From positions 93,942-157,941 of the forward strand of contig CAJNOJ010000238.1 of assembly GCA_905250025.1 (NCBI GenBank): a DNA stretch of 64,000 bases. The letters are read 5' to 3'. Of this stretch, positions 1-64,000 are shown in pieces (position 1 is the stretch's first letter; each line of letters begins with the position of its first letter). Made by a program: the position numbers and the translations under genes. The notes beneath the pieces are model-generated. The model ran no database searches. It had not been told where the DNA came from and saw only the letters and a list, made by a program, of their open reading frames with translations. This DNA is from Adineta ricciae. Its lineage: Eukaryota; Rotifera; Eurotatoria; Adinetida; Adinetidae.

Positions 1-14
1 TGTTTGTATTACAG

Positions 15-3000
15 ACACTGCAGCAGCTTTGGTTATCTAATAATCAGATCGGAGACGGTGGAGCTCAGCACATCGCAAATGCGTTAACAACTAACCAAGT
101 GAGTTGAATTTATCAGTAATTATTTGAATGTGGAGAACTATATTCTATAACACGCGTTCTTTCTTTCAATTATTGAATACTTTACAACCACATTTGAGTG
201 TCAACGAGTGAGAGTTGAAGATTGAATTCTCAGTGACTGAATATCGATTTTTCTCAATTTTATGTTATGAAACAGTAGAAACGCACCAAATTCAAATAGA
301 TATTCGTAAATAATCACTTTCATTATTACCTTGAAATCTCTATTTGACTCATTCAAAAACTCCTCGCGTCATTTTTCTCAAAAAATTTCTCACATTGGTT
401 AAATATATGAGAAACGATTTGAGACACTTTTTCTCAGTTTGAAAACAAATATATCGAATGTCTTCATCTTGCCCTTTACATACACAACCGACTTTTACAA
501 AATCTTCTATTTCGCTTTCTTTTTCAGAAATAATATTTATGATTAATATTATTTTCATAGTAGATCTACTTGTGAATTCATTGGAATGATTTATGTTGTT
601 TCAAATCATTTTCTTGTATTAGATGAGCAATCGAATGTATAAATTTAACTCAGAAGAATTAAAATATCAGTTGCTGATTTTGATTTCAAATTTTATTTAT
701 CATCTCGATGTTGATTATAAATATTAAATTTTTTAACTTTTGATAAACATCAAATGATAAATAACAAAGTACATTGTCTCAATGATGAATTTCGGAGGTA
801 TTAGGTTATACGTACCATCTTCAAAGTGTTCTGTTTTCACTATGAAGAATAATATTAAAAAGTAAATGTTCGTATTCAAATTGATCGTTTTGTGACTTTA
901 TTTGATAAATTCCGACAAGATTCGAATCATTACAAAAAATTCTGATGAAATAATTCTTATTCGAGTAGAGAATATTTTTTCGTAGTTAAACAAAGAATTA
1001 GTTCACTGTTATTAATAATCGAATAGATTATAAATTCGATTTCAATTCTTATTCATTTCTTCGTTTTCTATCCGTAGACTCTTAAAGAAGTTTATCTCGG
1101 TGCTAATGCAATCACAGATGTTGGAGCACAACACTTCGCAAATATGTTAGAGAATAATCGAGTAAGAAGTTTTTCCATTAAAATTAACTCTTTTGATCGA
1201 TATATGTATAAGCGAACAAGTTTCGTAGTGAGAGATATGAATTTTATTGAAGATATTTCTTTTGTTCTTCTACACACCTTCTGTAATCATTTCTATTCTA
1301 TGATTTAATTTAATCTTGTCCATCGGACTTATTTGCGATTGTTTTTTCACGGATATTTTTGATGAGATAAGAATATTTGAAATGAAAAGTTTATATTGTT
1401 CACACTTCCTGACACTTATTGACAGTTAATAATGAATCGAATGAAAAACACGACTTTAACACACTCAATCGGTATCTTTTCGTGTAGACTCTCACTATTT
1501 TGGTCCTTAACTCGAATAGAATCGGAGATGATGGAGTCCAACATCTTGCCCGATCATTAGAACACAACACAGTGAGTTTTATTTTGGATTTATTTCTTGA
1601 AAAACTGTTAAAATTTGTAAAAATCCAAACCTTGAGATCTTTTCATGACATCTAAGTGAATCAATTTTGAGTGTTCGAAGAAAATGTCGCATTCGACATA
1701 GTTTTACACTTGAGTAGTATTTTATGAAGACGTATTCGTGTGTCATTGTGTGAGATATTATCAAAATAGGAAATTTTTATCTAATAAATATTTTCCTTAG
1801 TTAAATAGAATTCAATTCTTTACAAAATCTCATTTCATTAATAAAACATCATTGAATTTACATACAATGATCGACAATTCATATCAAATGTCGAAATGAG
1901 AAGTATCTTATTACTGAATACTTCAATAAATTGTCGTCTTTTTTCATAACATTTTAAATCTTATTGTTAAATAATCAGACTAACTAGTTCATTTATAAAT
2001 TAAATACTTTTTATCTAAATTTCGAATTAATTTCTTATATCTTTCTGACGAATAGATACTTACTCAATTGGGACTTTCTAAAAATGGAATTACTGACACA
2101 GGTGCGCAATACTTAGCTAATGTTCTTCGAACTAATCAGGTAATTATCTTTGATAGTCAGTTTTTGAATTATAAATATATCTTGAACTGTATCGAATAAG
2201 ACAATTGAAAGTGAAGAACATTTTTCAATTTAGAAGAAGATCATCTAATAAGTTTAAATAAAATACAAATATTTCTCAGATTGAGACTTTGTGTATATCA
2301 ATGTAAAGTCACAACATCACTTCAGAAATAATCGATTAAACAAATGTTTAATTTTCAAAACACAATTTCAATTTCCTTTTTCTTTCATCGATTGTTTCTT
2401 TATACTTTTCAGTACAACATCTGACATAAAATTATTTATATCGATACGTGATGTATTGAAAAAGTGCTGAGAACGAACAAGATAGTTTTTAATTTGAATT
2501 TTGATCTTCATTTCATCATAGTATCGTATTTATATCGATAACGAAAATTTAATTAAGCCATTTCCTGTAAAACACATTGTTTATAAGATAATTAAGTAAT
2601 TTATCAGGAGATTAATTGTAAATTTGTGAAATTGTTTCTTATTGTAACAAAACAAGTGATTCTTTACTTGTTCAAATGTTTATATTGTCTTCGTCCTCCA
2701 ATTTTACACTTTGCTTTATATTTCCTTTTGTTTTTACTTCTCCATCAAGTTCATTAAACTTGATATTCATGACTCTTGAAAGTGTTATCAAACCAAATCA
2801 AAAGAGTGATCTTATCTTGTATGTACGAAACAGAGCAATTTTCTCGAAAATAGATGACATTAATCATTTTCATTCAGTATTTATGCATCCCTCTTCATAC
2901 TACCGTTTCATTGTAGACGTTAACTCACCTTAATTTGGGAGGAAACCAAATTAAAGATACTGGAGCACAGCATCTTGCCGAAGTATTGATAAGAAACCAG

Positions 3001-4740
3001 GTAAACTGTTCTCTCTAATTTGAAGTATTCTTCTGCTTTTACGAAAGAACTATCTGTCATAGTCTATCAAACTAATCGACGGATGTTGCTTGAAATTGAG
3101 ATCATATCGACAGTTTGTACGATATATTGAGAATTAATCCTAAAAACATACGCTGAGATTTTTCAATAAATTTTGTCGAAGATTGATCAGAGCATCAATT
3201 TTGTGCAAAGGAAATACGATATTTCTCCGATTCTCTTTATAAAGGGCTCTACTTTCCTTGATGCAGATCTACATAATGATAAATATAAATCATTGATTAA
3301 TTCAATTATCAAGAAGAGAAATTATCTCGTATCACTGGAAGAATGTTTTTCATCGATAAACAATGATTATTTGTGATTTATTCTTGTTATAATTAGTCTT
3401 ATTAGCGAATAATAAATAGAAGATCGTGAAGGATTAGTTGAGAATATTTCATTAGTGCGTATGCGAGTTTTTGCTTTTCTGTTTTGATATATGGATGAAT
3501 TTTGTATTTCACAGAAATCTCAATCCTAATCGAAAATATTTAATCTCATAATAATAAGAAAAAACTTCTGACAATGTGATCAATTGTGAGACGAGATGTA
3601 TTTCTTTTTATTCATATCGATAATTCCACACTTTTTCAATCATTCGTCTGTGTCTTTTTATTTGAAAATAAGAAAATGAGTTAAATTATTTTAGTTAGAC
3701 AAAGAATTGTAATTGAATTTTTGACTTTTACGAATAGATTCTTACTGGTCTGGATTTGAATGGAAATCAAATTACAAACACAGGAGCACAACAATTAGCC
3801 AATGCGCTGAATAACAATAGGGTAGGTGACTTTTCCAACTGAAAACATTCGTTAGTAGTGTAGAATTTGATTTAGCTGTAGTATAATGAAATAGAAGATG
3901 AACAGTTGAGTGTAATTCACATTTTTATCATTAATTATTCTCAAGTTTGATCAAGAAAATGAAATAATTAGACTTTAAGATTGAAGAGAATACACACACT
4001 AATAATAACAAGGTTTTCTATTTGTTAGTTCTAAGAGCAAATATTTCAATAAGATCATCTTATGCGAAATCGTGATTAAATTCGATATTACTCGTCGCCA
4101 TAAAAATACGATCATTTCGAAAGAAATTTAATCATGAAAATTGGTAGTAGAATGAAAAGAACATATGACACGACATTTATGATTGTTTTGTAGTTACTTC
4201 GAGAACCGAAATGACACGAGAAACACAGTTAGGAAAATTTAACAATGACAGTGAACATCTTTGGTTATATTTTTCAATTGTATGTATAGACATTAACGCA
4301 TCTATATCTACATGAAAATCAAATCAAGGATGAGGGCGCCCGACACCTCGCTGCTATGCTGACTCAGAATCAAGTAAGTTATCTATTCGGTCGATGAGTG
4401 TCCAGTGTGTTGATGAACGTTACGAATTGTAGAATATATTCTCTTAAGTAACAGAATATCGTGCATCGTAAATATAGAGGATTTATTTTGTTTCAATAAA
4501 GCATGTATTTATTGTGAAGATTGAGCTTTCGTCGTTTTACTTCACTTCAAAAATGTGTTATTTACGATGAGTTCTGATATAATAACGCACTAAAAGTTAA
4601 TTTTCGAGAAAAACACTCTTACTTTGATTTTTAATCATTTCTGTATTTTTATCCAGGGACTCAAGGAGTTGTCTCTTTCTTATAATCAAATTGGAAATGA
4701 CGGAGCACAACAGTTGGGCAACGCATTGGGGCAGAACAGA
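15..4740 (+). CDS. Leucine-rich-repeat protein (ribonuclease-inhibitor/NLR type), 3' part, one repeat per exon
   Basis: Eight exons of exactly 84 bases are seen at 15-98, 1078-1161, 1488-1571, 2056-2139, 2917-3000, 3738-3821, 4290-4373 and 4657-4740. Each is flanked by AG and GT and encodes one 28-residue repeat of the form (T/I)LxxLxLxxNxIxDxGAQxLAxxL followed by xxNx. All introns are phase 0, so any exon can be lost or gained without a frame change. The pattern is the RI-like LRR found in NLRC3-type and related proteins, where the repeats form a curved binding surface. No NACHT, TIR or kinase domain is visible, since the 5' end lies outside the window. Introns are 0.3-1 kb, much longer than in the housekeeping genes nearby. 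Binding partner and cell location cannot be told from this part. Confidence 0.85.
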
Positions 4741-5353
4741 GTAAGCGACTTTGTTTAACTAACTTTCCAGATACAACAAAAGAGATCCTTATCCGATCAT
4801 TTCTTTGTGTCTAAAAATAGTAAAATGTTTTCAAAAAAAAGTACCACATAAGGCAGAACAGACTGTAAATACTCTATAGTAGAGTTAAATAACTAAACTT
4901 ATTTTGATGTAAAAAGGGAAGCGCATTAGTGAATATTGTATTTAAATAGTCAATAAAATCTTAGAGCACGAAGAGAAAGATTACACCAGTCATCATATTC
5001 TTGTTCTATTTTAAATATTCAAAGTTTGAATGAAATAACACATTCCTGTTGGATATGATGAGTTAAGACCAACACTCATAGGGTAACTTTTTTTATATAA
5101 AAACTGTTAGAGAAACGGTCGATCTTTTTTTGTAAAAAAGAAAGAGATAAAGAACATATTTGAGATGATGACAAGTCTAATAAAAAGTCACATAGAATAG
5201 TTACACTTGTACGGTGTCTGAAATACCCTTTTGAACTAAAGTTTAACACACTATTAGAATTATTTGTCAGCTCATGGACCTACTTAACTTTCGGGATCAA
5301 TGAGAGATTGTCAATCAATGGACAATACACAGGTTTTACAAATGTTTGCACAG

Positions 5354-5437
5354 ATGCTTACTACTTTAAGTCTTCAAAATAATTAGATCACAGATAATGG
5401 GACACAATCTCTTGTAGATTCAATACGAAGCCACATA
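5354..5437 (+). pseudogene. Degenerate ninth LRR exon with in-frame stop
   Basis: An 84-base block after a CAG acceptor and before a GTGAAT donor translates as a ninth LRR (MLTTLSLQNN, stop, ITDNGTQSLVDSI). The codon for the usual Gln after the NN is TAG at 5384-5386. Either the reading frame of the upstream gene now ends here, eleven codons into the repeat, or the exon is skipped. The exon keeps its size and splice sites, so the damage looks recent. Confidence 0.7.
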
Positions 5438-6446
5438 GTGAATGACTAGGTCTATTTCATTTCGACGTCTGTCTTTTTGTTTTTAGACAATACAAGTCAT
5501 ATACCTAGTTAATAATAACGGTATCTCCAATGCAACGAGAACCAATATACAACAGCAACAACCACGAATCAAATTCTCTATTTGATTGTAATATTTTGTT
5601 TGTATAGAATAAAAAACCGTGTGTAATTTACTGATATGTCCGATAAATATTTGTTATAAAAAGGTATTCACAGTGAAAAGATTGATCAAAGGTAGGTTAA
5701 ATATTCGAAAGGATGTTACGAACAATAATCTCTTTGTCTTGTATGTCATTCAAAGGATTATCATAAAGACAAGAATGAAAAAGAAACTTTTACCAAACGA
5801 TCATATTTTTTATTCTTCAAGGCAAAATAGAGAATTCTCATAATCTTTAAAACTTTTTCCTCCTATACTCAGCTTCACGACAATGTAAAACATATCATCA
5901 TCTTTCTCTATTAAATTTGTCATCGATTTGCAGATTCGATGTATATCTAGACCAGATGTCATGACAACATTCTGACTGTTACAAGCAATTTGTTCTACTA
6001 GTAAAATGATGATCTTTTCACTGCGTCTTCCACAATAGTATTCTTGTAACGACTCATCACACATTTGTTCGACTTGTAAAATCTATTTGAAATATACCTC
6101 AGAATACGTTTATATCTCATTGCATTGAGGAAAATCATTGACCACTATCTTATTCCTAGCAGAATTTATCAAGAAAACTCAATTATTAACATGAGAACTA
6201 TGTACCAAATATAAATATTGACTTTCACGAGAACTCGTAGAATCTTTTTGAATTATAATCGTTGATGAACGTTTATATATCCGATGAGGTGATGTCATAG
6301 TTAATTATTCTATTTGTAAATAATTTTTAAATGTTTCTTGTATATTGTGCATCGATGAATTTTCAAGTGGAAGTGAAATAATCATCAAATCAATTGCTCC
6401 ATGATGTCGATGATAACTTCTGCTAATTTTTTTTGTCGAATTTCAG

Positions 6447-7440
6447 ATTTCTTCATTGTATACACGTTTTTAACACCAAGTTGGTGGTTTCATCAGACAT
6501 CGACGTGGATGTTAGGTCTACCAGAAAACGCCCTGGATCATTTATGGAATAAAGGTTAGGATGTAATTGATGGGAATATCCTCGTCGCATTCTTTGATAT
6601 TAAAGCAACAATGAATTCTCTCTAATTTTAATGTTTCTTTCAATTTGAGTCTATTTGCGTATATGGAATATTTTCATAGTAAACAACTTGTTCTATCGAG
6701 TTGATCAATGAACTGATCATCAGTACAACATTCTGTTGCTGCGCTTCAGTGAAATCCTTTATATATTAATGTTCCTTAAGAGAAAACGAAATGAATAACA
6801 ATATGTATTGTGCCCAGAAAATTCGCTAAATAGAAGAATTCAATTAGACTTTGCATAACATATCAAAGTCTTTTTAAATAACTAATTACATCCGGATGCT
6901 TTTTCCAATCATCACAATCAAGTCGTTATTCGATAAACGATGATACACAATTGATTATGTGTATAACCATATCAACAGATTGAACTAAGAGGAATTGTAA
7001 ATCTGAATGGAGATGCAATATAAAAGATGGTTTTCCATATCTTGAATAGTTTACACAATCATGTGAGAAGCAATTGAAGTGTGGGAAACGATTATAGAAT
7101 AATTGCGAATGTTCCCATATTATCGTTTTCAATATAATTGTTAATTTAAAGCGTTCCTGGTCGGAGAATTCAGTCCAGATACAAAAGAAGATATCGTGTT
7201 TAGCAAAATAGTGGTTTTCTATTCAGTACGCAATTCAATTAAATCAAAACATACTGAAATATGATGCGTATATATTGAATTTTTTAAACTTAGATCATCA
7301 AAATCTGTAAAATTGAATATATATGTATCCTGATTGATAATTCATCGAAAAAGCAATATAAAAAATCGGTGCACTTTCAATTTTACAGGAATATTTCCGA
7401 TCGGACAGGAATCACCGTTTGAAATAAATACAATGAACCT
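6447..7440 (+). CDS. Two exon-like segments of an unidentified gene
   Basis: Segment 6447-6554 follows a TTTCAG acceptor and reads (FF)IVYTFLTPSWWFHQTSTW followed by MLGLPENALDHLWNK, ending one base into a codon at a GT donor. Segment 7389-7440 follows TTTTACAG and continues GIFPIGQESPFEINTMNL up to GTAAGA. The phases match (K-G junction), and the composition is protein-like (Trp-rich, few rare residues). I do not recognise the family and find no start, stop or further exon, so this could be a decayed gene or chance. Confidence 0.25.
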
Positions 7441-9717
7441 GTAAGACTATATATCGTTTTAATTTTAAAAATTACTAAGACATATGTTCATATGTCCTAA
7501 ACACAATTTCATTTTGATAGTCATTTCTGTACGAATAACTGCGAAAACTGATGTTTTTTTTATCTCCCTATGTAAAAAGTTTGATTAGATCTACGAATTT
7601 TCTGTCTTTTCCACAAGCAACTGCCTTTCACTTTTACGATGCGTTCTCAATAGACATAATACCGAAATTTTCAATCTAGATGAACGATGGTAGACAAATT
7701 GACATTGAGCAAAGACGATGTTCTTCCTGCAAACAATTCATGCTCGTTATACACTGATTTATTGAAATTCTCTAAACAATATTGATGGTTCACAAACCTG
7801 AGATGTATCTATGCAACAACTAGAACAGTCGAAAGTTCTGCACAGAATGAAAAAAGATTCGTCTTTGATTGAAAGAAAAACAACATGAAAAATGATTTAC
7901 TTTTCATACTAAACAAACAAAACAATGCATATTTGCAGATTATACCGTTCCCGATCGTACTTTCAACATAATCTCGATTGATTCACCATCTTTAAATAGC
8001 ATCTAATCAATTTCAGTTTCGCATTGAATGATTGTTAAACCTACATTACACATCGAAGTAACCATAACAACATAATAGGAGTGATCGATTGCTTTAAAAT
8101 TCAAGCGAAAAGAGAGAGAAAAAGTGCATGCATTTTTAATTATGCTTGAAATTATTTCGATGACATAATATGTTTCTTATGTTCGTTACTCCTATGCTAA
8201 ATACGTGAAACAATTCCTGTAGATACGGTCGTGTCGATCTTTTTCCTTTTTTGGTTAATTGAAACAATATTTTCTGTTCTTATAAAATGCCCGGAAAAGA
8301 AACGTCTTGTTCTATTCTTTAATTTGAAAATAACCAATAAAAAAGCTTTGAACGTTTCTATGCCGTTAATGAAAGTACACAATTCATCGATTATAAATGA
8401 CTGCGTTTTTTCTCTTCGGAAAAGAAATTTTAAAACGTGATACAAACAGTATTTACTTCGTTGTTAAAGAAAATTTTCTTTAAATACATCTCGCACCTTC
8501 CCAACATATTCTACCATTCAAGAGAACAAATATCTGTTGTCAAGTTGTACCGCCTTGTGTATTTATTCTTTTCGAATTTTAAACGTTTTTTCACCGTTCG
8601 ATTGACAACACTCGGCAAAGAAAAGAAAGCAGACGATGAATGATCAATCAAAGTATTACCAGGTCAAAATGTTACTCTTACAGTTTCATAGAATAAACAG
8701 GAACATCGAAGCCGATCTATATTTAATTTGTTCTTCTATTCGATTCCTCTCTCTCTCCTTTTTCTGTTCTCTGATTCATACTGCGACAGCATGCGAGTTA
8801 AATGACAATTATTTTCGCGTTTGAAAAGTATTCACGCATTGATGAATATTTGTATTTGTTACATACAGCGCGAAGGCGCGTGTATACCTTGCCTTCATTC
8901 ATTCTTTTCATCAAATATATTTTTTGACTAAATATTTGTAAGAAAAACAAAGTAGAACGCTTGCATTTGCTTTCATTACTTACAGATTTTTATTCATTAA
9001 TCTTGCTTGTCTTCAATTAATTTTAGACGATAGGAGAAAATATTCGTTTTGTCTTGTTGTTTGAAAATCAAACACATTTAAATTGACAAACGCGTACTGA
9101 AGAATCGCATTTATTCGTATTTTGAAGGTCTATTACTCATTTGACGTCATCGTCAATTACTATCGCTACCAAATCAGTATTTATTCGCTATTCATAAACA
9201 TATTTCACCCACGATTGCATCAAAAACATTGTTCGATGAATTTATTATTTCAATCAGAATTGTAACGGTATGTATGCATTATATTTTTCTATTCAAGGTT
9301 TCGAGTAATCTTGGATATTCTTCCGATTGATTTGATACATAAGATGCGAAAGCTGAGCTTCCGATTTTTTTTCCTGTCGTGAGCAATTGAACTACAATAC
9401 CTGACCTATACGCTGCCAGATGAACTGATTTCTTTTTCTTTCATTCTTTTTCTTTTTTTTTTGTATATTTAACCATGTCTACCGGCATGTCTTAGTAGCC
9501 GCTAAAGAAGGTGAAGAGGAAGGAAAAAAAATAATAAGGAGGCACCGATGTTCGTTTTCAGCTCCCGATCGTGATTATGGGCGATGCATATGATTTGTGC
9601 TGAATATGATATTTATCCCATTCGAGACGGGCGGCCACTATAATGGCCACTGACTTGAGATCATTCCAATCGTTAACTATATATTATTTTTCTATTATTC
9701 TAGCTGATATTCCTCTA

Positions 9718-9994
9718 GTCTTCGATACCACTAATGAGCTTATGTGCCGTATTAGTCTCTCGACAGATGAAAATAATGAACTAAAAATGAAAATCTAGCG
9801 ACTTTGATTAGTATCGTGTTTCGTTATTTGGTCTGTTAAAAAAGAACCCCGTCCCNGTCTTCGATACCACTAATGAGCTTATGTGCCGTATTAGTCTCTC
9901 GACAGATGAAAATAATGAACTAAAAATGAAAATCTAGCGACTTTGATTAGTATCGTGTTTCGTTATTTGGTCTGTTAAAAAAGAACCCCGTCCC
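9718..9994. repeat. 138-base exact duplication around a single N (assembly join)
   Basis: Bases 9718-9855 and 9857-9994 are the same 138-base sequence, separated only by the N at 9856. This is what arises when two overlapping contig ends are joined without merging. It is most likely an artefact, not a biological tandem repeat. Confidence 0.85.
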
Positions 9995-11314
9995 GAAAAG
10001 ATTATTGAAATAAAGATCAGATAAATAAAATCATAATAATCCTTTCAAGTAGAATATATAAAACTGAGAGGTAAAGTTCTGCCTGCCTTGATCATATGGT
10101 TTCTATGACAAGGACCGAACATCGAAGTTTATTTTTGTATGTGTAGGAAGAAAAATAAAACAGAATTTATTCGTATTTTTAAGTGCATAAATGAAATTTA
10201 ACTTTTTCTTTCATCATTCATCGTTTCGTAGTAACCAACATTCTTTTCTTTGTCAACGTAACGCATAGAAATACTGCTCAATACAAAACAATGTAACTGC
10301 GTATGACGTTATTCATCAAATAGAAGAAAGAGAAAAATAAATGTAATGTAAAAAAAAAAGCTCCAATGCGTTTCTCCTGTTTCTCTCGAAACATCCAAGA
10401 CAATATAAGTAGAAACATTCGCTTATAAGAGTGCAGTTATTCACCAACATGATTGTACATAGACCGTGTCTTTTCCTTCAGTATCTCAGTTCGTTTGATT
10501 TTTAGTAAAACAAACTAAACCAAGAGTAATATATTTCTACAGGTAAAAACTTCATTTCTTTTTGTAGACTTGACTAGTTTGACATCTTCGAGAGGACAGA
10601 GTGAAATCTGTTGTTGAGTATAGAAAAGGATCTCGTCTGTATGAAATCTACTCTATCAGGAGTAGAAATGAATAATAAAACACATGATAACGTTGTTATA
10701 TGTTTTACAGAAATCCGATCTGATCGTATTTACACTCGAATTGAGAACTGAAGAACGGCAAACAGAAGAAAACAAATCGTTTGATATGTCAAATTGAAGA
10801 TTTTTTGTTTTTTTTCTTCTTCTTCTTTACATCGTCCGTGCTCTAGGAAACATTTGCTCGTTAGTTAGAATTTGTTTTTACTAATAACTTCATATACACT
10901 TCGTTTCCGTATTCGTATTTGTTCTTGCTTTTTTTTTTTAAGCATATACTGTTGGTTCCTTCCTACCGATCGCTCGAACAAATGAATGTATACGAAGAAG
11001 AAAAAACGACAGAGAATGAGGAAAGAGGAAAAAAAAAACTTTTTTCTTAGGCTGTCCAACAGTTTTTTATGAAAAAAAAAAAGTCAATGCGTTTAATTTA
11101 CATATGTTGATGTTAGGTGGTGCCGTTATAGAATGAAAGTTGTATAACGGCACATACACATGTACGCAGTAAATCATCATCTATGAATAGGAGGTAATAA
11201 AAGACATTTGAAGTTTATAGCCTTACAGGTTATCTTTCATAAAAAAACAGTTCAAACAGAAATTGACATAGTTTTTCTTTTTAGGTAACTAACTAGTCGA
11301 AAATTGTTGATAAT

Positions 11315-13200
11315 ATGGAATATGATAATGAAAAAGCGACATTTTTAAGTGATAATAATTCCACAAAAAAATATCGAAATGGTTTCGAAAGATGCGTTTC
11401 TAACGAATTGAAACGATTGAAATTAAATTGTGGAAAAACTGTAATTCTACGTATATTCTTCTGTCTGTTCATACTATTTATAATCTTATTTCGTGGATAT
11501 ATTTTATGTTTACTTGGTTTTTTAAATTGTTATATAACTTGGCCATTTAGTTCACCTCTCCATGTTAAAATTGATTTGTTAAATCTTTCCAATGAACCTA
11601 AAGGACGTGAATATATTCCCCGTCGAATGCATCATATTCTACTTGGACCGTTAAGTAAAGCACCACCTCAAAGTTGGGTAGCTGCACGAAACTCTTGCAT
11701 TGAACTTCATTCAAAATTTGAAGAACACTATTATTGGACCGATGAAAATGGAGTCGAGTTTTTGAGAAAAAACTATCCATGGTTTGTTAAAACTTGGCAG
11801 TCGTATAAAACTAATGTGCAAAAAGCAGATGCATTACGATATTTTGTACTTCATCATTACGGTGGCATATTTCTTGATATGGATTTATACTGTCTACACA
11901 AATTAGATGGACTCTTTAACTATCTAGATAATCGTGTTTCACCAGAAGAACATATTTTTCTTGCTGTAAAGGCATTTCCCGTTGGAATATCGAATGGTTT
12001 CATGATTACAACTCGTCGACATCCACTCTTTCAACATGTGATTGAAAATCTTGAACTCTACAATCGAAATTTCCTATTACCACATGCAACAATCATCATT
12101 TCAACAGGACCTATGTGCATTTCGATACAAATTCAATTACATCGTTCATTATGGAATTCAATATTAGTCTTAGATGGGAAAGAAAATATGATCGGTGGAA
12201 AAACCAACACGCCGCTTTTTAAACATTTAGGAAGCGGATCATGGCATCAAGCAGATGATATGTTTTTTAAAAATATTCCTATGAATATTCAACATCAGAA
12301 TCAAACGTTCTCAATTTCGATTATTGTTTTCATTAGTTTTATATTCGTATTCTTTATTGGAAGATATAGAAACTTTATCAAGGTAAGTTAGAATACACAT
12401 TTTTCTTCATTGCGATTAATTAGAAAGGAGAATCTTCAATCTCATTTTGATATTCAATAGTGCGGACAATAGTTTCTATCATCTGTTAATCAATAATTGG
12501 AAGAAACTTTTACAAAACATTGTAGAGAGTAATCAAACATCTTACTAAAATATTAGAGAAGGTGTGACAAAATTAACCATTAGTTATACATATTAACTGA
12601 GGAAAAATATATAAAAATTACCGTACTCGCGCTAGAATTATTTGAAAATGTTTGTCCAAGTCGCTAATTGCCATTTTATAAAACCAATTCAATTGTAAAG
12701 AAAGTAATTTCGTTTAAGTTCTCTTATTGATTGGTGTACAGAAGAAATGTCGCTAGTAGTTTTAATCTTGTCATTGATCGAATGCAAAAAGTTCACTATT
12801 CATTGATTCTTTCTTCATTTTTTAGGGATCATTCCATCGGATGTTTTGATACAACAAGTACTGATATACAATTCTGATCAGGAATGAAAACACATTGGAT
12901 AACCAAACTCGATTGTTCATTGATATTGGAAGATAATTAACTATTTTTCTGTTGACTCTTTATTAGTCGAATTTTTCAACATAAATAAATAGTTCACTTT
13001 CATATGATCTGCATTGATAAAATGAAAAGATAAATTAATGATTTGCAGATTAAAATAACTTGTTTTGTTCTTGTAAAAAATAGTATTTACAAAGAATTCG
13101 AAATTTGTTTTTTTAAAATAATTGTTTCTCAATTGAAATAAATATGTTTCTTCTATCTTTTCAGATATTTTTTGCTTTTATTCTCCAAATGAAGAAATGA
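11315..13200 (+). CDS. GT32-type (OCH1/MIPC-synthase-like) glycosyltransferase, membrane-bound
   Basis: The first exon, 11315-12382, encodes 356 residues. An N-terminal hydrophobic stretch is at about 43-76. The catalytic region has IPRRMHHI near 101, the ADALRYFVLHHYGGIFLDMD block at 171-190 with the metal/nucleotide-sugar DxD (DMD, 188-190), and a second hydrophobic stretch near 332-350. This is the GT32 'DXD sugar-binding' signature; such enzymes transfer a sugar from a nucleotide donor in the Golgi. Reading past 12382 stops after two codons, but a GTAAGT donor lies there. A TTTCAG acceptor at 13162-13164 opens an in-phase final exon (13165-13200, IFFAFILQMKK, TGA), giving 367 residues. 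That TGA overlaps the ATG of the next gene. Alternatively the protein ends at 12391. The acceptor sugar or lipid is unknown. Confidence 0.8.
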
Positions 13201-14174
13201 AATTCATCGGAATGATGAAAAGTCTTTCACGAAATATAAAATATCGTCGTGATAAAAAAGACGAAGAAGATTCTGTCAATCTTGTTGATTCATCCGATGA
13301 TAACCCCAGAGAATCTGCCATGATCATCTCGCGATTAACTCGACGAATACCTTACTTAATGATCATTCGTTACATGATCTTAATTCCATTAGTTATGTAT
13401 TTCTTGATCATTTTGACTCCAGTTAAAACTCTTCAAGCATTTATTCCAACGGAAATTCAAACAAGCAAAAACTTTCTTGTTGTTGTGGCTCATCCTGATG
13501 ATGAATGTTTATTTTTCAGTCCAACTATTGTTGGATTGGTAGCACGTGGAAAGATTGGACATATTCTTGTTTTTTCGAAAGGAAATAGTCTTGGATTAGG
13601 ACCGATTCGAGAGAAAGAATTAAATGGAAGTTGTCAAAAATTGAATGTTGATCTTTCACGATGTTTCTCATTGAATTTAACTGATTTACAAGATGATCCT
13701 CATCGTTGGTGGCCGAAAGGAAACATATCTGAAATCGTCGAACAATTTGTTAAACGTTTCGATATTGATCTATTAATTACATTCGATCGCGGTGGAATAT
13801 CCGGACATATTAATCATAAATCTGTTGCTCTTGGTATTGAATATTATCTTGAAAACTTTGATCGAACACCATTGGCTTATCGTTTATCAACTGTTGCATC
13901 ACTATTTGAATATTCATCTATAATAGATCTACTTCGAACATTAATTAAATTTCTACCGCGTTTATTACGAAGCGTATTTTCCACACTTTTACCATTTTTA
14001 TTTTCTCCACCGAATGACCAACGTGCACTATTTGTAAGCTCACCGTTTGGATATTATCAAGGTTTACAAGCATTTCATCAACATCGATCACAAATGCTTT
14101 GGTATCGACATATCTATACAACATTAAGTCGACATATGTTTATTAATGATCTAACTAAAGTTCCAAGAAAATGA
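13197..14174 (+). CDS. PIGL: PIG-L family GlcNAc-phosphatidylinositol de-N-acetylase
   Basis: A single-exon frame of 325 residues. A charged N-terminus is followed by a membrane anchor (about 51-75), then the LmbE/PIG-L metal site: AHPDDE at 98-103 and GHINH at 203-207. PIG-L removes acetate from GlcNAc-PI, the second step of GPI-anchor synthesis, on the cytoplasmic face of the ER. PIG-L proteins usually have about 250 residues, and the extra length here is the Ser/Asp/Lys-rich N-terminal tail. The ATG at 13197 overlaps the putative stop of the upstream glycosyltransferase (ATGA). A TTTCAG acceptor only 33 bases upstream could serve cis or spliced-leader trans-splicing. An AATAAA-like signal follows near 14229. 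Assignment to the family is firm; the exact substrate is inferred. Confidence 0.88.
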   Translation: MKFIGMMKSLSRNIKYRRDKKDEEDSVNLVDSSDDNPRESAMIISRLTRRIPYLMIIRYMILIPLVMYFLIILTPVKTLQAFIPTEIQTSKNFLVVVAHPDDECLFFSPTIVGLVARGKIGHILVFSKGNSLGLGPIREKELNGSCQKLNVDLSRCFSLNLTDLQDDPHRWWPKGNISEIVEQFVKRFDIDLLITFDRGGISGHINHKSVALGIEYYLENFDRTPLAYRLSTVASLFEYSSIIDLLRTLIKFLPRLLRSVFSTLLPFLFSPPNDQRALFVSSPFGYYQGLQAFHQHRSQMLWYRHIYTTLSRHMFINDLTKVPRK

Positions 14175-14924
14175 CACTTCTGATATTCTGTGTAGATTGT
14201 TTTGTTCCACAATCAAGTATTTGTTGTTTTTAATAAAAAAAAAAAGTAATTCAAACATACCACGAAAATAGACACTTTTCCAACTGTCAAATTAATCTCG
14301 ACGATTTTCATATGCAGATACATCGGAAGATGAAATTTGTTATATAGTCATCAGATTCTGCTTAAGACGATAAAGCTCTTCTTCTAAAGAATCAATGCTA
14401 ATAAACAAAACAGCATTGCTGTTGGTCACTGCAAACAAAGTAGAGTTCTCAATACGACATATGTACATAATTGTCACGTAAGATAACAAAATAGCCCATA
14501 GAAACGGCATCTAATGTTGTTTTAATAATGGAACAAGGAATGTTTTCTCACTCATTTGTAGAGGATTTGAATAAAAACTTTTACAAAAAATTTAAATAGA
14601 TACAACCCAATCCACTGCCTACTAAAAGATACTGCGAAAACGCTCATGATTACATACAATCCAAGCCGTTGTTCCACAACATGAGAGATCAATGGGACCA
14701 TCCTATGATCGCTCGATTACTACACAGTTTTCATTCTCGAATTCACAATGGCGCTTAGCAATTCACGAGAAAGTTTATGACTTCTTTATTCGCTTGTCGA
14801 TTTACGACTTTACCATTAAAAAAATGAAGCAACTTTTTTGCGACTTTTATTTGTAAAAAAAAGTTTTAGAGTCAATCAGGTTGAACTTAGAGTAGAAGAT
14901 TAAGTATAAGTCTGTATAAAGAAT
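14175..14924. other. Intergenic, convergent 3' flanks
   Basis: This lies between the PIG-L gene (+) and the first membrane-protein gene (-). It holds a poly(A) signal and A-tract near 14229-14245 and no gene that I can support. Confidence 0.5.
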
Positions 14925-15652
14925 TTAAACTGGCTGAACCGCCAATCGTTCACTTGCGTCAATGAGTCGTGCCAATTTAAAAGCATATTTTACAATAATT
15001 ACCTGCAAAAAATAATGACAAGATATCACAAATGCAAATAAACAAATTCCAAGCTTACAGTAAGAATGACATTCGCAGCGAGGAGTACAACGAAAAAGAA
15101 AACACCGATCGACGCTCCAAGTAAGAATCCGCGTTGCTCTTTGTCAAATTGACTTCCTACAGCGAGAGCACTAATTCCCAAAAATAGACAAATCACCACT
15201 ACGATGCCCACGAAGCTCAAGATAATTACACCGAGATAAGCGAACTAAAGATCGAAAATGATGAATTAGAAAAATCGAGCTTTTCAGTACGTACAACACG
15301 TAATCCAGTTTGATAATAATTATAAGCAGCGAGTATTCCAAAAGTGTAAAACAGAGCCGCGACCAAATTTTCACCGACTTGTGAACTTCGTCGAGTTCTA
15401 CCTGCTTCGCTTTCATAAGAAGATTCTGGTATAGAACTTAAAGCGCTAGCAACAGAAAGTGCCTATATGAAAAGTTTCAAAATTCGAATTTCTTTGCATT
15501 CGAAAACTTACAAGACAAACACCAAGAATAATGAGAAGAATTTTTCGCGTTCGTTGTACTTCTTCATTGTCCTTTAATCCCAATGGTCTTGGAGACAGTA
15601 GAGTAGGCGAATTCATCATTGCGACTTTTTCCACATCTTGCTTATACTGCAT
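14925..15652 (-). CDS. Four-helix membrane protein, paralogue A (unnamed family)
   Basis: Four exons on the minus strand: 15512-15652, 15295-15462, 15059-15244 and 14925-15002, all phase 0, give 190 residues. The start MQYKQDVEKV is shared in form with two neighbours. Helix 1 spans the exon 1/2 join (after TRKILLIILGVCL); helix 2 is LVAALFYTFGILAAYNYY; helices 3 and 4 are in exon 3; and the tail carries the conserved FKLARLIDA block. The ends are hydrophilic and there is no cleavable signal, so a four-pass membrane protein is likely. No CCG tetraspanin motif, claudin W-GLW-C-C motif or other known signature is seen, so the function is unknown. It is the first of three tandem copies at 14.9-20.0 kb. 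Confidence 0.8.
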
Positions 15653-17314
15653 GTTGATGCGCTGTTCGAGTCTGTGTGTCTAGAAGCAAATCCAAATGAC
15701 GCTGTCGATAATAGAGAGAGAGAGAACAAAGGTCTTACTATTTTATGTTACCGGATAGACACTATAAAAATGGGAAAAAACTTTTTCTCATTTGTATGCA
15801 ACTATATCTATTTGCGACTCTCGTCGAGAAAGAACAGGAAAAATAACACTTCCTAGCGAGAGAAATGAATCATCTTTCCTTTCATCACATAGAGATTCTC
15901 GCTACTTTCGAATGGGAAATATGTAAATATTTGAATTAACACGATTTGTTATCGAATGTTCCAATACAACACAAGCAAAAGTCTAAATTGGAAATCAGGC
16001 ATGTCAATGATTGTAATACAGACAGATGCCGTTATTTGAGTTGATTCTATTTTTACTTTGCTTAGTAATGAGGCACACAGCGTTCGCTATTAGCATTCAT
16101 CGAGCATGAATCATAGAATTTTATTGTGGATCAACTTCAAGTGCTCAGTTATATTACTCAGTTGAGATATGAAGGCTACATGACATGACTAAAAGTTGAT
16201 AGAACGCTTATAGTCATTCATAATGAAAACAGTTACCCACTGTGAGATCTCTGAATGATCAATATATCCGTCATCAAACAAAAAACAGAGATCCTTAACG
16301 AGAATAATCAATCTATTCAAATAGAGTACATGACATATATATACAGGGTGGCCCAAAAGTCACGCACCAAAGGAAAAAAAATTAAATATCTCCATCAAGG
16401 CTTGAGCAAATGAGCTGACTTTTTTATTGATAATAGGGGCATATACAAGCTTTTTATTCATGTAGATATCGCTAAGTATATCCTCTGTTAATTAGTCATA
16501 TTGACTTCAAGAAAATGTACGTGCACTTTTGCTAATGCAATGAAATGAACAATATTAATAAAACGATTTATGTCGTGTGAACTATCACGTGGGTTATAGG
16601 AGAACAGAAAGAGAAAAGTACGAAAAGAATACATATGAATACAATATGCGTTGTTCATAAGTTCCTTCGCATGATCACCTTTTTCTCCAAACTATCCGAT
16701 CTTTCTTTATATAAAATTTGTTTTTTTTTATAGATGAAAAATAAGATTTTTTTTTTCTTGAAGTCAATAGGACTAATTAACAGAGGGTATACTTAGCGAT
16801 ATCTATATGAATAAAAAGCTTGTATATGCCCCTACTATCAATAAAAGAATCAGCTCATTTGCTCAAGCCTTGATGAAGATATTTAATTTTTTTTTCCTTT
16901 GGTGCTTAACTTTTGGACCACCCTGTATCTATACATAGTCTCTCTCCGAAACGAAAGCAGAAAGAATGTTATGGTAGACAATATTCTTTCATACATACAA
17001 AACAGGAAAGAGAGAAAGAAGAGTAACGATGATGAGATGATCGCTGACAACTATATCTATACACTAAATGCCATCGTTTGAATTCAGTCTGTCAATGTTT
17101 CTCCAATGCATGATTATTGTTACGAATCATGACTATAGTACAATGTAGAGAAGAATTTGTCAATAATAAGATATTGAGCTAATGCAAGTCTATTGTTATT
17201 TTCGTGTGGTTCAAGGTTATCAATCAATTTATTTCTAATTTTTCACTAATGAAACAAGATCGAGTTTTTGAAATAAATCTACAAAACAATGATGTATGCC
17301 ATCACACTTGATAT
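15653..17314. other. Spacer between membrane-protein paralogues A and B
   Basis: Contains the presumed promoter of paralogue A just above 15652 and a 582-base mariner-type miniature element (16344-16925). Otherwise I see only short chance frames. Confidence 0.5.
16344..16925. mobile_element. Mariner-type miniature inverted-repeat element
   Basis: Both ends start CAGGGTGGYCCAAAAGT and are flanked by TA. The terminal inverted repeats are about 172 bases long (16344-16516 against 16754-16925) and match at roughly nine positions in ten, counted by eye. The middle of about 240 bases has no transposase frame. TA flanks and these end bases are typical of the Tc1/mariner superfamily, so this is a non-autonomous relative that needs a transposase from elsewhere. 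Confidence 0.85.
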
Positions 17315-18270
17315 TCACACCTGTTGATGTAAAAATTTATCCCTGGCATCAATAAGACGTGCCAATTTGAAGCATAGTTTAATCAAGATTATCTAAAGGA
17401 AAAACAATGCAGTCTTATGAGAAAATTAAATACATCATACGACTTACTTCTACGATAAAAACAATCAAACTAACAACAGCAACGACAGAGAGTAAAACTC
17501 CCCCAAAAACAGCCAAAGATTGAAATTCTCGAGGAAACTCCACACCTGCCATGATAACAATTAGTAGGATGAAGACTCCTATGGTAGTTAAGCAGAGAAA
17601 CACCGCTGAGATAATCATAATCCATGCCACCTATAATAAAAACCAATTCGCTGATTTTTTAGTAGAAAAAATGATCGAGTATCGATGTTAAAAATTAACC
17701 TTTCAAGTTTTCGGAAGATAACAATCTCTATCATTCTTTGTTTTTTTTACTTCCGCTACACACTATTGAATTACTTTCACATTTATCTCAAAGCACTCGG
17801 GAAACAAGTCAATTCATCATTTCTTATCGATAGCTCTAATCTTTATTTGCATCTCCTTCGGATGTACATCTTATTTAACGATCGACACGAATCATAAATG
17901 CTATTTTTAGTTTACAATTGAAACATACCACCCGTAAGCCAATTGGATGATAATTATGCGCAACATAATAACCAAATGAGTAGAATGCAATTGAAAGAAT
18001 ACTTTGAACGAATTGCGGCGTATAGTTTCTTTCCAAACCATATGTTGCTGTTGAAACACCCATAAAGGGCATCGCCAATGAAAATATGCTCAAACCCTGG
18101 AAGATTCAAAAGTGAACTTGGATCAATGAAAAGAGAAATCAATTTACCAGAAAAATACCGAAGACTATGAGAAGAATTTTTCTAGTTCGTTGAAGTTGTC
18201 GATCATCGTTCGAAGAGGCTGTTGGAGCACTAGCCATGAATACTTTTTCAGTTCCTTGTTCGTATTGCAT
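17315..18270 (-). CDS. Four-helix membrane protein, paralogue B
   Basis: Exons 18148-18270, 17929-18096, 17448-17630 and 17315-17392 (minus strand, phase 0 throughout) give 183 residues. The start MQYEQGTEKV, the QRTRKILLI block before helix 1, the HPIGLRV end of exon 2 and the FKLARLIDA tail correspond one-for-one to paralogues A and C. Four hydrophobic helices are visible: two shared by exons 1-2 and two in exon 3. Exon 3 begins VAWIMIISAVFLCL, nearest to paralogue C. Function unknown; the close match in exon structure shows tandem duplication rather than chance similarity. Confidence 0.82.
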
Positions 18271-19128
18271 ACTAAATGTGTGATGTTTTCGTTAATGTAA
18301 AGCTCGAAATGGAGGAAAGAGAAACAACACTGAATAGAATAAAATTTTTCTCGTCGCGAGAGATAAATAAGGACGACAGACCACGAGAGAGAGAAACATG
18401 TTCGACTAGCGTCAACGAACAAAATTGACGGGGAAATTCGCCTCACACAGGGAAACAAAACATTTCAATAGTGACAAAAGACGAAGAAATCAAATTAAAA
18501 GATAGTATCGATGATAATCTATGATGGAATAGTAATAGTTATCAGCGATAGATATGATGTTTTTTCTCATTAACTAGAAGACATTTCGTAGATAGAACAT
18601 GTGGAAAAAAACATTTTTTCTTCCCATGATATTGTCGCCATATAATTTGACCTGACCTTTGGCCAACAAACAAAAACGACGTATATGTATATGAGTCATG
18701 CGACATTGTTATACAAAGCAAGTAAGCCCTTAGGGCAATATTGAAAAAGCTTACACAATCGATGATAAACCGAATTCTCACTTTGTATGGATAAATTGTT
18801 CTTGATGGGATGATCCGTTGTATTGTTGACGAATGGCGTACGTATAATTATCAGTTGTGATACTACGTGGGTAGATATAAAAGATCTATTGACTCTCTCG
18901 AAGTGAATGTCTGACTCTTTTGTCACACAATAAACAAAGTATATCACGAGGAAAAATAACTTGCGCTCTCCTCGAATTGCGATGTCAAATCAAGAGTTAT
19001 AAGTATATATTTTCAAAACAGTTCATCCACAATAACTTTATTCTCTTAGTTTAAACTACAACGTTATCAAAAGAAAGACGTTTGGATAATGTTTGTGAAT
19101 CTTGATAGTATCTGCGCATAATTAGATA
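18271..19128. other. Spacer between paralogues B and C
   Basis: Holds the upstream region of paralogue B and the 3' flank of paralogue C. I see no further gene. Confidence 0.45.
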
Positions 19129-20030
19129 CTATGCTTTGGAAAACGGAATTTTCTTCTTGTCATTAATAAGACGTGCTAATTTGAAGCATAATTTAGCCAC
19201 GATTTTCTACAATACAAGTGAAATTCCATCGGAAAATCAAACGGATTAATAGATTACTTGTAGCAGGACATCAATAATACAGAAAACACCAAGCAATGTC
19301 ATAAGAACTCCTCCAAACGCGGTCATCTTTTTCCCTTTTTCCGATCCATCCACATATGACATTGCTACGATGAACACAATGAGAAATGTTATGAAAGTTA
19401 AGCACAACACGACTGCACAGATGATGTTAAGCCATGCAATCTAGAATCAGATCAAATAAACATGTTCTCATCTCTGATTGAAGCAACAACAAAGTATAAA
19501 AAAAAGTGTTATGGATATAATCTGTAATACTCTCCGATGACAACGATGTACATTATTACTCTCTTTCTTTCGCTGTGAACGATTGAATTATTGGTATGTT
19601 TACGACAATAAAATCTTTCGAGTGACATAAATCTATTGATACTTACCACACGCAAGCCTGTTGGATGATAAGCATATGTTACATAGTAAGCAAAACCATA
19701 GAGTAAAGTGATGAGAGCAGCTTCAACAATTTGTAAGATATAATTGACTGGTTTTGCATTTTCGATAACTGTGGTGGATGTTGATGATGTTGCCACTGTT
19801 GGTGTCGTTGCTGATGCTGCGGTCAAAACAGAAAGCACCAAAAAGAATATAGCCACTCCCTAGGAGATTTGACAATTATTGAACTAGTGAAAAGAAGGTT
19901 AATATACCAGAAAGATACCAAAGATAATGAGAAGTTTTTTTCGAATTCGTTGAACTTCTCGATCAGTAGCTAATGGAACTTGCGTAGCGTTTACCATTAC
20001 TATTTGTACAGGTGGTTTATCGTATTGCAT
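19129..20030 (-). CDS. Four-helix membrane protein, paralogue C with Thr/Ser-rich loop
   Basis: Exons 19908-20030, 19647-19859, 19258-19440 and 19129-19206 (minus strand, phase 0) give 198 residues. I chose the MQYDKPPVQ start by homology to paralogues A and B; the frame is open further upstream. Exon 2 is 45 bases longer than in A and B because the loop after helix 1 is a Thr/Ser/Val-rich run (SATTPTVATSSTSTTV), a likely O-glycosylation-type segment if it faces outside. The tail keeps FKLARLI. A, B and C share orientation and spacing of 1.5-2 kb, so they could be co-regulated, but each has room for its own promoter. Confidence 0.82.
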
Positions 20031-20952
20031 TATAATCGTGCGAACAAACTGGAAAAAACAATAGGAAAAACATTGTTTTCGTTTTTCGCAGTACATGCAT
20101 GGACGATAGAAAGAAGGAAAACGAATGTTCTACTACGGTTGAGAATAGATGCATCCGAAAGTGATAAAGATGGAGAATTGTTCCTCCCTATCTAAGAAAA
20201 ACAAACGAGTGAATGAGAATCTATCTTATGTGCAAAAGTAAGCTGATTGTCGACAAATTCTAATGATAGTGATAATCGCAAAGACTTTTACTATTTGAAA
20301 CTAAGTCAAATGAATACAAAAACTGAGAGAAAAACATGAAAGTGATGTGGATTATTCGTTTTTCGCAGTTAAGATTTTCCTTCTTAATATTTCTCTCTTT
20401 CGTTCTTTGTACCTCGTCGGGGTCATGTGAATATGCGCTCGAATTTGTTTGTATTCGAAAAGATGTAAGAAAATACACGGAGCAGTATAGCTGATAAACG
20501 TGTCTTAAGTCCATATTTGAAACGAAAAATAAGCCAAAAAACGTTGTTAAGTCACTAAGAGAAACACACTGATGACTGGATATTAAATAATGAACGCAAT
20601 AGAGAGAGAATATAACTACCAGAGATATATCGAACGAGGCCGGCAGGAGTATACACACTTCTTTTGATTTCGAACAAAACGTTTTTCTAATGCGAAATTT
20701 AAGCAAAAATAAGAGGTTTCTAACTATCAGATCTCGATACACGCTGGATAACCATATCTTTCTACTTTAATGAACGAGATTAGCAATGATAATTAATCTA
20801 ACGATGGAATGAATCGATAGGAAAAGTTTAGATCATTTGAAAGATGCAGTTGATTTACCATGAAAAAGTCAATTAGAATGGAAAAGAATTTGTCAAACAG
20901 AAGAATATAAAACTACGAAGAAAGTCTAGTCAGGAAAACCAACAGAGAATTG
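20031..20952. other. Intergenic region upstream of paralogue C
   Basis: A 160-codon minus-strand frame (20260-20742) lies here. It has no motif, is rich in residues expected from A+T-rich DNA, and has no splice-supported partner, so I do not call it a gene. Confidence 0.4.
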
Positions 20953-21690
20953 TTAGGACGTTTTTATAGTCGGACGTGAAGGTATCCAACGATCAAATAA
21001 ATGGAAATGTTCATTAAGATAACCAATCGCATAGGTAATGCACATGAACAAGCCCCATATCTGAGCATAGAATGATCCACCACAACCGGCTATTAACGCA
21101 TAGATACTAATACCAATACCAACAAGCAATTGCCAGGCACCTAAGATAACCAATACTTTATGAACATTCCATAAGCCCGCAAAATGTGGATACATAAATG
21201 TATGCAGCAGCGTATTAGAAGCCAGGATTGGCCATTCGTAGGAAATATCACCACGTAAACCAGCTAATACAACTGATGGTGTAGTTTGATGATGCCAACG
21301 AAAATGAGGTAATACTGGCGTTTTATTTAAAATAACCAAATAGACATCCATGAATTCCCATAGTTTACTGAGATAAAAAATATACCAAACAAAAGCATAC
21401 GTGCCGGTTGGAGTAGGTCTATGACAAACTAATCGATTCCAAGAGGAGAATCGACCATCACGATATGCTAGAACGTTAATGGCTAGAAAGGTTGTTGCTG
21501 AATAAATACCAATTATGTTGTTGTTGAAACGTTGAAATCTACGAACATTAATCGATTTACTACGACTAGACATATAGATTTCTAAGATGCGTGTAATAAC
21601 AAAATGGGCGATTGAAATAAAAATGAGAAACGAGAGAGATGTCAACGGTGTTCTATCAGTCACGAACATAAAATCATCAGGATGCCACAT
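20953..21690 (-). CDS. ELO-family very-long-chain fatty acid elongase-like protein
   Basis: A single-exon frame of 245 residues. It has several hydrophobic helices. The ELO signature KLWEFMD (K-x-x-E-x-x-D, about 109-115) is followed by a histidine box at 129-134 and the late helices seen in elongases. ELO proteins are multi-pass ER membrane enzymes that condense malonyl-CoA with an acyl-CoA. The usual box is HxxHH; here it reads H-F-R-W-H-H, so the first histidine is shifted by one and the canonical position is Phe130. This may mark a divergent subfamily with altered or lost activity. The lack of introns is unusual compared with neighbours and could reflect retroposition or simply family habit. 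Confidence 0.8.
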   Translation of the reverse strand: MWHPDDFMFVTDRTPLTSLSFLIFISIAHFVITRILEIYMSSRSKSINVRRFQRFNNNIIGIYSATTFLAINVLAYRDGRFSSWNRLVCHRPTPTGTYAFVWYIFYLSKLWEFMDVYLVILNKTPVLPHFRWHHQTTPSVVLAGLRGDISYEWPILASNTLLHTFMYPHFAGLWNVHKVLVILGAWQLLVGIGISIYALIAGCGGSFYAQIWGLFMCITYAIGYLNEHFHLFDRWIPSRPTIKTS

Positions 21691-21963
21691 CTATATTGGT
21701 TCAAAAAAGAAAAAGTACTGTCACAAGTCAAAAATAGCCCACTTACGTTTAACTTTGCAGATAAATGTCAAGCAGAGTTGATCGTTCTATTCTCTTTTAT
21801 GCACATGTATAGAATGAGATATGATGCAATGATAGAGAAAAATCTGTCATCATACAAATGTGATGACGACATACATTTTCACATTCCTGTTCTGCATAAC
21901 AAAGTTTAATCATAGTATCTTTTTATTTTTAAATAGAACTGAAAATCTCAAAATTGATAAAAG

Positions 21964-22893
21964 TTAGTTGCAATAAATCACTTTACGCCAAATTGAGTCG
22001 TTGGTTAGAAGACGCGTTGTACCTGCTCTATATCCTCCTGTATTTTGATCTAATATCCAACTAAGACGCAACGAACTACTTAAATCTTCATTATCACCTG
22101 AAGTCTGGCGAATGGTCGAAAGCGGTGAAAAGCCAAATGACTTGCCGTTCGTACGATACCAATAAACTTGACCGAATTGTTCCGGTCGATTCCATGTTGT
22201 ATTTAAAGTTAAGATTTTTGCTGGACCAACAGCTGCTACACTGATCGTTTTATTGAAAGATGCAGCAACAAGAACGTCATTACGACAAATGCCAGCAATT
22301 TGATTGAGATCCTCCGTGCGAGTTCGATGGCTATACGGTTGATCAAAAACAAGTAACCAGCCGTTTAATTTAATCTGAAGATTCTCATAGATTTGCCAAG
22401 CTAATTGTATAGGTGGTGATGGTGAACCACTTGAACACGATAGTGCCGATAGACGTTCTTCAATAGCTTCTAATCTACCAGTTACTTGCCGAGAAATAGC
22501 CAAATAAATGGAATCAATGATTTCTCTCTTGGCAGCTTCCAACATATCGGGAGTAATACTTGGTGGACAGGTAGAACTAGTTGCGGTTGTTGTTGTTGTG
22601 ACAGTGGATGTAAAATTTCTTTCTACCAATATTTCTTCTGTTGTTTGACCCTGCCACGAATGTGTTGCATCGGTATTAGTACTCAATTCTAATAATGGTT
22701 GTTCTGTTGTTTCTTGTTGCCAAACGTGTGTTGCAGCTGTATCAGTACCTAATTCGATGAGTGGTTGCTCAGTTGTATCCTGTTGCCATGACTGAGATGT
22801 GCTGATTTCAGGAATGAATATGCTTGTATCTTCTGTTGTTTGGCAAGATACAGGAAAACAAATTAGATTGACAAGAATAAGAAAACGAAACAT
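21964..22893 (-). CDS. Secreted Thr-rich protein with three 22-residue repeats and a C-terminal globular domain
   Basis: A single-exon frame of 309 residues. Residues 1-18 form a signal peptide (MFRFLILVNLICFPVSCQ). Three repeats of about 22 residues follow, built around WQQ(D/E)TTEQPL, then a Thr/Ser run (likely O-glycosylated), a helical segment (MLEAAKREIIDSIYLAI) and a compact C-terminal domain of about 130 residues. That domain is rich in aromatic residues, including GWLLVFDQPYSH, QFGQVYWYRTNGKSFGFSP and a final WRKVIYC. I do not recognise the domain by name. Architecture suggests an extracellular adhesive or coat protein on a mucin-like stalk, but that is inference. Confidence 0.75.
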   Translation of the reverse strand: MFRFLILVNLICFPVSCQTTEDTSIFIPEISTSQSWQQDTTEQPLIELGTDTAATHVWQQETTEQPLLELSTNTDATHSWQGQTTEEILVERNFTSTVTTTTTATSSTCPPSITPDMLEAAKREIIDSIYLAISRQVTGRLEAIEERLSALSCSSGSPSPPIQLAWQIYENLQIKLNGWLLVFDQPYSHRTRTEDLNQIAGICRNDVLVAASFNKTISVAAVGPAKILTLNTTWNRPEQFGQVYWYRTNGKSFGFSPLSTIRQTSGDNEDLSSSLRLSWILDQNTGGYRAGTTRLLTNDSIWRKVIYCN

Positions 22894-23528
22894 TTTGTGT
22901 GAGAATTCAACATAAATGCTTCTCTTTCTCGTTGTCTGCGACGTTTTTAATAGATTCGATATCGATTACATATAAGCATCAGTATTATAATAGATGTCAT
23001 TTGAAACCTAAAATCCTTTTTAAATTGAAAATAGAAATTTGAATGACGCAGTCGAGTGTGTGACAACCATTAATGTACTATTCTTTCTGAGAATCGCTGA
23101 AAAACTGATGTCGTTTGATAGTATTCCTTTCATAATTGCGCACCGCACAAAATAATCTGCGGATCAATCCCGTAGACGAAACAATAATTACGATCTATAG
23201 AAATTGTTCTTCTAAATGATTTTGAATCAAAAATTTTCTCAATATTCGTACGGATATTGAGAGTTGAGCATCTTGATGTTCTAATGAGTATCGCTAGGAT
23301 GCCGCGAAGGATGTTTCCTTGAAGTTTGCCACTACTGCTTAGACATTAACTACAGAAAAACTCATTGAAAATGACCGTAGATAATAGTTAACACTGAACT
23401 GAGATGTGACACTATAGCGACCTCTTGTGTCTTGATTTTCGTTCGCTGTTTACAACGGTTATAATCATCGAGCCAACGAGCAACTCTTCAGTTGATGTGA
23501 TTCATTACTGCTATAACAAGCCGAGTCA
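22894..23528. other. Divergent promoter region
   Basis: This separates the secreted-protein gene (-) from methylmalonyl-CoA mutase (+), so it must hold both promoters. I see no individual element that I can support. Confidence 0.4.
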
Positions 23529-26104
23529 ATGTACCGACAAGTATTGTCTGTTCGATCTCGTCTTTTATCAATACGAATTAATGAAAGGTCTCAAGTAATT
23601 AGTTCCTGATTATCGTTGATTGTCAAGATCGAATCTATTGTTCTATCTAGGTTGCTTGTCTCTCTTCATTACAAGCGGAATGGAGTAAAGCTGCTACGAA
23701 ACAATTAAAGAAAACACCGTTAGATTCGCTCAATTGGACAACTTATGAAGATATTAAATTAAAACCGTTGTACACATCAGATGATGTCAAAAGTAAAGAA
23801 GAAATTCCCGGTGTATTTCCATATACTCGTGGTCCATATCCAACAATGTATGCTCAACGACCGTGGACCATTCGACAGTATGCTGGCTTTAGTACTGTCG
23901 AAGAATCGAATCGATTTTATCGAGCAAATTTAAAAGCTGGTCAGCAAGGTCTTTCGGTAGCTTTTGATTTAGCTACACATCGTGGCTATGATTCTGATAA
24001 TGAACGTGTCAGTGGTGATGTTGGAATGGCTGGTGTTGCTATTGATACTGTTGAAGATATGAAACAATTATTCGATTCAATTCCTCTGTCGAAAATCTCT
24101 GTATCGATGACAATGAATGGTGCTGTCCTACCAGTTCTTGCTATGTATGTTGTTGCTGCTGAAGAACAGGGAGCTAAGCAAGCTGAGTTAAGTGGAACAA
24201 TTCAAAATGATATTTTGAAAGAATTTATGGTTCGTAATACCTATATTTATCCACCGGAACCGTCGATGAAAATCATTGCTGATATTTTTCGATATACATC
24301 GAAGAATATGCCTCAATTTAATTCAATTTCCATCAGTGGTTATCACATGCAAGAAGCCGGTGCAACAGCAACACTTGAGTTAGCCTATACGATCGCTGAT
24401 GGTTTGGAATACTGTCGAACTGGTTTGTTTTCATCGATAGGATTTCAATCATTGAATTGAGATTGATTCATTTTTACCTCCAGGTCTGAATGCTGGTTTG
24501 GCTATTGATGATTTTGCACCACGTCTTTCATTCTTCTGGGGTATCGGAATGAATTTCTATATGGTCAGTTTTGAATTCATTGTTGAACTTCTGGTTTTAT
24601 GAACTTTCTTTCAAGGAAATTGCCAAACTTCGAGCAGCTCGTCGTCTTTGGGCAACTTTGATGAAAAAAAATTTCTCGCCAAAAAAAGCTCAATCAATGA
24701 TGTTACGTTGCCATTGTCAAACATCTGGCTGGTCGCTAACAGCACAAGATCCATACAATAACATCATCCGTACAACATTAGAAGCTTTATCAGCTGTCTT
24801 TGGTGGTACTCAATCACTCCATACGAATTCATTCGACGAAGCACTTGCTCTTCCATCTGTACAAAGTGCACGCATTGCAAGAAATACTCAAATCATTCTA
24901 CAAGAAGAAACGGGCATTCCAAAGGTTCGATTATTTGCACATATTTAATAAATAAAAACGTTTATTTTCACAAATAGATCATTGATCCATGGGCTGGTTC
25001 CTATATGATGGAAGCATTGACTGATGAAGTTTACAATAAAGCTCTTGAATTGATTAATGAGGTTGAAGAAATGGGTGGTATGGCAAAGGCTATTATTGCT
25101 GGCGTACCAAAATTAAAAATCGAAGAATGTGCTGCAAGACGACAAGCAATGATCGACGATGGAAAAGAAACAATTGTTGGCGTAAATAAATATAAATTAG
25201 AGAAAGAGGACGTTATTCAAGTTCTTCAAATTGATAATCGACAAGTTCGACAACAACAAATTGAGAAAATCAAGAAAGTTAAACAAGCACGTGATCAATC
25301 AAAAGCTAATCAATGTTTGGAAAAGATTCGAGAAGTTGCTCGGGACAAATCTGGGAAAGGAAATCTATTGGAAGTATCGATCGAAGCAGCACGTGCTCGA
25401 TGTACATTGGGAGAAATTTCTCAAGCTTTGGAAGATGTTTTCTCGCGACATGTTGCTGATTCACGTCTTGTTAGCGGAGCATATCGAAAAACATTCAATG
25501 ATGGCAAAGATAATAATGAACTTAAACAAGTAGCCGATCGAGTCGAGGTTTGCCTATTGCAATTTAGATTTTCTCCTAGATTAATTAAAACGTTTGTTAT
25601 TTGAATAGAAATTCTCAAAAATCGATGGTCGACGTCCTCGAATTCTCGTAGCCAAAGTGGGTCAAGATGGACATGATCGCGGTGCAAAAGTTATTGCGTC
25701 AGCATTTAGTGATCTTGGATTTGATGTCGATATCGGACCTCTATTTGCGGTAAGTCCTCTTTCTTGAATAGATTCTATAGGACTGCATGTGTACGGATTA
25801 TTTCTAGACTCCATCGGAAGTTGCCCTTCAAGCCATTGATGCTGATGTTCATGTTGTTGGCGTTAGCACATTAGGTGCAGGACACAAAACACTTGTACCT
25901 GAATTGATTAAAAAATTGGCAGAATTAGGTCGACGTGATATTGTGGTTACTGTTGGTGGTGTCATTCCACCTCAAGATTACCAACAATTGTATGATCAAG
26001 GCGTAAAACTTATCTTCGGACCGGGAACTCGTATTCCTGAAGCAGCTCTTCAAATTCTTGATCATGTCGAAAAGACATTCACTTCATCAACTAAATCGAA
26101 ATGA
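23529..26104 (+). CDS. MUT: Methylmalonyl-CoA mutase, mitochondrial
   Basis: Seven exons (23529-23594, 23651-24422, 24484-24563, 24616-24924, 24978-25547, 25609-25749, 25808-26104) give 744 residues, close to the usual 750. The first exon ([17 protein letters not shown]) is Arg/Ser-rich and lacks acidic residues at its start, as expected for a mitochondrial import signal. The substrate barrel carries [27 protein letters not shown] and [10 protein letters not shown]; the cobalamin domain has D-G-H-D-R-G (DxHxxG, about 597-602), [10 protein letters not shown] and CGGV-like [11 protein letters not shown]. The enzyme converts (R)-methylmalonyl-CoA to succinyl-CoA using adenosylcobalamin, the last step of propionate, odd-chain fatty acid and branched amino acid breakdown. 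Phases of all joins agree. The first join (23594/23651) is the least certain. Confidence 0.96.
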
Positions 26105-27725
26105 GAGAAAGCTAGACTAGTTTTTTTCCGTAAAACACATTTGTAGTGCTTCATCAAACAATTGTAGAGTTTATTTTAGAACGACAGAAAAAAAGCGAAC
26201 ACATTGTGTAATTGTTTGATTTGTGCACCCGCAAGAATTATTATGATCTCTCTTTTAGTATTATCCTTGTCATATTTTCAACTTATAGAACTTATTTCAT
26301 ATTGAATAAATGATGATCTATTCATTTTTTGTTAAAATTTTTAATGATGAGCAATGTACATCCTATCCTGACGGATAGGTGAGCATATGTGAAATGTTTG
26401 CTAAATAACTGATCGCAAAGGCACACAAAAAGAAATCTGTATACACATTTTAGGATATGTAAGACAATAATAAGGCAATTATCGGTGTATAAATGTGATC
26501 TTCATGAAGTTGGACTTGGATTGCGAATTTTCGGGAAAATGAGAATCCTTGTAGCAGTATTTTTTGTCAAAAATGTGATTTTCATAGGAAATAGTAAAAA
26601 CAACGGTATGCATGCTTTGAGCTGGGGGTACAGTTTGTTAATTTTTGTTTTCTTCATTTCACTTTTGATAGAATTAGCAGACACAATTGCATTTTATTAT
26701 AAATTAATATTCCAAATAGCTATCGTCGAAAACGGTTGTTCAGTTTTTAAATAGCTAACACGAACTGAGACTTTTCAATTAATCAATACACAGCAGACAG
26801 AAGTAAAAGCAAACAAATCGCGTTTGCAAGAATCCTCTGGAGTCGAATGACGGAAAACGAAAAGGCAGTGAATCATGAAGTTTCATAAACAAAGACGATG
26901 GTACTAATTTTGCTTAATTTATTCTATCGCAATGTTATCGATTGCAAGTGAAAAAAAACCTTCTCTCCCTTCGATCTAAGTTTACCAAACTCAGCTGCCA
27001 AATTATGTTCTTGTGAAGTGACTTATACTCCTCTGCTTTTTTTGTAAATTATAGAATGAAATGAAAATACAGACTTTTCCAAAAACGTAAGGTTCGAGAA
27101 CATAATCAGAATATCCCTTGGCATACGTAAGAGTCGATGCTTAAGAGCTTAGGTTCAAATAAATCAATAGCGCTAGCTACATTACGATATTTCTTTGAAA
27201 TACAGCTGATCATACACGATTCATACTCTACGTACGATGTTCGGCATTCTCACTTTGCGTGTTAATGGGCTTTGAAGATACAAATAAGGATTAAATTTAC
27301 TTTGAATAGTGTTTTGCAGCTGTGCAGTTCAAAAGAATTAGTCTGTATCGATTGCTGAAGATCCTTTTTTGTGTGGCATACGAGGTAAGTGATACAATGG
27401 TAGCTAGAGATAACAAAAGGTTAATGTACATGGAGATAAAAGTGACGTTGTACTATGCGCGTGTTCGCAGCGTGTTTCACACGTACATTGCACTAGTGAT
27501 ACGAAATGAAAAGAAGAACATTTCGCATATGATTCACTAAAGAAAGAAAGAAAGAACCAATTTTTATTCTATTCTTTCCTTTCCTTTTCTTGTATATATC
27601 GATGAAACGAAATCGATCCTTGATAGACGTACTTTTTATTCAAATAGATAGTTAGATAAGGCGTATATAATGGACATCTGTGACATAATAGATTTAAACT
27701 TTTTTTTTGTTTGTAGACTACAGAA
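26105..27725. other. Intergenic region between MUT and PHGDH genes
   Basis: Holds polyadenylation-like AATAAA near 26305. An 89-codon frame at 26485-26754 has one hydrophobic segment but no homologue I recognise and no supporting signals. I see no other gene. Confidence 0.4.
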
Positions 27726-29637
27726 ATGGACTCTTACGATGATATGAACCGTGTTTTAATTACCGACGATGTTGATACACAATGTGTGGATATGTTAAAG
27801 GCAAATGGATTTTTAGTAGAAAAAGATATTAAATTAGCAAAACAACCAAAAGAGGAGCTGATTAAACGTGTTCAAGTACGATTGATTTCTTTTTCGAATT
27901 CTCATAAAATTTAATTTGTTCAACTCTATTAGGAAGTGGATATTTTAATAGTTCGAAGTGCAACAAAAGTAACAAGCGCCATCATTGAAGGATCACCTCG
28001 TTTGAAACTGATCGGTCGCGCTGGTACAGGTACAGATAATATCGATACCGACACAGCTACCCGTCATGGAATTCTAGTCATGAAGTTCGTATCATCGTTG
28101 TGCTTTTCGTCATTGCTTCATATAATTTCTTCATTTAGCACGCCTGGTGGAAATACTCTTTCAGCAGCTGAACACACTTGTGCTTTGATTTGTTCGTTAG
28201 CAAGGTAAACCACAAACAGATCGTTATTGCGTGATCGACGTTTATTGATTTCTTTGCAGGAGTATTCCAAATGCTTGTACTTCATTGAAATCAGGTGCTT
28301 GGCAACGATCAACATTTATGGGCGAAGAATTAAATGGAAAAACATTGGCGATTATTGGTCTAGGAAGAATTGGACGTGAAGTAGCTAAACGAATGCAATC
28401 GTTCAATATGAAGGTTGAATAACTAATAAATTCATATTGAAGATTACCTTGTTTATCCAACCATTTAGACTATTGGCTATGATCCAATTATCACTGCCGA
28501 ACAAAGCTTAACATTTGGGGTAGAATTTTTTGAACTAAAAGATCTTTGGCCATTAGCAGATTATATAACCGTTCATGTTCCATTGATAACAGAAACACAC
28601 CGTGAGTGATCTTGTTGAAAAAAATGATATTTCACTCGTATTCATTTCACTTATTAGATTTAATCAATAGTGAAGTATTATTATCGTGTAAGAAAGGTGT
28701 TAAACTAGTCAACGTTGCTCGCGGAGGAATCATCGATGAGAAGGCACTTCTCGATGCACTCAATGCTGGTCAATGTGGTGGTGCAGCTTTGGATGTCTTC
28801 GAAGAAGAACCACCTGTTGATTTAAAATTAGTTCAACATCCTGGTGTCATTTGTACACCACATTTAGGTGCAAATACACGTGAAGCACAAAAACGTGTTG
28901 CTATTGAATTAGCTCAACAAATCATTGATTTCAAACAAGGTCATTCATTAATTGGAGTAGTCAATGGATCAGCTGTGACATCACAATTCGGTCAAGGTAA
29001 TCGACCTATTCTTTTACTTAGCAAACGATTAGGACAAATTATTGGTGCATCATCGTCGTCCACACCAACACATATATCACTGTCATTTAATCGTAAGTCA
29101 ATTCTTATTTTGATTATACCATTGATCTTTTCTTTGCTCTAGATACCGTTTCAAGTCATTTATTTGAAGCACTCTCCATCTATTTCTCATACGGTTATTT
29201 ACATGAACAAGGCAATAAACGTGTCAATTTTGTTAACGCTCGTCATTTATTCGAAGCAAAGGTATGTCAAATATCGAAGATTTTCTTTTCCAATTGGTTC
29301 TTTCGTTTTGTAGATAGAAATGGTTGTTGATAAAAATCAAGAACTGAATAATGTCTTAGTCATTCGTGTCACAGGTGATAGTGGAATTAAAGAATTATCC
29401 GGTATCGTTTGCGGTGATCATCTCTGGTTAAACAGTGTGAATCAATGTCGTTTCATCGCTCATGTTCCGCTTGACGATGAAAAAACACATGTTGTGGTTC
29501 AACCAATACAAGGATCATTTGTTGACCATCTTCGTGATAATACATCGAAGTATCAAAATCGTATATCAGCCGTATTTGACACAGTTTCTCAAACAGGAAG
29601 CAATCAGGATCAACGGTGGTGTGCATTACTTTTATAA
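27726..29637 (+). CDS. PHGDH: D-3-phosphoglycerate dehydrogenase
   Basis: Eight exons (27726-27875, 27933-28084, 28139-28204, 28260-28413, 28469-28601, 28658-29092, 29143-29261, 29314-29637) give 510 residues. Family marks are RVLITDDVD at the start, [11 protein letters not shown], the Rossmann loop [21 protein letters not shown] and [10 protein letters not shown] with the catalytic His. It oxidises 3-phosphoglycerate to 3-phosphohydroxypyruvate with NAD, the first step of serine synthesis, in the cytosol. The C-terminal part resembles the animal regulatory region only loosely and ends [10 protein letters not shown] diverged copy of the last 80 codons and the 3' flank lies at 32308-32790. Introns are about 50-65 bases and all phases agree. 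Confidence 0.95.
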
Positions 29638-30231
29638 CCAATTGAGAAAGAATCTTTCCTTTTGAATAAGCATTCTTTAACAAAATAAAAGATAATAGAG
29701 ATTAGTAGAATAGACTATTTGTTCGATGTTTCAGCTCAATCAATCACATCTTTGTACTCTCCCATACTGCTTAATTTAATTTTGTTTTCCTTACATGACG
29801 CAACACGATCGATCTTTGCCGAACAAGAACGGTTCCACTATCACACTCTATTTTGAACTGAAAAGCCTTCTGCTCATTGTAGTTTTTCTCGACGAAAGTC
29901 ATTATTTAAAAAATATTGATGAAGTCGTCTATTTTCCACATATTTCACTTATTTAGGTACTTGCGCTTGGCCTTGATGGACGAAGAGATAACAAAGAGAT
30001 TGTCGATGACTTCGTAGAAAACTCTTCATAGATAGGAACCAAAGCTGTTTAGATTGTATTGCATTGATTTGATGATGAGGATCTTTTTTTATAGATGGAG
30101 AAGGAAAAGAACAAAAGAAGAGAAAGGAAACGACCACCGAAGACAAGATGTCGCATGTCTGAATAGACATGTATATGTTTATTAACAACCAAGAAAAGTT
30201 AAGTGAAATGAACAAAAAAAGAGTTTTTGTT
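29638..30231. other. 3' flank of PHGDH and convergent coiled-coil gene
   Basis: Bases 29690-29903 are the 3' flank that is repeated at 32570-32790. I see no gene here. Confidence 0.5.
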
Positions 30232-31873
30232 TTAAGTTTCCATTGTTCGTTGGAAATTTTTCAAACTATTTTGTAATTGAGTTAAAGCCAATTCTACTTG
30301 ACCAAAAGCTGCTTTCATGTTTTGCTTGTATTCACCGTGTTTCTTCTCAAATGCAGAGCATCGGCAATTCACGTTCGAAATCAAGTTCTTCAATTGTGAA
30401 ATCTCAGACTTGAGATCTTTTATTTCTTCCTTTGTTTCGAGTTTTTCCACATTTCGCAAGTTCAACGTTTGTTTAAGTTGTCGGTTTTCTTTCTGCAAAG
30501 CTTCAAGTTGTAAAGCCTGAAACAGAAAAGACAAAAGAAACAATTGCAAAAGAACCACAACATTTATCTAACAAGAAACAAGTCTTAATTGGCACTCACG
30601 AAAGCCGAAAGGTTTTAACACAGATGAATGGGTTAACGATTCTTTCTGACACATTTTGAAGAAGACAGTCGAAATAGAACGTTCACGGTGAAAAATAAGG
30701 AATGTGAATGAACAATGTTTTTTCTATTAACCTTTCCTCTTCCTTTTAGCTTGTCCTCGCAAATAAAGAGAAAGAAAAAACACCAGGTATGTACGATCGG
30801 CAAGAGGAAATCAGTACATGATGAGCGAAGACATGACTGCTTGTATCCAATCAATCAAAGTTGGTGCAGAAGAAATCGAACCAAAACTATCTGTATTCTC
30901 ATACGCCACTACTATTCTCCAATTATCAACAATGAATGGATTGGAAAAAAACATCCCTTACCATTTGTTCTGGTACTGGTACATTTTCTGTTGGCTAGAA
31001 ATCAGATAAAAAGACAAGAAATAAACTACAATCGAGTCGGTTGTTATTTTGTAATCAAATAACCTCAAGCGTCCCAGGTCGAACAATCCCATACACGGAT
31101 CCCATTGGATTCCGACGGTCTCGGATCCCATGTCGGATCCGAAACATGGATTTCCTGGATTTTCTAAGGGTCATCATAGAATATAGCTAGAAAGATCGCC
31201 CATAAAATTTGCAACAACCGACGGGATTTTTCTAGTCGGATTCCAATGCAATTCCGTTTCCAGGAATCCGATCGGATTTTGTCAGATGGTCGGATCCAGC
31301 ATCGGATTTGTTGACCTGGGGAAGAATAAACTACGATTAATCAATCGCTATTTTCAATGAACTAACCTCAAGTGTGTATTGATTATTTGACATATTCCCA
31401 TTTTCAATTGTACCAATATTCTCTCCCATCGAAATCGAACGCATACCTAAACCCTGATCCATTCTAATAGCATTGTCTTGCATTGGAATCAAACGCATAA
31501 CTGAACTCTGATCAGTTTGAATAACATTGTGAGGATTTAAACTTGAACTTGACCGATGACTTCCCAGGTTATTATGGCACGGTCGGTTCCGGCCGGTTAA
31601 GTTCGTTTTTCGACCATTTCCTTGCCGCCGGAAGTTCAAACGTAGGTTCCAGTCATTTCCCGACCGTTTCGTGCAAACTTCGAGCTTGAACCGGTCAGGA
31701 ACTGATCGGATATTTCCTGTGCAATTCCGGCCGGAATCTGGCGGCAGGGGAGCTGCCGGAACTTGCTGGAATCGGCGAAAACTGTGCCGGAACCGACTCA
31801 GATTTCAACGGATCCAGTCGCCGGAATGATCGACCTGGGTTCGTTGTATTTTTCGAGAAATGAAAGCCTTCAT
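30232..31873 (-). CDS. Coiled-coil protein gene, exon interrupted by a miniature element
   Basis: The last exon, 30232-30516 (acceptor TTTCAG), encodes 94 residues of heptad-rich coiled coil: ALQLEALQKENRQLKQ, then EEIKDLKSEISQLKNLI and a tail ending FQRTMET. The preceding coding segment, 31367-31562, ends QYTLE at a GTTAGT donor in phase 0 and carries Met/Asp-rich sequence. It is cut by a 277-base element (31563-31839). Beyond it the frame resumes as RKIQR back to a possible ATG at 31873. Removing the element plus one TT restores one continuous frame; with it, an in-frame TGA appears soon after the insertion. So this copy is probably broken, unless the element is spliced out. Family unknown. 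Confidence 0.5.
31073..31320. mobile_element. GC-rich miniature inverted-repeat element, copy 1
   Basis: Starts CCCAGGTCGAACAATCC and ends with the inverse of CCCAGGTCAACAAATCC; 248 bases, much richer in G+C than its surroundings, with many GGATCC/TCGGAT words. It lies in the intron of the coiled-coil gene, beside a diverged copy of that gene's exon end. No protein is encoded. Confidence 0.75.
31563..31839. mobile_element. GC-rich miniature inverted-repeat element, copy 2, inside an exon
   Basis: Starts CCCAGGTTATTATGGCACGG and ends GATCGACCTGGG; 277 bases, rich in CCGG words. TT is present on both sides, consistent with a 2-base target duplication. It splits the coding segment of the coiled-coil gene. 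Confidence 0.8.
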
Positions 31874-32307
31874 ACTAAAAAATGAAATCAGAGAGATTGT
31901 TCAAGACTAAGATATGTGTTTGGTTATTGACTCAGAAGTGGCGGCCCCAAAGGTAGACCAGAGTGGACAGGCCACCCTAGTGAAAAATTTTGGCACGGCT
32001 GCTATGACTCAGTTCGAGTTCCGTTTAAGTCTGCTATCAGTTCTAGACCAACATTCGAAAAACACCATGATTCGTGAAGCAGTACACTAAAGTATCTCTG
32101 ATAAACAAAAGAATGTGTCCTATACTTTTCTCATAAAGGATGATGATTCACACTGAAGTACGACGAATCCCATTTAAAGAAATGGTGTGACCAATAAAAC
32201 GCTTCAGTGATTTCTTCTATCAGTTTCTTACGATGCGGCTACGACCAGCATTTTTATGTGCTCCAAAAATAAAAAAATACTGCAGGAGGTATAATCGGAT
32301 GATGAGG
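31840..32307. other. Intergenic stretch before the PHGDH fragment
   Basis: No gene recognised. Upstream exons of the coiled-coil gene could lie here, but I could not place any. Confidence 0.35.
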
Positions 32308-32544
32308 GAAATCAAAGAGTTATCTGGTATTGTTAGTGGTAATTATCTCTGGTTGAACAGCGTCAATCAATGTCGTTTTATTGCACATGTTCCACTCGAT
32401 GACGAGAAAACTCACGTTGTTGTCCAACCAATCACAGGAGCATTTGTTGATCATCTTCGCGACAACACATCGAAATATCAGAATCGTATATCAGCTGTCT
32501 TTGACACAGTTTCTCAAACAGGAAGCAATCAGGATCAACGGTAG
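32308..32544 (+). pseudogene. Duplicated 3' fragment of PHGDH
   Basis: This matches the last ~80 codons of the gene at 27726-29637 ([18 protein letters not shown] onward), and the similarity runs on through the 3' flank to about 32790. Changes in the first two thirds are mostly at third codon positions, but the final ~60 bases are almost identical. TGG (Trp) of the intact gene is TAG here, ending the frame at DQR. No catalytic or NAD-binding part is present, so it cannot be a working dehydrogenase. Confidence 0.88.
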
Positions 32545-32799
32545 TGTGCATTACTTTTATAACGAAATAAAAGATAATAGAAATTAGCAGAATAGACTAT
32601 TTGTTCGATGTTTCAGTTCAATCAATCAATCAAATCTTTGTACTATTCCATACTACTTAATTTAATTTTGTTTTCCTCACATGACGTAACACGATCGATC
32701 TTTGCTGAACAAGAATGGATCCACTCTTACACACTCTATCTTGAACTGAAAAACCTTCTGCTCATTGTTGTGTTTCTTGACAAAAAGAGATGATTATTT

Positions 32800-34164
32800 T
32801 TCAAAATAAAAAAGGAAATATTAATCAAATCGGCAATTCCGCCTGTAGACATATCTGTTTTACATACATTTGTTCGTGTTCACATTTAACCGAACCAAAA
32901 CTGATAAGTTAAAAAAAAAGAAGCACTTCAATAGTTCAAAGAGATAATTATGTTTTACATGGCAGGATGCTCATTCCAATTCAATACCGTTTTCCATAAA
33001 TATTTTTGTTAGATCTTTTCTAATCTATTGAATTACAGTCTCTAGTTATATATTTCATTCGGTTCATTTACGATAATTGAAAAATAGATAACACCAATAG
33101 TTAGACACAGAGAGCTTCATCTTGTTAAAGGAGTGTTTATGAGCAAATAATAACTCAGCATTCAAAGCATGAATATTTTACATGTTTCATTTTTTTGTGC
33201 GCTGGGGTTTTATTAAAGAGACATTTGTCTACAAAGGAGCAAAAAACGGAAGGTACGATTAAGTATTGTCTCGAAGGAACCCATTGTTGAATCGAGAATC
33301 TCTGGAATCGTGTTCGTGCATTGCTGCCCCTTGATTTAATTTTGACCAACAAATATTCCGATTAAAAAGTATAACACATTTAATTGGTATTCCTTGATAT
33401 TGAAAAATGATCAGTTTAGAGAAAGTATGAAAAATTGAAAAAAAAAAGAAGAAGAAACGGAATACTAACTTTGTCGATATGATGGACATAGAGATGAATC
33501 GATGCAAGGCTCAGTGAAATGTCGTTTACCAATTCGAAGAAATGTGTGATATCGTGCAAGTTTCGGAATGTGAAAAGATGACGAGACGAATGGAATCGAT
33601 ATGAGTAAAACAAGAATAAGGAGCGACATGTCTTAGTATTAGTGATTCCAGGACGCATTCATTGATGCCGCTATTAGAATCATATATAGTCAATTATAAA
33701 CGAACGCGAATCATACGACTAATCGAGTTTCAGAAAAAGAGACAGAGAAAGAGAGAGAGAGAAAGGAGAAGGAAACAAGTTTATACCCGATGAGTTGATC
33801 GATCATGGANTTCATTGCTGCCGCTATTAGAATCATAAATAGTCAATTATAAACGAACGCGAATCATACGACTAATCGAGTTTCAGAAAAAGAGACAGAG
33901 AAAGAGAGAGAGAGAAAGGAGAAGGAAACAAGTTTATACCCGATGAGTTGATCGATCATGGACGGACAAGTGGGCAGATGACATCATCAGTATGTTGTTC
34001 TGATCGAATAAAAAAGGATGAGAGCGAAACAGGCACAGAGAGAAATATACACATCCTTTTTTTTCATATCCGGCATTTCTCTTCTTTTCTTTTAGCCTCT
34101 AGCACGAGATTGGAACGATCAGATTTATTGATAAAGAAAAAAAGAACACAAAACAGAAACGTAT
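32800..34164. other. Intergenic region with an assembly join
   Basis: Contains the duplicated 152-base block around the N at 33810 and a purine-rich (AGAG) microsatellite inside each copy. I see no gene. Confidence 0.45.
33658..33962. repeat. 152-base near-exact duplication around a single N (assembly join)
   Basis: 33658-33809 and 33811-33962 are nearly identical (a few single-base differences, such as GATGCCG against GCTGCCG) and separated only by the N at 33810. Probably two overlapping contig or haplotype ends left unmerged. Confidence 0.8.
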
Positions 34165-35392
34165 TTATGTCTTGAATCGAACTTGTAATTGACGGCCATG
34201 GAATGGAGTCGCATTTAAACTTTGAACTGCCATTTGAGCTTCTTGATATTGTTCCATGGCAACAAAAGCGTATCTAAATCGAACAGTTTTTTTTCAAAGT
34301 GACAATCGACAACGAAAACAACAATTCTCACCCTTTGCATAAACCAGTATTAAAATCGATAATGATATCAACACGAAGAACACGTCCAAATGGTTGAAAT
34401 AACGCATAGATTTCTTCTTGTGTAGCGCGTTGTCCAATACCATAAATATAAACGACATGGCCACCTTTAGGAGATTCTGGCGGAATAACCGCTTGACCAT
34501 AGTCTCCATAAACAGCTTGCTGAGCACCCGGTGGTCCATATGATGATGGTTGGGGTGCGCCATAATAGCCCGCATACATATCCGCTTGCTGTTGATAGTG
34601 ATGAGGCAAACCGAAAGGATTGCCAAACGGCCCATAGGTGGATTGAGCGGCAACAGCTACGCCATTATTCCATTGACCTTGAAGTTGAGAAGCAGTTCTC
34701 GCTTGGTAATTAGCTGATTGAGCACCCAATGGATCGTATCGATTAGTTCCGTAATTTCTCGGTTGTTTCAATTTAAATGTATTACTTCCTGTTTGATTTG
34801 AGTTCCCTCCATTTGAACTTATCGCTTGTCCACCTCCGTAACTATTCATTGATGGCCGATTAGTTGTAACAGTTGTTGAAATTTGATGTTGAGGGTAAGA
34901 TGATTCATTTCTTTGTTCGTTATTTTGTTGCGATGAATATTCTCCTCCAGCATATTCATTTGAACCGCTTGCTTGCTGCTGCTGTTGTTGTTGTTGTTGA
35001 GGTTTAGTTCCACCGTTATCCCTTTAATTAGAAAAAAAGAACATATTTTACTCCGGATTTCGATTGTGCTGGAAGTTTTCAAGTAAAAAAATGAATGAGA
35101 GTTTGATTCGATTACAAAAAAAAGAATTCAACGCGATTTCGGAGAAAAAAAATAGAATAACATTCTCGTTCTCTCATATCATTTCTCTATTTTCTAACTC
35201 ACATAATTAGGAGCGGCTTTGAAGACTCGCTTAGTCACAGCGAAAGTTTCGATAGAATAAAAGAGGAGACAAAAATCTAAAAATAGAGGAAAAAAAAGTC
35301 CCAAAAAAAAATTAAAAAAAAATTTCTTCATGAAAATCAAAAACAGGAATTATGTTGATTACCCGTCATGAATTTCATTAGTTGAGTAGAAT
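34165..35392 (-). CDS. ELAV/Hu-like RNA-binding protein, C-terminal part with one RRM
   Basis: Three joined exons on the minus strand: a 30-base micro-exon (35363-35392, FYSTNEIHD), a main exon (34332-35021) and a last exon (34165-34273). The protein has a Gln run, a Gly/Asn/Gln/Tyr-rich low-complexity region, then one RRM. RNP2 is VVYIYGI; the DFNTGLCKGYAFVAMEQY block holds RNP1; the end is LQVRFKT. DFNT-CKG-FV and the end at the RRM3 position resemble the third RRM of ELAV/Hu proteins, which bind AU-rich mRNA. No RRM1/RRM2 exons were found upstream, so either the gene continues across long introns or this is a shortened single-RRM relative. The Q/Y-rich region suggests a condensate-prone protein. 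Confidence 0.75.
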
Positions 35393-37354
35393 CTAGAAAA
35401 AGAAAAGTTTCAAATAATTGCTTTTAATTTTGAAATCATTCATTTCGTTTTGACATTTTCGATCATCATTGATTAAAGCTGGATGTTCATGTTGTGCAAG
35501 AGAAACCTTGAAACGGTAAATAATAGACATCTTTTTTCATTTCACTTCTTTATCTCGAATTTTATCATCAAATGAATAATCATATTTCTCCACCGAATAC
35601 TTTCGGTGAAAGAAAAACTGAAGTAGTATTCATGTCAATGACGACGAAAGTAAATAAACAACAACTTGGAAATATTTCACCATTTGTTTCGGTCACATGT
35701 TATAATGTCCGAGGAAGCGACGATTAATAACTAATGCATTTTGTTCATTTCATTACAACCAATAATTGACGATAAACAGACGAATGACGCGAATTGATCT
35801 CGTTGTAAAGTATCATTAAGGACGCGTTTTTTTAATCAATTGACTAAATAAATTCAACCATATTGATACATCACGGTGTGCCTTGTCCTCCTTTTATTCT
35901 TTGTCTTCTGATAGATGTCGCCACGTCACAACGAACTCTTTTTGTTTTGTTTACTGCACGACATAAGTCAGCTTGGATAGTTCGAAAGAGGTGACTTGTT
36001 TCTCATGGCAAAAAGGAGTTTCTTTATGCAATGAATAATTCCGTGAGAAAAAGAACATAGGATTATGTAAGTTGTTCACAGAAATATAGAATATTGATAA
36101 TCTGTTTAACGAATTTTTCATACGCGAGTTCAAATTTATGTCTACCTTTCGTTTCATATCAAGATCATTATTTACTATTAGAATGTATATATGAATGCCG
36201 TAATAAAGAATCAACAGTTATAGAAACTTTGTAGAATTGAAAATAAAACTGTTTCCATAGTCAATAATAAGTATCTTTATATCAATCAATACTGTGTTAT
36301 TACCTTTGGTTATATCAATATTTAATCATGAGTTGTGACCTATTTTTTTTCTTGTATAATGTGGGCATTATGTTAGTTGTAAGGGTTTGACTTCGAGGGC
36401 AAATCACAGCGAAAGGAGCAACTGGGATAAACCCTGGAGAAGAAATAAGCTGTGACAATTTTTCTCTCTAGAGGATTGTAACCTAAATTGTCGTTTAGTG
36501 TTATCATTAAAAGTGATAGATATTATAAAAGGAAACCTAGCACACTTATTCTTAAATTTGGAGTTTTAGAATGGCAAAATCACGTTAATAGTAACAGGCG
36601 ATTGCTTTTACGTCAAGATCGTCCGACATTGAACTTATTAAAGTCTGCTCTCCATAGTTTTTAATATTTGTATGTACGTCTCTTTTGTTAGATAATCAAA
36701 TTTGTTCTTATGTGATCATCTGAATCTATTGAATGCCTACACAATTGTGATAACTGTTAGTTTCAGCCAGCAAAACAACGTTTACTATATAACTTAAAGA
36801 TTAATTGGAATTATATGAAAATATATCCTCGGTTCTTCAACAAGGTTGGTAAATTTTCTCAAATATTCCACGGAACGAACTAAGATCTTAAGTTCACTAT
36901 AGTAGTTACCTTTTATTTTAGTAGCGATGATTTTGGTAATACTGAGATGTACTTTATGTTTTTCTAGAGATGAAATCATAGAATTTTGTCGTATCTCGAG
37001 GATACAATAAGGTATTCAACGATCTGAAATTGCTGAAGAAAATACTGCTGACCTATAATACATCCGATTTATCTAAATAAAACAATAATCATGAAAAGAG
37101 AAGATGAAATTGGTTTCTATCTATTGGTGACTTGGTCTTTTTCTTGGAAATTTGCTTTTTTTTTCAAATGAGAAAATAATCCTATAATTGTTTTCCTTCT
37201 CTACGACTATCTTCGTATAACAAATTATTGATTCATCAATCAGATGAAATTTTTTTGATAAACGTCATGAATGGAAGAATCATACGACAGAAATGAGTAA
37301 TTAAATAAACATTTTGTCAGTGTGCAGACTGATCGTGTTTTGTGCAGGATGTAT
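35393..37354. other. Intergenic or 5' intron region
   Basis: Upstream exons of the RNA-binding protein gene may be hidden here, but I find no convincing coding segment. Short frames near 35951-36214 and 36794-36979 have no motif. Confidence 0.4.
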
Positions 37355-38686
37355 CTAAATCTGTTGAGGTTGTTGTTTATGGGCGTATCGTTTCAGTGAA
37401 CGTTGAACATAACGTCGAGGACAAAGAAGTTTCATAAATGCCAAACGAAATTCCCTTGATGTTAATGCATAGAGAAGAAAATTCAGCTAAATGAATAGAT
37501 GAGATGAGAAGTAGGTCAACAAAAGCAAACGATTAACACATACAGCTGAATTAGTGTAGCCGAGCCAAGTAAATAGACGAAAAAGTTGTTCTTTGGAATT
37601 TTCAAAATTTAAACGAAATACACCGGTAAGCACGAGAAAAACGAAAAATGGCAACCAGCATGCTATAAATACACCCATGACAACACCAAGTACTTTTGTT
37701 GCTTTGTGTTCACGCGAAAAACGTGACCAAGTTTGTGTACGACGAAGTTTACGTAAATGATGAACGAATAACACAGGAAACGAAACAGGTTCGAGTGCAG
37801 AGCGCACTGTCGGTGTAACACGAGGAAGAGATGGTGATCGAGAGTATTTTCCTCGATGTATTCGTAAAGTTATTTTTTCTGGTGTATTCGTTATTGCATT
37901 AATGTTTTCGAGCGTCGTTGCTGCTGAAATATTTCGACTTTTCGTAGATCCGAAACAAAATCGAGGTAAGATGGGCGATAATTGATATGTTTCACCGCTA
38001 GTTGTTTGTTTATAACCTTGCCGAAATGCAATCATTTGTCGACGAGCAAAAATCAAAATTCGTCCGTAAACAAACACCATGATCAATAATGGAATATAAA
38101 AAGAGACGGAAGATGAAACCAAAATAAACACGGGATCAGAAGGAAATTCACATCGTTCAGATATTGTTTCATTAGTCGCAGTTTTATTTGACACTAAAAA
38201 GTAAAATTCCTTCGATTCGTTCAGATGTTCAAAGAATTAATTACCTATTGAATTATTTTTTCCTCCAAGAACCATTACAGTTGGACCAGCAATGATTGCT
38301 GAGCAAAACCATATACCTGCAATAACAATTGACGAATGCCGAGCTATGAAGGATCGTGAATATCGAATCGGTGACGTGATTGCTATGTATCGATCAAGTG
38401 CAATAACACAGAGAGCAAGAATAGATGCGGTTGACGCGCCAACGTCAGATATATGCCATAGGTGACATAAGAAGCGAAAAGAAGATGGTGTGGTTAACTC
38501 AAAACAAATCGCTAATGGAATAACGATCATTCCCACGCAAAGATCAGCGACAGCTAATGAAACGATGTAATAATACGTTGCTGAATGTAACGTTGTTTCA
38601 CGATAGACAGCCAAAATAACCAGAAGATTGCCCAATAAAGTTAAAAAGCATATGAAAATTAATAACCATATTGCTGGTAGAATCAT
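37355..38686 (-). CDS. Rhodopsin-class GPCR, biogenic-amine receptor type
   Basis: Exons 38245-38686, 37544-38193 and 37355-37486 (minus strand) give 407 residues with seven helices. Family marks are LGNLLVILAV (TM1), SLAVADLCVG (TM2), D81 followed by VGASTASILALC (TM3 with the amine-binding aspartate), DRY at 98-100, FIACWLPFFV (TM6) and LGYTNSALNFLLYAL (TM7). The combination DV-x-x-STASI plus CWLPFF points to dopamine, serotonin, octopamine or similar ligands and G-protein signalling at the plasma membrane. The third intracellular loop is long and basic. In TM7 the NPxxY proline is replaced: the motif reads NFLLY. The second extracellular loop is short with a candidate Cys. The start gives a very short N-terminus, so an upstream exon is possible. 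The exact ligand cannot be told. Confidence 0.9.
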
Positions 38687-40041
38687 TTTTTATTTTCTTA
38701 ATATGTATTTCAATGTGAAGAGATCATTAATTGCAGTTGTCGAGTTGCATCTTAGTTTTCTTTGTGTATTAAGAGTAATTCTGTCTGTCTAATCATGAAA
38801 AGGGAAAAAGTTCGACGCCGTTCCAATATCATTGATTGTTCTCTTCTTTTTTGGTTCGTTTCTCTTGAATAAAATGATGATCTATAGAAAAACAAGTTGC
38901 TCTCGCTCGAGTGATCGATGATGACGAAGGCTGGTGGCAAGAAAAGCGACAACTCAGATTCAATTACTCGTAGAACGTGTGTGATCTATATACAACGCAA
39001 TTAAACTGATGCAAGAGACGCTAGATATTGTTAACGTTCGTTTTTTTTTTCTGGGATATTTTCTTTTGTACAGAGCCACATATATCTTTATAATAACATT
39101 CTCAAGGTCATTGCATTGACATACAATTTCACTCTTGTGCTATCTGCTTTTTTTTCATACCAACTGGTATGTATATCAATAGGAAAAACATCTTCAATGA
39201 CATTTATTGACGACCATTAATCTTTTTTCTACATCGATCTTATGTTTATTTGTCGACATTTACATCGAGCAAAAATATAATTACATCTTGTTTTGTTCTT
39301 ATACAAATAATTAATTTAAACGAAAGTCAAAATGAGACATTCGATTTTAAAGAGCAACAGTTGCGAACTATGACTTGCATAGGTTGATTTTCGGTACTAA
39401 GGAAAATCAACAATAGTTCTAATTGATTAATTGATTTCTGCATGATTGAGATCAACAGATAGTTTTCCAGATAAATTTTATCGAGATAAACTAATAATGC
39501 TAATAGAGATGTAATATTCGACTTCCGATAACGATTATATTGAAGATGATTTTCTTGAGAAAAACGTCTTCATGTTTATTATCGTTACTAATAAATGTTT
39601 TCCTCAAAGAAGACTGTAGATCATTATAATACAAGAAATGATTAATATTCATGACGAAAAAAAACATATTCGTTTGAATGAACAATAATTAAAACTATTC
39701 TTTTCTTCAACAATCATCAGATATGCATGTCACGAATTCGATCTTGTCTTTTTCTTTAAAGGCTGTCAATGACACAAATAAATACGCAAATTTCGTTTTT
39801 TTGCGTAAATACTTTCCTTTTATTTTTAGAAACAAAAAGATGCGATCATCGTTGATCTGACGATTTCCTCTTTGTCAACGTCGCCATTATACCGAACAAT
39901 GTTATAGAGTACTTAAAACGTGAGAACAGGGAAAAGGGAAAGAAAAGAAAGAAAGGAAAGAAAGAAAGAAAGAAAAAAATCCACCATTGTAATGCAACGG
40001 TAGTACGTTTCATAAAATATATTTGCCTTGCACTGACTGTC
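38687..40041. other. Divergent intergenic region between GPCR and GCLC
   Basis: Must hold the promoters of both genes. A GAAA/AAAG simple repeat lies at about 39930-39977. No other gene is supported. Confidence 0.4.
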
Positions 40042-42530
40042 ATGGGTCTTTTATCAGAAGGCCGTCCACTAAAGTGGACTGAAATAAAAGATGCATTAAA
40101 ACAGATTCGAACTTATGGTGTTGATCAACTTATACAAGTTTATCACAAGTGTAAAAACCGTCAACGAGATGCGTTTACTTGGGGTGATGAAGTACGAAAT
40201 TCAGTGTAAAATTCCTTCGTTCATATTGGATATTTTTTCTCATCAAGGTCGAATTAACGTTGGTAAGATTTGATCATGAAAATAAGAAGGTTCAATTGTT
40301 ATTGAAAGCTCATAAATTATTACCAGCATTACGCAAATTAAACGAAGAAATTCAAGATGAGTAAGTCGGGTCATTTGGTATTTATAAAGTGTTATCTATC
40401 GAGATTTGTTTTATTCTTTGTAGGGCATGTCGTATAGCTTGGCATCCAGAAGCATGTGACTTCGTTGTCGAAGGTGTGCCATTCCAACCGTATGGATTTT
40501 TACCCTCGCATTTTAATACCGTTGAAGCAAATATGCGATTAAGACGAGAACAAGTTCAAAAGCTTCTAGCTGAACAATCGGATTGTGATTTCATTTTGAA
40601 TATTGCGGCTTTTCCAAGGTAGGAAAGTTTTTTAGCAGTGAATAGAACCTTGTCGAAAATTGAATAGGTATGGTCAGGGAGCATATACACATCCGGCTGT
40701 TGAGTATGGTCCACCCCATTCCGCCGAAGAATCTTTATGCTTTCCTGATTCATTGCTTTCACCAATTCATCCAAGAACTAAGTACATTTGACCTCAATCG
40801 ATTTCATCTTTATGATTGAGCACTCGTCTTCGCCTATAGATCTTTATCGGAAAATACTCACGAACGGCGGCAAGGAAAAGCTTCTGTTAATATTCCAAGT
40901 AACTCTATTGAAAACCTTAACTAATTAGCTAAATTATCGACTTTGAGAGGAATTGTCTTCCTAGCAGACGAAAATTTTGATGGCAAGACTGCATCCATCT
41001 TTCATTAGTTCTATTTAGATTAGCAGTGTATTTTGTCTAACATTGTACGATGTTTTTTGTTATTACTTTTAGTATTCAAAGATTCTTCGACACCGTCTCC
41101 ATTCCGTGATGATTTGTTTAAAGATGATCCTAATGTGAAAGATGATCATATTCATCTGGATAGTACAGCAGCTGGTTGGGGTTGTTGTTGCTTGCAAGTG
41201 ACATTTCAAGCTGAATCATTTGAAGGAAGCCTTCATCTCTACGACCAGTTATTACCATTGTGTCCAATTATGGTAAAAATTTTTCTATTCTCATATTTTG
41301 TCTGAAAATTAAACGTTTGATAGTTGTGCTTGAGTGCAGCCTGTCCGATATGGCGTGGCTATTTGTCTGATGTTGACTGTCGTTGGAATATCATCAGCGC
41401 AGCAGCTGACGATCGAACAGCTGTAGAGAGACAGCAGGAAAATATGTTGTCACGTTACGGTCCCACGCCTTTTTACTTAACAGACGAAAAAAAGCACTTG
41501 AATGATTTGGATTTTCCTGTTTGTGATGAAGTCGTTCAAAAACTGATCTCTCAAGGTTGTAATGCGTGCGATTAAGTCTGAAAGGATGAAATATTTACTA
41601 ATTTTATAGGAATACCTGAAACATTATCACATCATTTTGGTCATTTGTTCGTTCGAGATCCACTGGTGATTATCGAAGAATTCCTTCATCCGAAAGACGA
41701 TTCGAATTCATATCATTTTGAAGTTCGTCGTTAGTAACTTTGTATATATTATTCTTAAGAAAGTCTTCTTTTAGAATTTGAATTCTCTCGTATGGAATAC
41801 GCTGCGATTAAAACCGCCACCATTAGATGACGATTTAATGGGTTGGAGAGTAGAATTTCGACCGATGGATGTAAACTTATTTGATCGTTTCATATCGACA
41901 AAAGAAGTAAATTCGTTCTTGCTTTTCTTTAGATTCAAATGACCGACTTTGGCAATGCTGCACTCACTGTCTTTGTAGCATTGATGACTAGAGTTATTCT
42001 AACATATAATCTTGATTTTGCTATTCCAATTTCTCAAGTGAATGAAAATATGAATAGAGCTCATCATCGTGATTCGGCACGTCAAAAAAAATTCTATTTC
42101 CGATTTGGTAATGAAATATCTGAAATGTGTATGAATGAGATTATCAATGGGAACAACAATTTTCCTGGTTTGGTTCCACTAGCACGACAATATGTCGGCG
42201 AAAGAGAAGATATTGATGCTGATACCAGATTTACTGTCGAACAATATCTTCTACTTGTTTCAAAACGAGCAGCTGGTAGACAGTTTCTCTTGTTTCATGT
42301 TTTTTTTTCTTATTGAATGCAATTCTATTTAAGGAACTTTAATGACAAATGCATCTTGGATTCGACAATTTGTACTGTCACATCCATCGTACAAACAAGA
42401 TTCAATTGTAACTGAGGAAATTCAATATGATCTCGTTCGGAAAATGGAACAAATATCTAACGGACATGAAGATTGTCCGCAAATTCGACAACCAAATATG
42501 GAGACACATACCGATTTGCATGCTGAATAA
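40042..42530 (+). CDS. GCLC: Glutamate-cysteine ligase catalytic subunit
   Basis: Eleven exons (40042-40191, 40248-40360, 40424-40618, 40668-40781, 40840-40898, 41073-41272, 41324-41555, 41610-41722, 41775-41870, 41933-42275, 42334-42530) give 603 residues, against about 637 in vertebrates. Marks: MGLLSEGRPLKW at the start, WGDEVELTLVRFDHENKK, FNTVEANMRLRR, CCLQVTFQAES with its cysteines, RGYLSDVDCRW and MGWRVEFRPMD. The enzyme joins glutamate and cysteine using ATP, the rate-limiting step of glutathione synthesis, in the cytosol. Introns are mostly 50-65 bases and all phases agree. Glutathione supply fits oxidative stress tolerance, but nothing in the upstream sequence shows regulation. Confidence 0.96.
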
Positions 42531-43315
42531 TGAGAAAACAAAATTTTGCTTTGCTTTGTAATTTCGTAAGACGTTGCTTTTGCCCGTATTCCTGTGAAAA
42601 TTCAGCAAGATATTAACAATAAATATATACATTTTCGTGCGTCAATGGATAACGAGAAAATGCAAGTTCATTTTGTTCCGCAGCAAAAATCGAAGATTTC
42701 ATTTTTCTGATCATAAAAATTAATTACGAATGTTTGAATATGAAAAACATGTCCAAATCGATATTTTTCGATCACAATTCTCTTCTTGAAAGGGCGTGCG
42801 GTTGATATTGAGAGGCAAGGGCTAAGTGTCGAGAATGAGGATCAGAGTACCTAAATACTTTAATACGTGAACGCAGTTCAACTTTTCGAGTTTGACACTA
42901 TTAATTGTTGCCTGCCATTGGTTTTGTTTAAAGTGAATCATTGCTTCCAAACATAAATCTAAATTTTTACTCATGATTACGCATCAAGATGGCTATAGCT
43001 TCGTATGATACACGATATGAAAATGAATTCAACACGAGAAAATGAAACTATGAGTCAAGCATATGTACGCTCGTTGTATATATGTGGACAAGATCGTCAA
43101 TTGACTATAAACAAGTTCGAACTACATAGTCCATATTATCATACTTTGCATATGTATGTTAAACCAATTGAATTATCTTATTGTTCATGCACATCCGATT
43201 TTGAATATATTTAGGGAAATATGAAACGGCATTAACCGATAGAATTGCCTGAAAAGTGAAAACAGACGAATATTTGAATGCATCTTCGCATGTCATTTGA
43301 GCAATGAATATACAG
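42531..43315. other. Intergenic region after GCLC
   Basis: No gene recognised; a 69-codon frame at 43005-43214 has no motif. Confidence 0.4.
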
Positions 43316-43410
43316 CGGTGACATCTCCTATTGATTCGATATTCTTAATTATACATTTGCTATACAAAAACGGGTGGACCATGTTCTTTGTCGTGATTGG
43401 CCTTTTAATT
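43316..43410 (+). promoter_or_regulatory. Upstream blocks shared with the 45.9-kb paralogue
   Basis: CGGTGACATCTCCTATT (43316-43332) and TGATTGGCCTTTTAATT (43394-43410, containing an inverted CCAAT) recur at nearly the same spacing upstream of the duplicate gene, while bases between them have changed freely. This suggests retained control elements, though a recent duplication could also explain it. Confidence 0.5.
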
Positions 43411-43496
43411 GTTTGATACAGACGACCGTTGAATTTTTATGTGAACAAAACGCACAGGTCACTCATCGTTGAACTTAAAAGTTAAAAAATACACAC

Positions 43497-43757
43497 ATGG
43501 CCGATTCAGATACAGCTCCATTACACCGCTCAACAGAAATTAAAGACTTAACACATCTAACTGAAAAGGACAAAGAACACATTGCTGAAGATGCTGAAAC
43601 AACAGACACTTCAATTCATCGAAGTCCAGAAGTGGAAGATTTAGCTCATATCTCGCCTCAAGATCTGAATAAAGCTTCAGCTGATGATCATTCTCATCTT
43701 CATCATCACCATCATCATCATCATGAGCATCAAACTACAAATAAACAAACCAACTAA
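43497..43757 (+). CDS. Small hydrophilic protein with APLHRS motif and His-rich tail
   Basis: A single-exon frame of 86 residues beginning MADSDTAPLHRSTEIKDLTH. It is very acidic and polar, with no signal peptide or membrane segment. Two related motifs occur inside it: APLHRSTEIKDLTHLTEKD and SIHRSPEVEDLAHISPQD, so the protein is an internal duplication of an (x)(L/I)HRS-x-E-(I/V)-x-DL-x-H unit. The end HSHLHHHHHHHHEHQ looks able to bind metal ions. A paralogue without the His tail lies at 45911-46114, and a distant relative at 52923-53192. Function unknown; composition suggests an intrinsically disordered cytosolic protein. Confidence 0.75.
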   Translation: MADSDTAPLHRSTEIKDLTHLTEKDKEHIAEDAETTDTSIHRSPEVEDLAHISPQDLNKASADDHSHLHHHHHHHHEHQTTNKQTN

Positions 43758-44029
43758 TATCTCTCTGATTTGTGCATTGTTTGTTTTTGGAAAAAATATA
43801 GTTGAAATTAGTACTTGATAATAAAATTTTCCAAGCATATTTCATCAACTTTATCGGGTTAATGAGACGATCAATGAACGGAGAATCTATAATTGATTTC
43901 TATTGATCTACAAAGAATATAGGATATATACGTAAGTAAACGTCAACGACATATCTCAGTTGTTGTAATTTATTCGCCAGTTAACAGAATTAGTAAGGCA
44001 TAATGAGATTTGCATTTGATCATTATCTT

Positions 44030-44284
44030 CCCAGGTCAAACAATCCGACACGGAAATGGTCGGTTCCGAGGTATTCCAGATGAGCGGATCCGGTGGCCGG
44101 ATTTATCTGGTTTGGGCCGGAACCGACAGGAACATGTCAAAACCGGTAGCCAGAAACGGTTACCGCATTTCTCCATCGAATTCCTGGCGTTTTCCGGACA
44201 GGTTCCACTCAGAAATGGCGTGTTTCCTCAAGGATTTAGTCGGATATTCATGGAATTCTGCTTCAGGAACCATCGTTCTGCGGG
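44030..44284. mobile_element. GC-rich miniature inverted-repeat element, copy 3 (diverged)
   Basis: Starts CCCAGGTCAAACAATCCG and ends with the worn inverse GGAACCATCGTTCTGCGGG; about 255 bases with the same CCGG/CGGATCC-rich interior as the other copies. TT flanks both ends. Open frames through it are chance. Confidence 0.75.
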
Positions 44285-45054
44285 TTATACTCGATCTATA
44301 AATCAAAAGAAAGCAAACTCTGACTATTATTGTTGACATTTACTCGACTTTTAAATATTAAAAACAGAAGATATTAACTGTAAAAAAATATATCTATGAA
44401 GAAAACAACAGTATGCGTATATCTGTCTGAATTTTCAATGTCTGTGTTTTTGTTGATAAATGTTCAGCTTATTTCTTGTGACATGCATCATTATTGCAGA
44501 TAATATATACTTTTTTATTAGCAATTTGTTCCATAATCTCATAAGGAGATATTTGATTCTATTAAAGCCTCACAAGCAATAAGCACGCAACTAATCAACT
44601 GCAGTATATTCATTTTCCGAAGAATTACGTTGTGTTTTCCAGTGCCCTTCGTTTTTCGTCAAAGTACTATTTAAACGGATTAAGCCCTCAAGTAGCTCTA
44701 AATAAAAAAGGTTCATACACATATATAATAATATAAAACAATGTAGATGAAAACTACTATGACGTATTTCCGAACCATCTCGGTAACAATAAGAGTAATA
44801 CACTTGGCGATCAATTGAGTAGTCGGATCAGGAGCCAATTAAAGACGGCCGAAACGAAATAAAAGGCGTGACACCACAAGAAAATTTTTCAAAGTTGAAA
44901 CTTTTTTGTATAACTTTTTTGTAATGTGGGAAATGAAATAACTATTTTACCAACTTGGTGACCTTTTTTGCGAAAGCTGATGATTTATTAATATCAACTG
45001 ATAGTGTTTTTGAGCGATATATAACTCTGATGCCACTGGAGATAATGGTAGCAC

Positions 45055-45233
45055 CAGAACTGGGCAACTCAATTTAAAAAATGGTCAACTCAGTTCAATT
45101 TTGAGTTGAAAGGAACTGAGTTGGGAAGAATTTCTAGAGTTGATGAATTGAATTGAATTGAGTTGGAAATTTTTTAAGCATTACGTAGTTGAGTTGAATT
45201 GGACACCTTTTTGAGTTGAGTTGCCCAGCTCTA
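45055..45233. mobile_element. hAT-type miniature element with 8-base target duplication
   Basis: A 179-base element starting CAGAACTGGGCAACTCAA and ending with the inverse of TAGAGCTGGGCAACTCAA (16 of 18 matching). The 8-base sequence GGTAGCAC stands directly on both sides (45047-45054 and 45234-45241). An 8-base duplication and YAGAGCTGGGCAA ends are typical of hAT transposons. The interior is made of GAGTTG/CAACTC words. Confidence 0.9.
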
Positions 45234-45737
45234 GGTAGCACTGCTAATCTGATACACATGCTTCATTGTTTAATGCGAAAGCCGAACAACTACATTTAAT
45301 GTTTCTTTTCGTGCTAATGATCATAAGTGTAAAAACCTAAAGAAAAAAGATTGATTAACTCTGACGTTCGAATTATTACATATGTTTATACCAAAATATC
45401 GCTGGATCGCACGAAGGTCATACTTAACGACACATACGATCGATGATGGATAGACCATTATTTCCATGTACCAATAAACAAATTTTTATAACGTTCTTCA
45501 TAAAATCGTAGGCAAACATTTTTTGAAGAGTGATGAGGGTAATTGTCCTACTTGACCAACGTCTATTCTTTTTTCCTCTATATACCGATATGCCATTCAG
45601 TAAGGATGTGCACTGAACAACAGTTTTCTTTCACTTATTGTTTTCGTGACATACACTCATGATCTGAATAAAGATGCAAGTATTCGATAAAAACATTCAA
45701 AATGAATTACCTGCCATTTTACTTAATTTCTGTACAA

Positions 45738-45828
45738 CGGTGACATCTCCTATTAATCAAATTTTTTAAATTATATACTTTATGGCACGAAAGGGGGCAA
45801 ATTCTTTTTCATGATTGGTCTTTTAATT
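45738..45828 (+). promoter_or_regulatory. Upstream blocks shared with the 43.5-kb paralogue
   Basis: CGGTGACATCTCCTATT (45738-45754) and TGATTGGTCTTTTAATT (45812-45828) lie 74 bases apart, start to start, and the second lies 99 bases before the ATG (78 and 103 at the other copy). Confidence 0.5.
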
Positions 45829-45910
45829 ATCTGTTATGGATGGGAACTTTTTCGAAGGAGCAAACACACGCACCATGCATCGTTAGCTTCAAAGGTTAAA
45901 AGATGTACAC

Positions 45911-46114
45911 ATGACCGATTTAGATCCAGCTCCACTACATCGCTCAACAGAAATTAAAGACTTAACACATCTAACTGAAAAGGACAAAGAACACATCGCT
46001 GAAGATGTTCAAACAAGGGATAGTTCAATTCATCGAAGTCCCGTAGTAGAAGACCTAGCTCACGTCTCACTGCAAGATGCAGATAAATTATTAGCCGCTG
46101 ATGAAACAAAATAA
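45911..46114 (+). CDS. Small hydrophilic protein, paralogue without His tail
   Basis: A single-exon frame of 67 residues, MTDLDPAPLHRSTEIKDLTH onward, nearly identical to the 43497 protein through the first repeat and close through the second (SSIHRSPVVEDLAHVSLQD). It then ends ADETK where the other carries its His-rich tail. Gene and upstream region were duplicated together (about 2.4 kb apart, same strand). Function unknown. Confidence 0.75.
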   Translation: MTDLDPAPLHRSTEIKDLTHLTEKDKEHIAEDVQTRDSSIHRSPVVEDLAHVSLQDADKLLAADETK

Positions 46115-46262
46115 ATTCCATAGGGTGACACATCTTTCGTGTTTTATTCATCATATCATAGCATTGCTCTCGCCTATCGATCTTGTTTTGACAATAAAGT
46201 CATTTGTTCGTATGGTTCTTTGTTCAATCAAATAAATAAACAATTCATATTTCAGAATAAAA

Positions 46263-46953
46263 ATGGGTGCATCCGGAACCAAACGAGTCATTCAAGCTGA
46301 ATTATCTCAAGACCAACTTGACTATTTAAAAATGCGAACACGAATGACAGAAGAAGAAATTCAAAAATGGTTTCGTACGTTCATATAATTTAAATATCTG
46401 TTTCAGAGTTGAATCTTTTTCTTAGATGGCTTTTATAAAGATTGTCCGGATGGTCTCTTAACACAAAAACAATTTATTCTCATGTATAATCATGCGTTTC
46501 CAGACGGAGATGCAACGCAATATGCTAAAAGAGTATTTGTTACTTTTGACAAAGATAATTCGGGTTTGCGTTTTTTTTCTTTATCGTCATGAAGAACATT
46601 CCGTTTCGAATTCTCTAGGGAAAATTGATTTTACTGAATTTCTCTTAGCAATGGATTTAATGGAAAATGGCAATTTAGATGAAAAACTTCGTTATGCATT
46701 TCAATTATACGATGTTGATAAAAACGGAATTTTAACTAAGTCAGAAATTGAAACAATTATCAAGATGATTCTTTCACTCCGTGGTGAAGGAAACAATGAT
46801 CGTCTGAAAAACGATGTTATGAAACACTTGAATCAATTTATTACAAAATTTGATGAAAATAATGATGCGAAAATAAGTCAAGATGAATTTTGTCGGATTT
46901 GCTCACAAGACGAATATCTTAAAGAATTCCTATCACCAAATTTTTCTTCGTAA
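46263..46953 (+). CDS. Neuronal calcium sensor (recoverin/frequenin/hippocalcin type) EF-hand protein
   Basis: Exons 46263-46374, 46426-46563 and 46619-46953 give 194 residues, the usual family length. It begins MGASGTKR (Gly2 is a likely myristoylation site), followed by the degenerate first EF-hand region (FYKDCPDGLLTQKQF). Three full loops follow: FDKDNSGKIDF, YDVDKNGILTKSE and FDENNDAKISQDE. NCS proteins bind calcium and switch their lipid tail to membranes to regulate receptors and channels, mostly in neurons. The last loop has Ala at the position usually Gly, so binding there may be weaker. A small paralogue gene ends only 149 bases upstream. Confidence 0.92.
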
Positions 46954-47906
46954 TTCCTTTTCGTTTGTTATACTTGAAATTTCTTCGGTTTCGTCACGTG
47001 AAGCGATTCAACTGAATCAATCTCGTGCTAAAATTTCTTTACAATATTCGAGAAATGAAATAAATGCTTTTTGTAAATGAGTTGACATTTGTCTGGAAAT
47101 AGATAGCCAAGTTTCAAAACTAAAAATACATATTCACTGCGCGAGACATTCGTATTTAGACGCTGGAAGGCAATAGACGAGATTTACAATTATTTCAATC
47201 AATTATACTTCAAAAAGAGTGTTATGCCAACGAGAAAGTCAATATTGATTCATATGTATATGTTAATTGCAAGATAGAGATAACGAGTGTTTTGTATACT
47301 TTCTTCAATACGAATCTGTGTAGTATTTAGCTCATTATCAGCATGAAAATAATTTTTCATCGAAAATAGATGTTTCTCTCTTATCCTTGCAGAGAGCTCA
47401 TCAATAGCTGGAAATGTTAGATGGCAACCTCATTCATATGATCCAATGTGCTAATCAAGATTAGAAGGAAATAATAAAAAAAATGAGAGGCAGTCAGAAT
47501 TTGATATAAGTGATGAAACTGAATCGTTATTCTTCCTATTGATGTCATTTCAAACGGCAAATCAAGGATATTACGAAGAAATTAATCAGATGAAAAACGA
47601 ATATGAGCAGTATAAAATATTTCATTTATTAATCAGTAGAAGAATCAATGGGACGGGTTTGGAAAATTCTCTGTTTAACATTCATTAATGAATATAATGT
47701 GTCGTTTAACAAATGGTGTGATTGGTGACGACATCTATGAGCAACTTTTTTTAACAGGACGGAGGATGATGGTATAATATAGATTGGAATCATTTTCTGA
47801 TGACTATGCTTTATGTGTCACTGGGTGACTGACGCACTGTTTGCTTATACTATCCGTACTTTTGTTTGGTGAAGAAATTTCTCTTTTGATATAATCAACG
47901 ACGAAT
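46954..47906. other. Intergenic region before TSG101
   Basis: Short frames only; the promoter of TSG101 must lie towards 47906. Nothing else recognised. Confidence 0.4.
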
Positions 47907-49275
47907 ATGCCAAAACAATCTCAGAATGAAGTCGATCAGATGGTTCAACGGGCGCGAGTAAAACATGAATAGAAGAAGGAAATAATTCGTTTGAATAAAA
48001 TCTTTCTTTTTTTTTCTTCAAGCCATTAAATCGTGACGTAGTTCGTCGTGATCTTATTCAAGCGGTTAATTCATCAGCTAGTAATTTAGTTTTAAAACTA
48101 TGTGAATATTTTTACAATGACGGAACATCGAAAGAGCTGCTCTGTTTATGTGGAACGGTGACATGTCACTATAAAGGAAGTCGATATAATATTCCAGTCG
48201 AAATATGGCTTCAACCTGATCATCCGAATAGCGCACCATTAGGATATGTTAAACCAACAACAGATATGTATGTATCATCGACAAGTAAAGATGTTCAACC
48301 GGATGGAACTATTGTTATTCCGTATTTGAAAAATTGGCGTCATGTAATACTTTTTCGTTCGATAGGTTTTTTTTCAATTTACATCTGATTTTATTGTAGC
48401 CAAATAGTGATTTAAATCGTTTGTTAACCGCAATGTCAGACGCATTTAGTCAATCTCCACCAGTGTTTTCAAATGCTGGTTCAGCAACACCATATCCAAC
48501 AACTGCGTCAATGCCAACGCCACAAACATTCATAGCAAATACAGGTCAACCTGCTTCACATTCATTTACGAATGGAACCTCACGACAACAAAATCTTGAG
48601 AGCGTTTATCGAGCATCTCTCGAATCGGCTGTCGAGAAGAAAATTACGGATCGTCTTAGAGAAACCGTTCAAATAAGCAACGTACAAATTGATTCATTGC
48701 GAAAAACGGAACAAGATTTAACAGACGGTCAAAGAAAGCTTCAAACATTAATTAATGATGCACAACAACAGCAAACTCATGCACAGGTTGTCATCTTTCA
48801 ACTAAGAATTCTTTGACAGAAGTGTATTTTTGTTTCAGAACTATATTGCAACGATTCGAGCAAAAACGAATGAAATGTTAGATGCAGCACAGAAAATGTC
48901 ATCAGCTGGGAAAGAAAACTCAGTTAAAGATGATGCTGTCATCACACCTGCACCTGTCTACAAACAGTAATGTCCTTTGTTCGTTTTCTACTCACGATTT
49001 ATTCTTCATTGTTTTTTTCTCCTAAAAAGACTTTTGCAAGCTTATGCTGAAGAACATGCAATTCAAGATTTGCTATACTACCTTGCAGAAGGACTTCGAC
49101 GAGAATCAATCGGACTAGATACTTATTTGAAAGTATGTCGTTTGTTTTTGTATTTCGAAATTCGAATGATTTATTTGTTTGTATTTAGCATGTTAGAGAA
49201 CTTTCTCGAAAACAATTCATTTTGCGAGCAACCATGCATCGATGTCGACAAATTGCTGGCTTATCTGTGAAATAG
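47907..49275 (+). CDS. TSG101: TSG101/Vps23, ESCRT-I subunit
   Basis: Exons 47907-47957, 48023-48343, 48400-48786, 48839-48966, 49030-49132 and 49189-49275 give 358 residues. An N-terminal UEV domain (YNIPVEIWLQPDHPNSAPLG, then YVKPTTDMYV and a KNWRHPNSDL end, no catalytic Cys) is followed by PPVFS and a Pro/Thr/Ser linker, a coiled coil (about 190-270) and the C-terminal steadiness box (HVRELSRKQFILRATMH). TSG101 sorts ubiquitinated cargo into multivesicular bodies and also acts in abscission; the UEV binds ubiquitin and P(S/T)AP motifs. All six exons agree in phase. The tRNA-like gene lies 55 bases beyond the stop on the other strand. Confidence 0.93.
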
Positions 49276-49329
49276 ACACTTTTCTCTCTTATTCAATAAA
49301 ATTCAAACTACATAAATAGATAAAAACAA

Positions 49330-49402
49330 TGAAGACTCCGAGCATCGATTTCGGTGCCTCTCGCATGGAAAGCGAGCGCTCTACCGTGTGAGCTAAGCCC
49401 TC
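49330..49402 (-). tRNA. tRNA-like gene: alanine-type body with UCC (Gly) anticodon
   Basis: The reverse strand folds as a full cloverleaf. The acceptor stem GAGGGCT pairs with AGTCTTC (seven pairs, two G-U) including G3:U70, with discriminator A73. The D arm GCTC/GAGC has A14, G18, G19 and A21. The anticodon stem CTCGC/GCGAG encloses TTTCCAT, anticodon TCC. The T arm CCGAA/CTCGG has loop ATCGATG, with one A53-C61 mismatch. A T-run terminator (TTTTT, 49326-49322) follows at once. The TAGCTC and CTCGCTT/GCGAG segments and the ATCGATG loop are those of eukaryotic tRNA-Ala, whose anticodon would be NGC. So it is either a decaying tRNA-Ala copy or a chimeric tRNA that could put Ala at GGA. The worn B box (A52, A53) favours decay. 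Confidence 0.6.
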
Positions 49403-49857
49403 TATGTATGAAAACTTGCTTCTTTTAATTCTGTTATTTTGTATTATACATGAAAATTCAAATAAATAACTTAATCATTCGAATACCTGATCTATGCGTG
49501 TCAGTAAGAACGTTCTGCTCTGAAGCTTGAGTGCGATTGCTGCTTGAAGAATAATTCATCTTTGATAAAAGATTAAATGGTCATGACATGACAACATACG
49601 ATGATTAATTCGAATGACAATTGTTACAAGCAAAGATTTTCTTCAAGAAAAAGCTGATCGAGTAAGCAAAGTCAAACTGCTTTTGATAGTTGCTATATAT
49701 GAAAGTTAAAGAATAATTCATGATCATTCTTTTTGGTTGAGTCGATTCTTCTCATTTCATACGAGCGTCAATGCAATATTTGACCAAGTCATTACTATCA
49801 ACTTCTTTTTATTGCAAATCAGGTTAAAGATAAAAAAAAACATGATAGAAAGGGTCG

Positions 49858-50198
49858 TCAATCTCGTTTATTCGGTGTTGATCGTGATCCACTTTTACTG
49901 CTGCCCGGAACATAATCACCACGTAATGCTGCGGTTACACTTTTACGTTGTCGTTTTCTGCTCAGGTAAAGAAAAATAGCGACTGCAAGTGAGAATGCCA
50001 AAAACATTAGCCAATTCTTGGCCGCTAAACAAAAGAAGGTATAGATAAAAGGCTGTACACAGCATAAAAATCAAAGAAAACCGTACCCATTTCAAAAATA
50101 TACGACCATTTGAGAAGACCTGTGTCTGTTTCTGGCCGAGATGAACGTGTTGCCTGTTCTATTTCGGGTTCATCTTCAATTGTTGCATCGTCTGACAT
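49858..50198 (-). CDS. Small single-pass membrane protein, 92 residues
   Basis: Exons 50087-50198 and 49858-50024 (minus strand) join in phase. The N-terminus is acidic (MSDDATIEDEPEIEQATRSS). One helix follows (about 42-57, WLMFLAFSLAVAIFLYL), then a basic Ser-rich tail (SRKRQRKSVTAALRGDYVPG). The acidic-outside, basic-after-helix layout fits a single-pass ER or plasma membrane protein with its C-terminus in the cytosol, although the opposite cannot be excluded. I do not recognise the family. Confidence 0.65.
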
Positions 50199-50302
50199 TT
50201 TATTAACTTTTTAATCTACAATGGAACGAAACAAAAAAAGATTTCGAAATCTTGCTTTTCTTTTCTCGATAAACACGGCACAAAAAAAGGAAAAAAAGCT
50301 GT

Positions 50303-51644
50303 TTATTGCTGCTTTTTCGTTTGTTCAGTAGTTGGCACAGGAGCCGACCAATAGTATCCTAATTGAAATATCAGCAAAGAAATCGCCAATGTATTTAAGA
50401 CGTATGTCCAAATAAGCGTTGGATCGCCCGTTTCTTGAATCGATGTAAAGATGCGTGCAATGGAACCAAAGAATAACATTAACACTGTAATCGCAGAAAG
50501 ATTCCCTGTTGATTTATCTCGATATATGCTAATCGATTGAAGTAAACGACTGATTAAACTGAAAACGAGTGATAAGCCAGCTAGTGTATTAACCAGCTGA
50601 GGCGGAAGTAATTTTTGGAACATTAAAAACCCAGCAATGCTGCATAAAACTAAAGTAAAGAGGAAGAAATGAATCTTTTTTCTGATTAATTATTAAAATA
50701 CTAGATATCTTCTCTTAGTTGGTTGGTGCCTCTCTTTGATAAAGTTCTTTCATAGCTAAATTGTTTTTTTTGTTCTTCAACAATGAGATTATGTAAATTA
50801 TCTCTACTATTTACATTCTTTTACCGCAGGCAATCCGTTTTCCTGACTTCAAATAGGCGTAACTTTTTAACTATCTCATTATAAGCATCAATACATATGT
50901 ATGTAAATGGATAAACATATGGCGAAGGAATGATAGACAAATATTTAAGGTTTATCTGACATTGATATTTTCTCACGCAATTTTAATGCCTTATACTTTT
51001 AAATATTCTGTTCATAATCGTGTTATATGTTTTATCACTGACCAATAGAAGAACATTAGCGTCCAAATACACGTTCTTTCTTTCCTTCCTTCCTTCATAT
51101 GTCATACTCGTGCCTTCAATCTCATTCGAAGTTTAATCGAAAAACGGACCTTGTTACTCATCTTCGTAATTTCGATAAAAATATGGCATCTTGGAGCTTC
51201 ATCTAAATCATGAGAAAGAAACAAAACTCCATACGAACCTAAGTACACGACGACGGCTAAATATCTTTTTTGATAATAAAGTACCAATAAGATGATTAAT
51301 AAGGTTTGAATAAAAAGAAAATATGAGTCACCGTAGACCGAAAGTGCGTAGCCTGATGTATAACCATATGCCATCGTTCCAAATATCGCGACTAACATAA
51401 TGGTTTCAGCAAAGACACTGATACCAACGCCTGATTTGTTCCATTTGATTTTCACGATTTGAGGAAGTTTAACTAACAATGAGCCAACAAGTATCGCATA
51501 GCCAAGTATTTTGCTTAACAACATTTTGTTGCAGGCCATATCAAAGAAATGTTGTTTTAACACAAGTTCATCATAACAATGAGGCGATAGTAAACCAGAC
51601 ACCAATGATTCAAATGATGATGATAGTAAATCCGAGAGACCCAT
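50303..51644 (-). CDS. MPDU1: Mannose-P-dolichol utilization defect 1 protein (PQ-loop family)
   Basis: Exons 51239-51644 and 50303-50649 (minus strand, joined at a GTTCGT donor chosen because it aligns without a gap to the animal family) give 250 residues, against 247 in human. The N-terminal half has CYDELVLKQHF and the first PQ loop (GSLLVKLPQIVKI). The second half has the conserved SAITVLMLFFGSIARIFTS run followed by IQETGDP. The tail is Lys/Gln-rich, a possible ER retrieval signal. MPDU1 is a multi-pass ER protein needed for use of dolichol-phosphate mannose and glucose in N-glycan, GPI and O/C-mannose synthesis. It lies head-to-tail with the small membrane protein gene, 104 bases apart. 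Confidence 0.93.
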
Positions 51645-52922
51645 TTCTTGTGTTTGCGTGCTTGATTCGTAGAATTAATCGACGGACGAAAACTTCTTTC
51701 GAGAAAATCTTGTACGAGCGTAAAAACAAATGAGTGAGAAGAAAAATCCTAATGAGCAAACGTGTCCACCTCTGGAACCAATCCGATCTTTAGATAATAG
51801 ATGTCGGTATAAACAGAAATCCTATATCAAAATTACAGACACCTTGCATTAATCATAGTCATGTACCCGAACATATAGAGTTGAAGAAGCTTACATCGAT
51901 CTAATGGCAATGACTCGATTCGTCATAATGATTGCAATATTTCTGCGATTGACGAAAACTTCTCCCACATGTGATAGAGTTAACCAAATCATTTCCTTTT
52001 TCTGCTTTGACCTGGTCTTTTGCAAGTGCTGAATATACAGTCTCATGTATGAGCTGACAAACCACTTTAGATTTTGGTCTATCGACTCTATCAATTATTA
52101 GTACAGATCAAGCGACAAGCTCACATCATGTTGAGATCACTCTGTAAAGTGTTTTAATGTCATGTATGTCAGTTTCGTAGGAAGTTTGTCGTTAGATATT
52201 TAGCTTTTCTTTTATGATTAAAGTGAATTTGATATTTTATCAAATTATTTTGATGTAAAAAGCATCAAAACTGAAAATAAAAAAGGAAATTACATTTTTC
52301 ACTTAGTGGATTTGTTTATCTCAAATAATAGAAAGATCTTTCATAGCGAGTAGCATAGATTTAACCAGTGATGCTGATTAGTTTTCAGCCTCCGATGTGA
52401 TGAGTGGCGACTGATGAGAGGAAATCTTTTATTTTGCATATAGAGAATATATATATATATATATCCAAGGTTTCTTTTCTCTTTTGAGCCGAAAGAAGAA
52501 AATAAGTTTCTCTTCTAAATGCAATCTTCCTGTTTTTTTTAATGTCTATATTCATTATTATCCAGAAAAACGACAGGCAGTAGTTTTCTTTCCGGTATAT
52601 GTCAATAACTAGTGAACACAATTTTGTTTCACAGACTCGAGTTCTATTTTCACCCATCCTGAGTGACGTTTCTTTTCTATACTTGAAAGTTACTTTAGAA
52701 GTTAATTCTTTTCAATTTGTCTACAATTGAACAAATGACGAATTGATTCGATTGGTATTCATATACCATTTAGACAAAAGGAAATCCAGCTGAGACGAGA
52801 GAAGAAAAATATACGCTTACTTGATTAAACAAGCAAGAAGAACGAAAGAAGGAAAGAAAAGAAAAGAAAAGAAAAAGAACCATTCTATTCTTATTTACTT
52901 GTTATTTTCCGAGTTTTGTATA
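51645..52922. other. Divergent intergenic region
   Basis: Lies between MPDU1 (-) and the small gene at 52923 (+). A TA microsatellite is near 52448-52463, and an A/AAAG purine run at 52843-52879 precedes the small gene. No other gene seen. Confidence 0.4.
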
Positions 52923-53192
52923 ATGTCATCACCATCATCTCAAACAGTGTCGCCACTACCACCATCATCATCGTCCTTATATCGTTCAAATGAACTTGCT
53001 AACTTGACCACAGCTTCGCAATTCACGTCGAATTCAACAAGCTTTGCACCACTTCATCGAACGGTCGAGGTCGAAAATCTTCACGATCATATCGATGACA
53101 ATAATGAGCAACAGCCACCCACAGCGTCGAAGAAAGTTTTGACAAAATGTATGACTGTTATTGGAGATGGAAGTGACAAGCAAATTTCTTAG
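52923..53192 (+). CDS. Small Ser-rich protein, distant member of the APLHR family
   Basis: A single-exon frame of 89 residues: MSSPSSQTVSPLPPSSSS, then LYRSNELANLTT and FAPLHRTVEVENLHDHIDD, ending VIGDGSDKQIS. The two units LYRSNELANL and LHRTVEVENL match the repeated LHRS-x-E-(I/V)-x-DL unit of the small proteins at 43497 and 45911. No signal or membrane segment, and function is unknown. I took the ATG at 52923 because the repeat and Ser-rich part start there; the frame is open upstream through a purine run. A damaged copy lies at 63770-63953. Confidence 0.65.
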   Translation: MSSPSSQTVSPLPPSSSSLYRSNELANLTTASQFTSNSTSFAPLHRTVEVENLHDHIDDNNEQQPPTASKKVLTKCMTVIGDGSDKQIS

Positions 53193-56100
53193 CTATTCTT
53201 ATCTTATAGATGTTCTTCATAACTCTCGCTCCTCGTCTTTTACATCAATAAATAAACAGATTCATGAAATTCGAGCTCATCTCAAATTCCGAAACAATTA
53301 AAGTATAGAATTACATAAGAGAAGAACGCTTCGTTTCATNATCGGAAAAAATCGTTGGCAAATGTCATTAATAAACTGCCAACTTCATCCGATCAATGTC
53401 CATTTAGTAGTTTTCGATCGCCACCTTCTTTTATTTGACACGAAAACAAATGAAAATCCATATTCTGTTGGCTCATTGTTCGTTTTTTGTGGAAAAATTA
53501 TAGTAGAGAGATTCACTACGACTTTTCTAAACAAAAATTACTATACGACGAAATGATATATATGAAGAATGTAAGAACACGAGGTGATTTTCAATGTTGT
53601 ACTCTATTTGTTACATTCGTAAGCGCGTACAAGGTAAATGAGAGATATAAAGAACAAATGAGAAAAGTTACATATGGAAGTTGTATCAATACAACGCGTA
53701 TTAGAATTAATTATTGTATTGAACTAACGCTTTCTCTAAACATCCTTTAGCAGCTTGAAGGATATAAAAGTATATTGAAAACGTAAAACGAAAAAGAGAC
53801 TGATAGGGCAGAAAATCTAAGAAAGAAAGAAACATGAGCTGAAGACCAAAATGGAATTTTTTTCTTTCTGTTTATATGACTCAACAAAAGGTAACCATCT
53901 CGCCGAAGAAAATCTTTCGAGAAGGAAATATCAATGAAGAAAAGAAATGTGTCTAAATCTGTAGCATCTATGGTACTCTCAAGCTCTTGTAGACGTGGTT
54001 TCCAATATTAAATTTTAAAGAATTCTCTGATGCTGTCGTGTATAGTTGTTGTAACGACACAAACAATCAATGATGTACCAATCTAATACTTGCTCGGAAC
54101 TGTAACTACAAAAACTCTCTCTTTCTCTCTCAGTATATATAATAGTATTGAATAGAAAGGAGGGCAACTGAACGAAATTAGGGAAGTTATGAGCAAAGAA
54201 TCGCTGTTATAGTACCTCTGTGGAAAGATAACAGTCAGACTTGACTTACGTCACTTTTTATAAGGATAATTGAATATTTGTCAAACACCTGACTATAGTC
54301 GGTTTTATTGAAAGTTTATCTGTCCGCGTAAATTTTAGCTGCTTGGATTCTTTTATGATTACTATCTTTATTCATCATCACGTTGGCTACTGTATGGCAC
54401 AGAAGATGGTCATTAGAAGATACACATTATAAAACTACGTTTCATCTAATGCATGTGTCCTGAAAACGAAAACAAAGTTGTATAACAACTTGTTTATCTT
54501 TGGAAAACATGCGACCATATAGATTTTCTTTAGAGTGTATTACGCTAGGTCTTAGCAGACATGTAGTAATTAATCGTTGGTGTCCCGTCGGTCCACCACT
54601 CACCAGCTATCAAAATACTTCCAATGGCAATGGAATCGCATTGAAAAAGTGAAAATATTTAGCGAGAGCATTTACGAATACTTCTATAAAGAGATCAACA
54701 AGCGCATAACAACAGTCTCGTCATTTGAACAGCATAGCAGAATTCGAACCCTATATGATAATATTGATAAAGCGTATTAAACAAATACTCTGAGAATAAT
54801 AAGCACGCATTCTCTTTCATAGCTCATTAGCGCTAGAGTCTCATCTGTCTAATATCATTATAAATGGGAGCTTATAATCTACTCAATTGTTACTCCTATT
54901 AACAGTCAATATAACCCGATTAATCATTTATCTCACTAATTATTGTCTGGTCCGGAACAAGGTGTTGCTTTATTGAAACCGATCATTCTACCATCTTGAA
55001 AACTTCAAACCATCATGCCGTCGATGTTCATGCTTTACAGCAAATTTTGAAGATTCGACAACTTCAGTTTCAAATGAAACTCATTACATTTCATAGCAAC
55101 ACAATTGACAAGTTAGTTTATCACGGCTTGCTAAAAGAGTTACGCCCTTTATTTTTTAAATCATCTATCGTATTATTCTTATGCAAACCGATCGCCTATA
55201 GATACTCTTCCAAAAATAAAAAGAGATATGGCGGATCATAAGAATATCATAGAAAAGTAGAATACAGATCAGAATATAATGCTTTTCTTACGGATTCCGT
55301 CACATATTTGCTGAATGACACTGTAGAAATGAACAGCAGAACATGAAACTCTAAATCGCTATCGTTGCACGTATAATCTGCCAAGGGCTTTAGACCATAC
55401 TGGAAACCTTTGAAAACTTCTCCACTTCAAAGGCTTTTAAAAATAAGCATATATTTTCAGATGACCTATCAGCTTTCGGTTAAAGGTCAGTTTAAATTAA
55501 AAGTCTTCCATGCAGCCACTAAACTTCTTCGCACACACAGATAGACCATATTAGAATCATGCAGATCGAGACATTATGATTCGGTTAGCATTCTATGGTT
55601 CAGATATATCTTTAATCACACGCAATCACTTCTGCTACTTATTCGTTTTCGTACAATAAAGCTATGCTGCTCCCTTTCGACACAGGAGGACAGCGGTTTT
55701 TTTTAATCCTCGTCTTAAGTATGTCCTCCGATCGGTACGAAAATTGATTCAGATCTGAAATTGTTTTCGAATATACTTTGAATTAGTTTTTACTTCGATA
55801 GCGATTTCACATGATCTTGAAAGTTTCTCTACGAGTTGAAGCTAAGAATAAGCATGTGAGATCCTGCCAGGTACAGGATGTAACCGAGTCTGTAGCTGTG
55901 TATATTCCCAGGCACTCTCGGCAGACGAGAGAGTAAACAAAAGACTAGATGGAAATCGTTCAAAACCTCTTCAAGGATTTTGTACTGTGTAATTCTTTTT
56001 TTTGATAATGTAAAGTGTATCAAAAGCATCTCTTAATAAGCTTATCGTGTGTCCTGAATAACTTTAAAAAGGAGTGCTATTGATTTGCACCGGTTTTCTC

Positions 56101-58098
56101 ATCGAATAAGTTCTATGATACTCATGTAGCTCTCTGAAATGCTCTTTTTTATATCATTTGTGTCTACTTTTATAACTGAAGATATTCCTCTAGTTCTGAT
56201 TTATTTCAACTACCAATGCATGGCCTAATAACAATAGACTATCTTCAAACACAGACATTGATTGTGAACCGTATTGGTCAATACGACCTCAGCTAAACTT
56301 GTGAATTACGGTGCGTTCACTAATCATTTATACGTTGTACTAAATAGAAATATCTTTCAAAGAAAGTTTTGACTAGAAGTCAAGAATCGTGTTTCAAATT
56401 ATATGAGCGCTAGAAAAATCAGACGCTGTGGTGCCGCATCTGCCTTGATAGCTAAAATATGACGCGCGATATTTACTAACTAATTATGCTTGCTATACAA
56501 TCTGATTTAGCTTTGGCAAGGAAACTTCCAGTAAATCTACCTAATCATAACTCTTTCGTTTCGAGAGAGAAAGCTATAGTCTGAATGGCAATGGCAAACG
56601 GCGCGTTTTAGTATTCGATGAAAACTTTAGAAAATTTCTCAATTATAAACTACGTATATACAAATCTTGAGCTGCACGACATTATTCACTACATAGGAAA
56701 TCAGGCTCATGCATAAAAGCCGGGAAATGTGAGAACTTCGCACATTGTCACGAATAATATTTTAAAAGTTTCATATAAGTGAGGACTTAAGAGAGGAGTT
56801 TGTTTTGCTTGGGAAACGACATATTTATTACCAATTCTGTCAGGTATTTCACAAAAATAAGCTTAGAAGAGCTATGTACGTCTTTAACTTTTTAACAGTT
56901 TCTAGAATCAAATAAACGAACGATTACGCAGACTTCAGGGGCGCAAAATGCTCTATGTTCTTTACTGCTAATTATTGCTTCAAAGAAGAATATTTTGACA
57001 AGAATGAGCAGACAAAGTACATATGAGGTATTAAGAACAACGAACAACTAGCACCTCAAGAGTATTTTTAAAGTTATATTGCTCTGATAAATTTATTCGC
57101 TACATAATACATGTTCATGCACTTCTACTTCAATCGCCACAAAAGAAAATTGGAAAGCTCTTGCTACCCAACTTCAACTATTCGTCGATACCCTTATCTG
57201 TATCTCTCCTAATTATGTACCTGAGTTCGAAATAATAGGACTTGAATTCTATGAAATGAATCGTGCAGCATCTGAGAATAGAGATAGAAAAAAATCTTAT
57301 AACTCAGTGCTTTTTACTTCTGAATGTCCCGTACAAGAATCTTTTTAAGCAAAACCAAAGATGAGATTGAAGATATCAGCGATTCTGACTGAGATCCTGG
57401 TGAATTATTATAATTAAACTACTTGTTTGATGGTATTACATTTATACATTTCGGGAAAAGAAGCATTAAGCAGTCATGTTTGATGCTTCATCACATTTTT
57501 CAGTTGGTAAATTAATATCATATATCGCATCCGGTTGGATTCGAATATAAAAATTGATGGACTTGAGCGTTTGCAAACCAATGGAAAACATTCATGTGTC
57601 TGCCAATATCATAAGAAAATCGTCGATGTTTGTCAAAATACTCTCTTTAATTGTTTGATATTGTTCTTGTAATTGGTATTTTATATTTTGAAAAGTTTCA
57701 AGCACATTCTCAACATTCATTATATTGACAAGAGAAAACTGCCCATGTAGTATTGTCTTATGACAGTGTGAGTACATTGTAACAGCCGATAAACACCTGA
57801 ATCATGAGAAACGATAGGCTACGCACTCAGTTTCTCGTTACAAATGACCTTTGGAACGTTTATTTTGGCACTTCCAGTAAATACAAGAAGGAGATATGTG
57901 ATTATGTTCACGAAATTTTGTTTTCTGTTTTTTTTCTTTCATTTGAAAATAAAATACAACATAAGAATTGAAAGAAAAAGAAGAAACATGATATGACTTG
58001 AAGAATATTTCAATGATAACAGGTTAGCGTTCTTTGCCCAACAAGGTCACAATCACGATTAGTGATAATCAATTGCCTACATAGATTAGAAAGGGTAT
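53193..58098. other. Long gene-poor stretch with an assembly join
   Basis: The N at 53340 marks a contig join. Short frames (for example 54577-54780, 54996-55241, 57592-57777) have protein-like composition but no recognisable domain, stop codons on both sides and no phased splice partners. It may be the remains of decayed genes or transposons; I can support none of them. Confidence 0.4.
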
Positions 58099-59830
58099 TC
58101 AACCATTTCTAATTTTCGAATAGTAAATGCTTTCTGTCATTTGTTTGATTCTTGCCGATGGAGTACACTGTATTGCAACAATTTCATTAACAGGTTCTTG
58201 TCTTTGATTCCAATGGAGAGATTAACAAGATTCTCTTCTTCAATATACTTGAAAAAATCGTCTGGTTCGTATTCACCAGCAATTAAATCATTGATAAACA
58301 TATCGATATGACCATTGTCAATCCAATCGCTTTGGAAAATTCGTTGATTACATTACTAACTAATTGAATAGCTGCGTCACTGCCCAGGTCGAACAATCCG
58401 GCCCGGAACCGACCAGTTCCAGGACCTTCTGGGGATTTCATGGAAGCAGTATTTCGGCGGTCGGATCCTTTCATCGGATTTAAAAGGTTTTATCGAGAAC
58501 CAGCAAGAACCCGCCATAACCGATAGTCGGATACGGTTACCGGTTCCTTTAGTAGGATTCCGAGTCTTTTCTCGTGGTTTCCAGCGCGGAAAATATGAAT
58601 ATCCGGCGGGTTCTCGCCGGAAATTAGCGGAATACTGCTTCCAGGAACGATCGTCCTGGGTAGGTAAAACAGATGAGGAAATCTTGAAATGATCATTTTG
58701 GTTGACACTAAGGAGAAGAATACAAATGTTGCGCCATACGATAATCATCTCATCCAATGTACTGCTATTGAACAATAACGGCATGAGCCACATTCCAAAT
58801 GGAACCTATAATCCATACAAAAATGGTATGCGCATGTTTACGTATACCTTTTATTTATTCATGTGTTATATGGAAATTAGACGAATGATTTACCTGTTTT
58901 TTGTTTAAATGTTTAGATGCGTTTTTCTTGACATTTTTCATGAAATGGTCGAGACATGCATGAACAATCGTAATTTCTAGGTCTTGTTTACTGGCTGTAT
59001 GGTGTATAATGCGCCAGCATCTTGCAATGTAACGATTCATGGTTTCGTTCCGATTAAAAATTTGAATACCAGCACTCAAAAATACTAGGGCACAATCGGG
59101 ATGAATGATAGGTGGCTTGGAGAATTGTTCAGAATAACCATAGACTTGTTTATATTTTTCAATGAAACAATTCATCCATTGAATAATATCCATGGTACCA
59201 TGTGATTTGCTCAACGTTGATGTAATAGAAAGAGATGGGCCGCCTTTAATCAGGTTCGTCGTTGTTGATTCATAATAATAATTTTGTTTTTCTCGTTTCA
59301 TTACAATATCACCAGTTGCATCCCATGAGAGTGTCATGTTTCAAGCAAATTTGTGATATGCAGCAATACCTCCTGCTGTAAAGCAAATAAGTCGTAACGG
59401 CTTCATACCTATTACTTGAAGATATCCTGGAATTTGATCACCAGGAAATATATTTTTTGCTTGATGCGCTTGATCCTACAGAGTTTCTCTCACTTGCCTT
59501 TTTATTGTTGTTAGACAGCAGTTGAAGTTGAGCAAGATGAAGGACATTTGGCGTAGCACCAAGTGAAGTAAGCTGCTGCAAATTTTCACGGCTGCTCCCA
59601 CGATATGGTCTTGCATGTGTCTCACCTATTATATGATCAACATGTTCTGAGTAAGTAACATTAATTGTACCATTTTCATTGACGATAGCATGAAATTGAC
59701 AAGAGCATGTGCTAAAGACATAATGAGCATTTGCACTCAAAAAGAATTCAGCGCTATTGCCGAATGAACTGCGCGTAGTAAAGTGATGTCGTTCGTAAGC
59801 AAACACACAATAATCATTCGAGCGTCTCAC
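58099..59830 (-). pseudogene. Decayed transposase-like gene
   Basis: Minus-strand segments run from 59830 down: CVFAYERHHFTT, a CSCQFHAIV/HARPYRGSSRENLQ region with GATPNVLH, then PGYLQVIGMKPLRLICFTAG, SWDATGDIV, IIHPDCALVFLSAGIQ, CWRI and TIVHACLDHF (to a donor at 58894), FGMWLMPLLFNSSTLDE, and a tail to 58099. The DATG and later HPD residues are in the order expected of a DDE-type transposase (Mutator-like is my best guess). An in-frame TGA lies at 59341-59343, the last part is shifted in frame, and a miniature element (58383-58660) is inserted. It cannot make a working protein. Confidence 0.5.
58383..58660. mobile_element. GC-rich miniature inverted-repeat element, copy 4 (best preserved)
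   Basis: 278 bases from CCCAGGTCGAACAATCC to GGAACGATCGTCCTGGG (13 of 17 end bases pair). It shares a 137-base 3' half with 62369-62505 with only about two differences. Inserted in the decayed transposase-like gene. Confidence 0.85.
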
Positions 59831-59875
59831 ATACTCGTCTAAAATTACTGTCTATTCAAATTTTCTTCCTTGATT

Positions 59876-60113
59876 CTCAGCCGTATCGAATTTTCCGGAG
59901 TATTGTTGGATCCGTTGGGATATGGTCGGAATCTGGGGAAAGTTATCGGGTGCTGTCGGTGGGATCCAGCCATAATTCGTCGAAAGACTTCTGATTTTGG
60001 AGGAAACTGACGGAACTTTCAGGCTTTTTGGAAGCCTTGATAATCCGTTTGATTTTTCCGCACAGTTCCCCTTGGGTACGATCGGTGTCAGGGGCCGGAA
60101 CGGCCGTCCTAGG
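59876..60113. mobile_element. GC-rich miniature inverted-repeat element, copy 5 (diverged)
   Basis: Starts at a worn CTCAGCCGTATCGAATTTTCC and ends GGAACGGCCGTCCTAGG. The interior shows the same GGATCC/CCGG words and size class as the other copies. Confidence 0.55.
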
Positions 60114-61828
60114 CAAGAATCCAAGTTAATTTCTCTTCGTTATATTTCACCATATATCGACATCAATGAGGCTTTTAGATTCAAGATAAGAAAATCGTTC
60201 GTGTCGGATCATTCACAGTTAGCTTCAAAATGGAGTGTTCCAGTTGAAATCCGAACTCAGTGGTAGGCGAAGAAGAAAGATCGAGAGCATAGATTTTTCT
60301 CGAACAACATACTTAAAGTTTGACAACCATACAAAAGAATTTTGAAAGTTCACATTGAAGAAATGTTCATCAAAATACTTTTTCAATGGACGATAATCTA
60401 ATTCAAGTACCAGTTCCGTGGCTTACATTGACGATACGTATAGTCCTATATATTACGTTGAAACTTTGGACGAAGAAACACTTTAAAGAACTAATCATAC
60501 AGTAATGCAACGTACTGAAGAAGCCTATAATGCAGAATACGTATGTAAAAATTTTTAGACAGACAAGAATAAAAAATGACGCGCCCAAAATAAATTATAT
60601 TGCCACCTTTCTTTCCTAGGGCTCAGACACCGCAGTACAATTTTCTTCAAATGGATAATTTAATCTACTAAAAAATAAAAACTTTTGGAAAGGTCAAAGT
60701 AAAAAGTGACTAGAAACGCATTTTGTTTCAAACACGTTTCTCCTAGGGTAGTGTTTTTATCGGAGGGTGTCAACAATTGCGACAGCTTTTTATGATAGCC
60801 ACGACTTTGCTCCTGTCGATGTGGTGCAGTGAAATACAAGAATGTATAACATGCTTTCTCGTCTCGAAGAAATAGACGACATGCGAGTTAATTTCTGTCG
60901 TCTATCCCAACATAAAAGCTAACCAACATACAATACAAAATTTCAGAATTATATCTTTAATCACTACCACGTAAATATAACGAATAGTATAGGCCAACAC
61001 TACCAGTATTCATACTGGTGACACGATACGGAAAACAAGTACAACTTGAGGAGCTCTATCGTTTCCAATCATAAAAAATTTGACATTCCGCCATCCCACG
61101 CCCTCGGATCGAGGAGAGAGTTCTTTAAGCCAGTTCTTTTGAATTTGGAACTTCGAACTGTCCTAGGCCTATCTTGGAATTGCGAAAACGATTGCGTCTT
61201 AAACGTGGTCGAGTTTGACGAGGTAGGTACCTCCGTGTTCAAGGTCCTTAGGCCCCACCTTCTGTCGGCAAGTAGACTTCAATGAGGTATGAAAAACCCC
61301 AAGAGGTTTTGTGCATTTGCGCTGTTTTTGCCGAGATATCGAATTCTTGAGGGTGTGGGGTAAATAGGGGTGAAAATTTTTTATGATTGGAACCGATAGA
61401 GCTCATAAAGTTGTACTTGGAACCAGTGTTAGTTCGATTGGAATCCACGCTGAAACGGATCGGCTCAAGAAAATGTCGAATCCTGTCCGAAGGTATCCTA
61501 CGTTAGGCAACCGCCTGAAGTTGAGAATGAATCTTGGTGATGATATTAACTTTGGTAGATCTTTTACGTAAAGAAATAGTGCATGGTGATAGAAATTTGA
61601 AGCATATTGTAATTTCTATGTTCTAGTTTTTTAACACGTGATGCTTTTGTTGTAGATATTTCTATATAGAGTCACCGGGTATCCGCGCTAGTATTATAAT
61701 ATAACTATGTAGAGTTCAATTGTATCAATATGGTATAAACATTTATTTTTCATACAAAAAAACACATGGACAAAGAAAAAGTATTTATTCTAATGAAATC
61801 ACAAATATTTGGCGACAAAAAATACTCT
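60114..61828. other. Intergenic region with a foldback element
   Basis: Apart from the inverted repeat at 61036-61418 I see no gene. Frames through the repeat are by-products of its symmetry. Confidence 0.4.
61036..61418. repeat. Foldback (inverted-repeat) element
   Basis: The arms 61036-61081 and about 61375-61418 are inverted copies: GAGCTCTATCGTTTCCAATC on one side and its inverse with one change on the other. Weaker inverted similarity continues inward (CCCACGCCCTC against CCCACACCCTC). No target duplication is clear and no protein is encoded. Locally richer in G+C. Class unknown. Confidence 0.65.
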
Positions 61829-62560
61829 TCAAATAATCGTTGTATTCGTTTTCATTGTATCTGAATTAATTATTTGACGAATTTGTACTAAGAGATGATG
61901 AACAGGCAATAAAACACTGACATGATTTTCTCCAATATGTTGATTTATCTAAATAAAAATCATATCTCAACTTGTTATACTATTTTACAAAACACTTACC
62001 GTTTCACTATTCAGTTCATAAAATTGATAAAGTTTAAAAAGGCAATCAATTGCTGTTTGATCTGCAAGTATTAATGATCGAACATCCATTGATGACAATA
62101 ATAGAGAATTTCTCAAAGGTGGTGCTGATAACTGAAATGAATCTGTTTGAAATGTTCGAAAATATTTTCGATCATCTTCAAATAAATCTTGAATCAATCT
62201 TGGAAAGGTTGTATCATGAGTATGAAAAATATATTCTAAACCATCAGCGATAACATTCAAACATGATTGAATTATTGAACAATTTGATCTTGATATTAAT
62301 AGAAAATGTAAATGTCGAATAAGATCACTGATCAATTGAATATAATCATCGAATGAATCAATGGAAANTAGTCGGATACGGTTACCGGTTCCTTTAGTAG
62401 GATTCCGAGTCTTTTCTCGTGGTTTCCAGCGCGGAAAATATGAATATCCGGCGGGTTTTCGCCGGAAATAAGCGGAATACTGCTTCCAGGAACGATCGTC
62501 CTGGGTTGTATTTCTATTCAATTTTTTCGATGATTTTTCTATTGAATTGAAGTGTCTATA
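61829..62560 (-). CDS. 3' end of an unidentified gene, interrupted at an assembly join
   Basis: The last exon, 61829-61948 (INQHIGENHVSVLLPVHHLL onward), joins in phase 0 to 61999-62367, which encodes about 123 residues of Leu/Ile-rich, helix-forming sequence (SIDSFDDYIQLISDLIRHLH at its start). The upstream side is cut by the N at 62368. A miniature-element piece follows, and then a possible further coding scrap (SIEKSSKKLNRN, near 62525-62560). Composition suggests an alpha-helical repeat protein, but I do not recognise the family. The join and inserted element leave it incomplete. Confidence 0.5.
62369..62505. mobile_element. GC-rich miniature inverted-repeat element, copy 6 (half)
   Basis: The 137 bases after the N match 58524-58660 with about two differences and end CGATCGTCCTGGG followed by TT. 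The left half is missing at the assembly join. It seems to sit within an exon of the neighbouring gene. Confidence 0.85.
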
Positions 62561-63769
62561 CTACGAAAAATGATGTGTAATTATTACTAAATATTTTTCT
62601 TGGTTGTCAAATAAACATATTTAATTCGATGCTGTATGTTCGTGTGAAATTTCGCTTCCACGTATACCAAGAACTTCTTACCGAGAGACCGACAGACGAG
62701 ATTCGATTAGAAAAGTAAGAAAATCCAAAAGTCAATATCGATGAACAAATGAAAATCTTTTTTTTCGAGTTTATTATATAGACATTAATATCGATCACAC
62801 ATCATTATCGACATACATATTGGCTAGCCGCTCAAGTTTTACGGCTAGATAAATGTCGCGAGCTGATTAGGTGATGATCAAAACTAGACTTGTATGTTTA
62901 TCATACAGTACGAAAACGCTATACTCATGTTCTACTTCTTTGTAAGCGCGCTTATTTTATTATTTTTTTTCTTCATTATTATTATTATTATGACATGTGC
63001 ACAAAAAACTTCACACATTGTCGCGCAAGTAATCTCGAGAACAGAAAGCCAGCAAGTTTTAGTTCGAACGCTGGGTTCAAATACGAGAATCAGGTTATAA
63101 TAATTTCTTTCCAATTTTTCGTATCACATTCTATTCGTTTACAGCGTGTGCCACGTGAAAGACTGACTAATTAAAATTGTATTACAAGTTAAATTAACAA
63201 ATAATAGGAAAAAATAATTAAAGCTATACGTGTTACTCGTTGCATGTAAAGATAATGATAAGAAAAATTCGTCAAATGTATTGGTAAAAATCAGTCAGCA
63301 TTAATTGAACATCTTTAAAAATTATCAAAAGTAATCATTAGTATTTTTCCTCTTTCCTCACGATATTTCGATTTCGCGCTTTCGTAACACCTTACGCATA
63401 CGAACCTTGACTAACTATACAATCGATGTTATTTCGGGCGCATTACAAAGTATGGACGAGCATCATAGGTTGCGAAGAGAAAAAGCTCTGTCGCCCTGTA
63501 CTGTTTAATCGCTATTTTTATAATGTCAAAATCGTAAAATTACCAAAATTTATGATTCGTGGTGTTTGTTACTCTCTCATAATTTTATCCGTATCGTCAC
63601 AAGTCCCTTCCTTTGCTTTTTATTAATTATTCTTATGTCATTTTCGATCCCATTTCTTTGTAAATTCCACACGATTCAAGATTGTATTCAAATACCAGTT
63701 CAACAAGACAGAATCCTATCGTTGGACCGCGGAGAAAATTATAATCTTATCCGATTCGCTATACAGGAA
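62561..63769. other. Intergenic region
   Basis: Short chance frames and an ATT microsatellite near 62970-62990. No gene supported. Confidence 0.4.
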
Positions 63770-63953
63770 AAGAAAAGCAAAGAACCATTCGAACTCTATA
63801 TACTTGACATTTTTCCAGTTTTGTCTAAAGTCATCATCATCATCGTTACTATATCGTTCAAATGAACTTGCTAATTTCACCACAGCGTCGAAGAAAGTTT
63901 TGACAAAGTGTATGACTGTTATTGGAGATGGAAGTGACAAGCAAATTTCTTAG
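63770..63953 (+). pseudogene. Damaged copy of the small gene at 52923
   Basis: It matches the 52923 gene from about 70 bases upstream of its start through the stop and 3' flank to the window edge. The start codon ATG is AAG here, the SPSSQTVSPLPP part is gone, and 111 bases (37 codons, carrying the APLHR unit) are missing between two CCACAGC words. The remaining frame SLLYRSNELANFTTASKKVL onward is open to the same TAG. Without an ATG it is probably not translated, although an upstream exon outside this reading cannot be excluded. Confidence 0.75.
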
Positions 63954-64000
63954 CTATTCTTATCTTATAGATGTTCTCCATCACTCTCGCTCTTTGTCTT

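Follow-up and report, generated by a model that had tools for sequence, protein, structure and literature searches.

The rotifer Adineta ricciae carries, in the 64,000-nucleotide stretch of DNA analyzed here (the window, part of contig C238 of a 130-Mb assembly), a tRNA gene that combines an alanine body with the glycine anticodon UCC. This gene is probably one haplotype's relaxed, dying allele of a redundant nuclear tRNA-Ala(UGC) gene; decay of this sort, and not an altered genetic code, is the most likely reading.

The tRNA gene and its surroundings

ARAGORN and the Rfam model RF00005 return an identical span for the gene, positions 49330–49402 on the minus strand (73 nt), and its Rfam score, 45.6 bits, is above the gathering score of 29; neither program found a second tRNA in the 64-kb window. 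Read 5′ to 3′, the acceptor stem consists of G1:C72, A2:U71, G3:U70, G4:C69, G5:U68, C6:G67, and U7:A66, followed by the discriminator base A73 (49330). The anticodon U34 C35 C36 (49367–49369) sits in the loop TTTCCAT, the variable loop has five bases (AGGCA), and the cloverleaf is nearly complete. We take the A box to occupy tRNA positions 8–19 (49384–49395) and the B box positions 52–62 (49341–49351). The latter region contains three derived bases, A52, A53, and U62, and an A53·C61 mismatch (49350 and 49342). Four bases past A73 on the transcribed strand begins a run of five T residues (49322–49326 on the minus strand; A5 on the plus strand), by its sequence a terminator of the Pol III type. 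The first-pass annotation, which named no strand, had picked out G3:U70, A73, the anticodon loop, the T run, the A53·C61 mismatch, and a worn B box, each of which is indeed to be read in the sequence.

On the plus strand, what looks like the end of a gene lies at about 49275, at a distance of 54 bases from the tRNA. The exon at 47999–48385 matches the UEV domain, which suggests a TSG101/Vps23-like gene. Copies of this exon are found in the partner allele (93%), at 300 kb on contig C102 (62%), and twice on contig C277 (57% and 53%), both C277 copies containing stops within the matched stretch.

The partner allele

A DNA search of the assembly with the window tRNA, which skips very common words, found 18 places, no other of which carries UCC, and derivation of the gene from a copy at another locus was accordingly rejected. 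One of these places, a 92% match on contig C102 that ARAGORN calls tRNA-Ala(UGC), is intact, lies at the collinear position, and is identical to the window tRNA at 66 of 73 bases; because it has such a partner, the window gene is, by this comparison, not a chance tRNA-like sequence. The surrounding block (window 34648–53339, unstranded; C102:342699–324566) is read as the homologous haplotype. Within it, identity is 90–96% in pieces from about 1 kb upward and 78–93% in smaller ones; for the pair of tRNA loci, it is 94.0% over 3.1 kb. Given this collinearity, and because other tRNA loci of this genome are also paired, at 90–95% over 1.2–3.1 kb, the two tRNA copies are best read as the haplotypes of one locus in a strongly heterozygous genome. 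Separately assembled homologues with a median divergence of 4.55% have been described for A. ricciae (PMC5916493). The Ala(UGC) gene on C102 is thus a syntenic homologue bearing the anticodon of another amino acid, which is what characterizes an alloacceptor shift.

The last 221 bases of C238 (window 63780–64000) are 100% identical to C102:324886–324666. Window 53119–53339 is a 92.8% homologue of C102:324786–324566, a stretch overlapping the former one, and the right end of C238 seems to switch to, or to repeat, the other haplotype.

Seven differences between the alleles

From the partner to the window copy the changes are G2A, G35C, G52A, G53A, C62T, C68T, and C71T. All but C68T are derived on the window copy: the bases that the partner has at positions 2, 35, 52, 53, 62, and 71 also occur in the other Ala(UGC) and the Ala(AGC) genes. 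At position 68 it is the T of the window copy that recurs in the Ala(UGC) and Ala(AGC) genes compared, there paired with A5; this change could have run in either direction, and the G5:U68 of the window may be the older state and the G5:C68 of the partner the newer. G35C (49368) alone converts UGC (Ala) to UCC (Gly). The six other differences are all situated in the acceptor and T stems, where G:C pairs have given way to A:U or G:U and G53:C61 is broken. The two copies agree throughout the A box, in the anticodon arm outside base 35, over the 18 bases that directly follow the gene on its 3′ side, and in the T5 run.

Two pairs have been altered on both sides and remain paired (G2:C71 to A2:U71 and G52:C62 to A52:U62). 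Simulated random G/C transitions gave at least two compensated pairs in 1.2% of trials when six changes were made and in 3.8% when these were restricted to stems; for the five polarized changes the figures are 0.4% and 1.3%, respectively. Relative to random hits on G/C sites, the confinement of the changes outside the anticodon to the acceptor and T stems has p = 0.006 when all six are counted and 0.015 for the five polarized. Both the simulations and the clustering test are post hoc and rest on equal mutability, and they are not independent of each other. Compensated pairs and clustering are a hint that structural selection may have acted for part of the copy's history, or that weakening may have been favored.

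Probable loss of constraint

Whereas the window tRNA differs from its partner at 7 of 73 bases, 12 other paired tRNA copies together differ at 3 of 889 (Fisher p = 1e-6), their spans being those of ARAGORN, which may include one or two flanking bases, and their loci being a non-random set of best-scoring and Ala-like tRNAs (63 of 5943 candidates scored, with loci for 30). These are what remains of 14 pairs after setting aside the window pair itself and L038/L042, not assessable as the best alignment stops short of the tRNA; they include L033/L034, possibly a tandem duplication given that they lie about 8 kb apart on one contig, as well as L014/L017 and L015/L016, neighboring His genes on one pair of contigs. 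The flanks of the 12 pairs differ by 4–9% within 300 bases. For the window tRNA, the rate within the gene (7/73) is not different from that in the DNA flanking it (40/600; p = 0.33). All six of its polarized changes arose in the window copy, against none in the partner (p = 0.03), and these six exceed the prediction from half the flank divergence (p = 0.014–0.038). The Rfam score of the window copy is the lowest of the nine Ala-type genes scored (52.6–60.2 for the others; partner 56.0). A tRNA pseudogene is recognized by the loss of conserved features and by relaxed constraint, and both are found here, the former in the missing G53:C61 pair and altered B-box bases, the latter in the comparison with the paired copies. 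The pattern of divergence looks like relaxed selection on one redundant allele.

The T stem of the window copy is the weakest among 31 listed tRNA strings, some of which repeat one body trimmed differently at its ends, and it is the sole one without five of five T-stem pairs. The whole-molecule folding energy is −27.0, against −33.6 for the partner, and the predicted T arm is non-canonical. The acceptor and T stems taken together yield −9.3, near the −9.8 of the Ala(AGC) genes, a family of 12 copies, and the −9.2 of Thr(CGT), which places the stability of these stems inside the range of genes that work in this genome; we therefore make no claim that a transcript must be degraded, and rapid tRNA decay caused by too weak a pair of stems is weakened as an explanation.

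Identity of the tRNA body

Covariance models were built for two isotypes, Ala and Gly, from four genes each of the same genome, with the window copy and the partner allele excluded from training. The Ala model gives the window tRNA 81.1 bits and the Gly model 40.1 bits, the latter being the lowest among the 14 matches listed for that model. With the Ala model, the panel's other Ala genes, three in number, reach 98.8–102.9 bits (L035 is itself a training sequence, L041 shares its body with one, and the partner, L032, on which the model was not trained, stands at 98.8), and the non-Ala tRNAs of the panel reach at most 57.1. Global alignment gives 60–66 identical bases with the Ala(UGC) genes and 36–38 with the Gly(UCC) genes. 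On the evidence of isotype models and nearest neighbors, the body is that of tRNA-Ala. The first-pass annotation had assigned it alanine identity and had named a best match to tRNA-Gly as the outcome that would speak against this; the best match is Ala, and the anticodon is one base removed from that of Ala(UGC).

Individual bases tell much the same story, with some mixed signals. G3:U70 (base 3 at 49400), a pair common to the partner allele, is the eukaryotic Ala determinant as listed in PMC9976931, and the anticodon is described as not recognized by AlaRS (PMC9976931, PMC11415595), in agreement with the earlier statement that the enzyme relies on this pair and ignores the anticodon. The window tRNA also has A48, A54, and A58; A48 with A54/A58 in the T loop is given as a feature of some eukaryotic tRNA-Ala (PMC7566577). 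Position 15 is C in both alleles, as against the purine that accompanies A48 in the tRNA-Ala of that source, and the NGC anticodon of tRNA-Ala has been replaced by UCC. C35 and C36 are among the eukaryotic Gly features listed in PMC9976931. The Gly determinants C2:G71 and G3:C70, present in all four Gly(UCC) genes, are missing, their places being taken by A2:U71 and G3:U70. On their absence and the 40.1-bit Gly score, a tRNA-Gly gene was rejected.

Other tRNA genes of the genome

A pattern for Ala-like anticodon arms, allowing up to three mismatches, so that more diverged arms would escape, found 20 in the assembly: 12 with AGC, five with UGC, two with CGC, and one, the window copy, with UCC. 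A family of anticodon-shifted genes was rejected on this count. Further copies with the same discord of anticodon and body, which the first-pass annotation had proposed to seek, did not turn up; the UCC copy found is single, and singleness was part of what it had named as telling against its reading. Beside the partner, four further intact Ala(UGC) genes were found. There are also four orthodox Gly(UCC) genes, and the anticodon shift is therefore not needed for decoding. Among phage records, the search produced three Streptomyces phage tRNAs, at 77.5%. The literature on bdelloid and rotifer tRNA genes and on tRNA-gene mutation, surveyed by title, yielded nothing on the window locus.

In all 12 tRNA-Ala(AGC) genes found (L037–L048), U6 and U67 stand opposite each other as a mismatch of the acceptor stem (GGGGATG with CTTCTCC), that is, the whole main isoacceptor family has a mismatched acceptor stem; the Ala(UGC) genes are paired at 6/67. 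Six tRNA-Lys(UUU) genes form a tandem array within about 1.8 kb (L007, 1123–2873, contig C37).

Possible function and rival explanations

The decay of the window copy may be pictured as follows. Redundancy of the Ala(UGC) gene would relax selection on this copy, GC-to-AT mutation would erode its stems, and the gene would be heading toward a pseudogene. The anticodon change may have been a neutral passenger, or else an early harmful hit that was later damped. Damage to the B box, together with a weak T stem lacking G53:C61, would reduce transcription and folding, and little or no tRNA would be made. Because the G3:U70 determinant is retained and AlaRS is blind to the anticodon, whatever mature tRNA is made should receive Ala and could then decode GGA; placement of Ala at GGA by this tRNA is possible, presumably at a tolerably low level. 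An efficient GGA mistranslator should be costly, because GGA is the commonest Gly codon in eight window ORFs (40 of 80 Gly codons). Simple decay accords less well with the nearly complete cloverleaf, the two compensated pairs, the clustering of the changes, the elements left unchanged, and a combined acceptor and T-stem energy near that of the Ala(AGC) genes; on balance, we lean toward a tRNA that is not functional. Taken as ordinary, the locus is a within-genome snapshot of a redundant tRNA-Ala losing constraint on one haplotype and gaining another anticodon.

It is unlikely, though worth weighing, that the window copy is a putative working or tuned-down mistranslating tRNA, transcribed, charged with Ala through G3:U70, and converting GGA to Ala at a low level, with stem changes that are second-site and damage-limiting. 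If expressed, it would give an animal a naturally occurring tRNA that substitutes Ala for Gly. Beyond the identity rules, the two compensated pairs and the clustering of changes in the acceptor and T stems argue for it, as does the report that a lethal yeast tRNA-Ser with a Pro anticodon was made tolerable by secondary mutations, mostly via tRNA stability (PMC6827378). The yeast dampening mutations are, however, described as mostly single-stranded or G:U (PMC6827378), whereas the changes in the window lie in stems, and the sole G:U pair absent from the partner involves base 68, which is unpolarized. The combined energy of the acceptor and T stems, close to that of the working Ala(AGC) genes, likewise speaks against it. 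The first-pass annotation had pictured a tRNA charged with Ala and reading GGA; the alanine identity in this proposal stands, but the evidence leans against a working misreader, given one copy found in the assembly, an intact partner, the loss of G53:C61, three changed B-box bases, the lowest Rfam score of the nine Ala-type genes, and divergence at about the flank rate while other tRNAs are nearly frozen. A particular sequence of events, in which G35C preceded the changes in the acceptor and T stems, the two compensated pairs among them, and these were favored for lowering the amount of the tRNA without unfolding it, giving a heterozygous Gly-to-Ala mistranslator that is tuned down and not lost, strikes us as decidedly unlikely. 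If true, the tRNA would represent in nature what selection for dampened mistranslating tRNAs produced in laboratory yeast.

An identity switch, by which the gene would have been recruited as a minor tRNA-Gly(UCC) charged by GlyRS, is very improbable: C35, C36, A73, G1:C72, and G10:C25 with G45 match several of the Gly determinants listed in PMC9976931, but C2:G71 and G3:C70 are wanting, G3:U70 is kept, and the Gly score is the lowest among the matches listed. We attach as little credence to an assembly or sequencing error in C238. Suspicion might be raised by seven differences in 73 bases, by the attraction of mis-mapped reads to tRNA genes, and by the repeat of the other haplotype at the right end of the contig. 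The flanks, however, show ordinary haplotype divergence (40/600), which marks C238 as a separate haplotype there. Mis-mapping would pull the sequence toward other tRNAs, but six of the seven bases occur in none of the Ala(UGC) and Ala(AGC) sequences compared, and two of the stem pairs differ on both sides.

Comparison with known systems

Nematode nev-tRNAs, which the first-pass annotation had invoked, are reported to have a long variable arm, to be charged with leucine in vitro, to be conserved and correctly matured, and to cause no detectable mistranslation (PMC4300185). The window copy, read here as a dying tRNA-Ala allele, shares with them the discord between body identity and anticodon, and one nev-tRNA type has a Gly anticodon. 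The parallel is otherwise loose, since arm, amino acid, and conservation differ: the window tRNA has a variable loop of five bases, a body of alanine identity, and a single copy found, and as it lacks a long variable arm, its assignment to the nev-tRNAs was rejected. The laboratory mistranslating tRNA-Ser(UGG) of yeast resembles it in having an anticodon-blind synthetase, a changed anticodon, and changes in the body (PMC6827378); that tRNA was selected, with substitutions of the kinds given above, whereas the window allele is natural and altered in its stems.

Closer likenesses are found among natural anticodon changes. Alloacceptor shifts have been catalogued between species by Rogers and Griffiths-Jones in 2014, with position 35 as the commonest site and redundancy as a suggested driver (PMC3923123), and here too syntenic copies have different anticodons. 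Those shifts were between species and filtered for stable structure (PMC3923123); the present one is between haplotypes and has a broken T-stem pair. The human tRNA-Ala variant G35C, which changes AGC to ACC, is reported from over 6% of sequenced individuals and as charged with Ala (PMC11415595). It is the identical position-35 change in a variant allele of a redundant gene, and it is predicted or said to place Ala at Gly codons (PMC6779403, PMC11415595). In contrast to it, the window copy goes from UGC to UCC, which reads GGA, bears extra stem changes, and comes from one assembly. Codon reassignments, for example in the yeast CUG-Ala clade, are considered to originate from duplicates of tRNA-Ala genes whose anticodons have mutated (PMC11415595). 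The window allele is thus a new instance of a kind already known, unusual in the several stem changes that stand beside the anticodon shift.
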